This document shows positions 1 through 64,000 of a stretch of 64,000 bases of DNA, in pieces (the first letter of the stretch is position 1; every line of letters begins with the position of its first letter). The notes under the pieces were generated by a model. That model was not told where the DNA came from. It saw only the letters and a program-made list of their open reading frames with translations, and did no database searches. This stretch comes from Coniochaeta sp. PMI_546. Its lineage: Eukaryota > Ascomycota > Sordariomycetes > Coniochaetales > Coniochaetaceae. A program made the translations under genes and the position numbers. The DNA is taken from assembly GCA_021432605.1 (NCBI GenBank), contig MU271154.1:1-64000 (forward strand), read 5' to 3'.

Positions 1-18
1 AGGGTAAGTAAGTTAAGG

Positions 19-342
19 TGTAACAAGCAGTCTTCACTCTGGTATCGTTAAGACAAGTGTCTTACTCAAAAGATAACCTCAATTGAATACTTAGATTGAT
101 CACTGGGTGATCAAGAACTATCTGTAGCGGAGTCTAGAGAGACTCCTTCCTATATACTTGTAGAGACTGTGGTGATATGGTCGATAGGAAACTATCACCC
201 ATATCCTGATATGCCTGCTATGAAACTATTCCTTCTATCAGTCACGTGACCCGGGGTCCCTGGCCCATGCAGTGCGATACGCCCTGCATGTCTGTTCCTT
301 ATCGATTGGCGGGGTTCCCTTCGTAACCGTTGGTCTGTAACA
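19..342. mobile_element. possible LTR remnant
   Basis: A non-AT-rich segment of about 324 bp starts TGTAACAAG and ends CTGTAACA, so it has the TG..CA ends of a retrotransposon LTR, and it abuts the RIP-like block. It carries no open frame. No target-site duplication is visible around it, and the partner repeat is not in the window, so whether it is a solo repeat or one end of a larger element running off the left edge cannot be told. Treated as a fossil; its family is unknown and its age cannot be estimated. Confidence 0.3.
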
Positions 343-3300
343 TATATATCTCGAAACCGTACGGTTTAAACTTAAGATAAATATTAACATTCTAAATATA
401 GTTTAGGCCGGTAATAATAAAACCTTTATAACGTTGGTTAATAACTATACGTCGGTTTATAATCTCGTTCGGGTAAAATTTATAGTAAACTTTAAAAGTT
501 AAGTCTCGTAAGATATTAAAATATTACGAACATATATAGGTATAAAGGTACCTACGACCTATCCGGCACCGGGCCGCTTTATTACTTATACGACGGTAGT
601 CTTTAAAAAACGTATATAATTATTATCGGAAAACTTCGTATTCGTCTATATTTCTTTTACGTAAAATTTTTAACCTTCGACGCGTATTTTGGATAACGGT
701 TAATATTAATTGGAAGCCTTCGGTTGTTAATATAATTAAGATCTCAATATCTAAAAAGCCGTAATCAAAATAAAGTTATTCGATACGTTATCGTATAACG
801 TCGGTAATTATCGAATAGTATTAATTCGTAAGGATTATCTATTATCGAAATTCTCTATATAATAATAGAAAGTTAATAGTAATATAATAAATATCTAATA
901 AATAACGGATAATAGAAGAAATAAAGTTTTTTTGTCGGTAAAGGTTTTTAACTTCTATCCGAATATAATCGAGATAAATACGTAGGCGTATTATTATAAA
1001 CGAGGTTGAAAAAGATTGAAAGGTCTAGATCGGAATTAAACAAGCTAAATTATCGCCAAAAATAATTAAATAAGCCAAATCGATACCGAATATACTTGGG
1101 TAAGCTAAATCGTTACCGGTTATAAACGGGTTTAATAAATCCTTACCGAATATATTTAAATAATATAAATTATAACTATATAAATAAAATTATAAATAAG
1201 CTGTTTTATATAGTTATTAATAATAATTTATATATATAATATTTTAGTTAAAATCTTAAAGTTAAAATTAATATTAAATAATATAGTATTTAAAAATGAA
1301 AGAATAAAATTAATAATATTAAATATTATATAATAAATAAAAGATATTAAACATTAAATATTAAAATCGTAAATATTAAATATTTAAGGTTAAATATTAG
1401 ATATATCGTATTAAATATATCTTATTAGATATAATATATATCTAATATTAGATATAAATTATTAGATATATTATATAAGAAATAAAATATATTTAATATT
1501 AATTATATTTAATATTTAATATGAATTATATCTAATATTTAATATTAAATATAAGATATCTAATATTAAATATAAGATATTTAATAATATTATTTCTAAT
1601 ATTAAATATTAAATATTAATTATATCTAATATTAAATATTAGATATTAAATATTAATTATATCTAATATTAAATATAAACTCTTTAATATTGGATATTAA
1701 ATATTAGATATTAAATATTAATTATATCTAATATTAAATATAAACTATTTAATATTGGATATTAAATATTAGATATTAGATATTAATTATATCTAATATT
1801 AAATAGTTTAAACTATTTAATATTAGATATTAAATATTAACTATTAAATATAATATTATTTCTAATATTAAATATTAACTATTAAATATTAGATATTAAA
1901 TATTAGATATTAAATATATCTAATATTAAATATTAAATATTAGATATTAAATATTAAATATTAAATATTAGATATTAATTATATCTAATATTAAATATAA
2001 ACTATTTAATATTGAATATTAAATATTAAATATTAGATATTAATTATATCTAATATTAAATATTAAATATTAAATATTAAATATTAAATATTAAATATTG
2101 GATATTGGATATTAAATATTAAATATTAAATATTAGATATTAGATATTAGATATTAAATATTAGATATTAGATATTAATTATATCTAATATTAAATATTA
2201 AATATTAAATATTAAATATTAGATATTTACTTAAAGAGATATAAATATTGTAAAATACTACTTTGTATTATACTACCTTATACGAAGGTATAAGCTTCTC
2301 TACTTAAATAGCTAAAATTGAACGCCGAAAGACAAACGCGATACTTCGTCAATTATAATTCTTTACTACTAAACGAAAACCTACTTCCCTAAACGATCTA
2401 GTCGATCGGTAAACGAACGAAGATCAACTTCTTTTAAAGTATAACGAACTAATTTAAACAAGTTCTCGTTTTTAAGCCTACGTACGATCTCGATTAGTAC
2501 CGAATCGCTAACGTTCGATATCGTATTATTTCGTTTACCAATACCTATATTATATTTATATTTAATAGAAATCGAACGAGATCGTTTAGTCTTAACCAAA
2601 CTTATAAGGTTTCGAATAGTATATAAATTAGCTTATAAAGAAAACTGATAGTTTGTATAACTCCCGTTCAAAGCTATAGAATTGTATACGTAATTGGCTA
2701 TTAGTATAACCAAGTTCTCGTATTTCTTATAAATTTACTCGTTTTCTAAACCCGTTAATTAACGTTATACAAAAACCTAAGAGACTATTCGATAATTATT
2801 TACCTTATACAACTATAATATACGTTACTAAAGTATTATACTACTATTAACGAGTTATATTAAGGTTAACCGGGTATCGTTAACCTTTAATATACTTGTA
2901 TATAGGGTCGAAAAAGCGTTAAATAGTCTTATTCAAGTTAGTATAAAATTCAAAAGATATATATAATATTATATATACCGGAACGTTATCGATAATCTTA
3001 TTAATATTATTAAACGACGATTTCTTATACCGTTCGAGAATATACGACGTTAACTTGAATCGATTATTATAGTCCGGCTCTTTAACAATACCGGTTAATA
3101 GCTTACGATCCTTATACGACTTTAGCCAATCCGTTAGTAATATTAGATTAACGTTATTTATAATATCTATAATACCGTACGAAATTCTATAAAGTTAAAT
3201 AGCTTCTTATAACTTATCTATATCTTTAGTCGAAAACGGTTAAACTTTATTAGGCTTTATACCATTTTGGCCGGACTTGTCGGAACTCGTAGAAACTTAT

Positions 3301-3900
3301 ACTATATTTTTAATAGTCGTAATAGCTTAAATATTATTACTAAATGTCGTTTAGGGTTAATTAAACTTGTTAATATTCGATATACCTTAATTATTATTAT
3401 TCGAGCTTATATCGATCCGTATTTTTTTAGCCGGCTTTTAATCAGCCTCGTTATCGGCTATAAAGCCGCGTTTATTCGGGCGCGGCGTTATCTGATTTCG
3501 TATAAGATTATATTAGTATAATCTTTAATTATATATCGTTCTATAAAACCAAATAATACTCTACAAAATCAAATGAAATATATATAATAACGCGTTATCG
3601 ATCTTAATATTACTAGCTTAATTAAAAATAGGCAAATCAATCAAAACTTAACCAAATAAGCTCGTTTCTTCGTTAAAAAAAATACCAGATGATCGGTATT
3701 GAATATAGAAGCTTATAAAGATAAAATCGCGTTTGTAAGTATAATTACGCGTTCGTAAATAGTAAAAAGGTTAGTAGTTAGCTTACCTTAGTAATAGTAG
3801 TTAGTTAGAAATAAAATGGATCTAGGGCTATAAGAAGGCTAGGGTTTAATTACAAGCGCGTTAGAATACTACGTTCTGATTGGCTATATCAAATAGCCAA
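343..3900. repeat. AT-rich RIP-like block, degraded repeats
   Basis: About 3.5 kb of strongly AT-biased sequence rich in TpA, with no gene-like reading frame. Short open frames at 2381-2599 (minus) and 3267-3521 (plus) have Ile/Tyr/Arg-heavy products that reflect base bias, not a recognisable protein. The pattern matches C-to-T decay by repeat-induced point mutation of transposon copies, known from many Pezizomycotina. Islands such as 560-600 and 3400-3490 keep some GC. The original element family is not identifiable by eye. Composition returns to normal at about 3900-4000. Confidence 0.75.
1180..2235. repeat. TAATATTAAATATT-type low-complexity tract
   Basis: About 1 kb made almost only of A and T, in which TAATATTAAATA, TTAGATAT and AATTATATCTAATATTAAATAT words recur in variable order. 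Much of it is self-complementary. It lies in the middle of the RIP-like block and is the lowest-complexity stretch of the window. It could be a saturated RIP product or a locally expanded AT satellite; assembly errors are also likely in such sequence. Confidence 0.85.
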
Positions 3901-4159
3901 GTTTACCGGGTTATACAATTACGAACGCCTAGGGTTGCTATAGTAAAGCACAGACCAAAATTTTCAATTGAGAAAGTGCCCGCTATCGGCCGCCATAAGT
4001 GGCCCATAATTTCGGCCGAATTTGCTGACAGATCAAGTTTCCAGCCAAATTCGGCCGAATTTCAGAAGAGACAGTCCCATCAGGTTATACATATTGTCTC
4101 CGACTAGACAAACCATTTCGGCGAAGCCATGCCGGTGTACATAGTACGGTCTTGATTAC

Positions 4160-5043
4160 TTGATATCAAGATTTCGTCGATGCGACCTATATCATATGGC
4201 ATGCCGTGTCGCAAGCACCCTATGCCGACCCAAAGATCTCATCGGTTACCGTTACTGTCTCGCAGCTCGAAGACTGGGAGGACCAGTGGGTCGAGCTGCA
4301 CCGAGGCCATTCCACTTCATTTGATCACGGCGGCGGCGACGCCGCCGATGACGACTACGATGCTTTCCGTTGGAGTGCTGCGGAATGCTGCGGCCGCGGC
4401 CCCAGAATCTCAGTCTGGTGGTGAGGGCGACGGGCGATTTCCTTACGGTCCACGACTATGTCTTTGCGGTGCATCTATGGCTCCTGCAGAAACGGGACGA
4501 TATCTTGGAGGCTCTGGGTGTATCGATGGCCAGCCTCTATCCCTTCTACCCGGGGAGAAGCTCATAGTGTTCTTCGGTCCGGAGAGCGTATGGGTGGACA
4601 AGGAGGAGGAATGGTTTAAGGCTAAGGCCAAGGCGCAGGTTCTTGAGTCCGAGTAGAGGGGAAGTTATGCAGGACCGTGGAGCATACCGGCAGAGGAAGG
4701 CGTGATTGCTCGAGCGAGAGTCGATAAACACCGACCGGAATAACATTCTACGCAAATACATTGGGCAATGGCCACCTCTGTACATTCACGGTTGGTCATG
4801 GCCACCCAAGTTCCGAGGTTTTGGCTTTAACAGTGAACCTGAAGCCGATAGCCCCGATCGGCCAAGGGGCTCTGGGGTTCCGGTCCTCCTTATCATGAGG
4901 ACAACGTCCCACCCAACTACGATGGGCGGTGGCCACCTGGATTCGTGTATGATGAACCCTGGCCAGTCCCACGGGGCAGTCTCTTCAACGCCGCTGGGAG
5001 TCTTTACAGACCCAGTGAATATAAAACATGGCAGAGGAGTTGA
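4160..5043 (+). pseudogene. decayed copy of an unrecognised fungal protein gene
   Basis: Protein-like sequence runs in the same direction but changes frame several times without splice sites. About 4160-4410 encodes a stretch ending in an Asp-rich DDDYDAF segment; 4396-4540 continues in another frame with GDFLTVHDYVFAVHLW and RDDILEALG; about 4552-4650 continues in a third with FFGPESVWVDKEEEWFKAK. Further on, 4750-4885 and 4888-5043 carry Trp/Pro-rich segments (GQWPPLYIHGW, then DGRWPPGFVYDEPWPVP) in two frames, the last ending in a stop at 5041-5043. The first part resembles, from memory, a hypothetical protein family of Pezizomycotina; the second part may be a separate gene. It lies a few hundred bases from the RIP-like block, which fits decay. 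An intact multi-intron gene is less likely, as no GT..AG pairs join the frames. Confidence 0.45.
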
Positions 5044-5233
5044 GCAGTCTAGCGATAGACACAATCACGACTTGGACGGATACGAGCGCTAGCTGCAGAT
5101 AATGTCAAGTGTTGCAGCACTGCGAATCTAGCCTGTCTCGGTGTGTATCCCCCTATAATATGAACCCCGAATGAGCAAACCGTTCTGCACAACTGAATTC
5201 ATGTCTGACATCCCAATATCAGACCCGCACGGC

Positions 5234-5500
5234 TTACACGCAAGACCTGGAATCGCTCAGCAGCTCACCAAACGTAATCACCGTGTAATCGAAATAGTAG
5301 CATGCAAGATTCAGTTTGCCACCGAAGGTGGTTTCCGACTTCGGCATACAAATATGGCCCATAGCCTGTCCAGAGTTCCGTGGATCTTTCAAACTCCAAG
5401 CAATTGATGCCACCAGTTCACATTCATCAGTCGAGACAACCACCCGCTCCCTATCATACAAAATCCAGTCTTCGTCTTCTGCAATTGCAAAGAATCGCAT
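5234..5500 (-). CDS. small ORF of doubtful reality
   Basis: An ATG-started frame of 88 codons with balanced composition and codon use; the product has no signal peptide or known motif. A possible donor (GTGAGC) just before its end could lead to a further exon, but no convincing downstream exon was found. It lies between a decayed gene and a gene-free stretch and may itself be a gene remnant. Not recognised. Confidence 0.2.
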   Translation of the reverse strand: MRFFAIAEDEDWILYDRERVVVSTDECELVASIAWSLKDPRNSGQAMGHICMPKSETTFGGKLNLACYYFDYTVITFGELLSDSRSCV

Positions 5501-6330
5501 ATGATGAGCCGTTCGATATGGTGCTACAGACCGGCCAAATGGCTTTAAGCAAAAAACGCACGCGTTAGCAGGGCAATAACCATGGTTGCAGGCGTAGTTA
5601 CAGAGGGCCGAAGTAGCTAAGGTATCTATAGTTCTATACTACTATGACTTATATACCATAATTTCTTCAGAAGGTATACTATAGAGACTACTTTATTATC
5701 ACTAGTTTAAGCGTGTATATATCATATATAAGTCATCCATGGTGTCGAGAATCAAGTCTTGGAGACAGTACTCAGTTCGGCGTAGGGGCTCAGTTGTCGG
5801 GCCGGAAGGCCATTGATATGGTAGTATTGTCAACTGAAACGATAAAGTTACATGTCAGTAAGCCAACTATCTTCTGTCAAGTACGCACTGTTACGTCCTG
5901 CATTCTGGCACAGTGGTAGCCTGAGAAATATGCCTCAGTTATGATTTGAACCTGTTGTCTTCCATCCTTGGGCACCAACAGTTGCCTGACCTACTTTGAC
6001 GCCGCCAAATCATTCCCACATGCGACATGTAGGAGGCCTACCAAACGCACCATGCCGCTCGTGATTGGCTAATAACGTTATGCAGAGGAAGCCACCGACT
6101 TGGGGATGCTCCCCTCCCCTTTTCAGCGACAGGTTCAATGTGCATTTGATATCGTTTCGGTAAACTCTCGCTTCGTCCTTTCAGTCCCTTCGTTCGGTAT
6201 TAACCTGAGCCTGTTTGTGCGCAAAAACGAAAAGAAACGGAAAAACCATCTAGACTCTTGAACCGTACCTAACTACAACGTCTATTCAATCGTTTTCTAG
6301 TGGCCAAACCGAGTCACAAGATCGTTGATA
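5501..6330. other. intergenic, no gene seen
   Basis: No supported gene. 5600-5720 is AT-rich with several short TATAC/GTATA words and may be a small degraded repeat. The last 250 bases are the likely promoter and leader of the deaminase gene, with pyrimidine-rich sequence around 6165-6200. Confidence 0.5.
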
Positions 6331-8019
6331 ATGGACAGACAGCGCATGGTCCCCCGACTGGACAAATACGATGCTCTTCTTCGCAGGCTATTCGAAATAT
6401 TGATCCTCTCTGACATCGTGAAGAAAGTCCACGAGTCGCACTCTATCGCGAGCCATGATTACTCCTCGATCACAGGTGTACGACGGAGGTTTCTCAAGAA
6501 CCTAGCCTTCATTTGCGATTACGACAAAGGAGGGCCAAGTACTTCGACTGTGGCAGTTGAGGAACGCGTAGATTGCTGCGTCATTTGGGTATCCTCCAAC
6601 GAAGGTGCTGGTCCCTCAGTCGTTAGCTTTCTCGAGTCTGTTTTGTCTCATCTTCGGAATATTTCCAGCTCCTCGGGAGAGACGAAGCTTGAGCAGGAAG
6701 CAGCCCTGGCGAAGAAATGTTCCTCCTTTGCTTCAAAACGTATCTGGAAGGAATGGAAATTTCTCACAAGATCAGCCAAGAAGTGCTTGGGGTTTCTCGA
6801 TGGTAACAGTGACACAGGTACGTCCCTCAATATAATAGCTGTTCTAAGACATGCGAGTGAATCATTTGAGCACAAGGCTACGAGAATGGGAGCTAACATA
6901 ACCGTGATCTAGACGCGAGCCTTCGTGCCTGGTTGGGCGGCTTTACAGTTCGGTCTTGGCAACAACCATTGGCAGTGTGCCAGAAGGCCTATGAGGCTCG
7001 TGACCCGGTCTCTATGCAAAGAGTAGAGGAATATTGCCGGGAGTCTGATGACGGCGATGTAAACAATGAGATAGCCCAGTCTTTCCGAATGGTCCGCCAC
7101 TTTGTTGGGCGCCTGGCCTCTCGCATCCGGGCAGTCACGCAGCTCATTGACGACGCATATCGGCTGCGGACATTCTTGACTGACAACAACCTCCGTGTGG
7201 AGTCGGTACCGTTACCGCGAGGCGTTGAGGTGCCCTCGGCGGACGCGCACACAAATATAAGAAGTATTCTCCGGCGGCTTATGCCCGCAGATGCTTCTGA
7301 CTACGAGGCACTATGCGACTGTCTGAATACTTTGGACATATCGTGTGGTCTCAGCGCCGGGATCTTATCTAGACACGCTGGCGGTAACAGAGCCCTCAAG
7401 CCCCGTGTGCACAGCGAAGTGCAGATGGCGGATCATTTCCACGCTGGAGGTCTACGATTTTGGAACGACGACCCTTTCATTGGCAGTAGCAAGCCCGCCT
7501 GTCTCTGTTGCAAACTATACATGAGGTATCACCCGATCGATTTCATCCCCCCTGATTCTCACAATAAAGTTCATCCCAACTGGTGCCCTGCTCTCCTTCC
7601 TGACGGCCGGAAAGACGCTCGATGGGTCGAGCATCGAAATAATCTTATATCAATGATTCACGACATTTCCCACCCTGTCTTGCAACAGATTCGTACTTTG
7701 AGCACGTCTGGAACTTATCAAGCGGATTCGTTAACCCAGATCACACAATTCGAGGACGACAGCTTGGCTCAGCATGGCTCTGATGAGAGTGAATTTTCCG
7801 AAGGAGGCCATGGGAATGTGAATGACTGTAAGGTTCCCATACTCATACCGCCAGTTAAATTCTTGACTGACTGCGTCAACAGCTGGGCTCTCGGATTTTG
7901 ACTTTGAAGTCACGGCAGATGACCAAGCACAGGAAGCATCTTGCATGGAATCGCAGTTAGAGAAGTGTGACTCTGAGACGGACACGGAAGCAGACGGGGG
8001 TGCGAGTTTGGAGGATTGA
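6331..8019 (+). CDS. OTT_1508-like nucleic-acid deaminase family protein
   Basis: Model of three exons, 6331-6817, 6913-7827 and 7883-8019, giving 512 residues. Donors GTACGT and GTAAGG, acceptors TCTAG and AACAG and the frames on both sides agree. The C-terminal half carries the zinc-binding deaminase signature: HSE at about residues 329-331 and PACLCC with cysteines at about 359 and 362, followed by HNKVHPNWCP. This layout is that of the OTT_1508-like deaminases (PF14441), which are common and lineage-expanded in fungi; their substrate is unknown and proposed to be nucleic acid. The N-terminal half (about 1-250) is alpha-helical and unrecognised. The tail after the last intron is acidic. 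No signal peptide, so probably nucleo-cytoplasmic. The first ATG is at 6331. It sits beside the RIP-like block and looks intact. The family call is firm on motifs; function is inferred. Confidence 0.8.
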
Positions 8020-8253
8020 GAATCTAGGTTGACTTGGATATCGGACAGAACTGCCATCCTGGCTATTCAGGACGAGACACTGTTATCACTTCCTCTCTAT
8101 GCAGCATTCATATGTTTCCAGAGGAGCACGACGACATATGCACACTCCCATACACGTGTCAGACTAGGGTCAACGAAGAAAACTTCAACGTGTTGCACCA
8201 GTGACTAACTAATGCGCATGTGAAAGCACGTGTATTTTGCTGCGAATGAATGT

Positions 8254-9442
8254 CTAGAGGTATCTTTTCTTGATGCAGTTCCCCCTGCTGTTATTCCAAT
8301 GCTTCCTAAGGTTGTCCATCCGTGTGAATCCCTTGTGACATAACTGGCAAATAAAACGCGTTCTTTCGTTGCTAGGCCGATGGCATTTCAAGTGCTTCCT
8401 AATATAGCTAGCCTCAGCCATCTGCTTAGAACAGAGCTTGCAGATAACTGGCTTCACGTGAGTCTTGAGGTGCCTTCTGAAGAGACATGCTGTTAATATG
8501 AGTCCAGACTTAGGCTATTGCTGGGACTTACCGTGCATCACGCCTGTCATGAGAAGACGTCTCACAATCGGCCCACATGCAACGAAAGGTGTTGTCTATT
8601 TCAGTTACCCAGTCACTGAGGTTTGGCATTTCAATCTCGTCATAATAATTGTCCTGAAAGGTTGTGTTTGCCGTAGGGCTGGCCGTGCTTGAAGTTTGCG
8701 AAAAAGAGCGGTGGGTCGCCGGTGGAACAAGAGTCGCACCATTTCTGGTGTCCATTGACTCATGCTCCAGGTCCATGGCTCCATCATCTACAGGCTCAAC
8801 ATTGCTCTGGAGAGGTCTCTAGAGAGTATGAGCGCCATGAGTTCTGTTGGAGGAGGAGTCGGGACTGATAGGCGACTCAGTTGCAGGCACGTGCTGCGGA
8901 TAAGTGTTCAAGGAGAGTAATGTCGGGTCAACCGAAGAGAAAGCATGCGCAGCATTGGTATCATTGGGAAGTTCCGTGTTTTCGTCGATGTTATTAGCGG
9001 GTAGCAGTGTACCTGGGATTTCATAAGGTGGTATCAAGTCAGAGGCACCTTGAGATGTGGCAGCGCCGCTGATTTCAGGTGGTGGAAGGTGCTCCTCGCC
9101 AGGCCATGTGAAGTCGGTATTCCAATAGGGGTGAGAGAATCCATCAGAAGGAGTTCGATAGTCCTGCCAGTTGACAGCCTCCTCAAAATCTTAATTGGGT
9201 CACATGTCAGAAAAGATTGAGAAAGGAAAAAGAAGAAAAGAAAAGCAGAAGTCGCTCACACTTGCTGGTATCATCCTGATCTTCACACTCGCTAGTATCA
9301 TCCTGATCTTCCATTCCGGGGAATGGACTTGGGAAAGGACTTCGAGGTCCTTTCCCGTGAAAATTGCGGTAGCTTTCACTCTCTGCGCTGGTGGTGTTTG
9401 AGTCAGATGTTTAGAAAGAGCCTGTTCTTGCAACATCCTCAT
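8254..9442 (-). CDS. C2H2 zinc-finger protein, putative transcription factor
   Basis: Model of four exons, 9442-9262, 9189-8891, 8818-8532 and 8476-8254, giving 329 residues. The C-terminus holds three fingers: C-x4-C-x12-H-x3-H, created only when 8532 is joined to 8476 (donor GTAAGT, acceptor TTCAG); then C-x2-C-x12-H-x3-H; then CQLCHKGF..RKH with a final Cys. That splice is well supported. The third intron (8890-8819) is weaker: it has a GTGCCT donor and is called because it removes an in-frame TAG at 8819-8821. The first intron (9261-9190) rests on an unusual GTGTGA donor. The N-terminal ~200 residues are Pro/Ser/Asn-rich and disordered, as in fungal regulators. It is convergent with the deaminase gene. 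Likely a nuclear DNA-binding protein; target unknown. If the TAG is not spliced out, the gene would start later, near 8776, or be broken. Confidence 0.65.
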
Positions 9443-11733
9443 CTACCGAATCCTAAGTGACACATGGATGGCCGTATTAAATATTCCTAAGAACAGACAA
9501 CCACGGCGAGCGGCAGTCATACTGCTATCGAATATCATTGGAGGATGTCGGGGTGAAACCATGCAGCGTGGTTGATTGCACACGCAACTGCGCATTCTGC
9601 CCGTAAGACGTCCAATCATTCGCTGCGTCAGGGCCTGACGTGCAGTCCTGCCGGAGGCCGACTACATATCTGCTGTAGCAGACACTCAATGTCAAATAAT
9701 CCTGGCAGCGAATGAATGCCAAATCTGCACAAATATGCACCAAGTTCTCGTCTACGTCACGGTAATCCAGTCAGCGTGTGCATTGCTCTTTCCATGACTG
9801 TCCAAGACCTACTTCCACTCAGCTGGTCGACCTCCCGCAGGGACGAGGTATCCAATTATATCGGGAGGAACGAAAGCCACCCTCTTGCCTGGCCACATAG
9901 TGAAGCTGTCTGCATTTTCCCCCCACCCTAGCAAGACCACGGATCAATCATTTCGTCACCTAGGTATCTAGCAATGCTGTGATAAAGCGGCGAAGGATAC
10001 TAAGTTGTGACAGAGTTACACGGTGGACATGAGTTGCCCACACCGGACCTCTTTCTTGGGGAGTTTTCTGCGTGCTGCTGATTTCCAAAAAAGTAAAGAA
10101 GGGATGAGAGAGAGAGAAAAAAAAATAGTAAGTCACCTTCCCAGGATATTGTGTAGATTGACGGCCGGGCTATTCTCAAACAGATAAGATAACTCGTCAA
10201 TGCCTAAACTTTGCTTTATATCTTGGTCCTGTAGCGTGTGCTAGACACGACATCTTGCATCGTCGCCCGCTGACAGCTGACTCGCTGACAGAATTTGAAG
10301 ATGTAGTGATTGTAGAAAACCAGCCGTCCTGACCCCTAATCCATTGGCCACCCCCCGTCTCGGAGGGGATAGTCACTGGTTCAATGTGCCCGTGGAGCGC
10401 CTACAACGAATGAGCAGGAAACGCGCCAGTCACTCGAACTAGACATCGAACAGTCGTAGACAGAGGTATCTCCGTTGCGACCCAACCCCCTACCCAATCT
10501 TTCTCTTGCTTCAGAGGAACCTCTTCTTGTTATCCGATAGTCGCGAGTTCGACAGGTCGGTGCACCTTAGCCCCTGTATATTCAGCTATAGAGATTGATC
10601 CAGTCTGATCCAGTCAGTAGAGGCTACGGTAGTCTTCAGCCTACAAAAAAGGTTCAATAATACGTCGACATGAATCCTGTCGACATTTACATCGAGTTTC
10701 TGAACCTGCAGTGCCAGAACATAACCCATCGGGCATAGCTTAGGCATATAGGTGCGAGCATCACTCACTTAGGCGTGTCTTCCACTTGGGAGCTCCTGTC
10801 TGGTGTCAAACAGTCAATGCTGTCACCTAAACGGCTCTTCCTCCCCATCCTCGTAGTTTACTGGCTTCATTCAGACAGCGTCTCCGTCAGTGATCTGATC
10901 CTTGCCCTCATACCGTCGGCTAACGGAATATGGCGATTTTTTGGTACTCTACGACCTCTCGGACCCAAGCGCCCAACTGGCCGCACTCGTGGGAGAAACG
11001 GGCAGTATGCGTGTCTCAGTGTACTCTGGACACCGAGAGCGTCTGATATTTCTCCTTTTGCGCTACATCGTTCGCGTCGATGAGCAACATACTCACAGTA
11101 GGTAGTAAGCCAAAGAGGCCCGGCTCCAGCGCCAGGTGCAACTGGGAACGGATACACTATACATCATGAGGAGATAAACCAACAGGGTCTTAGACCTAAG
11201 AAGGTCGTCGTGTGCTCTGGTAGCTAGCACCGCCATGTACAAGTGCCCCGTCAAGGAAGCACTCCTGGGACCGGGATACATCGGCGAGCCAGGAGGATAT
11301 CGGGGTACCTGACAGCGTCAAAACGGCGTGTCATGTCCGATACCAGTTGAAGTGCACAACGGAGGTCTAAGGCTAACTCTGCGAGCGAAACAAATCGTTG
11401 ATTTCTGCTGGTAATAAATCGATTTCTGTGTGCAAACCGAGCCGCGAAAGACGAGACTCTGTGTGGCACAACAAGTTGACCAGACTGCACCCATCCAATC
11501 AAAGGTCTGATATATCTTGGAGAGTCGTTTCCAATTCGCTATGTGTATCTCATCCTCAAGCAATCATATTCTAGACCTAAGATGTGTCTTATCATCTCCA
11601 ACGTCTCGTTTCTCACTGTATAATTGTTCGTCTAGTTAAGTCCGAAGCCGGTGATCTGAATGATCTGATTTGAACATCTTGTAACGAATTATCCTCGCAC
11701 ATGCCTCAGAAAGTACTCTATCATTCAAGAGGT
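9443..11733. other. 2.3-kb intergenic stretch, no supported gene
   Basis: Several open frames of 60-100 codons exist on both strands but overlap each other, lack splice context and show no recognisable domain. 10100-10130 has a GA/A-rich run. 10600-11560 is the most likely place for an old gene or repeat remnant, because open frames on both strands cluster there, but nothing was recognised. Confidence 0.5.
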
Positions 11734-13227
11734 TCAAAACGAGCCAGCAGGTACCCCGTAGAACCATTCCGGCTTGCCCGTCCACTCAAAGTATGACTTG
11801 GTAACCGACTGGTACCTCGCAGCGGGCAAGAAGCTCGTCAGTTCAGACGTGGCACATCCTTTCACGTTGACCGGCTTGCCTTCGAAGCGGTCCTCGATCC
11901 ACCTAAGCCACATCTGCCTAGTGGCATCCATGGTAGGGAAATGCCCCGTACCGTTGATACCCGCGAACTCAAAATCGCCTCCGTACTTGCGGCATGTGGC
12001 GTTCCAGATGGCCTTGTTCCTGTTGTACGAGTCACCCCTGTCCCCCGTCCCCTCGATCAATATCATGGGACCCTTGAAGGGGACCTTGCCCGGGTTGGTC
12101 AGCGGCGTCACCGCCTCTTCGTACCACGTCTGGTTCCACGCCGGGTTGACAATTTCGGTAGCATTCTCGAACAGAACCTGAGAAACGAATTGTCCGCCCT
12201 GAAGCTGATCAAGAAGCTGGGTGCGCGCCACGCCCAGATCAGTGAGCCAATACGATAGCTTGAAAGACGGGAAGATGCTGTCCAGCGCCTTGCCGACCCA
12301 AGGAAAGAAGATCTCGGGGCCCATTTCGGAAAGAGAGCCACTGAAAGGATTGAACACGATGGTACCGAGGTGACCCGCCTGGCAGTCCGAGTACTTCTGC
12401 GGTTTCTGAGCAAGGAGCTCCGAGACGGCCCAGGCGACGGCACCGCCTTGGCTGTGTCCCATGACCACATACTGGTCGGTTATCTTGTCGGAGAAAGTCT
12501 TGATGTTGCGGACGGCTCGAATTGCGTTCAGGGCGTCACCCGCGGCGGCATTGCGGATTAGGTACTGGTGCGGAATGAAGCTCCCGTCCCAGGACTTGTC
12601 GATGCCGAGGCCAGAGTAGTCCGGGGCGACGACGACGTAGCCGGCCTGGGCGAGCGTAAACGGGATTATATCGCCGTAGAACAGGGATCGGTGCGCCGAG
12701 GGAGCGCCGTCTGCGTAGAAACCTGAGGTACCGTGGGTCCAGAGGACCACGGGGGCTTTAGCTATGTTCTTGTCACCCTTGCCTGCGCTGAATTTCTTAG
12801 GCGTAAAGGGCCAGAGAATGGCGGCAGAAGCAAGGATCAAGGTCCCGTTGAAGTCGGTCGTCGAATAAAGGATGCGGGAGAGCGCCGTCTGGGCCGGGAT
12901 ATTGTAAACATTCGGATCAGTGAACTCCTGAATCTTGAGAACTTGACCGGGGTTACGGGGAGACTTCGCGGAGTAGTTGCTGGGTAGCTTGTAGAAGCTG
13001 TCTTGGCTGGGACCGCCGTTGGCGAGCTGGCTACGGTCGAAGTTGAGAATAGTTTCAAGGCTGGTGACTAGCTCTGGCGTGAGCCTGCCGAGATCAATTT
13101 GCTCTTTGGTGAACTTGAAAGATGAGTTCCAAGTTGAGGACTCCACTTCGGCTATTGGAAACACGGACGCCTGTCCATTTGCGAGCACGGCTGCCACGGA
13201 CAAGAGCGCGAAAGAAGCTGTCTTCAT
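11734..13227 (-). CDS. secreted lipase / alpha-beta hydrolase
   Basis: Intronless frame of 497 residues. A signal peptide covers about residues 1-18 (Lys near the start, then a hydrophobic run ending VLANGQA). The core is an alpha/beta-hydrolase: WTHGTSGF at about 163-170 as oxyanion region, nucleophile elbow GHSQGG with Ser at about 259, an Asp in EGTGDRGDS and a His in NGTGHFPT near the C-terminus, a full Ser-Asp-His set. This fits the fungal secretory lipase group (LIP, PF03583-like): acylglycerol or ester hydrolysis outside the cell. Several N-x-S/T sites suggest N-glycosylation. Start chosen as the ATG directly before the signal peptide. The exact substrate cannot be read from sequence. 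Confidence 0.85.
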   Translation of the reverse strand: MKTASFALLSVAAVLANGQASVFPIAEVESSTWNSSFKFTKEQIDLGRLTPELVTSLETILNFDRSQLANGGPSQDSFYKLPSNYSAKSPRNPGQVLKIQEFTDPNVYNIPAQTALSRILYSTTDFNGTLILASAAILWPFTPKKFSAGKGDKNIAKAPVVLWTHGTSGFYADGAPSAHRSLFYGDIIPFTLAQAGYVVVAPDYSGLGIDKSWDGSFIPHQYLIRNAAAGDALNAIRAVRNIKTFSDKITDQYVVMGHSQGGAVAWAVSELLAQKPQKYSDCQAGHLGTIVFNPFSGSLSEMGPEIFFPWVGKALDSIFPSFKLSYWLTDLGVARTQLLDQLQGGQFVSQVLFENATEIVNPAWNQTWYEEAVTPLTNPGKVPFKGPMILIEGTGDRGDSYNRNKAIWNATCRKYGGDFEFAGINGTGHFPTMDATRQMWLRWIEDRFEGKPVNVKGCATSELTSFLPAARYQSVTKSYFEWTGKPEWFYGVPAGSF

Positions 13228-15457
13228 GATGTCTGCGGATGTCTTTTGGCCGACCGCTTGTACGGAGAATGGCCGTTCTTATGACGAAGACAGAGGTTTT
13301 GAAGTTCATCTTCGACACTTTATATATTGTCATGGTCCCGGATGGATACGCTCGAAATTACTATACGCGGACATCTTCGTTGAGATCCCGGGTGGTTCCA
13401 TGATATGATGCTCTTTTTACTCTTGGAGACTGGATATGGCGACATGCAAATAGTTACAAATCGCGTATAAAAGAAATACAAATTCCGGAGAAGGTACGAG
13501 GATACGCGTCTTGAACCCAGGGTGGACTCTTAGTGCTACCAAGCCACTCGGCAATGCGGCTGACGGATCGTCCGGAAACGAGACTTTCTAATATGAAGAT
13601 ATTGAGCGTGATGCAGATGAGCAAATTCTTAATTAGCTGAAAACGCGGATACGGCACCGAGTCGGCGGTCGCGGCGCCTTTGCTAACATCTGCGACATGA
13701 AATCTCAGCACGGGTGCCGAGTCGGCGTTGTGGTCGATGGTCTTGAAGTCCTGTGGCAATTTCATCCTCGGAATCGTCTACTCATCCCACGTTCTCGCTG
13801 CCCTAGTTTTATGAGCCTTTCGCACAGCAATTTTGATGTGCAGCTTCCGCCACCCTTCAGGTCAAATGCAATGCCCGGCACTCTCGGGGTGACATGATCG
13901 TCTCGAATTATCATGTGATTAGTGTTTTGAAGTAATGCTGTCATCGACGATGCGAAATTAGGCAATCAAAATGCGCTCGATACTTTGTCGCGCTTATAAA
14001 ACCATGTTATTTGCCCTGGCAGACGTAGTCGTGGTCATCGTGGTGTCTGAATTTAGGAGCACTTTGACTGAGATATTGACCGAAACCATGGTTCCGGTGA
14101 CTTGAGATTGACACAGAGTTGCAGTCCACAAGCAATAGACTGACAGGGTCAATGACAGTTAATTTGTGGTAGCGGCAGTCGCTTGCAGAGATTACCCCAG
14201 TGCCACAGACTGGAATCGTGGGGCACCAGTGATTGGACAGGAAGCACTCCACGCCGCGACTGGCGGTGATCAACGCCAATCAAATGCGGCTGTACGCTTG
14301 TTTTGACGACGTTTGAAAACTCCCAAACTCATGAGGGACAACATCGACTGGGCTTGCTGGCGCTTAGTCCATAAGTCGTCGCCCCTCGCGAAAATTGCAA
14401 TCGCATTTCGATGTCCACAGGAATATGCTCATACCCTCGTCTATGGGACTTGAGACGAAAGAGGACTGGGTATGGACGATCGACGTGCCCAGGTCGTTCG
14501 ACGGCCAGTCCTGGTCTCATCTTGGTCAACGTGTCGAATCGTCCTTTCTGCTCCGATAAATCCCTGCCAGTAGATTTATTTATGCTTGCTGTGGGTTGTA
14601 GTCATACTTATTCAGTGCTAGACGCAGCTGGTCGCGTGGCTGTGGCCTACCAGTTCGCATGTACTCGACTGCGTCGAGTCATACATACAAAGATCGATGC
14701 CACCCTCATGCATCGCGGATTCTAGACCTCGCAAGTCAACGATGCACGTCGGAGGAGGACAAGTTCGCCCTAGGCTGCTCTCATCTCCATCCTCACTCTT
14801 TTTTCCATGTCCAATATCACCCTCTTTACTATTCTAGTTTGCCAAGTCAAGCATTCATTTCGTTGCTCTCATCAAGAGTCATTAGCTTGGGAAGGTTGAG
14901 AATAGATATTCTTGCCGTGGCATTTCGACCCTCATTTTCCACATTGCCTCGACGCCTGAAGCACTGACATCAACCTTCTGGTCGGTTCGGACGACATCAA
15001 AGGCCCATCTGATTACTGCACTGTCGGGTCACGACTTCTTTGCATCTTCTTCAGCTCTATCAATATAGAGCTAATACTCTGGATCCATCCCTAGGGGATA
15101 AGGATTCACGAAGCTTCCAAGACCAAAGAACGCCAGTCAAGCTCGTGGAGACTGCGTCGTGTCTTCCCCAAGTCTTTGTTCGTCCTTCTGGGCCTCCAAA
15201 TCACACATCGAGTTTGCACCCTTGCGCTGGAAGTGGTTGTTTGACTACAAGAATTGGAGTGACTTCAGTGATGTCACATTCTTAAATGTGATTCCCGCCC
15301 GACGTTAACCCAGCACTTCTCGACTCAACTCAGCCTCCCGCCGACAAGCACTCACTGTTGAGCTTACGAGTCCTATTTAATTTCTCACCTCGCCCTGGTC
15401 GGCTGTCAGCTTTGTGTGATTTATATTTAGTGGTGCATCCATATTCTTCTCAGCACC
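13228..15457. other. 2.2-kb intergenic stretch, no firm gene
   Basis: Contains the lipase promoter on the left and the CBM19 gene promoter on the right. A minus-strand open frame at 14279-14007 has Cys-bearing, protein-like sequence but no ATG (see findings). A minus-strand segment at about 13565-13495 resembles tRNA internal promoter boxes but does not fold as a tRNA. Nothing else could be supported. Confidence 0.5.
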
Positions 15458-17703
15458 ATGCGTATCTCAGCTCTACTATTGCAGTTCTTGGCAGTGTCTG
15501 TCACAGAGGCTGGTCCTCTGTGGCGAGACACGAAGCAGTGAGTAGTCTCATGGCGTATTTTCCATTACATATACACAGGCCTTGCTCTCTAACTTGACCC
15601 AGGCGCTTCTATCGATATCCATACACTTTACCCAACCCGGCGCCAACAACGGCAGACAAACTGAGACAGCGACAGTTCCTCGCTACAGGAAGTCCGTCGT
15701 CTGCGACAACCCGCGGTATTGAGGGCCCAACCTATACCACCGACGTCAGTGTTAGCACCACAGCGGTGGCAACGCAATCATCTTCGGCGGCTGATGGCCC
15801 TGGAACTTCTACTTCAACCAACGCTCAGTCTTCTGCGATTACCATAGAGCAAAACTCTGAAACAGCTGACCCTTCGGCTTATGAGGCCACGGGCAGCTCT
15901 CATACCTCGACTTCATCGCAGTCTCCAAGCGGAAGTGGTGGCACTCCAACCCTGACGGTGTCTCAGAGTCTAAGCTCGACAAGCTCAGATGCTGGTGTAT
16001 CAACAACAACTTCTCCGCAAGGCGCCCAGGAGTCTTCGACAGAAGGGACTTTGGTTATTACCTTTGTAGTCCCGACAGGAAATGTTGCTACCTTATCACA
16101 GAGTACTGATGCTAGCTCGTCTGGTACCACTTCGACATCCGAGCCTTCTACAGTGCTTAGCCTACCTACATCGAGCCTCGCATCAGCTACCAGTCAAGCA
16201 TCTGCTAGCTTGTCCTCACCGACGACCAGTCCGCTTCCATCCGCAACAACTTCGTCAGTTGCCACTTCGCTGACTGGCAACTCGTCCTCTGACAGTGTCT
16301 CACGTAGCGATGCTACCAGCAGCCTCTCGGCAATCCCAACCAGCATAGGTTTGGCAACGACTTCGAGCTTAGCCTCTTCCAGTAGCTCGAGCAGCACCAG
16401 GAGCACAGTTACCTCCGAAAGCGCAAGCACCACGAGCACATCGCTCCGCAGTAGCTCCCTGGTCACTTCATCTAGTTCGGTCTCGTCTACGTTCACTTCA
16501 GGATTCCTCAGCTCAAGCACATCAACCAGTGAACTCAGCTCCATTAGTTCAACCAGCTCTACCAAGTCATCAAAGACAAGCAATCCAGAGTCTCCATCCT
16601 CTGGTGTCGCTTCGACCACTTCAACCATTCTTGCCACGACGTTGTCGACCAACACCGGCGTTCCCAAATCAGAAGTGCCCACGGCAATAACGACCATGCC
16701 TACTGCAACCGCTTCCATTACATCCGATCTCTACCAGATCAATATACAAAATGCGATCAAGTTGAACAACGAATTCGCACAACTGACCAGCGAGGATGCT
16801 TGCTTTGCTGGTCAAGTAGCATGTATCAATGGGCGGGTCGCTAGGTGCGATGACCCCAGCAGATCATTCAGGCTCATCTCATGCTCCGATTCCAACACTC
16901 GATGCTTTGCGATGCCAATGTCTAATGCACTGGGTGTCAAGGTCGACTGCTTCGATCCAACAACAGTCGAGAAGATCTTGGGCACAGTTCCTGGGGTGTC
17001 TTCATCAGATGCGACGACAAGTACGAGGCTTTCTTCGTCACAGGCCAGTGCTACTCATGTTTCTTCGCATACTAGCGACTCGTTCGAGAGCATAGTCACT
17101 GTTACAGCGAGTCTTCTCACGCAGACTCAGACTGTGATCGTGGAGCCAACGTTCAATTCAGCTCCGTCGAGATCGGCTAGCAGCTCCCATTTACCTCAGG
17201 GGGTGACATCTGGTCTGACAGCTACTCTCGGAGGCGGTTCACCAGCGACAACACGACAACCAGCTTCAGATCTCACATCCACGTTAACATTCGAACAGCC
17301 GCAACCAACAACTACAACCACACGCGAGGTCCACAGCACGCGCACGACCAAGGCCAAGTCGAGCACGACCGACGGACCTTCCACCCTCCCCCCTCCAGCA
17401 AACACGGACCCGAACTTCGTAACAAAGTCCACAAATGCCGCCTCTTTCGTCCCCATTACCGATGACGACGTCATCACACGCACGACGATAACCTCCCAAG
17501 CAACTACATTCGTCAAGGTCACTTCCACTCCATCGCCTACGAATGTTGGTGGAGTGGTGGCAAAGCCCGGAGATGCAGATAGTGGCGAGAAGACGGTTTA
17601 CATCCTTGTAGCGACGACTGTTACAGAGAAGGAGGTTCGGACAACGACCACAACGGAAATAGTCACAACCACCGCATTGCCGGCCGGTGCGATCGGCTTC
17701 TGA
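15458..17703 (+). CDS. secreted Ser/Thr-rich protein with CBM19-like chitin-binding domain
   Basis: Two exons, 15458-15537 and 15603-17703, 726 residues. Exon 1 encodes a signal peptide (MRISALLLQFLAVSVTEA); the intron has a GTGAGT donor and an acceptor after CTTGACCCAG. Residues about 60-390 are nearly pure Ser/Thr/Ala, expected to be heavily O-mannosylated. At about 400-500 lies a Cys-containing module with LTSEDACFAGQVACINGRVA and TRCFAMPMSN, the pattern of CBM19 (PF03427), a chitin-binding module found in fungal chitinases and cell-wall proteins. A second Ser/Thr-rich linker follows. No catalytic domain and no clear GPI-anchor tail are visible. Likely a cell-wall or extracellular chitin-binding protein; role in wall remodelling or adhesion is inference. 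Confidence 0.75.
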
Positions 17704-18098
17704 TATGTCTTTCCGTTGTTTTGGCGGAGAAAATAGAGGAACCGTATAGGACTTTTTCCTCTTTATAATATCGAGGGCATTAGCACAGAGATCTGTGTCG
17801 ATATCTACCAACTCATGCTTCACGGCACCATACGCTTAATCTCAAGTTATTTCATATAGACTAATCATACTCTGTTCCGATACGGACACGCACATATATA
17901 TACAGCCCTTACTCATAGCCATACTGTAGTAACTGCCGTGATCATAAGCCATATCTGATTTGAGTTATAGGTAACGCCGTTAATGTGACGCCTCAATGAT
18001 GTACGCCTCCCAGCATAAGTCGTCCCATTTCCCATCGTCCCCAGCAACCGACTGCTTACACTACGACATGGTAGACTCCAATAAACCTAGGCACCTGT
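17704..18098. other. convergent 3' intergenic
   Basis: 395 bp between two converging genes; AT-rich words near 17745-17775 and 17895-17905 could serve as polyadenylation signals. No gene seen. Confidence 0.5.
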
Positions 18099-19809
18099 TC
18101 ATCTTCTCCTCCTGAACCGACTGTTCACTCCGGGCCCGCCCTTAGCTCCGTAGTTTTTCAGCTTCAACCGCTTAAAGTTTGCATGTGCCGTAGCCTTGAC
18201 CTTGCGCACAGCCTTCTTGACAGTGCCCTCTGTTTCTTCAGCATCCTTCTTCCCCTTCTTCGTCTTGGCCTTCTTTTTCAGAGCTTCCTGCTCTTCCTCC
18301 TCCTCAAAGTCCGACCCAGACAGCACCTCGACATCCTCCTCCCCACCTTCCTTGGTAGTAGCAACCTGCGTCTCAGGCACAACCTCTTCCTCATCATCAC
18401 TCTCGCCTTCCCCAGGCTGGGTAGTCGGCCGCCTTGCCCTCGTAGGCTTCATGTTGACCCGCCTCGTGGTCCTCTTCTGCCCCTTCTTCTTGAAGATCCG
18501 GAGCGGCTGGCCGCGATCGAGTTGCTCCTCTACGTCGCTGTCCAGCAAGCCCTCATCATCAAATCCGCCAAGCAACACCGGCTTATCCTGGACCTGGCTA
18601 TCCTCCACCTCCACCGGTCCCATCCCATCCACAACCTCCCTCCCGACATCCCTTCGGTCATCGACTTTCTGCTTCTTAGCCGGCGGCGGCATAGAGGAAC
18701 CCTCCATCTCCATCTCCGCCTCGCGCATAGCCTCCATCTCGTCGTCGAGCTTCTCCTCCTCCAACTTCCGCAGACCGGCAACAACGCTGCTGAGCCCGCG
18801 GGCCAGGGGTTTTCGCGGTAGTCGCAGCGGACGTACCTCCTCGACTTCTGCATCCTCGCCAACCGGGTCGAGTGGTTTGTGGCCGCGCTTTAGGAACGCG
18901 GGCGTGGCGAACAGGGATTTGGAAGCGGATTGCGGACCCTTGGGTGTTGTGAGGGACGTACCGTTCTCTTTATCTGTGGCCACGGCGGCGGTGGTGATCC
19001 CTATCCGTGAAGCGAAACTGGCACCCCCGTTCCCGTCGCGGTTCTTGAGCGGGGTGAAGAGGAGGAAGTTGTCGAGGATGGCGCGCTTGCTGGTCGACAT
19101 GGGCGTGCGGCCGTGCCGGTGCGCAGGGGTTGTGATGCTGCCGCTCCGGGTGCCGGACTTGTTCTTCCTTGGGGTAGCGGCTAGTTGAGCTGGTAGGGAC
19201 TTATCACCATTCTCACCATTCTCACCATTCTCACCATCGAAATCACCGGTTCGAGGTCGAGAGGGGGTTTCTTCGCTTCCGCTGAGGAGGTCGAAGAGGC
19301 CTAGCACTCGGCCATCGCGTTGCGGTGTGGGGCCGATGGATGTCGGCGTTGGAGCTTTGGCAGAGGCGGGGGAGATGAAGAGTTTGCGATTTAAGGAGGG
19401 TGTTGTCTGGTCATTGGTAAGGTGGGTGATTCTATTCGCGGAGGGAGTCGTCCGGAGGCGTTTGCTTGGTGTTTGTGCCAGGCCGTGTGCGGATGAGGAG
19501 GAGGTAGATTTTCGCTTGCGGGGCGGAGAAGAGGTAGTCAACCCTGATGAGGGGGGAAGCTTGCCGGAGAGAATGTCGCGGAGCTTGTTGTAGGATTTGT
19601 ATTTCTGAGCTGCAAAGGCGTGTTAACATCATGGAACAGACAAGAAACCACAGGAGAAGGTGCATACCAATGTCTGGGTTCTGCTTGATATCATCTCTTG
19701 AGGGCTTGTTCCCTGCATGTGTCTTTGCCCACGAGGTCTCCCATTGCTTCAATTCGGCGCGTATTGTCTGTGATCGAGTTTCGTAATCTGCGCGAGTTAT
19801 GTCGTCCAT
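18099..19809 (-). CDS. SLD2: DNA replication regulator SLD2
   Basis: Two exons, 19809-19668 and 19609-18099, 550 residues. The intron has donor GTATGC and acceptor TTTGCAG. The N-terminus (ITRADYETRSQTIRAELKQWE, then KYKSYNKLRDIL) is the conserved Sld2/RecQL4-N helical motif; the rest is a long basic, disordered region with many S/T-P sites, as expected for Sld2, whose CDK phosphorylation lets it bind Dpb11 and start DNA replication. The C-terminus has the conserved basic end (KLKNYGAKGGPG..RFRRR). A 9-nt tandem repeat at about 19206-19240 encodes GENGENGEN. Divergent from the RINT1/TIP20 gene with 353 bp between starts. Confidence 0.9.
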
Positions 19810-20162
19810 GCTGAATGTCCGCCAGCTATCAAGGGCACAATATGGGAAGTCAACATAGGAATACTAAAACTGTAAGCAATCAGGTCCATGAGGTCCACGA
19901 CAGTTGGTGTTGCTGGACAAACTGGCGTGGTTAGATACGTACTTTTTCGCTACTTGCTCTCCTGCAGACGCGTCCGTCCCGCGCCGCTGTGACACGCGAC
20001 ATTACCTAGCGTACTCCCCCACTACGTCACCAACCCTAACCCCTTTGAGGGAACAGGGTCCACTCGAGCAACGTCAGGAGCTCTGACCGGGGACAGCTTG
20101 CATTTGGAGAGAGCGTCCACCAGCATGAAAGCCCAGGATACAACGATACCCTGAGCAACAAG
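19810..20162. promoter_or_regulatory. divergent promoter region SLD2 / RINT1
   Basis: 353 bp separate the two opposite ATGs, so both promoters must lie here or overlap the leaders. No clear TATA box or named operator was recognised. Confidence 0.5.
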
Positions 20163-22626
20163 ATGGCTACAACGCAGGGGCTACAGCCCCCATCAGAACC
20201 CGACATCCGCCTAGAAGACTTCCTAGACGACAAGATCCAGTCAAGCACCGACCTCGACAATCTCGACACCCTCCTCGCAAGCGTCGAGTACCAGCGCAAC
20301 CAGCTCCAAACCCAATTGGACGACGCCACCAAAGAGCTCGACCTAGCCCGGCAGTCGGCCTCAGACCGGCAATCCTCTCTCGCAAAACAGATATCCGAGT
20401 TTGAGTCCCTGCAGCACAGCATCGACGTCCGGCTGCAAATCGTCGCTGCCTCCGATGCACCCGATGAAGCCATCCGTCGGCTCGAGGGTCCGCTAGCGCA
20501 GCTGCACAAGGTCGACCTGGCGCATAAATACCTGTTGTTGCTGCAGGATGTAGAGAACCTACGGAAGGAGGCCAGGAGCCACCTCCCGCAGAGCCCTAAG
20601 GCGGCGCTGCAGCCGTACACGAGGCTGAAGCAGCTGTCTGTTCATCTGCGCGACATGCAGGACCAGGCGGATGGGGCGGCGGTCCATCTGGTTGCGTATG
20701 TGGCCGGGATCACGGAGGCGTTGTGGGATGAGATGAAAGCCACCATGTCCAAGGAGCTTGAAGCCGTGCTGGTGAAGCGGGACTGGCCAAGGATCGATGT
20801 TAACGCCGAGATTGACGATGAGTGGCGGCAGTCCGTGGAGAAGCTGCTTGACTTGCAGGTTCCCGAGCTGTGTTATTCGGCTGGGGTGGTCACGCTCCTG
20901 CCTATCGATGTCATGGCGCAGATTTTCGTGAAGGAGTTCAGATTTCATTTCATGAGCGAGAAGATGACGAGCGATCCGCGGACAATCGGGACGCACTGCT
21001 TCCCTTGGTTTCTAGCCCTCATTGAAAGGTGGGAAGACTTCTTTAGGGATAACTTCACGTATCTCTTGGCGTCCAAGGTTAGGGACACGAATGTTGCGGA
21101 CAAGATGATCTATATGGATCCGGTCTGCGCGCTCATCACTTCGATGTTACCGGTTCTGAGGGAGAAGGTCGACTCCTCCGTGGCAGAGGCACTCAAGGAT
21201 CCTGTGTTCTTGAGCAGCCTGGTTACACAACTGATGACTTTCGACGAAAGCATCCGGTCTAGGTTCAACTACGACGGCGGAGATCCGGAGAAGGGCTGGT
21301 GTGGACTCGCTGGTGAAGTCTTGGACAAGCATTTTGACAAGTGGCTCCGCGCAGAGAAGGACTTTGCGCTTGAGAGGTTCCAGAGCATAATGGATTCTCC
21401 GGATGCGAGAAAAATCGACTATGAGTTTTCCGGACTGGTTAAAACGAAGCCAACGTACGGTGCTGTTCGTATTACGGACCTGCTGCACTCTGTGACGGGA
21501 CAATATGAGCGGGTGAGAAGGTTTTCACATAAACTTCGGTTCCTCATCGATATCCAACTGGCAATTTTGGACGAGTTTCATGATCGTCTGCGGGGGTCTT
21601 TGGAGGCCTATCAAAGTCTGACTTCAACTGTGGGACGCACGCTACATGGTGTCACCAAGGAGCAGTTGGCTGCTTTAGAAGGCACTGGTGCTCTTGAGAC
21701 GCTGTGTAAAGTGTTTGGGAGTGCGGACCATGTCGTCAATACGCTGAGGGACTGGAGTAATGAAGAGGTCAGTCAGATGCGATGGTCTGCGATGGCGGAT
21801 AAGCTAACATGAAACAGTTCTTCGTCACGCTGTGGGAGCAGCTGCAGAGCCGCGCCAAGGCATCTGAAGATCAGAGTAATCTTGCAGGAGGGATGAGCTA
21901 CGACCATGTTAAGGACCGGACATCGTCCGTTGTAGGAACTGAAGATGACGGTGGTGCGCTTTTCGACGAGACCATCGCGGCATACAGCCTAAGGAGGCAG
22001 AGAGCACAGGAGTTTCTCGTTGATGCGGTCGTGGAATCCGATCATAAGGCTTTCTATGCCTATCTGAAGCGGCCACAATGGACCACAATCAACGAGGATC
22101 CAGCAGCCATTGACCCGTCCCATCTCGCCGTTACTGCTGAACTTGACGAGCCCCTCAGAGTGAGTACTCCCCGAGCCTTAAGGTTATACATTTACTGACC
22201 AGCCAGATCCTCAAACGCAACCTGGATTTCCTGTCCCGCGCCCTCAGCACAGCCGCCTTTCGCCGCGTCTGGCGCGCAGCACTGGACAAACTGAACAACA
22301 TGCTGTGGAGTGACGTGCTTATGAGCCAGAGCTTCACCACCTTTGGCGCTGCCCAGTTCATGCGCGACTTGCACGCCATATTCGCCCTTGTAGAGCGGTA
22401 CATCCCGGACGGATCTGCTGCCATGACCAGTCTTGCTGAGGGCGTCAAGCTGCTCAATCTCCCTATCGAGGCGCCGGAGGGTGGCATCTCGCTCAAGCAG
22501 GCCAGTGATATGGTGTTTACGGACAACACCACTGCAAAGAAATTGTTGGAAGATCTGGAGATTGACTCGCTGACGCCGGCTAATGCTAGGCATATCCTGC
22601 AGCGGAGAGTTGAGAACAGCGAGTAA
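20163..22626 (+). CDS. RINT1/TIP20 family vesicle-tethering protein
   Basis: Three exons, 20163-21767, 21818-22159 and 22207-22626, all joined in phase 0, 788 residues. Introns are 50 and 47 bp with donors GTCAGT and GTGAGT. Residues about 25-90 form a coiled coil with many Gln/Glu; the remainder is all-helical with the RINT-1/TIP20 (PF04437) pattern, for example FPWFLALIERWEDFF around residues 280-294 and the C-terminal FTTFGAAQFMRDL segment. The family belongs to the Dsl1/NRZ tethering complex that captures COPI vesicles at the ER; in animals it also has a checkpoint link through Rad50. Length is normal for the family. No signal peptide, so peripheral to the ER membrane. Confidence 0.85.
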
Positions 22627-22841
22627 TTGAAGCTCGAGGGTTGCCTTTGTCTATAGAGAGAGTATGTCCATAGATCGCATTGGATATATACAGCGGTTCC
22701 AGATCCATGTATGTTTCTCTCAGTGACGAGCGATGTGCTCTACTTTTCCTTCTCTGCTGTTGAAGCCCTTTCTCATCTAATCCCGACGAGAAGATCAGTC
22801 AACTCGCTCATTGACCTTCAGCACTCTCAGCCTTCTCAACC

Positions 22842-23978
22842 CTAGTTGATAGCCCTCATAGTCAACTCAACAACAGCAAACGTCCCCGCACTGACAGGCA
22901 TGGCCCGCAACAAGGTAGGCGCAAGCCCCTTCCAGAACCCCCTCATCCCTTCCGCCCTCCACGTCTGCTTAAACGCGTCTCTCATGCTCTTAAACCGCGT
23001 CTCAGCCCCAAAGCCATCAGTCTGCATCTTGCTCTTGATTACGTCAAACGGATAACTCGCCAACCAGAGGGCTTCGCCCGCCAGTCCACCGTAAAACGCG
23101 ACTTTCCAGGTCGGCACGTCCTTGCGGTCGATCTTGTTGCGCGCCGCGTCGCTGTTCATCAGCCACTCGAAGGTCAAGAACCAGACGCCGTAGGCCTGCG
23201 CCTCGCGTAGGACGGTGACGGCCTCGCCGCGGTAGACGCCCTTGAACAGGCCGCCCCCGCCGGTCGGGGAGAGGAGTTTCCTCACGCAGTCGAGGGGGCC
23301 GGTGTACAGACGCCCCGCGCCGTGGGGCTGAGTCTGGAGCCTGATGCGCACGTGCTCGATGGGCCCGGAGATGACAGAGTTGGCGATGCCGGCGAAGGCG
23401 CCGGCGGCGTAGTACTGGCTGTAGCTGAGCTGCGGGAGTTTGGTGGAGGCGACATTGCGGTCTTCGAACCACCGCCTGGCGGCGTGGAAGGCGCCAAATT
23501 GGATGGACACACAGGCGCCAATGCCGAGAAGGGGGGTCAGTGTGCCTTTGTAGAAAGCGGTTGCGCCCTCTTTTTGGAGGATAGAGCGGGCTGCGCTTAG
23601 GGCGGAGGGGTACTGGGTTGTTGTTTGCAGGCGGACTTTTACTATGTCGAAGGGTTGACCTGAAGGAGGTTAGTGTGAGGTTGATGGAGGACGAGGCACG
23701 TGTGGGAATGAATGAGTGGATGGTTGAGGGTGAGATGGTTCATGGACGTAGTGACAACGCAGAACTTCTCGTCTCATATAAGTAGTTTGCTCTCATCTCG
23801 CCATGACCATCATCACCTCAGGTTTACAATCAGACACTTGTCCATCCACCAGCACCGAGTAAAATCACTCACCAAGCAACACTTGCGCAACACCTCCAGC
23901 TGCTCCTGCAAACAGATCCTTGGCCGTCTGCTTCGCACCTCCCGCATGAGCCTCGATATCAGCAGCAGAGTCGGCCAT
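22842..23978 (-). CDS. mitochondrial carrier, YMC1-like
   Basis: Two exons, 23978-23873 and 23659-22842, 307 residues, joined by a 213-bp intron (donor GTGAGT, acceptor CTTCAG), long for this window. Three carrier repeats are present, with signatures PFDIVKVRLQ, GPIEHVRIRLQ and PFDVIKSKMQ, each followed by a G-rich KG(V/T/L) motif. The pairing of GQPFD..VRLQTTT in repeat 1, PIEH in repeat 2 and the C-terminal RAMPVSAGTFAVVE are like yeast YMC1/YMC2 and the related carnitine/ornithine carriers of the inner mitochondrial membrane. The transported substrate is not decided by sequence: YMC1-type (glycine or oleate-linked) is preferred, basic amino acid or acylcarnitine is possible. Convergent with the RINT1 gene. 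Confidence 0.8.
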
Positions 23979-24904
23979 CGTTGGTCCCTACTCTCCCTTT
24001 TCTTCGACCTTGCCCAACTCGCCGACCCGACGTTCAACCACGTCAATCACTTGATACCACAGTCCGGCGTTTCAGGTAAGGAATAAGCGGCGCAGCTGAT
24101 TAGTATGGGGTCGAAAGCCGAGTGATCAGTGAAATAGGAAAGTCTTGAGTTAGCACTGACAGATATCTACCTTTTGCTCACCGGCACCGATGCCGGTGGT
24201 GGGATGAACAGGCCGGCCGCTAGGAATAAATGTGGGGCACATGATTTGCACATTTGCTGGATGGGTACAGGAAACTACGCGATTCGGCCACAGACATCGC
24301 CATTTTCTTGTAGCAGATGACGTGCTAACGTGGCGGGTTCCCGTACAAGATCTTCAACAAAGATTGCCAGCCACGCTCTGGACTTTTGACCATCCTAGGT
24401 GTTCGAGAAAATTGTTCAAATCATTCGTAGGAATACAGTACATCAACAGCCTGAGCGTCAAAAGAGGCAGAATGGTGTGGTGTGTATGCACAAGTCATGA
24501 ATAGTTAAAGTACCAAATTGAGTAACATGCCATTTCGCCCATCCCATTGAACCGACGAAAGCCCCTTGAACCCGTTCCGTCTAGCATCGGTGCTGTGCGC
24601 GCTCAACTCCGAAATGCCGCTCTCCCTTGCCCAAAAGACGCCCTAAGGAAATACATGAGTGATGCTGTCTGCCCGTCCTCCGGGGCCGAAAGATGGGTGT
24701 GATATATATATGTATTGAAACGCTCGTTGGAGGTCCATTTGGCCTCGCCATGATGCAGTTTTGGTGAGGCGTCGCTGTTGTCGACGACTGATACGGTATA
24801 TCCCGTGCCAGTGTCAGCTCGTCGAGACGCTAGATCCTCGAATCAGGATCAGGGGGTGCGCTTGCGCAGAAGTGTCAGACAGCGATAATAATGCCGAGCG
24901 TCGT
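23979..24904. other. intergenic 0.9 kb
   Basis: Holds the promoter of the carrier gene on the left and the 3' region of the RBR ligase gene on the right. No supported gene; short frames have no domain content. Confidence 0.5.
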
Positions 24905-26614
24905 TCAACGACGACTGCTGGATCCGCTCGGCGGCGTCGATGTCATGAAGTCGACATTAAAGGTCCATGAGCCTGAATCCGCGTTAGGATGTGGAAACGT
25001 TTTCAGGAACGAGTCATTCTTACCATTGGCCAGGTTGTTTGCAGTGTCATCCAAGAGAATGATACGGCGTTTGTTGCAGTACGAAGTTTTGTCCATGATC
25101 TCGACCTTCAACTTTGGGTCCGCCAGCTCACCCACAGGCTTCTCGAACATCTCGGAAAGAGCCTCGACAGCCATCTCAAGATCCTTTTGATTGTCCTCGA
25201 AGATCTCGGTCAGGTTGTTGCGCGCTAAGTAGAAGGCAAAAGCATAGGTCCACTTGAGCGTCTGGCGGCACGTCTGGAGTGCTTGTGAAGCCGAATTGAG
25301 ATACTGCACCTCGATCCACGACATGCCCGACTCCTTTTGCAGCTGCACCATCTTCTTCTCGGTCTTGACATAGATGTCCTTGTCTAACCGCGCCGATTGT
25401 TCGTGATTTGCATATCGATTGTAGTAATGCAGGTACCTTTCCAGTGACACCCTAGACTTGGCTTGCGCATCGCGAGCCTCCGTCCCGCTCTTCTCCTCGA
25501 ACCTGTTGCAGTTGTACCAGCTGGTACCGTGCTCCGACCAGAGGCCCATGCACATCCAACAGAACTCATGCTTGCATTTGCGACACGTCATATGGTTGCA
25601 ACCGCCGTTCTTTTCGATAGTAGAATTGCACTTGGGACATTCCTTCGTGTTGGCTGAGATCCAGTTGGCTGTTTCCGAGTCGTCGGCGCACTTCTTTAAC
25701 CACCTTTTAACCAGCTCGCAAGGTGCCGGTTGGTGATCACTGAGTATGCAGCCAAAGCAGAAACGATGACTGCAAGCACACTGGACTGTCGGAACGACTT
25801 TGTCAAGGTCCTTCTTCTTGACAGCACACTCGACAGCGTTTTGGCAGTCAGGGGCAGGACACCATTTCAGAGTTTCTTTGTCTTCAACGAAGGTCCGGTT
25901 GAGTAGTGCGTGATACCTCTCGGTGAGTTCCGGAGTGACGAGTATGTCTAGTGATCGGGCATCGATAATAAGGTTGCATCCGTCCGAGGGGCACTGGATT
26001 CGGGCGGCTTCACCCTCTTCTTTGATCTTTTGCGCAAGGTAATGGCGATAGCAATCGACGCAGTACCTGTGCCCGCACTTGATAGCGAATGACTGTAAGC
26101 CCTCTCCATCCTCGCAGCATATGTCGCAGACGAATCCGGGAATGGTCTCCAGCCGCGGCGGCTTGGCAGAGTTCTGGGCAAGTCCGGCTGCTTCAAGGAC
26201 CTGCCGAGGCTTATCCATGTAGTCCTCAATCAGGCGTTCCTTATTCCAGCGAAAATACCGAAGCAGTATGGCAGCCTCCTCCTTTCTGATATCGAGGATC
26301 ATATTGACTTCGTTGATCAAATCATCCTGCTGTTTCTGGATGTCCTCTGGCCGGTACACCTTATAGCTGATGTCATAGGGGGTTTTCTTCTTTTGGTGGA
26401 TATCCTTGTGGATGCCAAGATCTGGAGGTTCGTCGTCGAAATCAAAGTCTGTACAAAGCCAAGGGTCAGCGTGTGCCTTCGAGAGACAAGATAACAGAGA
26501 GACGGATGACGTCGACGCACCTTCGGCCCCTGACATGTCGTCATTGTCACTATCATCTAATGCGATGTCATCTTCGCTAGAAAGAGCGGACATGTACTCG
26601 TCATCCGAGTCCAT
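24905..26614 (-). CDS. Ariadne-type RBR E3 ubiquitin ligase
   Basis: Two exons, 26614-26521 and 26448-24905, 545 residues. The intron (donor GTGCGT, acceptor TGTACAG) is 72 bp and contains no stop, so it can also be read through; splicing gives the Ariadne-like sequence DFDFDDEPPDL. An acidic N-terminus is followed by a UBA-like region, RING1 from about residue 139 (CDIC..CGHRYCVDCY), an IBR domain, and RING2 with CPKC..NGGCNHMTC, where the Cys of GGCNHM (about 315) is the thioester-forming catalytic residue. The C-terminal helical Ariadne domain is complete. The family moves ubiquitin from E2 through this Cys to targets; in fungi it is usually a single housekeeping gene. Confidence 0.9.
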   Translation of the reverse strand: MDSDDEYMSALSSEDDIALDDSDNDDMSGAEGASTSSVSLLSCLSKAHADPWLCTDFDFDDEPPDLGIHKDIHQKKKTPYDISYKVYRPEDIQKQQDDLINEVNMILDIRKEEAAILLRYFRWNKERLIEDYMDKPRQVLEAAGLAQNSAKPPRLETIPGFVCDICCEDGEGLQSFAIKCGHRYCVDCYRHYLAQKIKEEGEAARIQCPSDGCNLIIDARSLDILVTPELTERYHALLNRTFVEDKETLKWCPAPDCQNAVECAVKKKDLDKVVPTVQCACSHRFCFGCILSDHQPAPCELVKRWLKKCADDSETANWISANTKECPKCNSTIEKNGGCNHMTCRKCKHEFCWMCMGLWSEHGTSWYNCNRFEEKSGTEARDAQAKSRVSLERYLHYYNRYANHEQSARLDKDIYVKTEKKMVQLQKESGMSWIEVQYLNSASQALQTCRQTLKWTYAFAFYLARNNLTEIFEDNQKDLEMAVEALSEMFEKPVGELADPKLKVEIMDKTSYCNKRRIILLDDTANNLANGKNDSFLKTFPHPNADSGSWTFNVDFMTSTPPSGSSSRR

Positions 26615-28378
26615 CGTGGTGGATGCCGTGGTGAACGGCGTCAGAGGAGCCGCGTCGAGGCCGGCTGAGGCGTTGAGTTTCTTCGCAGGTTGGGTATCCT
26701 CGTTGGGCGTGGAGGATATCGTCGCCTCAGCGGCTTTCCGCTTCCGTGTTGTGGGAGGAATGGTGCCGGTTTATACGCAGTCAGCTGTTTGCCGCAGAGT
26801 TCTGCTCGTCAGGTGTTGAAGTAAGTTTGGATGGTCGGAAGGTTAGGTTGGTGCGAGTTGTTGGGATGACGGTGGCACAGGCACGGGCGAGGGGCTATCG
26901 CCTGTTCCTCGAGTGGGATGGAAGCACGGCTAGTCCCGATAACGGAAAGCGGGTCTTCTCTAGGCAAAGGACGGAGTCGCTCGGTGAGTAGGGAATGAGT
27001 AACTGCAAACAAAAGACTTCTGCACACCACAGAGTCCAAAGAACGCAGAGATGGATTGGTTCGACGGCGGTGAGATTGTTGAGTGTCAGGAGCGTGTTTT
27101 GTCAGAGAGACGGGATGGCGTAGGTTTTGGTTGGTTGATGTCAGCAAGAGATGTCAAAAGCAGGGTGGGACAGCACGCCGCCGGGAAGTGGCTGACGGCA
27201 AAATCTCGGGATTAGTCAGGAGTCCAGGCTTCCACCTCCCACAGAGCAGTGACAGCACTGTGCGAGCAGGCAGCTGCGACCTAACCAACTCATCAGGCAG
27301 AGAACAGTACTCAAATAGATCGGAGGAGATTAGTCGCTTTGGTTCACTAAAACACTTGCATTAGCTGAGACTTGTTCATTCTGCAGAAAAGGTGGATTGC
27401 AATACGACATGGGATACGACTCCAGCTGCAAGTTCAGCAGGTTATGTGGGCGGAACGGCATCCGGAGGTCAGCCGGCCGATCGAATGGTCGCGTGCCAGA
27501 GCTTGGGCTGCCCTCCCGTCATCTGAGATGTTTGACTCTCCGTGCCGAGACAGCATGACCACTCGAGCCACCATATTGGGGCGTGCAAGTACGGAGGTTT
27601 TCAAGAAGACGAGGAAACCTTGGGCATTTTTGAGATCGAGTCAAGAAAGAGACTCTTGTTAAGTGTGTGCTTGTACACTGTCTCTCCCCAAATCCATGTG
27701 AATAGAGATCCTAATTGGTTGTGTCTCAAGTTCCATCCCCTCGCCTTCGTGACCATTCACTACTACTTGACGGAGGTTTTGAACTCATCCTTCACTTTTA
27801 CAAGCCTCATACTTATTAACCTCTCAGTCCTCTGGAACAAGAGCTACCCTAACACCTACCCAACTAAAATAAAACTAGGCTGGTCCTTGCGATGACAGGC
27901 GGACGGACTATCTAAATCCCCCGGACTCGGCTCCATGCCGCGGATTAGCGTCGGCAAGCTCCGTTTCTCCAAAACACTTTGCCGGGACCGCTTGAATGCT
28001 CAAGCTTCCCCCGCGACTTTCCGACTGCAAGGGTCATCTTGGACACCAGTGCCGAGCTGCCCTTCCGAGGCGGAGAAGGCCCAGCCAGCCCAGCGCGTCC
28101 AGCGACGCCGGTCATCTGGGGTCGGATTCAAGCCGCCGATACTATAAGTACGGAGTTAACCCCAACTTGAAATTAAATCATGTCGTTTGTTCCTGTTCGA
28201 CTGCTCCTTGCCTCTTGCGTCGTGATACCCAATTCCTTGTAAATATACCCAGCGGCCAGGACCGTGACATTCGGTAACTGCAAGTGCCGCTTGAAGCCGA
28301 GTCCCTCATTACCTACATTTCTCCTGGAACACCCACGCTCCTCCTTGAACTCCCCGTCTCTCTCCTGCATACGTTAAG
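26615..28378. other. divergent 1.8-kb intergenic region
   Basis: Lies between the starts of the RBR ligase and the CoA-transferase genes. Short frames on both strands have no recognisable content. About 27690-27880 is AT-richer than its surroundings. The last 180 bases, pyrimidine-rich, are the likely CoA-transferase leader. Confidence 0.5.
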
Positions 28379-30052
28379 ATGCCGTCGAGAGCATTGTGCA
28401 TGCGGACCCTCAGGGCCTACTCCAAGTATGGCTCAAACGTAAGCTCGCAATGGCCTCGAGCCCCGTGTCGACCGACCTACCATAGCTAACAACATCCAGC
28501 ACGCCGCCCTGTTTGCCCGCTCCTTCTCAGCCACCTCCCGCCGCGCCGAGATCAACAAAGTCTACCCCTCCGCCGCCAAAGCTCTCGAGGACATGAAGCC
28601 GAACTCCACCCTCCTATGCGGCGGCTTTGGCCTCTGCGGCGTGCCCGACACCCTGATCGACGAGGTCCTCAACAAGCCCGACATCACAGGCCTGACCGCC
28701 GTTTCCAACAATGCAGGCACGGACGATTCCGGGCTCGGCAAGCTCCTCAAGACCAAGCAGATCAGCAAGATGATCGCCTCCTACATCGGCGAGAACAAGA
28801 CCTTCGAGAAGATGTACCTCACCGGCGAGGTCGAGCTGGAACTTACACCCCAGGGCACGCTCGCCGAGCGGTGCGCCGCCGGCGGCAAGGGAATCCCGGC
28901 CTTCTACACCCCCGCCGCGTTCGGCACGGTGGTGCAGACCGGCGAGCTGCCGCTGCGGAACAAGCCCGACGGCAGCCCGGCGCAATTCTCGTATCCCAAG
29001 GACGTCAAGGTGTTCAACGGCAAGAGCTACTTGCTGGAACACAGCATAGCCGGCGACTACGCCTTCGTCAAGGCCTGGAAGGCGGACAAGCTCGGTAACT
29101 GCCAGTTCCGTCTGGCGGCTCACAACTTCAACGGGGCCATGGGCCGAAACGCGAAAGTGACGATTGTCGAGGCGGAGCACATCGTCGAGCCCGGTGAGAT
29201 TGCGCCAGAGGCGGTGCACTTGCCCGGCATCTATGTCACGAGGGTGATCCAGAGCACGAGCGAGAAGAAGATTGAGAAGTACACATGGGCTAAGGAGAGT
29301 GGTGAGGATGAGAAGAAGGCTGCGCTTGGCACTGGTGATACGGCTGCTAAGCGGGAGAGGATTGTCCGTCGGGCTGCCAAGGAGTTCAAGAATGGCATGT
29401 ACGCCAACCTAGGCATTGGCATGCCCATGCTGGCTCCCGGGTTTGTGGGCGAGGACGTCGAGGTGCAACTCCAGTCCGAGAACGGTATTCTTGGACTTGG
29501 CCCTTACCCACGGAAGGGCGACGAGGACGCCGATCTGATCAATGCGGGCAAGGAGACTGTCACGCTGAAGCCTGGCGCTGCAGTCTTTGGCAGCGAGGAG
29601 AGCTTCGGCATGATCCGGAGCGGGAGGATCAACCTCACCATCTTGGGTGCTATGCAGGTCAGCGCCACTGGTGACCTGGCCAACTGGATGTTGCCCGGCA
29701 AGGTCAAGGGTTTCGGCGGCGCCATGGATTTGGTCTCGAACCCGGCTATGACAAAGGTCGTCGTCACGATGGAGCATACGGATAAGAAGGGCAATGCCAA
29801 GATTGTCAAGCAGTGCGCTTTCCCGCTGACGGGTAAGGCATGCGTGTCGAGAATTATCACGGAATTGGTAAGTCTACCCGGCTCTGATGCAAAGTGAATA
29901 GTTGCTAATGATGCCTACAGGGTGTGTTTGACGTCGACTTTGCCCAGGGGCTGACATTGATTGAGATTGCGGATGGTGTCACCGTGGATGAGATCAAGAG
30001 CAAGACTGAGGCTCCGTTCACAGTTGCAAAGGACTTGAAGCCTATGCTATAA
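28379..30052 (+). CDS. succinyl-CoA:3-ketoacid CoA-transferase, mitochondrial
   Basis: Three exons, 28379-28438, 28500-29867 and 29921-30052, all phase 0, 519 residues. Exon 1 and the start of exon 2 encode an Arg/Ser-rich mitochondrial presequence ([30 protein letters not shown]). Subunit A-like half: [13 protein letters not shown] and [11 protein letters not shown]; subunit B-like half: NLGIGMP and [13 protein letters not shown], where the Glu at about 347 is the catalytic residue forming the acyl-CoA thioester intermediate. Both halves fused in one chain is the eukaryotic SCOT (OXCT) form. It transfers CoA from succinyl-CoA to acetoacetate or related acids in the mitochondrial matrix; in fungi related enzymes also detoxify propionyl-CoA by using acetate. 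High confidence in family. Confidence 0.93.
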
Positions 30053-30597
30053 GGTGTTAGGGAATTGTATCGGCGAAGTGTTATTCATCGGCAAGCGGTG
30101 CGGTTATGGTGTGTGATAGTACGGCGTCCATGTTATGTATATATCTCTTTGCTATGGGCTTCTAAAATTCGGCCTGTCAGAAAGGCCTGGGGTACCTTAT
30201 CTGCATTGCAGACTCTGTGTGGAGCAGATTTGCCATTAGACTTTCAACTTTATTCATAACGTCTGCAAACGTAATTATGATTGAGGTTGAATCATTGCTA
30301 TAAGGCGGCGCCCGCTCTCATGTTAATGCGAGTGGGCGTTGTCAGTTTATCTGCAGTGTAATCAGCAGGGGTGGAACAGACACATTGTTTATCATAATTA
30401 TCGCGAGAAGTTTGGCAGCTGCGCCACGCCTTGCTTGCAGTGCTCATCCAAAAGACAACACACATACCGGTATATTCCAGTAGTCAATCCGGCCTTCCTC
30501 CCAGCCTCCGCACTTTTCTTTCTGGTGAGCCTCGGGAGAAAAAGCATCCGCCACATCAAAGCACGTACGGGTCGAACGACATCAAAACGACAAGAAC
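30053..30597. other. intergenic 0.5 kb
   Basis: 3' region of the CoA-transferase gene and promoter of the next gene; no gene seen. Confidence 0.5.
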
Positions 30598-32248
30598 ATG
30601 TCCGCCGCGACGGTGACGAAAAGCCGACCGCAGCGACAGGAGGGTAAAATCCCAACCCTGGTAGAGTTGTGCACCAGAGTTCTAGCCGAGAATATCGAGG
30701 AAGCCTCACCCGAAGCCCTCGAACACTTGCCTATCGCCCTTCTTTGGCGTGTGTACAAGTACTATGCCACTGGATGGTCGGTCCAGTCCCCATCCATAAC
30801 TTACGATCGGAAGCACAGTGCCTGACATTGAGTTCAGCCGCGAGAGTATTCAAGGCTGGCGCCTGTTCTCGCCATTACTGGTTAGGGAGCTCTCGAGAGT
30901 GCCAGTGCTTTTATACTGGTTTGGTTGGCAGAAACCCTCCCCAAGCATTCATGACCTGCCGCGTCACCTCCGGCTGGCGAGTTCCTCGAGCGTTGACTGC
31001 ATCACGCATCTTGCAATCCATAAGGTGTGGATGTTCCACGCCTCAGACCTGATGGCCCTCGCAGAGATGCCGAATCTTGGCATCCTGGAGCTATCGGATC
31101 TCTTTGGGGAAGAACAGCGCAACACTGAGGCGATTGAGGTGGATCCAATCGATTCGGTGCTCAATGATCGGCTTGTGCGAGGATGGAGTGAGAAGGATGA
31201 GCCTTTTCCAAACCTACGCGTTTTGCTGATGACCTCCGTCCACTCTTCCACTACCCTTCTAGCCTTGCAGTACGCTTCTCGTTTCCCTTCCTTGGTGTGC
31301 TGCGCTTTGCGGTCGGTATCTCTTCTAAGCAACTACTCTGAAGCACTTGAGAAGGCCGGAAGGCTAGGCTGGCGGTTGGAGCGCACGCTTAACCCTTGGA
31401 TTGGGATTGATGATTCATTTCCCGTCATACAGTCTGGGGATTACATTCATCCAGGCCGGCAAACAAGGCAAAGGTCTTGCAGGTCAAATGAGATGCAGAT
31501 GAAGGCGTTCGAGGAAAGCCAGACTGCCGGGGTCTTCCTCACACCCTACTGCAAAGCAGGTCCACACGGGCAGGAACAGCACGACAGACCTCCTGAGACC
31601 ACTAAATCTGGGTCCGTGGCCGTGGATTCGCAATCGGATCATGAGGATGGTCTGGATCGTCCGAGATATAGCTTCCCATGGAGGATGTCTGGATGGAGCC
31701 TGTACAGCGCACTTGGAGAGCAAATCGGCAACGCGGACCTCCTTGGACAGGGAGTTTCGCTACAACAACGGGCGACATATCTTGGGTCACCCGTGGGGTG
31801 CAGAGATGACCGCAATGGGCATTATTATGACGATAAACCTTATTCGGATTGGCAAGAGGTCCTCCCACCGAAGCCGATGCTGAACATCGTGTTGGGCAGT
31901 CCTCGAAAGGACTACCCCGACTTGCAGGACACAGTCTATCGCCCAGGAAATTACCAACATAGCCTGGAGCGGCACGAACGCCGCGTGACTGGTATCACCG
32001 TATGGATGAATGAAGACACGTTCGTCCGAGAACATACCAGTACCCTGCCGACAGCGACCAAGACCGCAGCGGCCAATGTCGCCAACACCACAGGTGCCAA
32101 AGATACTGAATGCACAAAGAAAGGTGACGTGACAAATACATCAACGAAGAGGAAAGAGGCCGGTAGGAGTGTCACCTTCCGACCTCGCAAACGGCGGGAT
32201 TTAAACGATCTTTTCAGCTATGGGGTGGAAAGCAAGAGAGGGTCCTAG
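30598..32248 (+). CDS. hypothetical protein, F-box/LRR-like
   Basis: Two exons, 30598-30776 and 30838-32248, 529 residues. Intron donor GTCGGT is weak, but a CTGAC branch site sits just before the TTCAG acceptor and the frames fit (phase 2). The N-terminus (TLVELCTRVLAENIEEASPEALEHLPIALLWRVYKYY) resembles the start of fungal F-box-like proteins that begin with a helical region rather than a canonical F-box; LRASSS..ITHLAIHKVWMF and PNLGILELSDLF look like degenerate leucine-rich segments. The C-terminal third is disordered and ends in a basic cluster (FRPRKRRD). I do not recognise a named family; the F-box/LRR reading is inference. Confidence 0.6.
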
Positions 32249-32487
32249 CCTCTAAGACACTTGAGCATCGAGCCAGCTATGGAAGCGAAATGCAGCTTGC
32301 CCCGACAAGGGGGTGGCTTCAACAACAGCACGGAATGTGTGATGAACACGAGAGCTTTTGCCTTGGCACACGGAGAGCGAGATTGTTGACGTCTGTTGTA
32401 CACGTGTAGGACGAAGACTATGGAAGTGAGGGTCCTGTGGGACTCGGCTAATGAATGTAATCACCACGAGTCAAGACATTCACTTCC

Positions 32488-32586
32488 GGCGGTGTGGCGC
32501 AATGGTAGCGCGTGGTCCTCCTACTCTGCAAGAGCAGCGAGTTCCCCAGTAGACTGAGGCTGCAGGTTCGAGTCCTGCCATCGTCG
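32488..32586 (+). tRNA. tRNA-Arg(CCT) with 27-nt intron
   Basis: Folds by eye as a full cloverleaf: acceptor stem GGCGGTG/CATCGTC with two G-U pairs, D-arm GCGC-AATGGTA-GCGC, anticodon stem TGGTC/GACTG, anticodon CCT at 32520-32522 after T33, five-base variable loop, and T-arm GCAGG-TTCGAGT-CCTGC; discriminator G at 32586. An intron of 27 nt (32524-32550) lies one base after the anticodon, the canonical place. Internal A box TGGCGCAATGG and B box GGTTCGAGTCC are present, and a T-run about 10 bases downstream may end Pol III transcription. Reads AGG codons. Confidence 0.9.
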
Positions 32587-33761
32587 ACGTAACCTTTTGC
32601 TACCCGCCGATAGGCGGGTTGGGGCGAGATCATCGCGAAATCGTGGTGCAGATACCGGAAGCTTGGCGCAACAGGGATGAGATCTACTGAATTCGGCTTT
32701 ATTCAAGTCAAGTCTTTGAGAGAGGCCCTCCAAAACGGCTTGCTTGTTATATAACTCCTGGTATGATGCTGGTGAGGAACACACACTTTACATGAGAGGT
32801 AACACCAGAGTGTGCCCACAATGGTGCCCATCTAGCATGACAACATACCACTGTCACAAGAACGTTACGTATGTAGACAGCAGTGTTCGTCTGCAAGAGT
32901 CATTCAGAGGTCAAAGCCTCACGTAGAGCTGGTAGCTTCACGGTTTTGCCACGAGTGTATAGGGTTCACATGCGCGGACGTGACGCTCAGATAGTCAGGG
33001 CAAGCCATCCAGGAACACCGCTCAACACTTCTCCGAGTTTACGGCACGGATATGAGCCTACAAGGCGCCAGGGAGGCTGCCAGAAATCACAATCTAATTA
33101 GAAAATATGTCTCGACGTAGCACGAAGCCTTCGTCCCCAATCCACGACAAAGCTGCCATTCAGTGAGGAGGGTAAGAGCGCCGACAAAACGCAATATGAT
33201 AGTTGATCTATCCTCCGCTTTCCCCTCCAGAATGTCATTGTAGGACGGAAGCCGGAGTGAATACGAAGGAGTGTTTTATGTGTTGTTTTATGATGAGGAA
33301 AAGAAAAGAGAAAAGGGAAGCCCAAAATTTCGCAGCCTCGAAATTCAGATATGGCAGACATTTCGCGCTAGACTTAATTGGGAGTTGAACCCTTTGGGGA
33401 AGGTCGTCCAATCAGGTGAGTCATGTTAGTGAGTCAAAGACTCAACCCCACCATATGGCGGGGCAGGTACTCGACCGAACGGGCGCCAACACAGATCTGC
33501 CGCCCCTCGTCTCAATTCATCCTATCGTCATTTTTGGATTGTTGGTCTTGGAGGCTTGTATTTTCACCTTCTACTTGAAGATTAAGCTTCTGGCGTGTGA
33601 TTCACTTTAGATATTAGATCTCTTGAAATACCGCCCCAGGGATTCGGAGTGTCCTTTTTCTTCTTCTATAAATATCGTGCCTTGATCAGTCGAGCTCGAC
33701 TTTGATCGACAACAAAGCAAGACTTTCGACCACCGACAACCAGTTTCTACACTCAGACACG
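32587..33761. other. intergenic 1.2 kb
   Basis: Pol III terminator-like TTTT just after the tRNA, then no supported gene. The last ~120 bases are the leader of the PP28 gene, with a TATAAATA word at about 33667. Confidence 0.5.
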
Positions 33762-34668
33762 ATGGCAGGCGGCGGCGCACCAGGAGGTAACTCGCGCGGA
33801 CGCGGCGGCAAGTTCAAGAAGTACACTCGTGGAGGTATGTCACTGTCCTCCAACCTCTATACCTCTCGCATCAGCTAACAAGGCATTCTCACAGGTGGCA
33901 AGCACTTCTCCCGCGATCTCCGACCCCTCGACGCCGACGGTAACGAAATCAGCATGTGGGCCAGCGGCGCCCAGAAGAAGAAGGACGAGTCCTCGGAAGA
34001 AGAGTCGGAGGAGGAAGAATCGTCCGAGGAGGAGGAGGAGTCCGACGACGCTGGCCCCGGTGCCTCAACCGCCGCGCTATCCCGTGAGGAGCGCAAGAAG
34101 GAAAAGGCCGCCAAAAAGGCAGCTGCCGTCGCGCGCGCCAAAGCTGCATCCGTGCAAGTCGGTGACTTGCCGCCTTCAGAGTCAGAGGAGTCCAGCGATG
34201 AGGATGCCGACATGCCCGCCAACCCGAACCACTCCAAGGCCGCGCGCAGCCAGACCAAGGTTGTGCAGCAGACGAGCGCTGCTGTCGAGGAGGCGACGGA
34301 CAAGGTCAAGAAGCTGGCCGTTAGTGGTACCATGAACCGGAAGGAGAGGGAGAGCGCTGAGGCCGCGGAGGCGAAGGAGAGGTATCGGAAATTGCATGAG
34401 GCTGGCAAGACGGACGAGGCGAAGGCGGATTTGGCGAGACTTAGGCTCATTCGGGAAAAGAGGGAGCAAGAGGCTGCGCGGAAACAGGTAAGACACACGC
34501 GATCACGCACTGGCTGAACCGCCGCTAACATGACATTCACAGGCTGAGAAGGAAGAACGCGAGGCTGACGCAGCGGCCAAGAAGGCCGAGATTGATGCTA
34601 AGGAGGCCAAGAAGCGGGAGGCTGCCCTGGGTCCTGCCACCAAGGGCAAAGGGAAATCGAAGAAGTGA
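33762..34668 (+). CDS. 28 kDa heat- and acid-stable phosphoprotein (PP28/PDAP1 family)
   Basis: Three exons, 33762-33834, 33895-34487 and 34543-34668, 263 residues; donors GTATGT and GTAAGA, acceptors TCACAG and TTCACAG. N-terminal Gly/Arg-rich RGRGGKFKKYTRGG, an acidic Ser/Glu tract (about 45-75), Ala/Lys-rich helices, then the family core ALSRKER-like MNRKERESAEAAEAKERYRKLHEAGKTDEAKADLARL (first part at about residues 165-185), which is the PP28 (PF10252) motif. The C-terminus is Lys-rich. The animal relative binds PDGF-A and RNA, but the fungal role is unknown; likely cytoplasmic or nucleolar and RNA-linked by its RGG-like start (inference). Confidence 0.85.
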
Positions 34669-34865
34669 GAAGATATCGAAGGATAGCACGCAAGGACTAG
34701 CGGTCGGAACAGCGCAGGGTTATGGCCCCTTCGTTGCCGAAGTTGTATATTTACATGCTTGCTACCTCGCAGCAGCCGTGATTCCAGCATTCTAGTTCTA
34801 TATACCTTTTTGTTGGTGATACCACGTGCATCTACACAGACTGTCTCCTCTCTCTCGCGCACATG

Positions 34866-35921
34866 CTACATCATTCCAGCCAACCCTTCAGCCGTGTCAG
34901 TCCCCACAGCCTCCTTCCAGAAGGCATCGAAATCGATCCCCTCCTTCGCAAACATCTCTCTGATCCGTCCCGCAACCTCAACCTGCTTCTCTGGCCCGAA
35001 TCCACCCGGCTGCGACGCTTCAAACTGCACAATCTCGATCCAGCGGTAGAACATATCCTCCTTGTCCACCGCAGTAAGCGCGTCCCTGAACGCAAAGACC
35101 TGCCTCCTCCTCTCCTCTTCCGCAGCGCTTGGACCACCAGCCGCGCCACGGTCAACGCATACCCAGCCAAACTCCTTGCTGTAGAACAGCACCACCCTCT
35201 CAAATGCCTGTAGCGCAATGGTCCTTGCGTCAACGAGGGCAGTGGCGGAGATCATGGCCGCCCAGTCGAGGTCCCAGTCGCCGTTCATGAGGAGATAGCC
35301 CGTCTTCTCCTTGAGCAAGATGGCATCTGTTGCAGGCGTGACCTTCGACAAGATGAGCCTGCGTTTCTCCACGCCCTCGAGACTCAGAGCGTCGTCAAGG
35401 ACACCAACGTCCCATTCCCTGCTTCGCCGAACGTAGATCTCCTTGTCGCGAAAGCCCGTCTTCCACCTCCACACCACGGGATTGCTGTGCGTCACGCCGA
35501 GGCAGAACTCCACAGGCCACGGCCAGACGAAGATGGTGAGTAAAAAGTCCAGAAGGAAAGTGAAGGCGCGGCGGAGAACGATGGAGGCCAGGCTCGAGGT
35601 CGAGGGGGCGCCCAGGACGGCGACATCTCGGGTGTAGCCCAGCGTGGAGAGTAGCAGGGCGCCGTACCAGGGGAGGATGTAGTTGATGCGCCAGACGAAG
35701 AGGGCGACCACCGCCAGGTTCATTGCGACTGGGACGAGGAAGATCTTGATCTTGAAGGCGCGGGGCTTGGTGTCAATGTGGGTTAGGTAGATGTGCTTTT
35801 TGGAGAGGCTTTCAGTGAAGGGGGTTAATGCCTCGGGAACGGCTTTGAATGGGGTTGGTGGTGAGGAGGTCGTGGAGGTAGAAGAGGGCTTGGATGATTG
35901 TTTGGGTTTTCTAGGCGCCAT
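34866..35921 (-). CDS. fungal membrane protein of unknown function
   Basis: Single-exon frame of 351 residues. After a Ser/Thr/Pro-rich cytosolic-looking start come hydrophobic segments at about 60-78 (IFLVPVAMNLAVVALFVW), 82-96 and 114-134 (VLRRAFTFLLDFLLTIFVWP), then a soluble domain to the C-terminus (WRWKTGFRDKEIYVRRSREWD, then a helical tail). This pattern of an N-terminal membrane hairpin with a soluble C-terminal domain is seen in a conserved Pezizomycotina protein of unknown function, which I recall without a name. Probably in the ER or mitochondrial membrane. Tail-to-tail with the PP28 gene, 197 bp apart. Confidence 0.75.
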   Translation of the reverse strand: MAPRKPKQSSKPSSTSTTSSPPTPFKAVPEALTPFTESLSKKHIYLTHIDTKPRAFKIKIFLVPVAMNLAVVALFVWRINYILPWYGALLLSTLGYTRDVAVLGAPSTSSLASIVLRRAFTFLLDFLLTIFVWPWPVEFCLGVTHSNPVVWRWKTGFRDKEIYVRRSREWDVGVLDDALSLEGVEKRRLILSKVTPATDAILLKEKTGYLLMNGDWDLDWAAMISATALVDARTIALQAFERVVLFYSKEFGWVCVDRGAAGGPSAAEEERRRQVFAFRDALTAVDKEDMFYRWIEIVQFEASQPGGFGPEKQVEVAGRIREMFAKEGIDFDAFWKEAVGTDTAEGLAGMM

Positions 35922-38154
35922 CTTTGAGGTTTGAGCGAGATAGACAGCCTGGATTGCTGAAGCTAGTCGGTTGCTGAGATTTCAGCTTCCGAGGATCCGT
36001 GGAGGCAAAGAGTGAGTCTCTCCTTTGCCTTGGCGAATATGCCACGTTCTCACAGATGAAATAGAGGTATTAGATCGAAAATTGGCAAAGTCAATCACTC
36101 CAAAATTGACTAATATTGGACGAAGTCCGACGAGGTGCCTGCAAGCTGATGAATTCCAAGAGGTCTTGATGTAGGTAAGCTTGGTTGTGTTCAGTGTAAA
36201 ACGTGGCAGAAGACTAGCCGAACTCGGTCTAGCGTAGAGTACACAGCAACTTTATTTGAACTCCATTCTCGCTTCATCGTTGTCACCTTAGGCTTCACGA
36301 GATCATCGCTTCCAAGCTCGCCCACAATTCTGAATCAGTGGCCGAGCTTTCTTGCCGCTCGGAAAATGTATGCTGAATGACAAAGTGTTCGCACCCATAA
36401 TTAAGGCTGACCTTCCCTCGCACCTTAGTCGTCACGCTGCTTCAGTTACCTTAGACCGTCGATGTCAAACATTGCAAGCTTGACTGCTTCGCTCTTGCGA
36501 AATAAGGGCTAACGGTAGGGGAACCGCTTCTGCAAGCGGGCGGTTGATAACATTGCCGCTGGCTGCAACGCAATTTGTGCTACGCTGTCGCCTGAGGCAT
36601 GGCCCACCTCCGCGTAATGTATTCTGCTTTTGCTAGAGATCCCTGGCGGTTCCGACTATTTTATTTGCCACGAGGGAGTTCATTTCTTATCAGGGTAGCT
36701 GGGTGTAAAGATGGTGAGGCGCTGGGGTGACAAGTAACAAGACAAAGAAACAACTGCTTGGTCAGGCGACCAGATCTTTGGGGCAAGGAGGGGTGACATG
36801 GCCCTGGTCAAGACACTAGGTAGGAGCGACTTCTTGTCGTCAGGTAAGCTGATCAGCTCGACCGCGAGTGATTCTTAACAGGTATGTATTGAAGCCGACC
36901 TCAGTTGTTATAGGCGGTTTCCTCGCGGATGTATACCATTGGTTTGTCGTCGGCGTAGTCGAAACATCATGTACATAGCCTATAGTTGGTTTTCATGAAC
37001 ATCCGCTGACGATCGTAGCATTTCCTCTGGCAAACTTCATAATCCTCATAGTCTGACGTGATGGGTTTAGTATCCTTGGATATCTGTCGTAGTTTAGAGT
37101 CCAGGGACTGGTTTAGTCTGGATTGTGTTGGTACACTTGTACCTGCCGAGGGGAGTATCATACGACAGTCCTTAACTGACCTGTACGTACTACAACTGGC
37201 GCCGACATCGTCTAATGAGTTGTCGATGCAATATTGTATATACAAGTGTCGTTCTATATGTATTTCCAAGCCGCCAGAGACAGATATCAGTAACTTCTCA
37301 TGATACATAGTGATCTCAATACCTCGCCGGCTTATCAAGATCTCCCATAAGATACTGATCTACGAAGTGGTCCAGGGCGCGTACAAGTGTCCCTCGTGTC
37401 GCCAGCCCGTGTGCAGTCGTGCCGTCCTCGGTATTAAAGTCTCAAGATAATTTGCGGTACCTGACACTTCATTGTTGCCGTATTGGTGTATCGTCTCGTT
37501 AAATTACTAGGTAGGTACGGATGAGTATCAGCACGACTGCCTTGAAGTGGTTCAAGAGATTAAAGTCATTCAGGGCACCTCAAGTGACACCATCGACACA
37601 CGAAGGTAACCGTCTCCAGCCTATATGTAAGGTAGCCATGTCAAGATCCGATCACCTGTTTCCTTGCTGGAGTTTGTCCAATTCCAAAGATCCTGCCATC
37701 ATCAAATACTCACGGCTTAGGGGATATTCTCTCTCTTCATCAGACACATGATCGATCAGGTTGAGTGTCAAGCCAGCGGTGACCGCCTCAAAACAGATGC
37801 AAGTTTAGACAGGCAGCGGACACCAAGCGCAGCACGGTAGGATAGTTCCTCCCATTTGAAATAAATTGAAGGTTCCTCCTCCCACAACAGACTAGTCGCC
37901 ATCAATTGCACTCCTGACAGCCGACTCCAACCGCGACCAAGTAGACATAGTCCTTTCCAGTTTCAAAACAGCTTTCAAACTAGCAGATCATGCTCGCCAT
38001 GGAGTACATAATGAGATTTCTTCTCGCCTGGCTGTCAGTCTCTCAACCTTTTCTTCTTCACCTCTTCACAAAGCAATCTACTTCCAAGCAAAGCACTCCC
38101 CGGAACCATTGAAACGTACTCCCACACTCTTTTCATACCCCTGCACTCTAGGCT
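35922..38154. other. 2.2-kb gene-free stretch
   Basis: No supported gene on either strand. 36890-37450 is rich in short TAC/GTA words and has scrambled short frames on both strands, suggesting an old degraded repeat. The last ~300 bases are the probable promoter of the next gene. 36xxx contains no recognisable RNA gene. Confidence 0.45.
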
Positions 38155-39085
38155 ATGGCTAGATTTGCACTGCCATTGGCGATTATCGCTTTTTGCCTCG
38201 TATCTCTCACGGGAGCTGCCAACACTCGCGACCTTGTCTTTTATCAACGGGGTTGGCGCTGCAGCAGAATCCCAAGCCAGACAAGCCACTACGAGGTGTG
38301 CTGGAACGCTCCGGCTGGAAAATGCTGTGAATCTGGATGGCCCTTGTCAGTATCCGCGCATACATCTGCTTTATACATTAGACAGCTATTTCACCTCGCT
38401 GATTGCAACCATGTCCCTAAACATATGCTGACCCTGACACTAGTTGCGGAAACGTTGGTTGTGACGAGTGCGGGACCGGAGAAGTCATCTATGGCTTCAG
38501 AGGTAGCATTTGCAGCACGGTCCGTAGCCGGTGCGATGTTGTCATTCCCGGCATTTGTTGCCCGGAGCTCGAAAACGGCGGATTTCGTTCGACCTGCTCT
38601 GCAACCTGGGTTCCACCTTGTCCTCCCGGCAACGGTCCGCGGTGCGACAGCGGCCAAGGGAGTCCATGGAACATGACGGGGGTAAAAATCGCGGAGAACG
38701 GCAACATCATCGGCGAAGTGAAACTGCTTGACGGCAGGACTGCGGAGTGCGGGGGATATATCCAGCCCAATTCCTTGCACTACGATGACGACAAGGGAGA
38801 CGTTCGCGACATCTGGATTCCCACCGGCAGGTATGAGGAGGCCCACGAGTACTATATCCAACAGAACTGGGACGAACTAGCCAAGTTTGAGGATTGGAGT
38901 GAGTTGATCATTATCTCAGATACTTCTGTTGTGGATTGCACCGTTACTGACTTGTTGAAGCTGGAGCGGAGTACCAACAGTACAGCGAAAAAGATTATGC
39001 GCTTGGCCGAGAGCGTGTGAAGAGGCATTTGGAGCAGGAATCCAAGGAGCAGGAGGCGGCCGAGGAGTCCGAGTCCGAGCGCTGA
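38155..39085 (+). CDS. secreted cysteine-rich protein, unrecognised
   Basis: Three exons, 38155-38345, 38444-38898 and 38961-39085, 256 residues. The splices are supported by frame: the second intron (GTGAGT donor, CTGACTTGTTGAAG end) restores an acidic, helical C-terminus ending EESESER. Signal peptide about 1-20 (MARFALPLAIIAFCLVSLTG). About 16 Cys cluster in the first two thirds, in patterns such as GKCCE.GWP.CGN.GCDECG and CDVVIPGICCPEL. The rest (about 160-256) is charged. I do not recognise the family. Secretion is likely; a role as a wall protein or effector is speculation. It is convergent with the next gene, a membrane protein that also has a Cys-rich ectodomain. Confidence 0.7.
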
Positions 39086-39512
39086 ACACGCGATGGCGGT
39101 GTTTGCAGGTGATGGAGGTGATCGGGTACTTCATGTACGATATTCCACTCAGTCGCAAGCATTTCTTTCTTCTTGAGTTGCATTGGCAGACTATGTCTAG
39201 CTTACTCGTCGACATCGCGGTGGAAACCAGAGATTAAGTTACGGGCCAACGAATAATGGGGAGGATAGAAAGGGAGCTGTTTTGCGGCAGTAGATCGACC
39301 CTTCATTCGATAATTCATAGGTCATTCGATTAACGCACCGTATTTCAGATTTCTTTTCCAGGGATTCACCGTCTATGTGAGCAACGAATGTCAGCCAATG
39401 TCACGTCGGAACCAAGGCATGAGTACTTTTTTGCTTGTGTAGATCTGATGCCTTAACCAGATGAAACTCCCATGTTGCACTGATACAGAAAAAAAGTGCA
39501 GATAAATTACAA
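39086..39512. other. convergent 3' intergenic
   Basis: 427 bp between two convergent surface-protein genes; no gene seen. Confidence 0.5.
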
Positions 39513-40472
39513 TTAATGCAACTCAGCCGGCTCCCTTCCATGATACATTTCGCGGATCCGAGACTGACGCTGGGACTGGTAAAAGTTTGGCGGTGGAGTT
39601 TGCCACGATCCGCCATCTGATGCGAGATACTTCGGCACAGGAGCATCCAAGCCCTTAGCCAGAGCCAAGTCTTGTTCTGTCCTTCTCCTTTTTCTCCGTT
39701 CCCACATTGCCCAGACGAGAAGGCCTATCGCAATGACTCCAAGGGGCACCCCAACTCCGACGCCGATTGCCGCGTCCCGGTATGGTTGACTTTGGTCTGT
39801 AATTTGGCCAGTACTATTCGATGAACTACAGGCCGCCGAGATTGATGTTGTTGAAGAGGTTTCGCTAGATGTCGGGGAGCTGGAGCTTGTGGGCGACGCT
39901 GTGGCTGAGGTGCTGCTGCTCGACGTTGAAGAGGAGGGGTTGGTGTTGGCGAAAGCGGCCAGGGCACCTCTACCTGCGACAGGGGTAGCATCAGGTAGCG
40001 TGAAGGGCGACCCAACGTCACAGACCGGCTGGTCATGACCTGGAGACAGCACCAATGAATTGCAGCAGTATGAGTTGACGCCGGCGGTGCTATTTAGAAG
40101 GATGATTGAGCACCCGCTTGCTAGCTGGGCTAAATGATTATGCATCAGTCCTCTGTTCCTTGAGATCTAGTGGTATTGGAAGTAAGTACCTGTTTGACAT
40201 TGCTGAGGGCAGTTCTGTGATCCCCAATCCGGGTCGGTACAGGCTCCTCGACCAAGCACAAATGGCTGTTTTATACCCATGCACAAGTTGTTCGATAGAC
40301 ATATGGCATTTCGATGGCAGCAGGCACTGAACTGACCATCTGAACATGGAACTTGGTCCGAGGCGATGGCTCCGTTGGGGTAGTAGCATGTTTGAGTAGT
40401 AGCAGAGACGAAAGGAACAGCTCTGATGAAGAACACTGTGAGAGAATAGATGCTAGGTAACGACGAACGCAT
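39513..40472 (-). CDS. single-pass membrane protein with Cys-rich ectodomain
   Basis: Two exons, 40472-40190 and 40129-39513, 299 residues; donor GTACTT, acceptor CATTTAG, frame restored (phase 1). Signal peptide about 1-24, then a Cys-rich ectodomain (CYYPNGAIASDQVPC..ACCHRNAICLSNNLC..NCPQQC), a Ser/Thr-rich stalk (about 160-205), one transmembrane helix at about 225-245 (AIGVGVGVPLGVIAIGLLVW) followed by the stop-transfer ERRKRRR, and a short cytosolic tail. This is the common fungal sensor-like or wall-anchored layout (Mid2/Wsc-like topology, but not those domains), with the phrase ACCHRNAICLSNNLC typical of a Pezizomycotina family of unknown function. Likely at the plasma membrane. Confidence 0.75.
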
Positions 40473-41438
40473 CGTGACATGCGAAGCTTGCGAGACCAGC
40501 TCGGAATCGACTGTATGCCAGCCAGCCAGTCGTCATAAATCAAAGAGAGTGTGGAACACAGACAGAGAAGACATAGTCACACCAAGGCGGCACCAGGTTG
40601 GATACGAGGAACTTAAGAAGCGTCGACACCCGCTGAAGGAAGCCAGCGTTGGCGCCGAAGGGTCGCTGTTGGCGCGACCATCGTGGTGCTAAGATGAGAG
40701 ACATGGTCAGCAACCACACGCCGTGAGCGATCAAGCGCTAGAACCGAGCTACTGGACCCGGCTGAAAACAAGCTAGCACCGTATCCGGGCCCGAAATCCA
40801 GTGAGGACCTGGCGCAAGGCATCGCTGTGTCTCAACTGTGGTTGTTGGTACCAGAAAATGTTTTTGCGAGACATCCATGTGGGCCGTGAGGCGGCCCGCT
40901 TCCGTAAGCCGCTAGCATAAACCTAACCCCGTTGAAAACGGCATCAAGCTCTATGTAGCTAAGCGCTGAAACTAATTACCACCTCGATTAGTTGATACCT
41001 CGATTGGTTGATACCTCGATTGGTTGATCCCTCGATTGGCTGATACCTCGATTGGTGGTAGTACTAAGACCCGCAGAACCCCTGGACGATCTGCAGCCGA
41101 AAATAGGCGCCATCAAATCAACAGTCGCATATCAACCATAGTTGGCTGCAATCTTCATCTCGACTTTGCCGCGCAGATAGGGGCGATTGATTCGATCACC
41201 GATGGCTTCATCATCCGGTTTCCCTGTTTTACCTCTGTCTCCCATCTTCATCCCTCCTCATCTCTAGCCGTCATGCCTGGGTTTATGCGCCCACAAGAGG
41301 ACCATATTTTGACTTCTTCGTATACGCCATCCTGACGAGACGTTTGCGCTTAACCACTGAAGGTTCGGGAATCTGCAGCTTAATCATTTAGGAAAGCTTA
41401 TCTGCAGGTCGGCCACCTCGACGGGCCGTCGCCTCATC
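40473..41438. other. intergenic 1 kb with direct repeats
   Basis: Divergent region between the membrane protein gene and the DUF3405 gene. It includes the 16-bp array at 40981-41060, listed separately, and a G/C-rich imperfect inverted repeat near 40880-40900 (GGGCCG..CGGCCC). No gene seen. Confidence 0.5.
40981..41060. repeat. five 16-bp direct repeats carrying CCAAT boxes
   Basis: Five head-to-tail units of exactly 16 bp; consensus ACCTCGATTGGTTGAT. Units 2 and 3 are identical, units 1 and 4 differ at one or two positions, unit 5 differs in its last bases. Each unit except the first contains ATTGG, the reverse complement of CCAAT. The array ends about 380 bp upstream of the DUF3405 gene start. 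CCAAT boxes bind the fungal Hap2/3/5 (CBC) complex; whether this array is functional is inference. A neutral minisatellite is the alternative. Confidence 0.85.
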
Positions 41439-43526
41439 ATGCGACTCGGGTCGCTCCCACTTTCGTTATCGAGGTTTTCGGTGCCTCAGCGACGGACATG
41501 GCAATACCTCGGCCTAGCAGTTGTGTTTGTCATAGTGCTCAGCACATTCTCGTCGAATAGAAGAGAGCAGGTCACCAGTTTGCTTCCTCCAAAACTGAGG
41601 CCACAACCGACGAAAGCGTTACGACCGGGTGAATATGTCGATGTGACCAGGCAGAGGAGGGTACCAGATACTTGGCAGGAGCCACCAATAATTGAAGCAG
41701 ACGGGGTTGGGACGCTGCACGATCAAAGAGACGACAAGTTCTACCAAGGCGGAATCCAGTCCCTGACAAGCGATGAAGCCCCTCCGAAACAAGTTGTGTA
41801 TGACCCATACCCGGACTACAACAGCGCGGAATGGAGAAAAAGTTGGAAAGGCGACTTTGCAGCCTGCAGAGGACCTCGAGGGACAGTTCTAGATCGGACC
41901 AAACCGGAGGATACGGTGTCGGTGTATCGCGGAAACCAGCAGGGCTTTCCGTTCCCTATGTTCGGGTCGTATGAGGCATTGGCCCTCGATGCGAACGTCT
42001 GCGCCGATCGCTGTGCGCGTTGGAGCGCTTATGGGTACGAAGAGGAGGAAGGCCACCCACCGTGCCCGAGGAATGTGCATGTGAACTGGGACAAGGTCAA
42101 GTGGGGCAAGCTGCAAGCGCAGTGTATGGAGAAGAATGCGAACCGGTACAGGAATACAGTCGATGCCTTTCGGCAGACCCTGTTACGGCCATCCGCCTGG
42201 ACGCCACCCGCCGAGGACACCACAGCTGACTCGACCCCGGAGTATCATTCGCGAACAGCAGTCATCGTTCGCTCATGGAGCACCATGGATTGGACACCCA
42301 GTCACCGGCAGTATCTCCGGTCCCTAATCATGGAGCTAGCCCTTCACTCAGGTGGCGAGTATCAACTCTTCCTATTGGTCGATGTCAAGGTTCCAATAGA
42401 TCTCCGTGACGAGAGGGCAATCCAGCGGCTCAAGACAGACTCCATCCCGGCTGAATTCCACGACATCGCGGTGCTCTTCAACGAGCAGGTCCTGGAAGAG
42501 TGGTACCCAAAGATCGAAGAGCACACGGCAGTCTACCAACACCTCCAACCAATCCAGATCTTCTCTCAACTCCACCCAAACTTTGACTTTTACTGGCAGT
42601 TCGAGATGGACGCCCGCAATATCGGCCATACCTACCACTTCCTCGAACAAGCAACGGCCTTCGCCAAGCGTCAACCGAGGAAATACCTCTGGGAACGCAA
42701 TGCGTACTTCTACATCCCCGGCGCCTACGGAACCTGGGAGAACTTCGTGCACATGGTTGACCGCAGCATGAAAGGACGCGAAGAAACCAGCGTATGGGGT
42801 CCCGTTCCTGCTCCCAACACAAATATCAAGCCGATCGGTCCAGCTCCGCCCCTCGCCAACCCGCGGCACGAGAACTACCTGTGGGGCGTAGGCGAGGAAG
42901 CCGACCTTATCACTCTCCTCCCCATCTTCGACGCAAGAGAGACGAACTGGACATTCCCGAATATGACATGGAATGCTCCCTCCGATCTCCCCCGGCGCGC
43001 GTCGCCCATCACGATGTGGCGCATGTCCCGCCAACTTCTGGCTGCAATGCACGCCGCCGCCGAGGAGGGCATGGCTGTAGTGTCAGAGATGTCAGCGCCG
43101 ACATTCGCCCTGCTTCACGGTCTCAAAGCCGTCGCGGCTCCGCACCCGATCTACCTCGACGGGCAGTGGACGGCGCGTGAACTAGCGCCGATCGTTAACC
43201 GTGGTTCGGATCCGGCGAAGATTAACGGCGGGAGTGATAGTCTCTGGAACTGGGACCATAAGTGGGATCATATCCTGTTTCGGATGTCGTACATGTTCAC
43301 CACGCAAACGGCGGAGGATTTGATTCGACGCTGGTTGGGGTACGAGGCCGATCCTAACCAGTACACGGACGGGAGTCTGCATCGGGATCCGCAGGGTCGG
43401 TTCTGGTATGACGAAGGACGGTTGGACGAGGATCGCTTCGGACGGCTGTGTTTTCCGATGATGCTTGTGCATACTGTCAAGAATACTGAGAGAGTCAAGG
43501 GCAAGGATATGGCTGTGCCTGTGTAG
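41439..43526 (+). CDS. DUF3405 type II membrane protein, glycosyltransferase-like
   Basis: Single exon, 695 residues. A short basic cytosolic start is followed by a signal-anchor helix at about 22-40 (YLGLAVVFVIVLSTF) and a large lumenal domain, the topology of Golgi enzymes. Motifs AVIVRSWSTMDWT, FLLVDVKVP and FYWQFEMDARNIGH (about 383-395), with the acidic EMDAR resembling a metal-binding D-x-D, are those of DUF3405 (PF11885), a fungal family with a GT-A-like pattern and no assigned reaction. The C-terminal RDPQGRFWYDEGR is also conserved. Probably Golgi; enzyme role is inference. Upstream lies the CCAAT array. Confidence 0.85.
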   Translation: MRLGSLPLSLSRFSVPQRRTWQYLGLAVVFVIVLSTFSSNRREQVTSLLPPKLRPQPTKALRPGEYVDVTRQRRVPDTWQEPPIIEADGVGTLHDQRDDKFYQGGIQSLTSDEAPPKQVVYDPYPDYNSAEWRKSWKGDFAACRGPRGTVLDRTKPEDTVSVYRGNQQGFPFPMFGSYEALALDANVCADRCARWSAYGYEEEEGHPPCPRNVHVNWDKVKWGKLQAQCMEKNANRYRNTVDAFRQTLLRPSAWTPPAEDTTADSTPEYHSRTAVIVRSWSTMDWTPSHRQYLRSLIMELALHSGGEYQLFLLVDVKVPIDLRDERAIQRLKTDSIPAEFHDIAVLFNEQVLEEWYPKIEEHTAVYQHLQPIQIFSQLHPNFDFYWQFEMDARNIGHTYHFLEQATAFAKRQPRKYLWERNAYFYIPGAYGTWENFVHMVDRSMKGREETSVWGPVPAPNTNIKPIGPAPPLANPRHENYLWGVGEEADLITLLPIFDARETNWTFPNMTWNAPSDLPRRASPITMWRMSRQLLAAMHAAAEEGMAVVSEMSAPTFALLHGLKAVAAPHPIYLDGQWTARELAPIVNRGSDPAKINGGSDSLWNWDHKWDHILFRMSYMFTTQTAEDLIRRWLGYEADPNQYTDGSLHRDPQGRFWYDEGRLDEDRFGRLCFPMMLVHTVKNTERVKGKDMAVPV

Positions 43527-44003
43527 AGGTTGGAATGGGTACAATGTTGAAGGAGTTCAGGATATAACGGGGAATGGAATGAATGTGTTGTTTCAATGAA
43601 TGGTAAGATTTACGATAATATGGAGGTTGGATGACTCGGATAATAGCGCCTACGGCACAGTTTAGGATGCCTTGATTAGCGTAGAAGTAAATATCAATTG
43701 GATATTCCAAAAGCGGTTGCTTTTCCCTGAGACTCAGCGAAGTGACTCGAGCATTCTCTAGGAGTCTCGTACTGAGGACCCCGTTTCAACACCAGACCCA
43801 GTCTCATTGTGCATGTCCTAGACACTCAGACTCCGCCGGAAAGGTGCGTGCGAGTGGTACTAGGACATCGTCAAGAAAGATTCTTGGTGCCGTTGAGATC
43901 ACTTGCTATGTTGTCACTTTCTACGGATACTCATTATCGTTTCAAACTGACGAAATTGACGGGTGTTTGGTGCGTTGCTAGGAATGTCATTCAAGATAGT
44001 TAA
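43527..44003. other. intergenic 0.5 kb
   Basis: 3' region of the DUF3405 gene; no gene seen. Confidence 0.5.
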
Positions 44004-44345
44004 ATGGCTGACCTTGACTGCAGTGCGTCAGAATACCAAGTTCTTATAGAAGGAACACTACGGATTCCGGGTGGACGTGGGTGGATCGTCAAGCTCAATG
44101 ACATGAAGTTATGGATGCGAGACAGGCCTGACACTACCTTTATATACTCTCAAGAAAAATCAGGTAGCGGCAGATCCGAAGCTGGCGGAGTGGACGCGAC
44201 GGGAAAGAGGAAGAAGAACTATGGCACGTATCTTATCAACTCCCAGACGAGCGACGAGGTACAGCCGTTGGCGCTGTCAAGTGCTGAGGCTGAGAAGCTG
44301 TGGAGCCTGTCTGAGGAATTGGTCAGAGAGAGATTTGCATTCTAG
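44004..44345 (+). CDS. small hypothetical protein
   Basis: ATG-started frame of 113 residues, hydrophilic, no signal peptide or membrane segment. The middle is Gly/Ser/Lys-rich (SGSGRSEAGGVDATGKRKK), the ends look folded (IEGTLRIPGGRGWIVKLNDMKLW; AEAEKLWSLSEELVRERF). A possible internal donor near 44163 (GGTAGC) was not used. Not recognised. Its coding-like composition and a stop directly upstream of the ATG support it modestly. Confidence 0.45.
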   Translation: MADLDCSASEYQVLIEGTLRIPGGRGWIVKLNDMKLWMRDRPDTTFIYSQEKSGSGRSEAGGVDATGKRKKNYGTYLINSQTSDEVQPLALSSAEAEKLWSLSEELVRERFAF

Positions 44346-44601
44346 GTGCTGTCAGTGCAGAAGTAGGAGGCTCGCGTCGCTTGAGCCAGCGGACCGATAG
44401 TTGATGTACCTCTTACAAGGTATCTTCAGTATATTCCTCTGGCAGAAGCAGATGCCGTCTTCCATCAAACTAAAAGCTTGCTCTTGGATGGGCAACATGC
44501 TTCGCCGCTTGTCCTTCAGTAAATGACTAGTTCTGCCTCTCAACTCATCACTGCACCCCTGGTTCCTCGCCACCTAATCCAAGCCAGCCACCCCAGCGTT
44601 A

Positions 44602-46684
44602 TTATGCAATACTGAACTCCGGGATCTCTCCCATTTCGCTCTTCTGCTCCTCGCCAACCTTGTACGATACTCTCCACCTAAGTCTAATAGACTCGACCTT
44701 CTTGTTCTCGTCGCCGGCGTGGCACACCACGATCGCCTGCTTCACACCCGTGCTCTGGCGCGGAAGAAGACTCCTTCCTGTTTGTGGTTCTAGTTTGAGG
44801 GCGAATCCCTGTATTATATGTCAGCATGCAGAGTTTCTAGGAGACTGGCACGATGGACTACGATGTATAAGGACGAACCTTTGTAACAGCAAGCTGGAAA
44901 TGTAAATCAGAGATGTGTTGGTCTGTATTGTTTCCAAAGAAGAAGAAGAGTTGCATCGCGTTGCGTAGCGCGGCCTTGTTCGGTCTGCAGGCGGTGAGAT
45001 CGATCTTCAAGCTCGTGTTGGAGACCACGGCTTTATGTTCGCTCGGCAGGGACGGCAGAGCTGAAGAAAATGACCACTCGTCGTCGTCGTCTGTTGCTGC
45101 TTGAGTCGTGTAGGTCGGCGGTTGAGGAGTGGACGGTTTGGGAGTGACTGGTTTCGAGGTCGACTCAAGGATGGAGAAGGGATCTGCGGCTGCCGGTTTT
45201 GATGGTGCGGCAAAGGCGGAAGACATGGAGAGTGGTGGTTGGGGCGTGCTGCGCGACGAGCCGGAGGGTGCCGAGCTGAAGGCTGAGAAGGAGTGGAAGC
45301 CAGGAGGAGGAGTGGAGGTTAACGGTATTGCGCCGCGGGCGCTGGAGTCTTGGGTTACGGAGGAGAGGAGGGCCGGGCCGGGGATGTCTACTGTTGTTAG
45401 CATCTTGCTCCTACCAATATGTCGCGAAGTCGAGTTGACAACTAGACATGAAAACTTACTTGTGTTTGCTCCAAATCCTAACGCAATACCTCCGCCCTGG
45501 CCGAATCCACTCGAGTCGCCTATTGACAGACCTAGAAGGTCATTTTCGATGCCCGCCGCTTGCGACTGAGCTGGCGCATTCGAGCCGTTGGTATCAGCAT
45601 CGCCGTCCAGATCTATCAGAGACAGCTCATTCGAGGCACTGGTCCCCGCGCCAGTGCTAGCTGTGAACGGTGCTCCCTTCGCGATCTTATTTGCGGCAGC
45701 GACATCCCCCTTCTTCATCAGCTTATACCGCTCCACGGTCCGGTGTATGCTGTCGTTGATCTCCAGCAGCTTCGCGACCGCCTCGTGGTCGTCCGACTCC
45801 TCTTCGCACATCTTTTGTATCTTGGGCTGCGCACTCGACAACGCCGCAGCAAGCTCCGAGTACACGTCGCCGTCCCTCATCGTGTCGCCTGGCTTGAAGT
45901 TCTCTAACCTCTCCTCCAGCAGTCTTGCCTTCTGCTGAATCTTGCCGACCTCCTCCGCGGCTTTGGCGCGATAGTCGACCTTGGATCGCGTATCGTAGCC
46001 TGCCATAATCTTCATCAACCGATTGGCCTCTTGCAAATCCTCGGGCGTGCCCCTCCGGATCAGCTCCTGGAGTTTGGCCGACTGTGCCTCGCGTTCCTCC
46101 TCCTCCATCTCCTCAGCCGACTTGAGGTTATCACTCGGATTGAGCACGGCGGCGTCTTCCCTCCGCACCTCTGGGAATGTATATCCTTTATAACTCAGCA
46201 ATCGGTGCATGTCCCGGATGAACCCCAAGTCCTCCTTATATCGACTCGTCTCGCATATGGTACCCCGCCACTCCTCTATCGCCTCGAGAATCTTCAGCTG
46301 CACCCTGCTCGGCCGGATAGGGGGGCGCTCGGGAAACCGGCGGACCAGCTCATTCAAGAACTCCTTCGTCGAGATCTGCAGGTGGAAAGGGTAGCCGCAG
46401 TTCTTGACGCAGATGTCGAGAAGATTGAGGGCTAGGAGAGCGACGTTCGGGTTGCGATGGTTGATGTTGGCCACGATGGCCATGGCGGCCTCACGCGGCG
46501 CGGAGCCCTTCTTGGAGTTGATCAGGTCGGCGATCTCGAGGTTGAGCGCGAGATTGGGCTCGTAGTTCTCCGGGCTGCAGGCAGCTTGGATGAAGCGCTG
46601 CAGCTGGCTTGGGGCGTGGGCGTGGCCCATTTGATTATCGGACCAGCGGTCGCGGGCGGCGTACCGCGCTGATGCGGCTTCCAT
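44602..46684 (-). CDS. GGA-type clathrin adaptor (VHS-GAT-GAE)
   Basis: Three exons, 46684-45460, 45390-44879 and 44808-44602, 647 residues. The N-terminal VHS domain spans about 20-155 (LQRFIQAACSPENYEPN, NVALLALNLLDICVKNCG), the GAT domain about 190-320 (EANRLMKIMAGYD, LLEINDSIHRTVERYKLMKKGD), then a disordered linker, and a C-terminal gamma-adaptin ear (LKIDLTACRPNKAALRNAMQLFFFFGNNTDQHISDLHFQ, split by an intron and ending SIA). This is the whole GGA layout: Arf-GTP binding by GAT, cargo tails by VHS, accessory proteins by GAE, acting in trans-Golgi to endosome transport. The first intron (69 bp, donor GTAAGT) is stop-free and in phase; its acceptor (AACAG at 45391) is a judgement, as nearer AGs shift the frame. 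Confidence 0.88.
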
Positions 46685-47751
46685 GACGGCTTTGTGTCCT
46701 TTCTATCCTGGGCTGAGCGATGCCGCAGGTTATCTCGGTTGGTTGTTGGGCTTGTGACTAACAATCAATCGGGGCCTCGAGCTTCCCGGTTTCCAAGATA
46801 AAGGAAAATAGCGCGCAGAAGAACGAGAAGACGTCCACGGGTGTCACCTCATAAATCCACAATTATGCGATAAGCTCTCGAGACGAGGTCGTGGTTGCTG
46901 TCCGCAGCTTGTAGGCAGCCCACTCTCGACGCCGACGAGGTCCAAGGTGGGGGCTGGTAAGCTCCGGATCAAGGGGGCTCCCCACCATTGTTCTGACCGG
47001 GCTGGACACAGTCTCTCAGTCCGTGCCCAGACTGGAATCTGCACGGTGTCGAGGTAAGTCTAGATGTTCTTTGGAAGACGCCTCGGCAGTCCACGATCAA
47101 CTTCCTTAGCAGATACTCCTTCTTGCATCGGCGACGGCATGCTATTTTTTGAACGTCTGATGCTCTGGGACGAGGTTCTCCTGAAAGGATCCTAATCCGA
47201 CTCTTTAAGTGCCTGAAGTCTCTCCACAATCGAGTTGGATAAGTGACCTCAAGAGCCTATGACACATTTCCTTGGGATTTCTAAGGGACATCAAGTAATA
47301 GGATGCTCCATATTCGAAGGAATCCAAGTTGGACAAGAAGCAGGACAATCTTGCACTTATAGAAAAACACAGGAGTCTGATCCTGGAGACCTGGCGTGCT
47401 GTTGTGGTTCAAGACCAAGAAGTGCTTCCACGGATGGACGCCGCAAAGTCATCACCGAGGACAATGCATTCGCGCGATCGTGGTGTAAGGCTTACTACGA
47501 ACATGGACTGCACAGGTTGCCCCTGTGGTTGACTTCTGTCCCAGCCCATCGCCCTCAAGGTTCGGTTCAGCAGTGCAAGCAGAGGAAGTCCCATCGATTC
47601 CATACTTGCCAGGCCTTGCTGATAACGTAGATCCAGCTAGACGATACCCACCGAAGCTTCACCCATCTTAGCTAAAGCAGCACACCAGCGAGAGCGAGCA
47701 GTCAAACAGTTGATTGCCCCAAGAAAGAAGACAAAAATCACAGCACTTCCA
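46685..47751. other. intergenic 1 kb
   Basis: Left end is the GGA promoter and leader; the right end is 3' to the GMC oxidoreductase gene. No gene supported. Confidence 0.5.
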
Positions 47752-49719
47752 CTAAACATCTTTCAAAATGTCCTCAGACGCCTTCTCGCTGACTAAAAAC
47801 GTCGCCAGCACCGGGAACGCCCCGGGCGGGCGCGGAAAGACACTCCCGTCCACAACCCGCAAGCCAGTAACGCCCCGTACGCGGAACTTGGGATCCAGTA
47901 CCGCCTTCGGGTCGTCATCGGCGCCGATCGCGCACGTCCCGACGGCATGGTGTCCAAACGTCTGCTCCTTGACCCACTGCTCATCCCCTGCCCGACACTC
48001 GGCAGGAACCGACGAACCGCATGGCGGCTCCGCCGGCCTGACCGGGCCCAGCGGTGGCTCGACGCCGGCAAACACGCGCCGCGACCAAGCCGCCGCGTCC
48101 GCCATGGCGCCGAGATCGACACCGGCACCGCCAGGATCGGCGAATATCTCGAAGTTGATGTCCGGCGTGTCGCGCGGGTTCGCGGTCCGCAGCTTCACCG
48201 TGCCCGCGCCGCTCTGCGGGTTCAGCTTGACCATGGACATGCCGATGGTGCCCGGCGCCTCGGGCGGGATGTTGGAGACGGCCTCGACGGGCCAGAAGCC
48301 GCGGAAGGCGAGGTTGGGGAAGGTGAAGAAGAGGACGTCGTTATCGCCGTCGGCGCTGTGGTTGGATCTGAGGAAGAAGGCGTTGCTGTTCAGTCCCGCG
48401 CGTGCGTACGGCCCCTCGCCGCGCTGGAACGCGGCGATGCATGGATCTCCGGGGCTGCCGGAGGTGCAGACCGGGTCGCCAGGTATCGGAGTCGCCTGGA
48501 GGACGTGGTTGGCGATGCCCACGAGCGGCAGCTCGTAGTTATCCTGCAGACGGGTGCCGACGCCGGGGACATCGGCTACGAGGGTGATGTTGTGACGGGC
48601 GAGGTCAGCGGCGGGGCCGACGCCGCTGAGCTGCAGGATCTGCGGCGTGTTGAAGACACCCCCGCTGAGGATGACTTCGCGCCGCGCCGTCGCTGTGCGC
48701 TTCGTGCCAGTGCTGGAGGCGTTGTAGCGCGGGTCGGCGCTGTACAAGCTGGGTCCCTCGAGGTACTCGACACCGGTGGCCTTGGGCTTCTTGCCGGATT
48801 TGTCAAAAAGGACCCGCGTAACGAGACTGTGCGTCTTGAGTGTGAGTGGGTATTTGGACGAGCCGTCAGAATTCCTCGCTGCCAGTGTCTCCCGCACAAG
48901 GTCGCGCGAGCTAAAGCGGCCCCAGGTCTCGTTGACGTGGAAGGGAAGCCCAAAGAGCCCCTGCGTCGTATCGCGGTCAGGACTATTGTTGTTGATATCG
49001 CGCTGGACCATATCCATAACGTCGGCTGGGTTGCCGCCCACCATTGATACCATAGACTCGAAGACCTTCACGAGGTCCGGTTGGTTCTTCCATACCGTGC
49101 CGTCGTCACCGTTGGTGTCCAAGTAGCCGCTAAAGCCATGCCCCGGCGTGCTTGGTGGAAGGTAGTGGTTTTTCTCGATCCGTCTAAAGATGCGACGGAA
49201 GTTATCATTATTCCAGCTCCGGTCACCAGTTGTTCGTCCTATGCTATCCCAGTCGCTTCGGCTCGGCAGAACAGCCCCCGCAGCGTTGATGACGGTCGAG
49301 CCGCCTAGAGTAGCGCCGCGGGGGTAGTGGACACCGAGGAGCTTCGCGTCAGCCGGAGCAGCGCTCCCGTTACCAACCCAAAGAGAGCCATCAGCACGTT
49401 TCCAGGTGAGGTGGTTATTCTTGAACGTCTGAGTCTCGTTGGAGGACTGCTTGACAAAGAAGTCCCACCGGATTGTGGGCAATGGTGTTCCGAGCGATAG
49501 GATGTGCGTTGTCACGTCGGAGGTCTGGTCGTCGCCGGCCTCGAGCAAGAGCACCGAGTGACCGGCTTTGGCGAGGTTGGTGGCAAGGGGACCACCACCG
49601 GGTCCGCTCCCTACGACGATGTAGTCGTACACATCGTCTCCCAGGCCGTCGCGACTAGCAGTGACGCTGACTGCGGAAACCAAGAGCAGGCCAAGGCACA
49701 CTGCGACACGTCGAACCAT
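47752..49719 (-). CDS. secreted GMC oxidoreductase
   Basis: Single exon, 655 residues from the ATG that precedes the signal peptide (MVRRVAVCLGLLLVSAVSVTA). The FAD dinucleotide-binding motif VGSGPGGG lies at about 37-44, the E of LLLEAGDD at about 60; GMC signature segments PRGATLGGSTVINAAGAVLPS and GGVFNTPQILQLSGVGP follow. The C-terminal domain has FGHHAVGTCAIG with the active-site His at about 590-591, but the region where glucose oxidase has its second catalytic His (about 43 residues later) reads PRPPGAFPV, with neither His nor Asn. I recall a group of fungal GMC enzymes with this P-G-x-F variant. Substrate (alcohol, sugar or choline-like) not decided. Several N-glycosylation sites. Confidence 0.85.
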   Translation of the reverse strand: MVRRVAVCLGLLLVSAVSVTASRDGLGDDVYDYIVVGSGPGGGPLATNLAKAGHSVLLLEAGDDQTSDVTTHILSLGTPLPTIRWDFFVKQSSNETQTFKNNHLTWKRADGSLWVGNGSAAPADAKLLGVHYPRGATLGGSTVINAAGAVLPSRSDWDSIGRTTGDRSWNNDNFRRIFRRIEKNHYLPPSTPGHGFSGYLDTNGDDGTVWKNQPDLVKVFESMVSMVGGNPADVMDMVQRDINNNSPDRDTTQGLFGLPFHVNETWGRFSSRDLVRETLAARNSDGSSKYPLTLKTHSLVTRVLFDKSGKKPKATGVEYLEGPSLYSADPRYNASSTGTKRTATARREVILSGGVFNTPQILQLSGVGPAADLARHNITLVADVPGVGTRLQDNYELPLVGIANHVLQATPIPGDPVCTSGSPGDPCIAAFQRGEGPYARAGLNSNAFFLRSNHSADGDNDVLFFTFPNLAFRGFWPVEAVSNIPPEAPGTIGMSMVKLNPQSGAGTVKLRTANPRDTPDINFEIFADPGGAGVDLGAMADAAAWSRRVFAGVEPPLGPVRPAEPPCGSSVPAECRAGDEQWVKEQTFGHHAVGTCAIGADDDPKAVLDPKFRVRGVTGLRVVDGSVFPRPPGAFPVLATFLVSEKASEDILKDV

Positions 49720-50559
49720 GATGATCAAGTCGTCTGAGTGAAAGCAGGGGGGCGCCCGCCCAACGAGCGAGGCGGCATCGCAGAGATATATGAACTGGAT
49801 GTGACCCAGCAAGGGTTACGACCCAGGAAGGGTCACACGGCGGCTAAGCAGCGTGCATATTCTTCCATCCCTCCAATGGTCGTTGACGACCCGTGCCATA
49901 TTGAGCCGAGGAAACGAAGGCAGACTGCTTTAACCCGACGCCGCGGGGGCCAAAAGAGCTTCATCTCATCCTCGGACTCTCACAAATGCAGTGACGATCC
50001 ATTCTGACCCGCGTACGCACCTACATAACGGGATTGTGGATGGAGTAAGATTCACTTGGGACAAAACCATGATCAATAGTCGAGAAATACCTACCGGCCA
50101 AGTCCAAATCCCCCAAACTTACTAGGATCATCTACTGGTACGACCTGAAGACGGAGGCGTGACATATGTTCTGTCAGAACAATCAAACTCACATTACGGT
50201 GACAAAGTTGGTCCAGACGTCGAGGCTCAAGTTGCAGCTCTTGGGTGTAAATATAGGGAGGTCACATGGCGATTAGATAACACTCTATTTGAACCCCGCC
50301 ACATTGGAGTTTTAGCTCCCATCGTCATTGTCGCCTCGTCTATATAGTAAATCATACCAGTGAAATACGTCGTACCAGTGTGCCTTATAGCCCCTTTGCA
50401 TTTCTCTCAATTTACACAAGGAGGGGATCACGGTCATGGCATATTGACCTCCTCGTCTTTCACCGTCGACAATCACCTCCCCTTAAAGGCTGCGCTCCGA
50501 GACCTCCCCGCCTCATCACATCCCCTCCTCTCTCCAAGAAACCGTCCACAAACTTCAGC
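49720..50559. other. divergent intergenic 0.8 kb
   Basis: Between the starts of the GMC oxidoreductase and TSR3 genes. The frame upstream of TSR3 stays open into this region to about 50380 but lacks conserved sequence, so it is leader. No other gene seen. Confidence 0.55.
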
Positions 50560-51789
50560 ATGGTCCGCCACAAGAAAGACAACTTCTCCTCCCGCGGCAA
50601 ACACATCCACCGCGGACCCCCGCGCAACACAAACCCCCGGCCCCAAAATGGCTCCGACAACGAGGGCGAACCCTCGTCCTCCCGCCGCGCCCAACAACCC
50701 GCCTTCAAAGCCGCCTGCTGGGACCTAGGCCACTGCGACCCGAAGCGCTGCTCGGGCAAGAAGCTCATGAAGCTCGGCCTTATGCGCGAGCTGCACGTCG
50801 GCCAGCGCCACAACGGCGTCATCATCACCCCGAACGGCAAGACCGTCGTCTCCCCCGCCGACCGCGAGACCCTCGACGCCTACGGCGCGGCCGTGGTGGA
50901 GTGCTCCTGGGCGCGCATGAAGGAGATACAGTGGGGCAAGGTGGGTGGCCGCTGCGAGAGACTGCTGCCGTACCTGGTTGCTGCCAACTCGGTGAACTAC
51001 GGCAAGCCGTGGAGGCTGAACTGCGCCGAGGCGCTGGCTGCTGCGTTTTATATCTGTGGACATCCGGACTGGGCGGAGCAGATTATGGAGCCGTTTAGTT
51101 ACGGCGCCGCGTTCTTGGAGATCAACAGTAGTTTGTTGAGGAAATATGCGGCGTGCGCGGATGCGGCCGAGGTGAAGAAGACGGAGAAGGAGTGGATGGA
51201 GCGGTTGGAGAGGGAGTATGCTGATAGTCGCGAGGAGGGCGATGGAGATATGTGGAAGGCGGGCAATCAGAACCGGAGGGCGATTGTCGACTCCGACGAG
51301 GAGGAAGATGAGGATGGCAGTGAGGAAAACGGGGAGGGGGAGGATGGCGCGGAGGATGCGCCTGACGGTATTTATCTCGGCACGAAACCCAAGAAATTTG
51401 GAAAGGGGGGTTTTGAGGAAGAAGAAGAGGAAAAGGATCCGTTCGCAATATCAGACGATAGCGAAGACGACGCGCAGATGGAGGAGATCAGGAGGAAGAT
51501 CTTGGCTTCGAAGCCGTTCTCGGGCTCGACGGTCGAGAAGATTGAGCCAAAGACGGCGCCAGAAACAATACCTCGGCCGCATCAGCAGCTCAAGCCCGAC
51601 TCGGACGTCGAGCCAGACTCAGATAACGGGTCAGACGCCGGCGACGATGCCGAGTTTGACGACATCATCAATGCGACACCTGTCACTGATAGGATAGGAT
51701 TGGCCAAGCTGGAGAAGGAGAGGGCGAGATACACGACGACGAGTAGAACGTTCTCGTCTTCGTCCGTGTCGGCTCCAAGGAGAGGATAG
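50560..51789 (+). CDS. TSR3: 18S rRNA aminocarboxypropyltransferase TSR3
   Basis: Single exon, 409 residues. Starts MVRHKKDNFSSRGK; the frame is open further upstream, but the conserved Tsr3 start and the ATG at 50560 decide. A basic tail is followed by the catalytic core: WDLGHCDPKRCSGKKLMKLG (about 52-71), LSP-like VVSPADRE, VVECSWARMKEI, RLLPYLVAANSVNYGKPWRL and CAEALAAAFYICG. Tsr3 transfers the aminocarboxypropyl group from S-adenosylmethionine to a hypermodified pseudouridine of 18S rRNA (m1acp3-psi) late in 40S maturation. The C-terminal half is acidic and disordered, longer than the conserved core, as is usual in fungi. Confidence 0.92.
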   Translation: MVRHKKDNFSSRGKHIHRGPPRNTNPRPQNGSDNEGEPSSSRRAQQPAFKAACWDLGHCDPKRCSGKKLMKLGLMRELHVGQRHNGVIITPNGKTVVSPADRETLDAYGAAVVECSWARMKEIQWGKVGGRCERLLPYLVAANSVNYGKPWRLNCAEALAAAFYICGHPDWAEQIMEPFSYGAAFLEINSSLLRKYAACADAAEVKKTEKEWMERLEREYADSREEGDGDMWKAGNQNRRAIVDSDEEEDEDGSEENGEGEDGAEDAPDGIYLGTKPKKFGKGGFEEEEEEKDPFAISDDSEDDAQMEEIRRKILASKPFSGSTVEKIEPKTAPETIPRPHQQLKPDSDVEPDSDNGSDAGDDAEFDDIINATPVTDRIGLAKLEKERARYTTTSRTFSSSSVSAPRRG

Positions 51790-51941
51790 CCTGCTATTCC
51801 CATTATTTGAGCGGGAGCAGTGTAATATTACAATACCTCTATCTTGTAGTCTATCTTTCACCCATATGCAACGCCGTGCCATGCCCGTGCCCCCAGGACG
51901 GCGATGCTGTTGTACACTTTTCTTTATACACGTCATGACTC

Positions 51942-54914
51942 TTACAAATGCCTCTTCTCGCTAATCTCCTCGAAGGCCTGGATCTGGTCGCCCTCTTGCA
52001 ACTCATCCCAATCCTCGAACGAGATACCGCACTCAGCTCCCTTGCGCATCTCCGACACATCTTTCTTGCCGTGCTTGAGAGATTCAAGCGCTCCTAGATA
52101 TCACATCGTCAGCAACATGTTCTCCCTAAAAAAAAGGGACAGTCTTACCTTCAAACACCTTGACTCCCTTCCGCAGGACACGGTACTTGGCGTTCCGCGT
52201 AACCTGCCCGTTCCGTATCCTGCACCCGGCGATGTTCTTGAACTTGCGCCCCTTGATGTTGATGGGGAAGAGCTGCAGCACCTCGGCCTCACCCAGCACC
52301 CTTGTCGAAATGATAGGCTTGAGCTTCTCCGACAGGTTGTCCTTGATAGCATCCACAAGGTGATAGATGACGTTGTGATCCATGATCTTGACCCCAGACT
52401 CATCAGCCAGCCGCTTGATATGGTCCGGCACAGGACTATTAAAGTTGATAATGGTGCTGCCGGTGAGAGCCGCATATTCGACGTCAGACTCTGCAATGCT
52501 GCCAACCGCCGATGTGAGGATCCTCGGCCGGACCTCGTTGTTGCCCACCTCCATAATCGAAGCGCACACCGCTTCCACCGAGCCGTGCACGTCGCCCTTG
52601 ACCAGGAAATTGACGATCGTCGTTCCGGGTGTTTCGTCCTTGATCTCACCGCCTTCTTCATCCTCCGCTTCCTCCGTAGCAGCCTTCTCCCGCTCCTTCT
52701 CGCGCTTATCGACGTCCTGCTGCGCCATCTGAGCGACCGCCTTGCCACGCTCACTCAGTTCGACGCGGTACTCGACCGCATTCCGCGCCCTATCCTCGTC
52801 CGGCGCTTGCAGGACCTGGTCCCCGGCGTCAGGGAGATCCCTCCACCCCAGTATCTCAACCGGCGTGCCGGGGGGTGCCTCGTCAACCTCGACGCCAGCT
52901 TCGCTGCGGAGCACCCTGATCTTGGCAAAGACCTTGCCCGCGACGATATAGTCTCCCTTCCTCAGCGTACCCCGCTTCACCAGCACAGTCGCGGCCCGTC
53001 CAACAGGTTTCACGGAGGACTCGAGGACCCACCCCTCCGCCATCCCGTCTCGCTCGGCGCGGAGGTCCAGAACCTCGGACAGGGAGAGGATGCTCTCTTC
53101 CAGGTCCCCCATCCCCTGTCCCGTCTTGCCGCTGACACAGACGACCTGGACATCACCGCCGAAATCCTCAATCTCGACGCCGTTGTTCGCCAGATCGCTC
53201 TTGACAAGGTCGATCCTCGCACTCTCCTTATCGACCTTGTTGATGGCCACGATAATCGGCACCTTCGCCGCCCGAGCGTGCTTGAGCGCCTCGATCGTCT
53301 GCGGCTTCACGCTGTCGTCCGCCGCCACCACAAGAATAACAATATCCGTCACATTGGCCCCCCTCTGCCTCATGGTCAGGAAGGCCGCGTGGCCCGGCGT
53401 GTCGAGGAAGGTGATCTGCTTCCCACCAGAGAGCTTGACGGAGAACGCGCCGATGTGCTGCGTTATACCACCATGCTCACTGGCGGCTACGGAACTCTTC
53501 CGCAGGTAGTCCAGCAGCGTGGTCTTGCCGTGATCGACATGTCCCATGATAGTGACAACCGGCGGTCGTGGCGGGAGCGAGCTCGGATCCTCCGGCGGGG
53601 GTCTCGGCTTGAGGTCGACGCTCTCGCCGCTGTCGACCGTGGGCTCGAAGCCGTACTCCTGCGCCACCAGCGCGGCCGTCTCGCCGGTCATGATGCTCTC
53701 CGCCGTGATGTCCTCGAACCCGAGCTCCTCGAGCTGGTTGAGGAAAACATGCTGCTTCACGCCTAGCGCCACGGCCAAGTTGGCGATGCTGATGTACTCC
53801 GGCAGGAATATCGGCACCGGCCCGGCGTTGGCGGCCGCCAGCTCCTTCTCGCGCTTGCGGCGCTCTTTCTCTTCCCGACGCCGCCGGCGCTGTTCTTGGT
53901 AGGACTCGTCGTCGAAGTCGTCTTGGGGATCGCCCGACTTGTAACGGCGGGGCTTGGGTTTCTGAGGGGTGCGGTCTGTCCAGCGTTTGCTTGGTTGGGC
54001 TGGCCGATCAGAGGATTGTGGCGAGGAAGATTCTTTTCGGATGAGATTCGGGTTTATCGGTTCCTGGGCGAGATTGGGGTTCGGACTGGAATTGAAGCGT
54101 TCCTGGGTGGGAGGGGGCGCACGGTCGGGTTTGGAGAGCACGGTTTCGAAGCGGGACCAGGCCGAGTCTGGAGTCTTGGGTTTGTCGTCTGGGCCGGTGT
54201 TCCGCCAGTCGAGACGCTTGAAGTTCCCTTCCTGCTGAGCTGGCCGTTCCCGTCGGCGCATGTGGCCCCATTCTTCAGTTCTCCGCGAGCCCGGCTGCGA
54301 CGGCCGGTGCGAGGAGTCTGGCATCGCAACGCGCCGAATGACTCCACCGTCGCCAAAGCGTTCATGCTTGGGTTCCGACCTCAGTCTCGGCGGAGTCCGG
54401 TGCGCCGCATCATCTCGCTTCCGCGCCTGTGACTCTGCCTCGGCCTTTGCCCAGAAGGCCTCTGCGGCTTCTTTTGCTGCTCGATCCTTTGCTTCTCGCG
54501 CTTCTCGTTCCGCTCGTTGCTTCGCCTCGGCTGCCTCTTTCACTTCATGCTGACGAGCTTCTTCCGCCTCTCGTGCCAATCGCTCCCGTGCTCTCGCTTC
54601 TCGCTCGTGGGGGAGAAGGCCGTCGTCGGCGACATTGGCCTTTCGAATCAGAGGCGCGGCGACGCCTCCACCTCCACCAGATTTTATACCGCCCCAACCT
54701 CCTCCTCCAAAGGATTGCCCAGGCACAATTGGCTTTGGTGTCGTATTATTCGGACCGGATCCGTTCGTATATCGGCGAGCTTGACGCAGTCGGAATGCTC
54801 GATGCCAGGCAGTGCAGGCCGCGGACCGGCTCTGATTCTGTCAAGAGTCAGTGATACAGAGGACATCGGACAGTTCGGTAAAAGCCTTACCTGCCATAAT
54901 CCACCTCTCAACAT
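51942..54914 (-). CDS. IFM1: mitochondrial translation initiation factor IF-2
   Basis: Three exons, 54914-54891 (24 nt), 54837-52149 and 52093-51942, 954 residues. The tiny first exon (MLRGGLWQ) and the start of exon 2 (ACTAWHRAFRLRQARRY) make a basic, acid-free mitochondrial presequence; the long frame of exon 2 has no ATG at its start, which forces an upstream exon. A charged, Arg/Glu/Ala-rich region precedes the IF2-N domain (ISIANLAVALGVKQHVFLNQLEELGF, split here by family features), then the G domain at about 440 onward (GHVDHGKTTLLDYLRK, DTPGHAAF, NKVDKE) and the IF-2 domains II to IV. Exon 3 finishes the last beta-barrel (KKDVSEMRKGAECGIS). Binds fMet-tRNA and the mitoribosome with GTP. 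Only the N-terminal splice is inferred. Confidence 0.9.
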
Positions 54915-55179
54915 GTTCGATTGGGTGGTACACAGCTTCCATGTCAAACTTCGAAGCTGTTCGGCCAAAATTTCGAGACTTCGTGACGGCGACAAGACTC
55001 TTATCGCCCGATAACCGATAAAGCTTTGCTTAGATGCATATCGCTTATCGCCAGTTGACCATTAACCAGTGACCTCATCCAAATCTGTTGCTCTTAGCTC
55101 CCACACAGGCGTGTTTCACAACCTACCATCACGGTGGGCATACTCGATCAAATCTGCGAAGTAGAGGGAGCTTGTAAAG
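54915..55179. promoter_or_regulatory. short divergent promoter IF-2 / SNIP1
   Basis: 265 bp between the opposite ATGs of the mitochondrial IF-2 and SNIP1 genes, so the promoters overlap. It contains TATCG-rich words (TATCGC, TATCGG) at about 55000-55050. No named site recognised. Confidence 0.55.
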
Positions 55180-56217
55180 ATGGCTTCGGACGCATCAGAC
55201 GGCGACTACCGGTCGCGGCGGCGGAAACACGAGGATGGAGACGAGGCATCATCATCATCACGGAAGAGAAGGCACAGAGACGACGAGGATGCCGACAGGC
55301 CAAGACGGAAAGAGAGATCAAGATCCAGGTCCACAGAGAGGAAGCGGCGCGAACGGTCACGCTCACCGGATTCGAGCCGCCGGCGATCACGAGACCGCAA
55401 GCGGGATCGCGACAGCGAGGGCACGAGAGACAGGCGCCGGCATAGAAGCAGAGACGGCGACAGAGAAACCCCCAACGAGAAAGACACCTCTCGCAGACAC
55501 AGGTCACGCTCACCAGACCACTCATCACGACGACACCGCCACCGTCATCACCACCGCTCCCCCTCCCCCAAAGCAATCGACTACACCTCCGCCCGCCAAG
55601 CCTCAGACACCCACCGCGAGCGCCACCACCGCGACTCCCCCGCCGCCAAAGCCGCCATAAAGCGCTCGGGCCCCCTCCCCTCCCAAGACGCCGACTTCGC
55701 GGTGTCCACCGGCCTCGAACCCGAGCCCGAAAAGGAAAAACCCAACTTCAAACCCACCGGCGCCCTCGCCGCGGCCGCCAACGCCGTCACCGTCGGCACC
55801 GGCGAGACGGTGACGCTCAAGTACCACGAGCCGCCCGAGGCCCGCAAGCCCCCCGCCCGCGACAAGTGGAAGCTCTTCGTCTTCAAGGGCGCCGACGTGC
55901 TCGACACCGTCGACCTGAGCCCGCGCAGCTGCTGGCTCGTCGGCCGCGACAGGGCCGTCGTCGACCTGCCCGCCGAGCACCCGAGCGTCAGCAAGCAGCA
56001 CGCCGTGATCCAGTTCCGCCACGTGGAGAAGAGGAACGAGTTCGGCGACCGGGTGGGGAAGGTAAAACCCTATCTCATCGATCTGGAGAGCGCGAACGGG
56101 ACCGTGTTGAATGGGGACAAGGTGCCGGAGAGTCGGTATCTTGAGCTCAGGGACAGGGATGTGGTCAAGTTTGGGCTGAGTGAGAGGGAGTACGTTGTCA
56201 TGCTGGATAGGGATTGA
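55180..56217 (+). CDS. SNIP1/Pml1-like FHA-domain splicing factor
   Basis: Single exon, 345 residues. The first 150 residues are RS/RD-rich (RRRSRDRKRDRD, SRRRHRH) as in splicing proteins. After the FKPTGAL motif comes an FHA domain at about 228-340 (WKLFVFKGADVLDTVDL, CWLVGRD, HPSVSKQHAVIQF, LIDLESANGTVLNG), with the GR, S..H and NG phosphothreonine-binding residues intact. This is the SNIP1 (animal) / Pml1 (yeast RES complex) layout: nuclear retention and splicing of pre-mRNA. Yeast Pml1 lacks the long RS part, so the protein is closer to SNIP1 in form. Confidence 0.87.
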   Translation: MASDASDGDYRSRRRKHEDGDEASSSSRKRRHRDDEDADRPRRKERSRSRSTERKRRERSRSPDSSRRRSRDRKRDRDSEGTRDRRRHRSRDGDRETPNEKDTSRRHRSRSPDHSSRRHRHRHHHRSPSPKAIDYTSARQASDTHRERHHRDSPAAKAAIKRSGPLPSQDADFAVSTGLEPEPEKEKPNFKPTGALAAAANAVTVGTGETVTLKYHEPPEARKPPARDKWKLFVFKGADVLDTVDLSPRSCWLVGRDRAVVDLPAEHPSVSKQHAVIQFRHVEKRNEFGDRVGKVKPYLIDLESANGTVLNGDKVPESRYLELRDRDVVKFGLSEREYVVMLDRD

Positions 56218-56818
56218 GGGGCTTTTGGACTGCCTTAGGACTAGGTGAACGTGAGATGCGGGACGAGACTAGGGACTGGTCATGAGTGAGGTTACCCTAC
56301 CCGACCCTAGGTATTGCATCTTGTCACAACGAAACGCTTTGCAACGCCGCCTGCAACTGGAATCATAGGCGCGTACAGCACGTAGTGACCACTCAAGTCA
56401 ACCCAAGCGGCGGCCATAGCCTAAGCACCAATGATAACTACACAACCCTGTACCTCTTAAGCCAGTGAGGTTGGCCACTGATCCTAGGTCTACAGTCTCC
56501 CAGTGACACAAGGAGCAAAATCAAAGGCCGGTAGCCTTGGTGAACGCTAGGAATTCCCTCAAAGGAGGTCTGTTTCTCATTACATTTGCTTCGTGCTTGT
56601 CAGGATTTGCTCTTCCCTGGCATACGCAGAACTGAGACTGAAGCTGACATGTCTTATTCGTATCTCTATATAAATGCCTGTACAGGATGACGGAGCCTAT
56701 ATATGCTTTTCCAACCCAAAATGCGCGTGTAGTCTAAAAAATGGATGCAGTCCCAGCATACGTAGTCCAATCTGCAGGGCGTCACCAAGACGCTCTTCCA
56801 CTATCTATCCCATCCGCA
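56218..56818. other. convergent 3' intergenic
   Basis: 600 bp between convergent SNIP1 and NLR-like genes; no gene seen. Confidence 0.55.
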
Positions 56819-59800
56819 TCACTCCTCCAGATGGATCCCAAGTCCCAGCAAATCACTCTGTCTCGACTCTTCGCTCCTCGAGCGCTGCATCGCCGTGCTT
56901 CCTCTCCGCTCACCAAACTCCACCACCCGTCCATCGGCAAGCATGAACCCACCACTCCCACTCCCAGATCCCGATCCGGATGCGTTCCGCGCCATGGCTT
57001 CCCCACCTACCCCAACACCAGGACTCCCTTTGCCCTTGCCCGGTCCCGGCCGTCCACCCCTCGTCACACCCTGGCCGCGTCGCCCCCTCGGCGCAGGACT
57101 CTGACTCTGCGATCTCCCGCTCTTCGTTCCAGAAGGCGTGGTCCACTGAGCAGCGGCCATCGGACTCTCCCGCTCATCTTGGATGGCGTGAGAATGTCGA
57201 TCCTCCCACCGTGAATAGCTCGTTTCCACCTCGCCGAACGCGTCGCCTAGCCTTGGACTCGGTTCCGTCTCCGTGTGCGAGGGCCGGCGCTGTCGAAGAC
57301 CTGGGATATTGAATGGCAGGAGGCGGTTGATTATCCCGCTTCCACTTCCGCTTCTTGCCCGGCCCGACGGTGGGGAAGAAGATTGCGGCTGTGCGGTTTC
57401 TGGTGCCGAGCGGTGGGACTGGTTGCTACCCCCGCCGGTAGATGGATTTCGGGACATGGGCTCCGACGTGTAGCCTCCTGGACCGCTAAGCTGGAGCTGT
57501 GCGGTGCGGGTCATGGGTTGCACGTTGGTGTTTGGTGGGGAGGGGCGCTGGATGGAGGGATAGGAGAAGGAGAGCGGACCGGCGTCCTGGTAGGCTAGGG
57601 ACGAGGAATCGAGACGGCTGAGGGTGGGATGATAGGCGTGCGTCTCCCACTGCCGTATGGTGGGTGGCAAGCCGCGGCGGAGCGAGGCAGCAGTGTTGAT
57701 CTCGATTTCGATTGGTGGTGGAGGGAAAGGTGACGAGCGGTTGGCGGGACTTGAGCCGGCGCTGCGTGTACCGGCAAACAATGGAGCGGGAGAGGCGGGC
57801 AGATTCGCATCCTTGGGGTTGTCGGTCTGCTCCGGGTCGCAGTCGGCTGGCTTCAGATTCTCTTTGAGCTTCTTGAGAGTGGCTGCCGTCCAGCTCGATG
57901 GCGTGGCAGCTATTTTCGCCAGGCTATTTGAGAACTCAACTGGTGACATGGAGTACTCGTCTTCCGGTATCTTCGTCGCCAGCGGGTCAGCGTGGCTGTT
58001 GCTTCCCATGAGGAATCGTGGCCGGGGTAGGCTTCCTTGGCTAAAGCTTCTCTCGTGGAGCATGTGCTTGTCATCCGACGACGGAATCGACTTCCTGATC
58101 TTGTGTAGCTGCAGCTCAGCCTCGCTTTCCGCGCTTAGTCGATTCTGACTCTGGCTTCTAGGCGGCTGGGAGACATTTGTGATGGAGCCCTTGGCGATTT
58201 CACGGCTAATACTAACCCGAGGATCGCTGATGCTTGTGTCCCTCCATGCACCCGCACGATCGTGGTAGCGACGATGCTCGACCTTCCTGACAGATCTATG
58301 GTTCAGATTTGGGATAATGAAGTCCCATTCAGAGCCCTGCCGGTCGTTCCTGACATTGCCATTTTCCGCTCTCGACGAACCATCGACTCCAGTAGCATTA
58401 CCACGGTTCGGGGAGGCAGTGACAGTCCTGGCGTCATCGTGGAGATCAGAAGGGTCTCGAGGCACTGGTATAGTCTGTTGTTGAGGATATGGAACATGGA
58501 AGTGGTAAGGATTATGCGCAAAGTCCGGCCCTGGCGTCGTCGGCGATTGAAACATTTGAGATCTTTCGTCATCGTCATGAAGGACAGACGTGATGCCGCT
58601 CGTGCTTGTGCTGCTGTGGCTTGGCGGAGTCATTGAATCCGTCTCAGACGAGCTCCCCGTTCGCTCAAAGACAGAAATCGGCGGCATCTCCTGAGACCCT
58701 TCGACAATATGCGTTTGCAGGGTGTACGATAGGCGATCGATTTCGCCCTGTGTCTTGTAAAGTCGTTGCTCGATGTTGTCCTTTACCAGACCTAACAATT
58801 CTGGCGACCTCTTCTCGAATTTCTTGACGTGCTCCAGCAGCCTCCTTCCATGGATGGCAAACCGTCGGTAATCGTCAGGTAACCCGACACCGGTGTGTTC
58901 CTTGATCTTCCTATCGGCCTCATCGAACGACCGACACCACACAGCGGCTGCCCTTTCGAGCCAGAAAGGGGTCTGCTTCTCGTCGCTGAGAGTATCAATG
59001 AAGAAAGCCTGTACTACGCTGTGGACCCTGAGAATATCCAGTGACTCCACGGTTCTTTCAGCGCCTTGCTTAGAGCTCCGAGAACTGGTCGGCGAGATGT
59101 CCTGGATTTCCGTCCGCTCGAGCAGGGCGAAGGCGATCAGCACTTTGAGAGTGTTGGTGAGGTTAGCCTTGCGTCGAGAAGCATCTGGCGTCTTGAGTGG
59201 CGTCCGATTGTCTAATGCAGACATGCCTAGGACTCTGGTCAGCAAACAGTTCTCAGCAGTATCCTCGCGACCTGAGCCTTGCTAGCAGGAGTGGCCAAAG
59301 AGACGTACCTAGAGTGAGCATCTCCACGGGTACGTGCTGGTCAAAGAAGACAACGATTGATATGAGGTTGAGTGCCGCAGTAGCTCCTCTGTGTTGCAGC
59401 TGATCGCGAACGGACTTATAAGCTGGCAGCGCACCAGCCTGCGCTCGGTTCTTGTACGACCTCAGATACTTCGAAAGCGGCTCTCTGGTCGCTTTGAGCT
59501 GTTGGGCGGCCACATGTATCATTAGAGGCAGACGTCCCATCAGCTCCACCAGCTCAAGGGCTCTGCTCCGGTCATCTTGAGTCCATGGCTTCTTCTTGTC
59601 CATCTCGAGCAGCAGGAGGTCTGTAGCCTCCCGTGGTGCAAGCAAGGGCAGCTCCATCACCTGAGGGCTATCGAAGCGATAGTCTTCTACAACGGCGCGC
59701 TCCGTTGACGTGAATATCAAGCTTGTGTTTTTTGCATCCGGGATGAACTCTTGCAGTCCTGGGGCATCGAAATGAACACCGTCAAGCACTAAAAGCCAGT

Positions 59801-61513
59801 CGTCGAGGCTGTTGAGCCATTTTCGGACGATGGCCACAATCTTCCTCGGGTCTCGCAGTTCTTGAACATCCTCGTGAGAAACTAGTCCTCTGAGTGCCTC
59901 ATTCTTGGCGATTCGCCAGTACCAATACTCCATTTCCTGCTGGGACTTGGCACGGACCCAGTAGACGCCTCCAGGATAATCCTCCTTGTGCTCGAAAACA
60001 TACTGCCGTGCCAGATGTGTCTTGCCACCACCCGGAAGTGATTGGATCAGAACAGCGGAGGTGCCTTGTGATCGCTTGCCTCGGTCCATAAGCATCTTAT
60101 GCAAAAGTTTCATCTCATCGTCCCTTCCCACAAAGTAGGAGTTTGGTCGAAATGGTTCGGGGTGGATGAACAGGGGCGAATCCTTCGTTTGTGGCACCGT
60201 CACGTCGATTATTTCCGATTGAGTCGAGTCGTGCGTAAGAGCCAGCGGTGGCACTTCCGGTCCTTGTGGAGTTGCCGGGCTCTCGACTTCGTGAACTATC
60301 ATCTGCGTTTCCGTGTTGGGAGGCTGGTTGCCCAGCTGCCGAAGTCGTCGCTCATGAATATCAAGCTGTTGGCGTACTTGTCGATCGTCGAGTTCAACCA
60401 ACCACCGTACTTGAATGACGCTTGGTGCCTCCTTTACCCACTCGCCGATAGCCGTCGATACTGTCCGGAAGCCAGGGGCAGTATTACTCTCAAACTTGCA
60501 CATGCCGGAGTGTGTGGCTTCTATGCCGTAGTACGTAACACCCGGCAGCTGAGGACTGGCGGAGCTCGGGTCGACGACCATAACTCTAGATATACATCAG
60601 CATGCATCCTGACGGATTTGATAGGCAGGATGCATTGGCAGGAGCAGTGCGCCCGACTTACTTTGATCCCTTGATGTCAGTCTTATGATTCTCGTGAGCC
60701 ATATGTATCTGAAAGCGCTGGTAGATATCCAGAAAGTGGTTGTTGATATTCTGCAACGTCTCATTGTCCTTCTTGAGCGTCTTGATCAGCACAGGCTCCG
60801 TCTCGAATATCTTCCTCGGTATCACAGCCTCAGACATGGACTGCAGCATGTGGCCCCAAGTTGCAAGACCAGATCCTAAGTGTGGCGTGCCGAGGAAAAT
60901 GATGCCGTACGTCGACACATAGACCGACCTGAGGTCATCGTGATTCTCCGTCCGCACATCGTTCGAGTACAGGAGTGCACGTTTGGTGAGGATACCGCCC
61001 AGACTATGGACGACCCAGATGATGGGGTTCTTCAGGGTGCCTTCACTCTTGCGGTAGTGTGTGAGAGTTGCGACCAGAGTCTGGGCATGGTGGTGGATGA
61101 AATTATTGCTTGCGCTCCGGTCATTGCGGCTGGAGTAGACGTCGGCATTGTAGCCGTACACCAACACGTTGGCGTGCTCTGCCTTTAAGCTGTCCGGCAG
61201 CAGATCGGTGGGCCAGAAGACGCCGTTCTGTGCCGTCCATGTTCTCTGCGGATCACCATTCAGACCGTGGACGAGGATAATGTCCACTTTAGCTTCTGGG
61301 TGGGTGTAGACGGCTGTGAACTCATAGCGTTGGATTTGCTTGTTGATGGATCCCTGTATCTTTGTTAGCTGGATGGAATGATGCTGCGGCCCGATCCGCG
61401 CCCAACGAAAGACACAAACAGCACGGCACCGCAGAATAACAGCTGTTTGGTCGTGCAAATGCACAGAAGAATAGATTAAAATGGTCAAGGGCGCAGGAAA
61501 GCGCACATACCAT
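56819..61513 (-). CDS. NLR-like STAND protein: alpha/beta hydrolase (SesB-like) + NB-ARC + long disordered tail
   Basis: Model of four exons, 61513-61511, 61353-60662, 60585-59309 and 59226-56819, 1459 residues. Exon 1 is only the ATG; its donor GTATGT and the GCTAACAAAGATACAG acceptor fit, but the start is the weakest part. Hydrolase domain, about 22-265: DIILVHGLNGDPQRTW, VHSLGG with Ser at about 118, IIFLGTPHLGS, and EATHSGMCKF with His at about 257. NB-ARC: PGGGKTHLAR (about 416-425), LLVLDG (496-500), GRLPLM (582-587), and an MHD-like VHSVVQAF at about 725. A winged-helix region follows; then from about 840 to 1459 a Ser/Pro/Gly-rich disordered tail replaces the usual TPR, ankyrin or WD repeats. 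SesB-type NLRs are fungal STAND proteins linked to heterokaryon incompatibility and self/non-self response. Confidence 0.8.
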
Positions 61514-64000
61514 GCTTTAGTTGGCTGGCGGAGTACCGGAATCACTATATACACCGCCAGATATGGTGATTATACTGATCCAGAGTGAGAAATGGGGGGG
61601 TTTATAAGCAGCCGACGCTAACAGAAACAGCTGCAGCACCACCTCTTATGTAGGCTCGACCATGGAGCGTTGAACTGGCAAAAGACAGTCGGTAAGGATT
61701 TGCGATCATCGGCCGTCGCGGTATCAAGCCGGAAGGGGCTGCGTCTTGTGGAAGAGCCGCTGGTCAGACTTAGATGGGGCTGCCTGATCCTATGATGGAC
61801 GACAAATACCCGAGGGGTGACTTTCTTGGCCGTCAGAGCGATCAGAGAAGGCGCTGTGGCAAGAGCTGTACGACGGTTAGGAGTTCTATTGGTCACGGAT
61901 CATATTTTGCCTTTTGAGATTCGACGAGAGATGAGGGAGAGAGACGATGGTATAGTCGTAATAGGTCGCTGTCACGAGGTTGACTTTGAGGATTTCCGAC
62001 TTTGTCTCAAAAATGACCAGAAGGGCAGCTGAGACCCCTGGTTACCGTGTTGCCCGCCCCCCCCCCCCTGTCAGCCACATCTTTGCTACTATAGTAGAGC
62101 AGGCACGAGGGAAGCACCGAAGTCTGGGGCAGTGTGGCCCGGGAGCAGATCCCCGGTCGGCAGTCACGACGTTTCATTTGCTGCCCTCCTGCATACCACC
62201 GTAGTGCCTTCAGTTGACCGCAGTGCTTCTGTAACAGAGAGCCTCCTCCGACTCCAACTCTGCCATTTCTACATCAAGAGGCATCCTATCGCTGGTCAAG
62301 TCAGCTAAGCTATTGGATGGACAATCATTTCCCAGGTTTCACTAGTCTAGTAGGCACTTTAGTATTATGCGTAGAGATCGCGCAAGCGGTGACTACATAC
62401 TCGACACGCAAGTTGTTCACAAGCTGTAGCCTGCTTCTCACCCTTTCTCTGTGCCAGCGTGCAGTCGCGACAGAGAAGAAGATTCGAGTTATCAATAATT
62501 GAATGGTCATCTGGCACCGCAGCTCTATTTCGAGGATTGAATCTGACTGTAGATCCCAAGGATCGGAGTGATTGCAGTCGACATAAAGTTCACGCCTATC
62601 CCACTGTTACACGGTACCTGTGCGGGAGGTAAGATGTGTGCTATACCTACCACAGTAAACTTGGAAGGATTACCCCACATTCTAAAAGCGGGTTGCCTAG
62701 CGAGGCTCATCGAAGTGCGTGATTCACATCATGACGAGCTTCGAAGGGCAGTTTTAAATCTTCCAGCGAGAGGTCGACGTCATGTCTTCGGTGATCCTAT
62801 TTGAAAAGCTCTGCGGCCAACTTGCCACCATCAGCTTGCCCTTTCTGTCCTTGACTTTCTCTTCCTCATCTTTCAAAGTCAACCGATGAAGCAATGATTC
62901 GAGGAGGACGGGCGACAGACGACGGTGTCCTTGACCGAGGCTTGCGTAACCAAGGCGCCGCGTCGTTGAACTGACTCACAGTTCGACACCCGTGTACGGC
63001 GGTTTCGATCTTGCGCATCAAGTCGTTGCCCGGGATCGACATTCCATTACGTGCTGTTCCCAGGCATCCGCTAGAACTCTCTAGACACCGCCTGACATGG
63101 GTCTTTTCCGATGTCCACAACGCTCATGGTGAGGGAGCGGATTAAGCAAGGTAGTCAAGGCGCTTTCCGCGAGATCAGCAACACAGCACCACTCACAAGA
63201 TACCCATAACCACCTCCTGCTCTCATCGTCCTCATCTTCCCGAGCTGCTTGACTTTGTATTTCGATTAGGAATCTCATTGCAGTCGCAGGGCTGACAGAG
63301 CGTGGCTGATATTTTGGCAACACCTTCGTTAGCCCATTTTCGAAACTGTCCGAAACTTTTCCAGCAAAACGTCATTCGAGTAGAGGTCAATCGTGAAGGC
63401 AGCAGAGGGTTGTACATTCATACTCGCTTGTTCATGAGCAAGGTAGCACCAGCTCCTCGCGAGACTCGTGCTTCGGAGGCTTCTCGCGGGCTGCGGCAAA
63501 CATGGCTTTCCTTGCTGAACAACGGGAGCATTGAACTGCTCCGAAAATCGTCTGACGAGCCATCTTCCATGGTTTGCTTCATCCTTGGGTAGAGATTTGA
63601 TGTTCCGCCATTGGGCCTGACTCTTTGGCTTGTGGCCAGCTTAGTTCCATAGTGATACCTACATCAGAGTATACCCCACGGACAGAGGAACAGTATGAGT
63701 AGCGTGCCTGTGCTACAAAATGAATCCATTTCCATATTTGCCAGTTATATCGCTTCTGACGGCAGGACTTACGAGTGTAAAGCCTCGCATCAGCACTTAT
63801 TTAAGCCCACGATTCCTGCTGCCAGTGGTGTTGAAGATAAGTACCTAAGATATATACAGTGAATGAGCCTGGTCTGGACTCTGGAATAATCAAATCCCAC
63901 GTTGCCAGCTGTACCCCACCTTCAAAGTGGTCCCCTTGTCCGCTCACCGCCCCGGCAGAATGGCGCCAAGATTTCGTCGGACAGGCGTCAAGCGCCGACT
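61514..64000. other. 2.5-kb right-end region, no supported gene
   Basis: The first part is the promoter and leader of the NLR-like gene. A 13-base poly-C run lies near 62056. A plus-strand frame at about 62568-62804 has protein-like composition but no ATG or domain. No RNA gene seen; the sequence to the right edge is AT/GC balanced and unlike the RIP-like block at the left. Confidence 0.5.

What the first reader, a model, noticed from the sequence alone, without database searches (positions are those of the whole stretch)
56819..61513. Hydrolase/NB-ARC NLR-like protein with a ~620-residue disordered tail in place of repeats
The sequence shows an intact Ser/His hydrolase pair joined to an NB-ARC ATPase with P-loop, Walker B, GLPL-like and MHD-like motifs. 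Established: SesB-like hydrolase/NB-ARC fusions occur among fungal STAND proteins and normally end in TPR, ankyrin or WD repeats that act as the sensor. Here, after the winged-helix region, a Ser/Pro/Gly-rich tail of about 620 residues with no visible repeats fills that place. Either the sensor is another kind of region, or the C-terminal domain was lost or replaced.
Basis: partly seen in the sequence, partly recalled or inferred. Interest (0 to 1): 0.7.

Follow-up and report, generated by a model that had tools for sequence, protein, structure and literature searches.

The report
Fungal lipase-NLR with disordered, repeat-free tail
This is an intact fungal immune-receptor-type gene that joins a lipase-like enzyme to an ATP-driven switch and ends in a long, probably floppy tail instead of the usual sensor repeats; the enzyme-switch fusion is already known, and whether the tail acts as the sensor is untested.

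Summary
On the minus strand, 56819-61513 encodes a predicted four-exon gene of 1459 aa: a sesB/LipA-type serine hydrolase (DUF676; S118, H257, tentative D237), an NB-ARC ATPase (391-610), a winged-helix region with VHS in the MHD place, a helical segment (about 743-835) and a 624-residue Ser/Pro/Gly/Arg-rich tail. Pfam finds no TPR, ankyrin, WD or other family in the tail, and the genome shows no second copy of it. Canonical relatives are present: 8 of 10 other NB-ARC loci scanned carry TPR matches, 6 above Pfam's cut-off, one of them a hydrolase-NB-ARC-TPR protein (L029). The kind is not new: LipA/NB-ARC fusions were reported in 2005, and 48% of fungal NLRs in one survey had no C-terminal Pfam annotation. 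No orthologue could be reached, so conservation, loss or replacement stays open. Best reading: an NB-ARC-gated hydrolase of the sesB-like NLR class in which the tail, perhaps with the helical segment, takes the regulatory place of the repeats. New member of a known kind; sensing through a disordered tail is possible but unproven.

The parts
56819..61513 (-). whole gene, 4 exons, 1459 aa
   Evidence: splice model with GT..AG introns and a single terminal stop; no RNA evidence
61511..61513 (-). exon 1: the ATG alone
   Evidence: ATG followed by GTATGT; intron 1 (61354-61510, 157 nt) ends CTAAC...ATACAG
60662..61353 (-). exon 2: most of the sesB/LipA-type (DUF676) serine hydrolase, nucleophile S118
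   Evidence: Pfam DUF676 E 1.7e-5 over 26-168, 1.8e-6 for the domain alone; serine motif shared with own-genome relatives
59309..60585 (-). exon 3: end of hydrolase (D237, H257), linker, NB-ARC, start of winged helix
59451..60110 (-). NB-ARC domain, residues 391-610 (motifs at 416, 496, 582)
   Evidence: Pfam NB-ARC E 8.3e-6; phmmer to plant NRC4 chain E 4.6e-7
60018..60035 (-). P-loop PGGGKT, residues 416-421
   Evidence: aligned with paralogues
59009..59026 (-). MHD-like motif VHSVVQ, residues 725-730
   Evidence: aligned with MHSLAH/VHRLVH of paralogues
59227..59308 (-). intron 3 (82 nt), must be spliced to read into the tail
   Evidence: GTACGT...CTGAC...CCTAG, in frame; a 37-nt alternative also keeps the frame
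58694..58972 (-). helical segment, residues about 743-835
   Evidence: AlphaFold2 of the exon frame, single sequence, block pLDDT up to 69; only a sub-threshold Pfam match, INTS1_R4 E 0.055
56819..58693 (-). Ser/Pro/Gly/Arg-rich tail, residues 836-1459, predicted disordered, and the stop codon
   Evidence: composition and open frame, no Pfam match, no other copy in own genome

Best explanation
An intact fungal STAND/NLR-type protein of the sesB-like hydrolase / NB-ARC class. Inferred working: in the ADP state the NB-ARC and winged helix hold the hydrolase idle; a cue received through the C-terminal part (helical segment plus disordered tail, by binding a partner or by phosphorylation) allows ADP/ATP exchange and assembly of an NB-ARC ring; the clustered serine hydrolases then cleave a lipid or ester and cause a stress or cell-death response. 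Shown here: the domains and their order, the nucleophile serine and the histidine, the P-loop, and the absence of detectable repeats. Inferred: enzymatic activity, oligomerisation, the role of the tail, and the outcome.
For: DUF676 and NB-ARC above their Pfam cut-offs. The serine is kept in 13 of 14 other hydrolase-like rows of the same genome and the histidine in 11 of 11 rows that reach it; the window gene has both. The NB-ARC frame matches plant NRC4 (E 4.6e-7). The NB-ARC plus winged-helix part matches the bacterial NB-ARC/TPR family NF040586 (E 1.1e-27, 96.9 bits against a family cut-off of 300, profile 5-336 of 830). The order of parts equals that of the hydrolase-NB-ARC-TPR paralogue L029, to which residues 24-607 align (27% identity, E 2.7e-46). 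The literature assigns sesB-like domains to lipases/esterases and the C-terminus to sensing, and reports cell death dependent on the patatin domain and the ATP-binding motif for PLP-1, an NB-ARC/TPR NLR with another lipase.
Against: No activity, expression or orthologue data. The Arg of the sensor-1 TTR motif (name recalled) is replaced (TST), and Walker B is LDG where all five aligned paralogues have DN, so ATP turnover may be weak or altered. The acid D237 is tentative: D or E in 7 of 12 other rows. The whole-genome NB-ARC family search did not list this gene, so it is divergent. The gene sits among core genes, where a housekeeping role is as plausible as immunity. Nothing shows that the tail senses anything; its short-motif counts do not clearly exceed shuffles.
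Confidence: 0.6

Rival explanations
1. A former sesB/NB-ARC/TPR NLR that lost its repeats; the tail is a weakly constrained low-complexity extension and the protein keeps only a constitutive or partner-dependent role.
For: Most relatives scanned in the genome carry TPR; codon preference falls to chance in the last quarter of the tail (z 0.4); no tail homologue in the genome.
Against: The frame stays open over 612 codons, longer than the longest open run in 2000 shuffles; hydrolase serine and histidine and the P-loop are in place; a decaying gene would be expected to gather stops.
Confidence: 0.2
2. A conserved, single-copy hydrolase/ATPase of core physiology (lipid or stress signalling), not a variable immune receptor; the tail is a normal, old part of its family.
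For: Neighbouring frames are core genes by Pfam: Ribo_biogen_C/Fer4_RLI, IF-2, VHS/GAT, Ariadne, FHA. A transcript named 'LipA and NB-ARC domain-containing protein' is listed in a Colletotrichum conidial-fusion study, there as a secretory effector uniquely expressed in fusion, with a possible function of integrating stress and nutrient signals (passages only). I recall, untested, long proteins under this name in many ascomycetes.
Against: No orthologue could be examined. Core neighbours do not prove core function.
Confidence: 0.3
3. Gene-model artefact: two genes, or a protein that ends near intron 3, so that the tail is not joined to the NB-ARC.
For: Translation of the tail depends on a third intron with two in-frame acceptors.
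Against: The winged-helix/VHS region, which belongs to the NB-ARC module, lies in exon 4, in the same open frame as the tail.
Confidence: 0.07

Closest known systems
LipA (SesB) / NB-ARC fusion proteins (Fedorova et al. 2005, PMC1325252; passages and the STAND section seen)
   Different: The text seen does not describe the C-terminal region, and its figure is not held, so the tail cannot be compared.
sesB-like / NB-ARC / TPR NLRs (e.g. Podospora Pa_2_10340, PMC4986451, passages; own-genome L029)
   Same: Same order of hydrolase and NB-ARC; 27% identity over residues 24-607 to L029.
   Different: They end in TPR repeats (L029: TPR_12 E 3.1e-38); none is detected here.
sesB-like NLR with no repeat detected (Podospora Pa_5_11700, sesB-like/NACHT, 1041 aa, PMC3689799 Table 3, passages)
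   Same: sesB-like effector with no C-terminal repeat found; 4 of 17 proteins in that table have 'None detected'.
   Different: NACHT instead of NB-ARC; nature of its C-terminus not given.
PLP-1 (Neurospora), patatin/NB-ARC/TPR (PMC12881547, passages)
   Same: Lipase-type effector under NB-ARC control.
   Different: Patatin instead of sesB-like domain; TPR repeats.

Membership tests
STAND / NB-ARC NTPases | NB-ARC match with P-loop | tested here: met
   Pfam E 8.3e-6, above cut-off; PGGGKT at 416. The six-frame genome search with the same family did not list it
STAND / NB-ARC NTPases | Walker B, sensor-1 TTR, GLPL and MHD-type motifs (names recalled) | tested here: inconclusive
   LLVLDG, GRLPLM and VHSVVQ present; TTR is TST, and the second His of the paralogues' H..H pattern is Gln
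sesB/LipA-like serine hydrolases | DUF676-type domain with serine, acid and histidine | tested here: met
   DUF676 E 1.8e-6, above cut-off; S118 and H257 shared with relatives, acid D237 only tentative
sesB/LipA-like serine hydrolases | lipase or esterase activity | not testable with these tools
   needs purified protein
Canonical tripartite fungal NLR | C-terminal TPR, ankyrin, WD40 or HEAT repeats | tested here: not met
   no Pfam match in the tail (HMMER's filters drop most matches above E 0.1), and only a sub-threshold INTS1_R4 match (E 0.055) in the helical segment
Canonical tripartite fungal NLR | ligand-induced oligomerisation and cell death | not testable with these tools
   needs experiments
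LipA/NB-ARC fusion proteins | LipA/SesB domain fused to NB-ARC in one chain | tested here: met
   spliced model with both Pfam matches; splicing not tested by RNA

The most novel reading that the evidence does not exclude
An NLR-type receptor in which a conserved, intrinsically disordered tail of about 620 residues is the sensor or regulatory input of an NB-ARC-gated lipase, in place of a repeat scaffold, for example as a multi-site phosphorylation or partner-binding switch.
Probability: 0.2. Interest if true: 0.65.

Novelty: new member of a known kind. Interest (0 to 1): 0.33.

Why it matters
NLR sensing is generally explained by repeat scaffolds. A large share of fungal NLR C-termini carry no annotation (48% without a Pfam match in one survey), and this gene gives a concrete case in which the unannotated part looks disordered rather than like an undetected repeat. 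If orthologues keep the tail, it would make a testable case for sensing or regulation through disorder; if not, it is an ordinary degenerate C-terminus.

Tried and rejected
Hidden repeats: Pfam scans of the tail, asked up to E 1 and E 10, listed nothing (HMMER's filters drop most matches above about 0.1). The NCBIfam NB-ARC/TPR model matches only at its positions 5-336 of 830, ending at protein residue about 742; where its TPR part begins was not looked at.

Homology of the helical segment to the pre-TPR arm: a 5-sequence profile scored the window below the best of 2000 shuffles. In a multiple alignment an R...H...L pattern lines up, which I do not count.

Orthologue searches in bacterial/archaeal genome contigs and viral contigs found none; these collections are not meant to hold fungi, so this says nothing about distribution.

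Structure prediction: the exon-4 model has mean pLDDT 37.6 and the NB-ARC exon 34.1, both from single sequences. As the NB-ARC part should be folded, low pLDDT is no proof of disorder. No fold search was run.

Short motifs in the tail: SP/TP, PxxP and R[SRFYW]x[ST]xP do not exceed shuffles; RxxS/T is 17 against a mean of 11.5, with 57 of 1000 shuffles as high.

PADLOC: the hydrolase exon matches a model named DUF626_VIII (E 5.4e-9), not followed.

Literature: one paper holds the phrase 'LipA and NB-ARC'. Searches for NB-ARC + intrinsically disordered + fungal NLR (1 paper), DUF676 + NB-ARC (2 papers) and NLR + disordered + fungi + SesB (6 papers) showed no title or abstract start that describes a disordered NLR tail; of these I opened only PMC9815663 and PMC3689799, in passages. 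The words 'disorder' or 'disordered' do not occur in PMC4986451, PMC12258605, PMC9815663 and PMC12881547. Supplementary files and figures were not seen.

Full report
What is there. The window lies at the start of contig C12 of a 33.5-Mb, 24-contig genome that has no relatives in the prokaryote collection. From its gene content and the introns of this gene I infer a filamentous ascomycete; the species was not identified. Exons: 61513-61511 (the ATG alone), 61353-60662, 60585-59309 and 59226-56819; introns of 157, 76 and 82 nt; 1459 aa. The third intron has two in-frame acceptors, giving 1459 or 1474 aa; I use the longer intron because of its branch-like CTGAC and TAG end. This is a prediction without RNA support.

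Hydrolase. Residues 26-168 match DUF676, a putative serine esterase family, above its cut-off (E 1.7e-5; 1.8e-6 for the domain alone). The serine of HSLGG (S118) and the histidine of ATHSGM (H257) line up with other sesB-like loci of the same genome: serine in 13 of 14 rows, histidine in 11 of 11 rows that reach it. The tentative acid D237 aligns with D or E in only 7 of 12 rows that reach it (two of the 14 rows, L021 and L022, hold the same gene; the window's own three rows are not counted).

ATPase. NB-ARC matches at 391-610 (E 8.3e-6). The six-frame genome search with the same family listed 11 matches elsewhere and not this one, so it is a divergent member. PGGGKT, LLVLDG, GRLPLM and VHSVVQ are at 416, 496, 582 and 725. 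Against five paralogues, the arginine of TTR is absent (kept in 4 of 5 paralogues) and Walker B is LDG where all five have DN. By sequence the best solved relative is the plant NLR NRC4 (E 4.6e-7). The best NCBIfam model is a bacterial NB-ARC/TPR protein, NF040586, E 1.1e-27 over profile positions 5-336 of 830, 96.9 bits against a cut-off of 300. That match ends near residue 742, soon after the VHS motif.

C-terminus. AlphaFold2 on the exon-4 frame gives helices up to frame residue 196 (protein about 835), then almost none: two short helices near residues 1087-1096 and 1106-1112 (converted to the 1459-aa model). Confidence is low throughout and equally low for the NB-ARC exon, so the model is weak evidence. 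Composition is better evidence: S, P and G make up 216 of 627 residues from 833 on; order-promoting residues (W F Y I L V M C) are 24-43% of body windows and 6-27% of tail windows; FoldIndex is negative in 17 of 23 tail windows against 14 of 34 body windows. The first of these measures separates tail from body well, FoldIndex only in part. No Pfam family was listed for the tail, and the genome search found no second copy.

Is the tail translated? The frame is open for 612 codons, above the longest run (451) in 2000 base shuffles. Codon preference, scored against nine neighbouring gene frames, gives z 2.8 for the tail and 7.6 for the body; by quarters of the tail 0.7, 3.5, 1.5 and 0.4. So translation is likely but rests mostly on the open frame.

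Comparison within the genome. I looked at 11 other NB-ARC loci: the ten (one of them with two matches) and L029. Of these, 10 were scanned with one frame each: 8 carry TPR matches at E up to 0.01 (L029, L030, L031, L032, L037, L038, L039, L041), 6 of them above a Pfam cut-off, while L039 and L041 stay below. Two show none: L040, whose frame ends about 80 residues after the NB-ARC, and L042. For L037, L038, L039, L041 and L042 the frame scanned is a downstream exon frame taken by position, without a gene model. One locus was left out because it holds masked letters. L029 is a hydrolase-NB-ARC-TPR protein and aligns with the window protein over residues 24-607, although its nucleophile position reads CHGMGG, without serine. 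The window protein is thus unusual among the relatives examined here.

Neighbourhood. Nearby frames match FHA, translation initiation factor 2, Ribo_biogen_C/Fer4_RLI, GMC oxidoreductase, VHS/GAT, DUF3405, CoA transferase, Ariadne-type E3, mitochondrial carrier, RINT1/TIP1 and Drc1-Sld2; 7 of the 20 frames scanned gave no match. This is largely a core-gene setting. On the other side, the longest frame in L034 is a lysine-rich protein.

Literature. Fedorova et al. 2005 (abstract, passages and STAND section) report NB-ARC fused to LipA/SesB. Dyrka et al. 2014 (passages and one section) found sesB-like among the commonest annotated fungal NLR effectors and only 52% of C-terminal regions with a Pfam annotation. 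A 2025 Sordariales survey (passages) assigned canonical repeats to 67% of NLRs and counts 287 sesB-like NB-ARC proteins; its first candidate set required a canonical C-terminal domain, so repeat-less proteins may be undercounted. A Podospora study (passages) lists a sesB-like NLR with no repeat detected, and 4 of 17 proteins in its table lack one. So repeat-less sesB-like NLRs have precedent; a disordered tail in one was not described in the passages I saw.

Reading. The most likely working is that of an NB-ARC-gated sesB-like hydrolase: anatomy shown, activity and gating inferred. The tail is most simply its regulatory region. Whether it is conserved and whether it senses is open, and this decides the interest. 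As no fungal comparison outside this genome could be made, I keep the score modest.

Noticed in passing
L029:5244-8777 (+): A hydrolase-NB-ARC-TPR paralogue whose nucleophile motif reads CHGMGG, without the serine, which suggests a dead hydrolase in an otherwise NLR-type frame.
   Followed up: partly
window 6897-7898 (+): Frame with an OTT_1508-like deaminase domain (Pfam E 8.7e-16).
   Followed up: no
window 60658-61353 (-): The hydrolase exon matches a PADLOC defence-library model named DUF626_VIII at E 5.4e-9, a possible link to bacterial defence hydrolases.
   Followed up: no
L040:1307-2395 (+): NB-ARC frame near a contig start that ends about 80 residues after the NB-ARC match, with no TPR in that frame; a truncated NLR or one that continues in another exon.
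   Followed up: no
window 61511-61513 (-): The first coding exon is predicted to hold only the ATG, easily missed by gene finders.
   Followed up: partly
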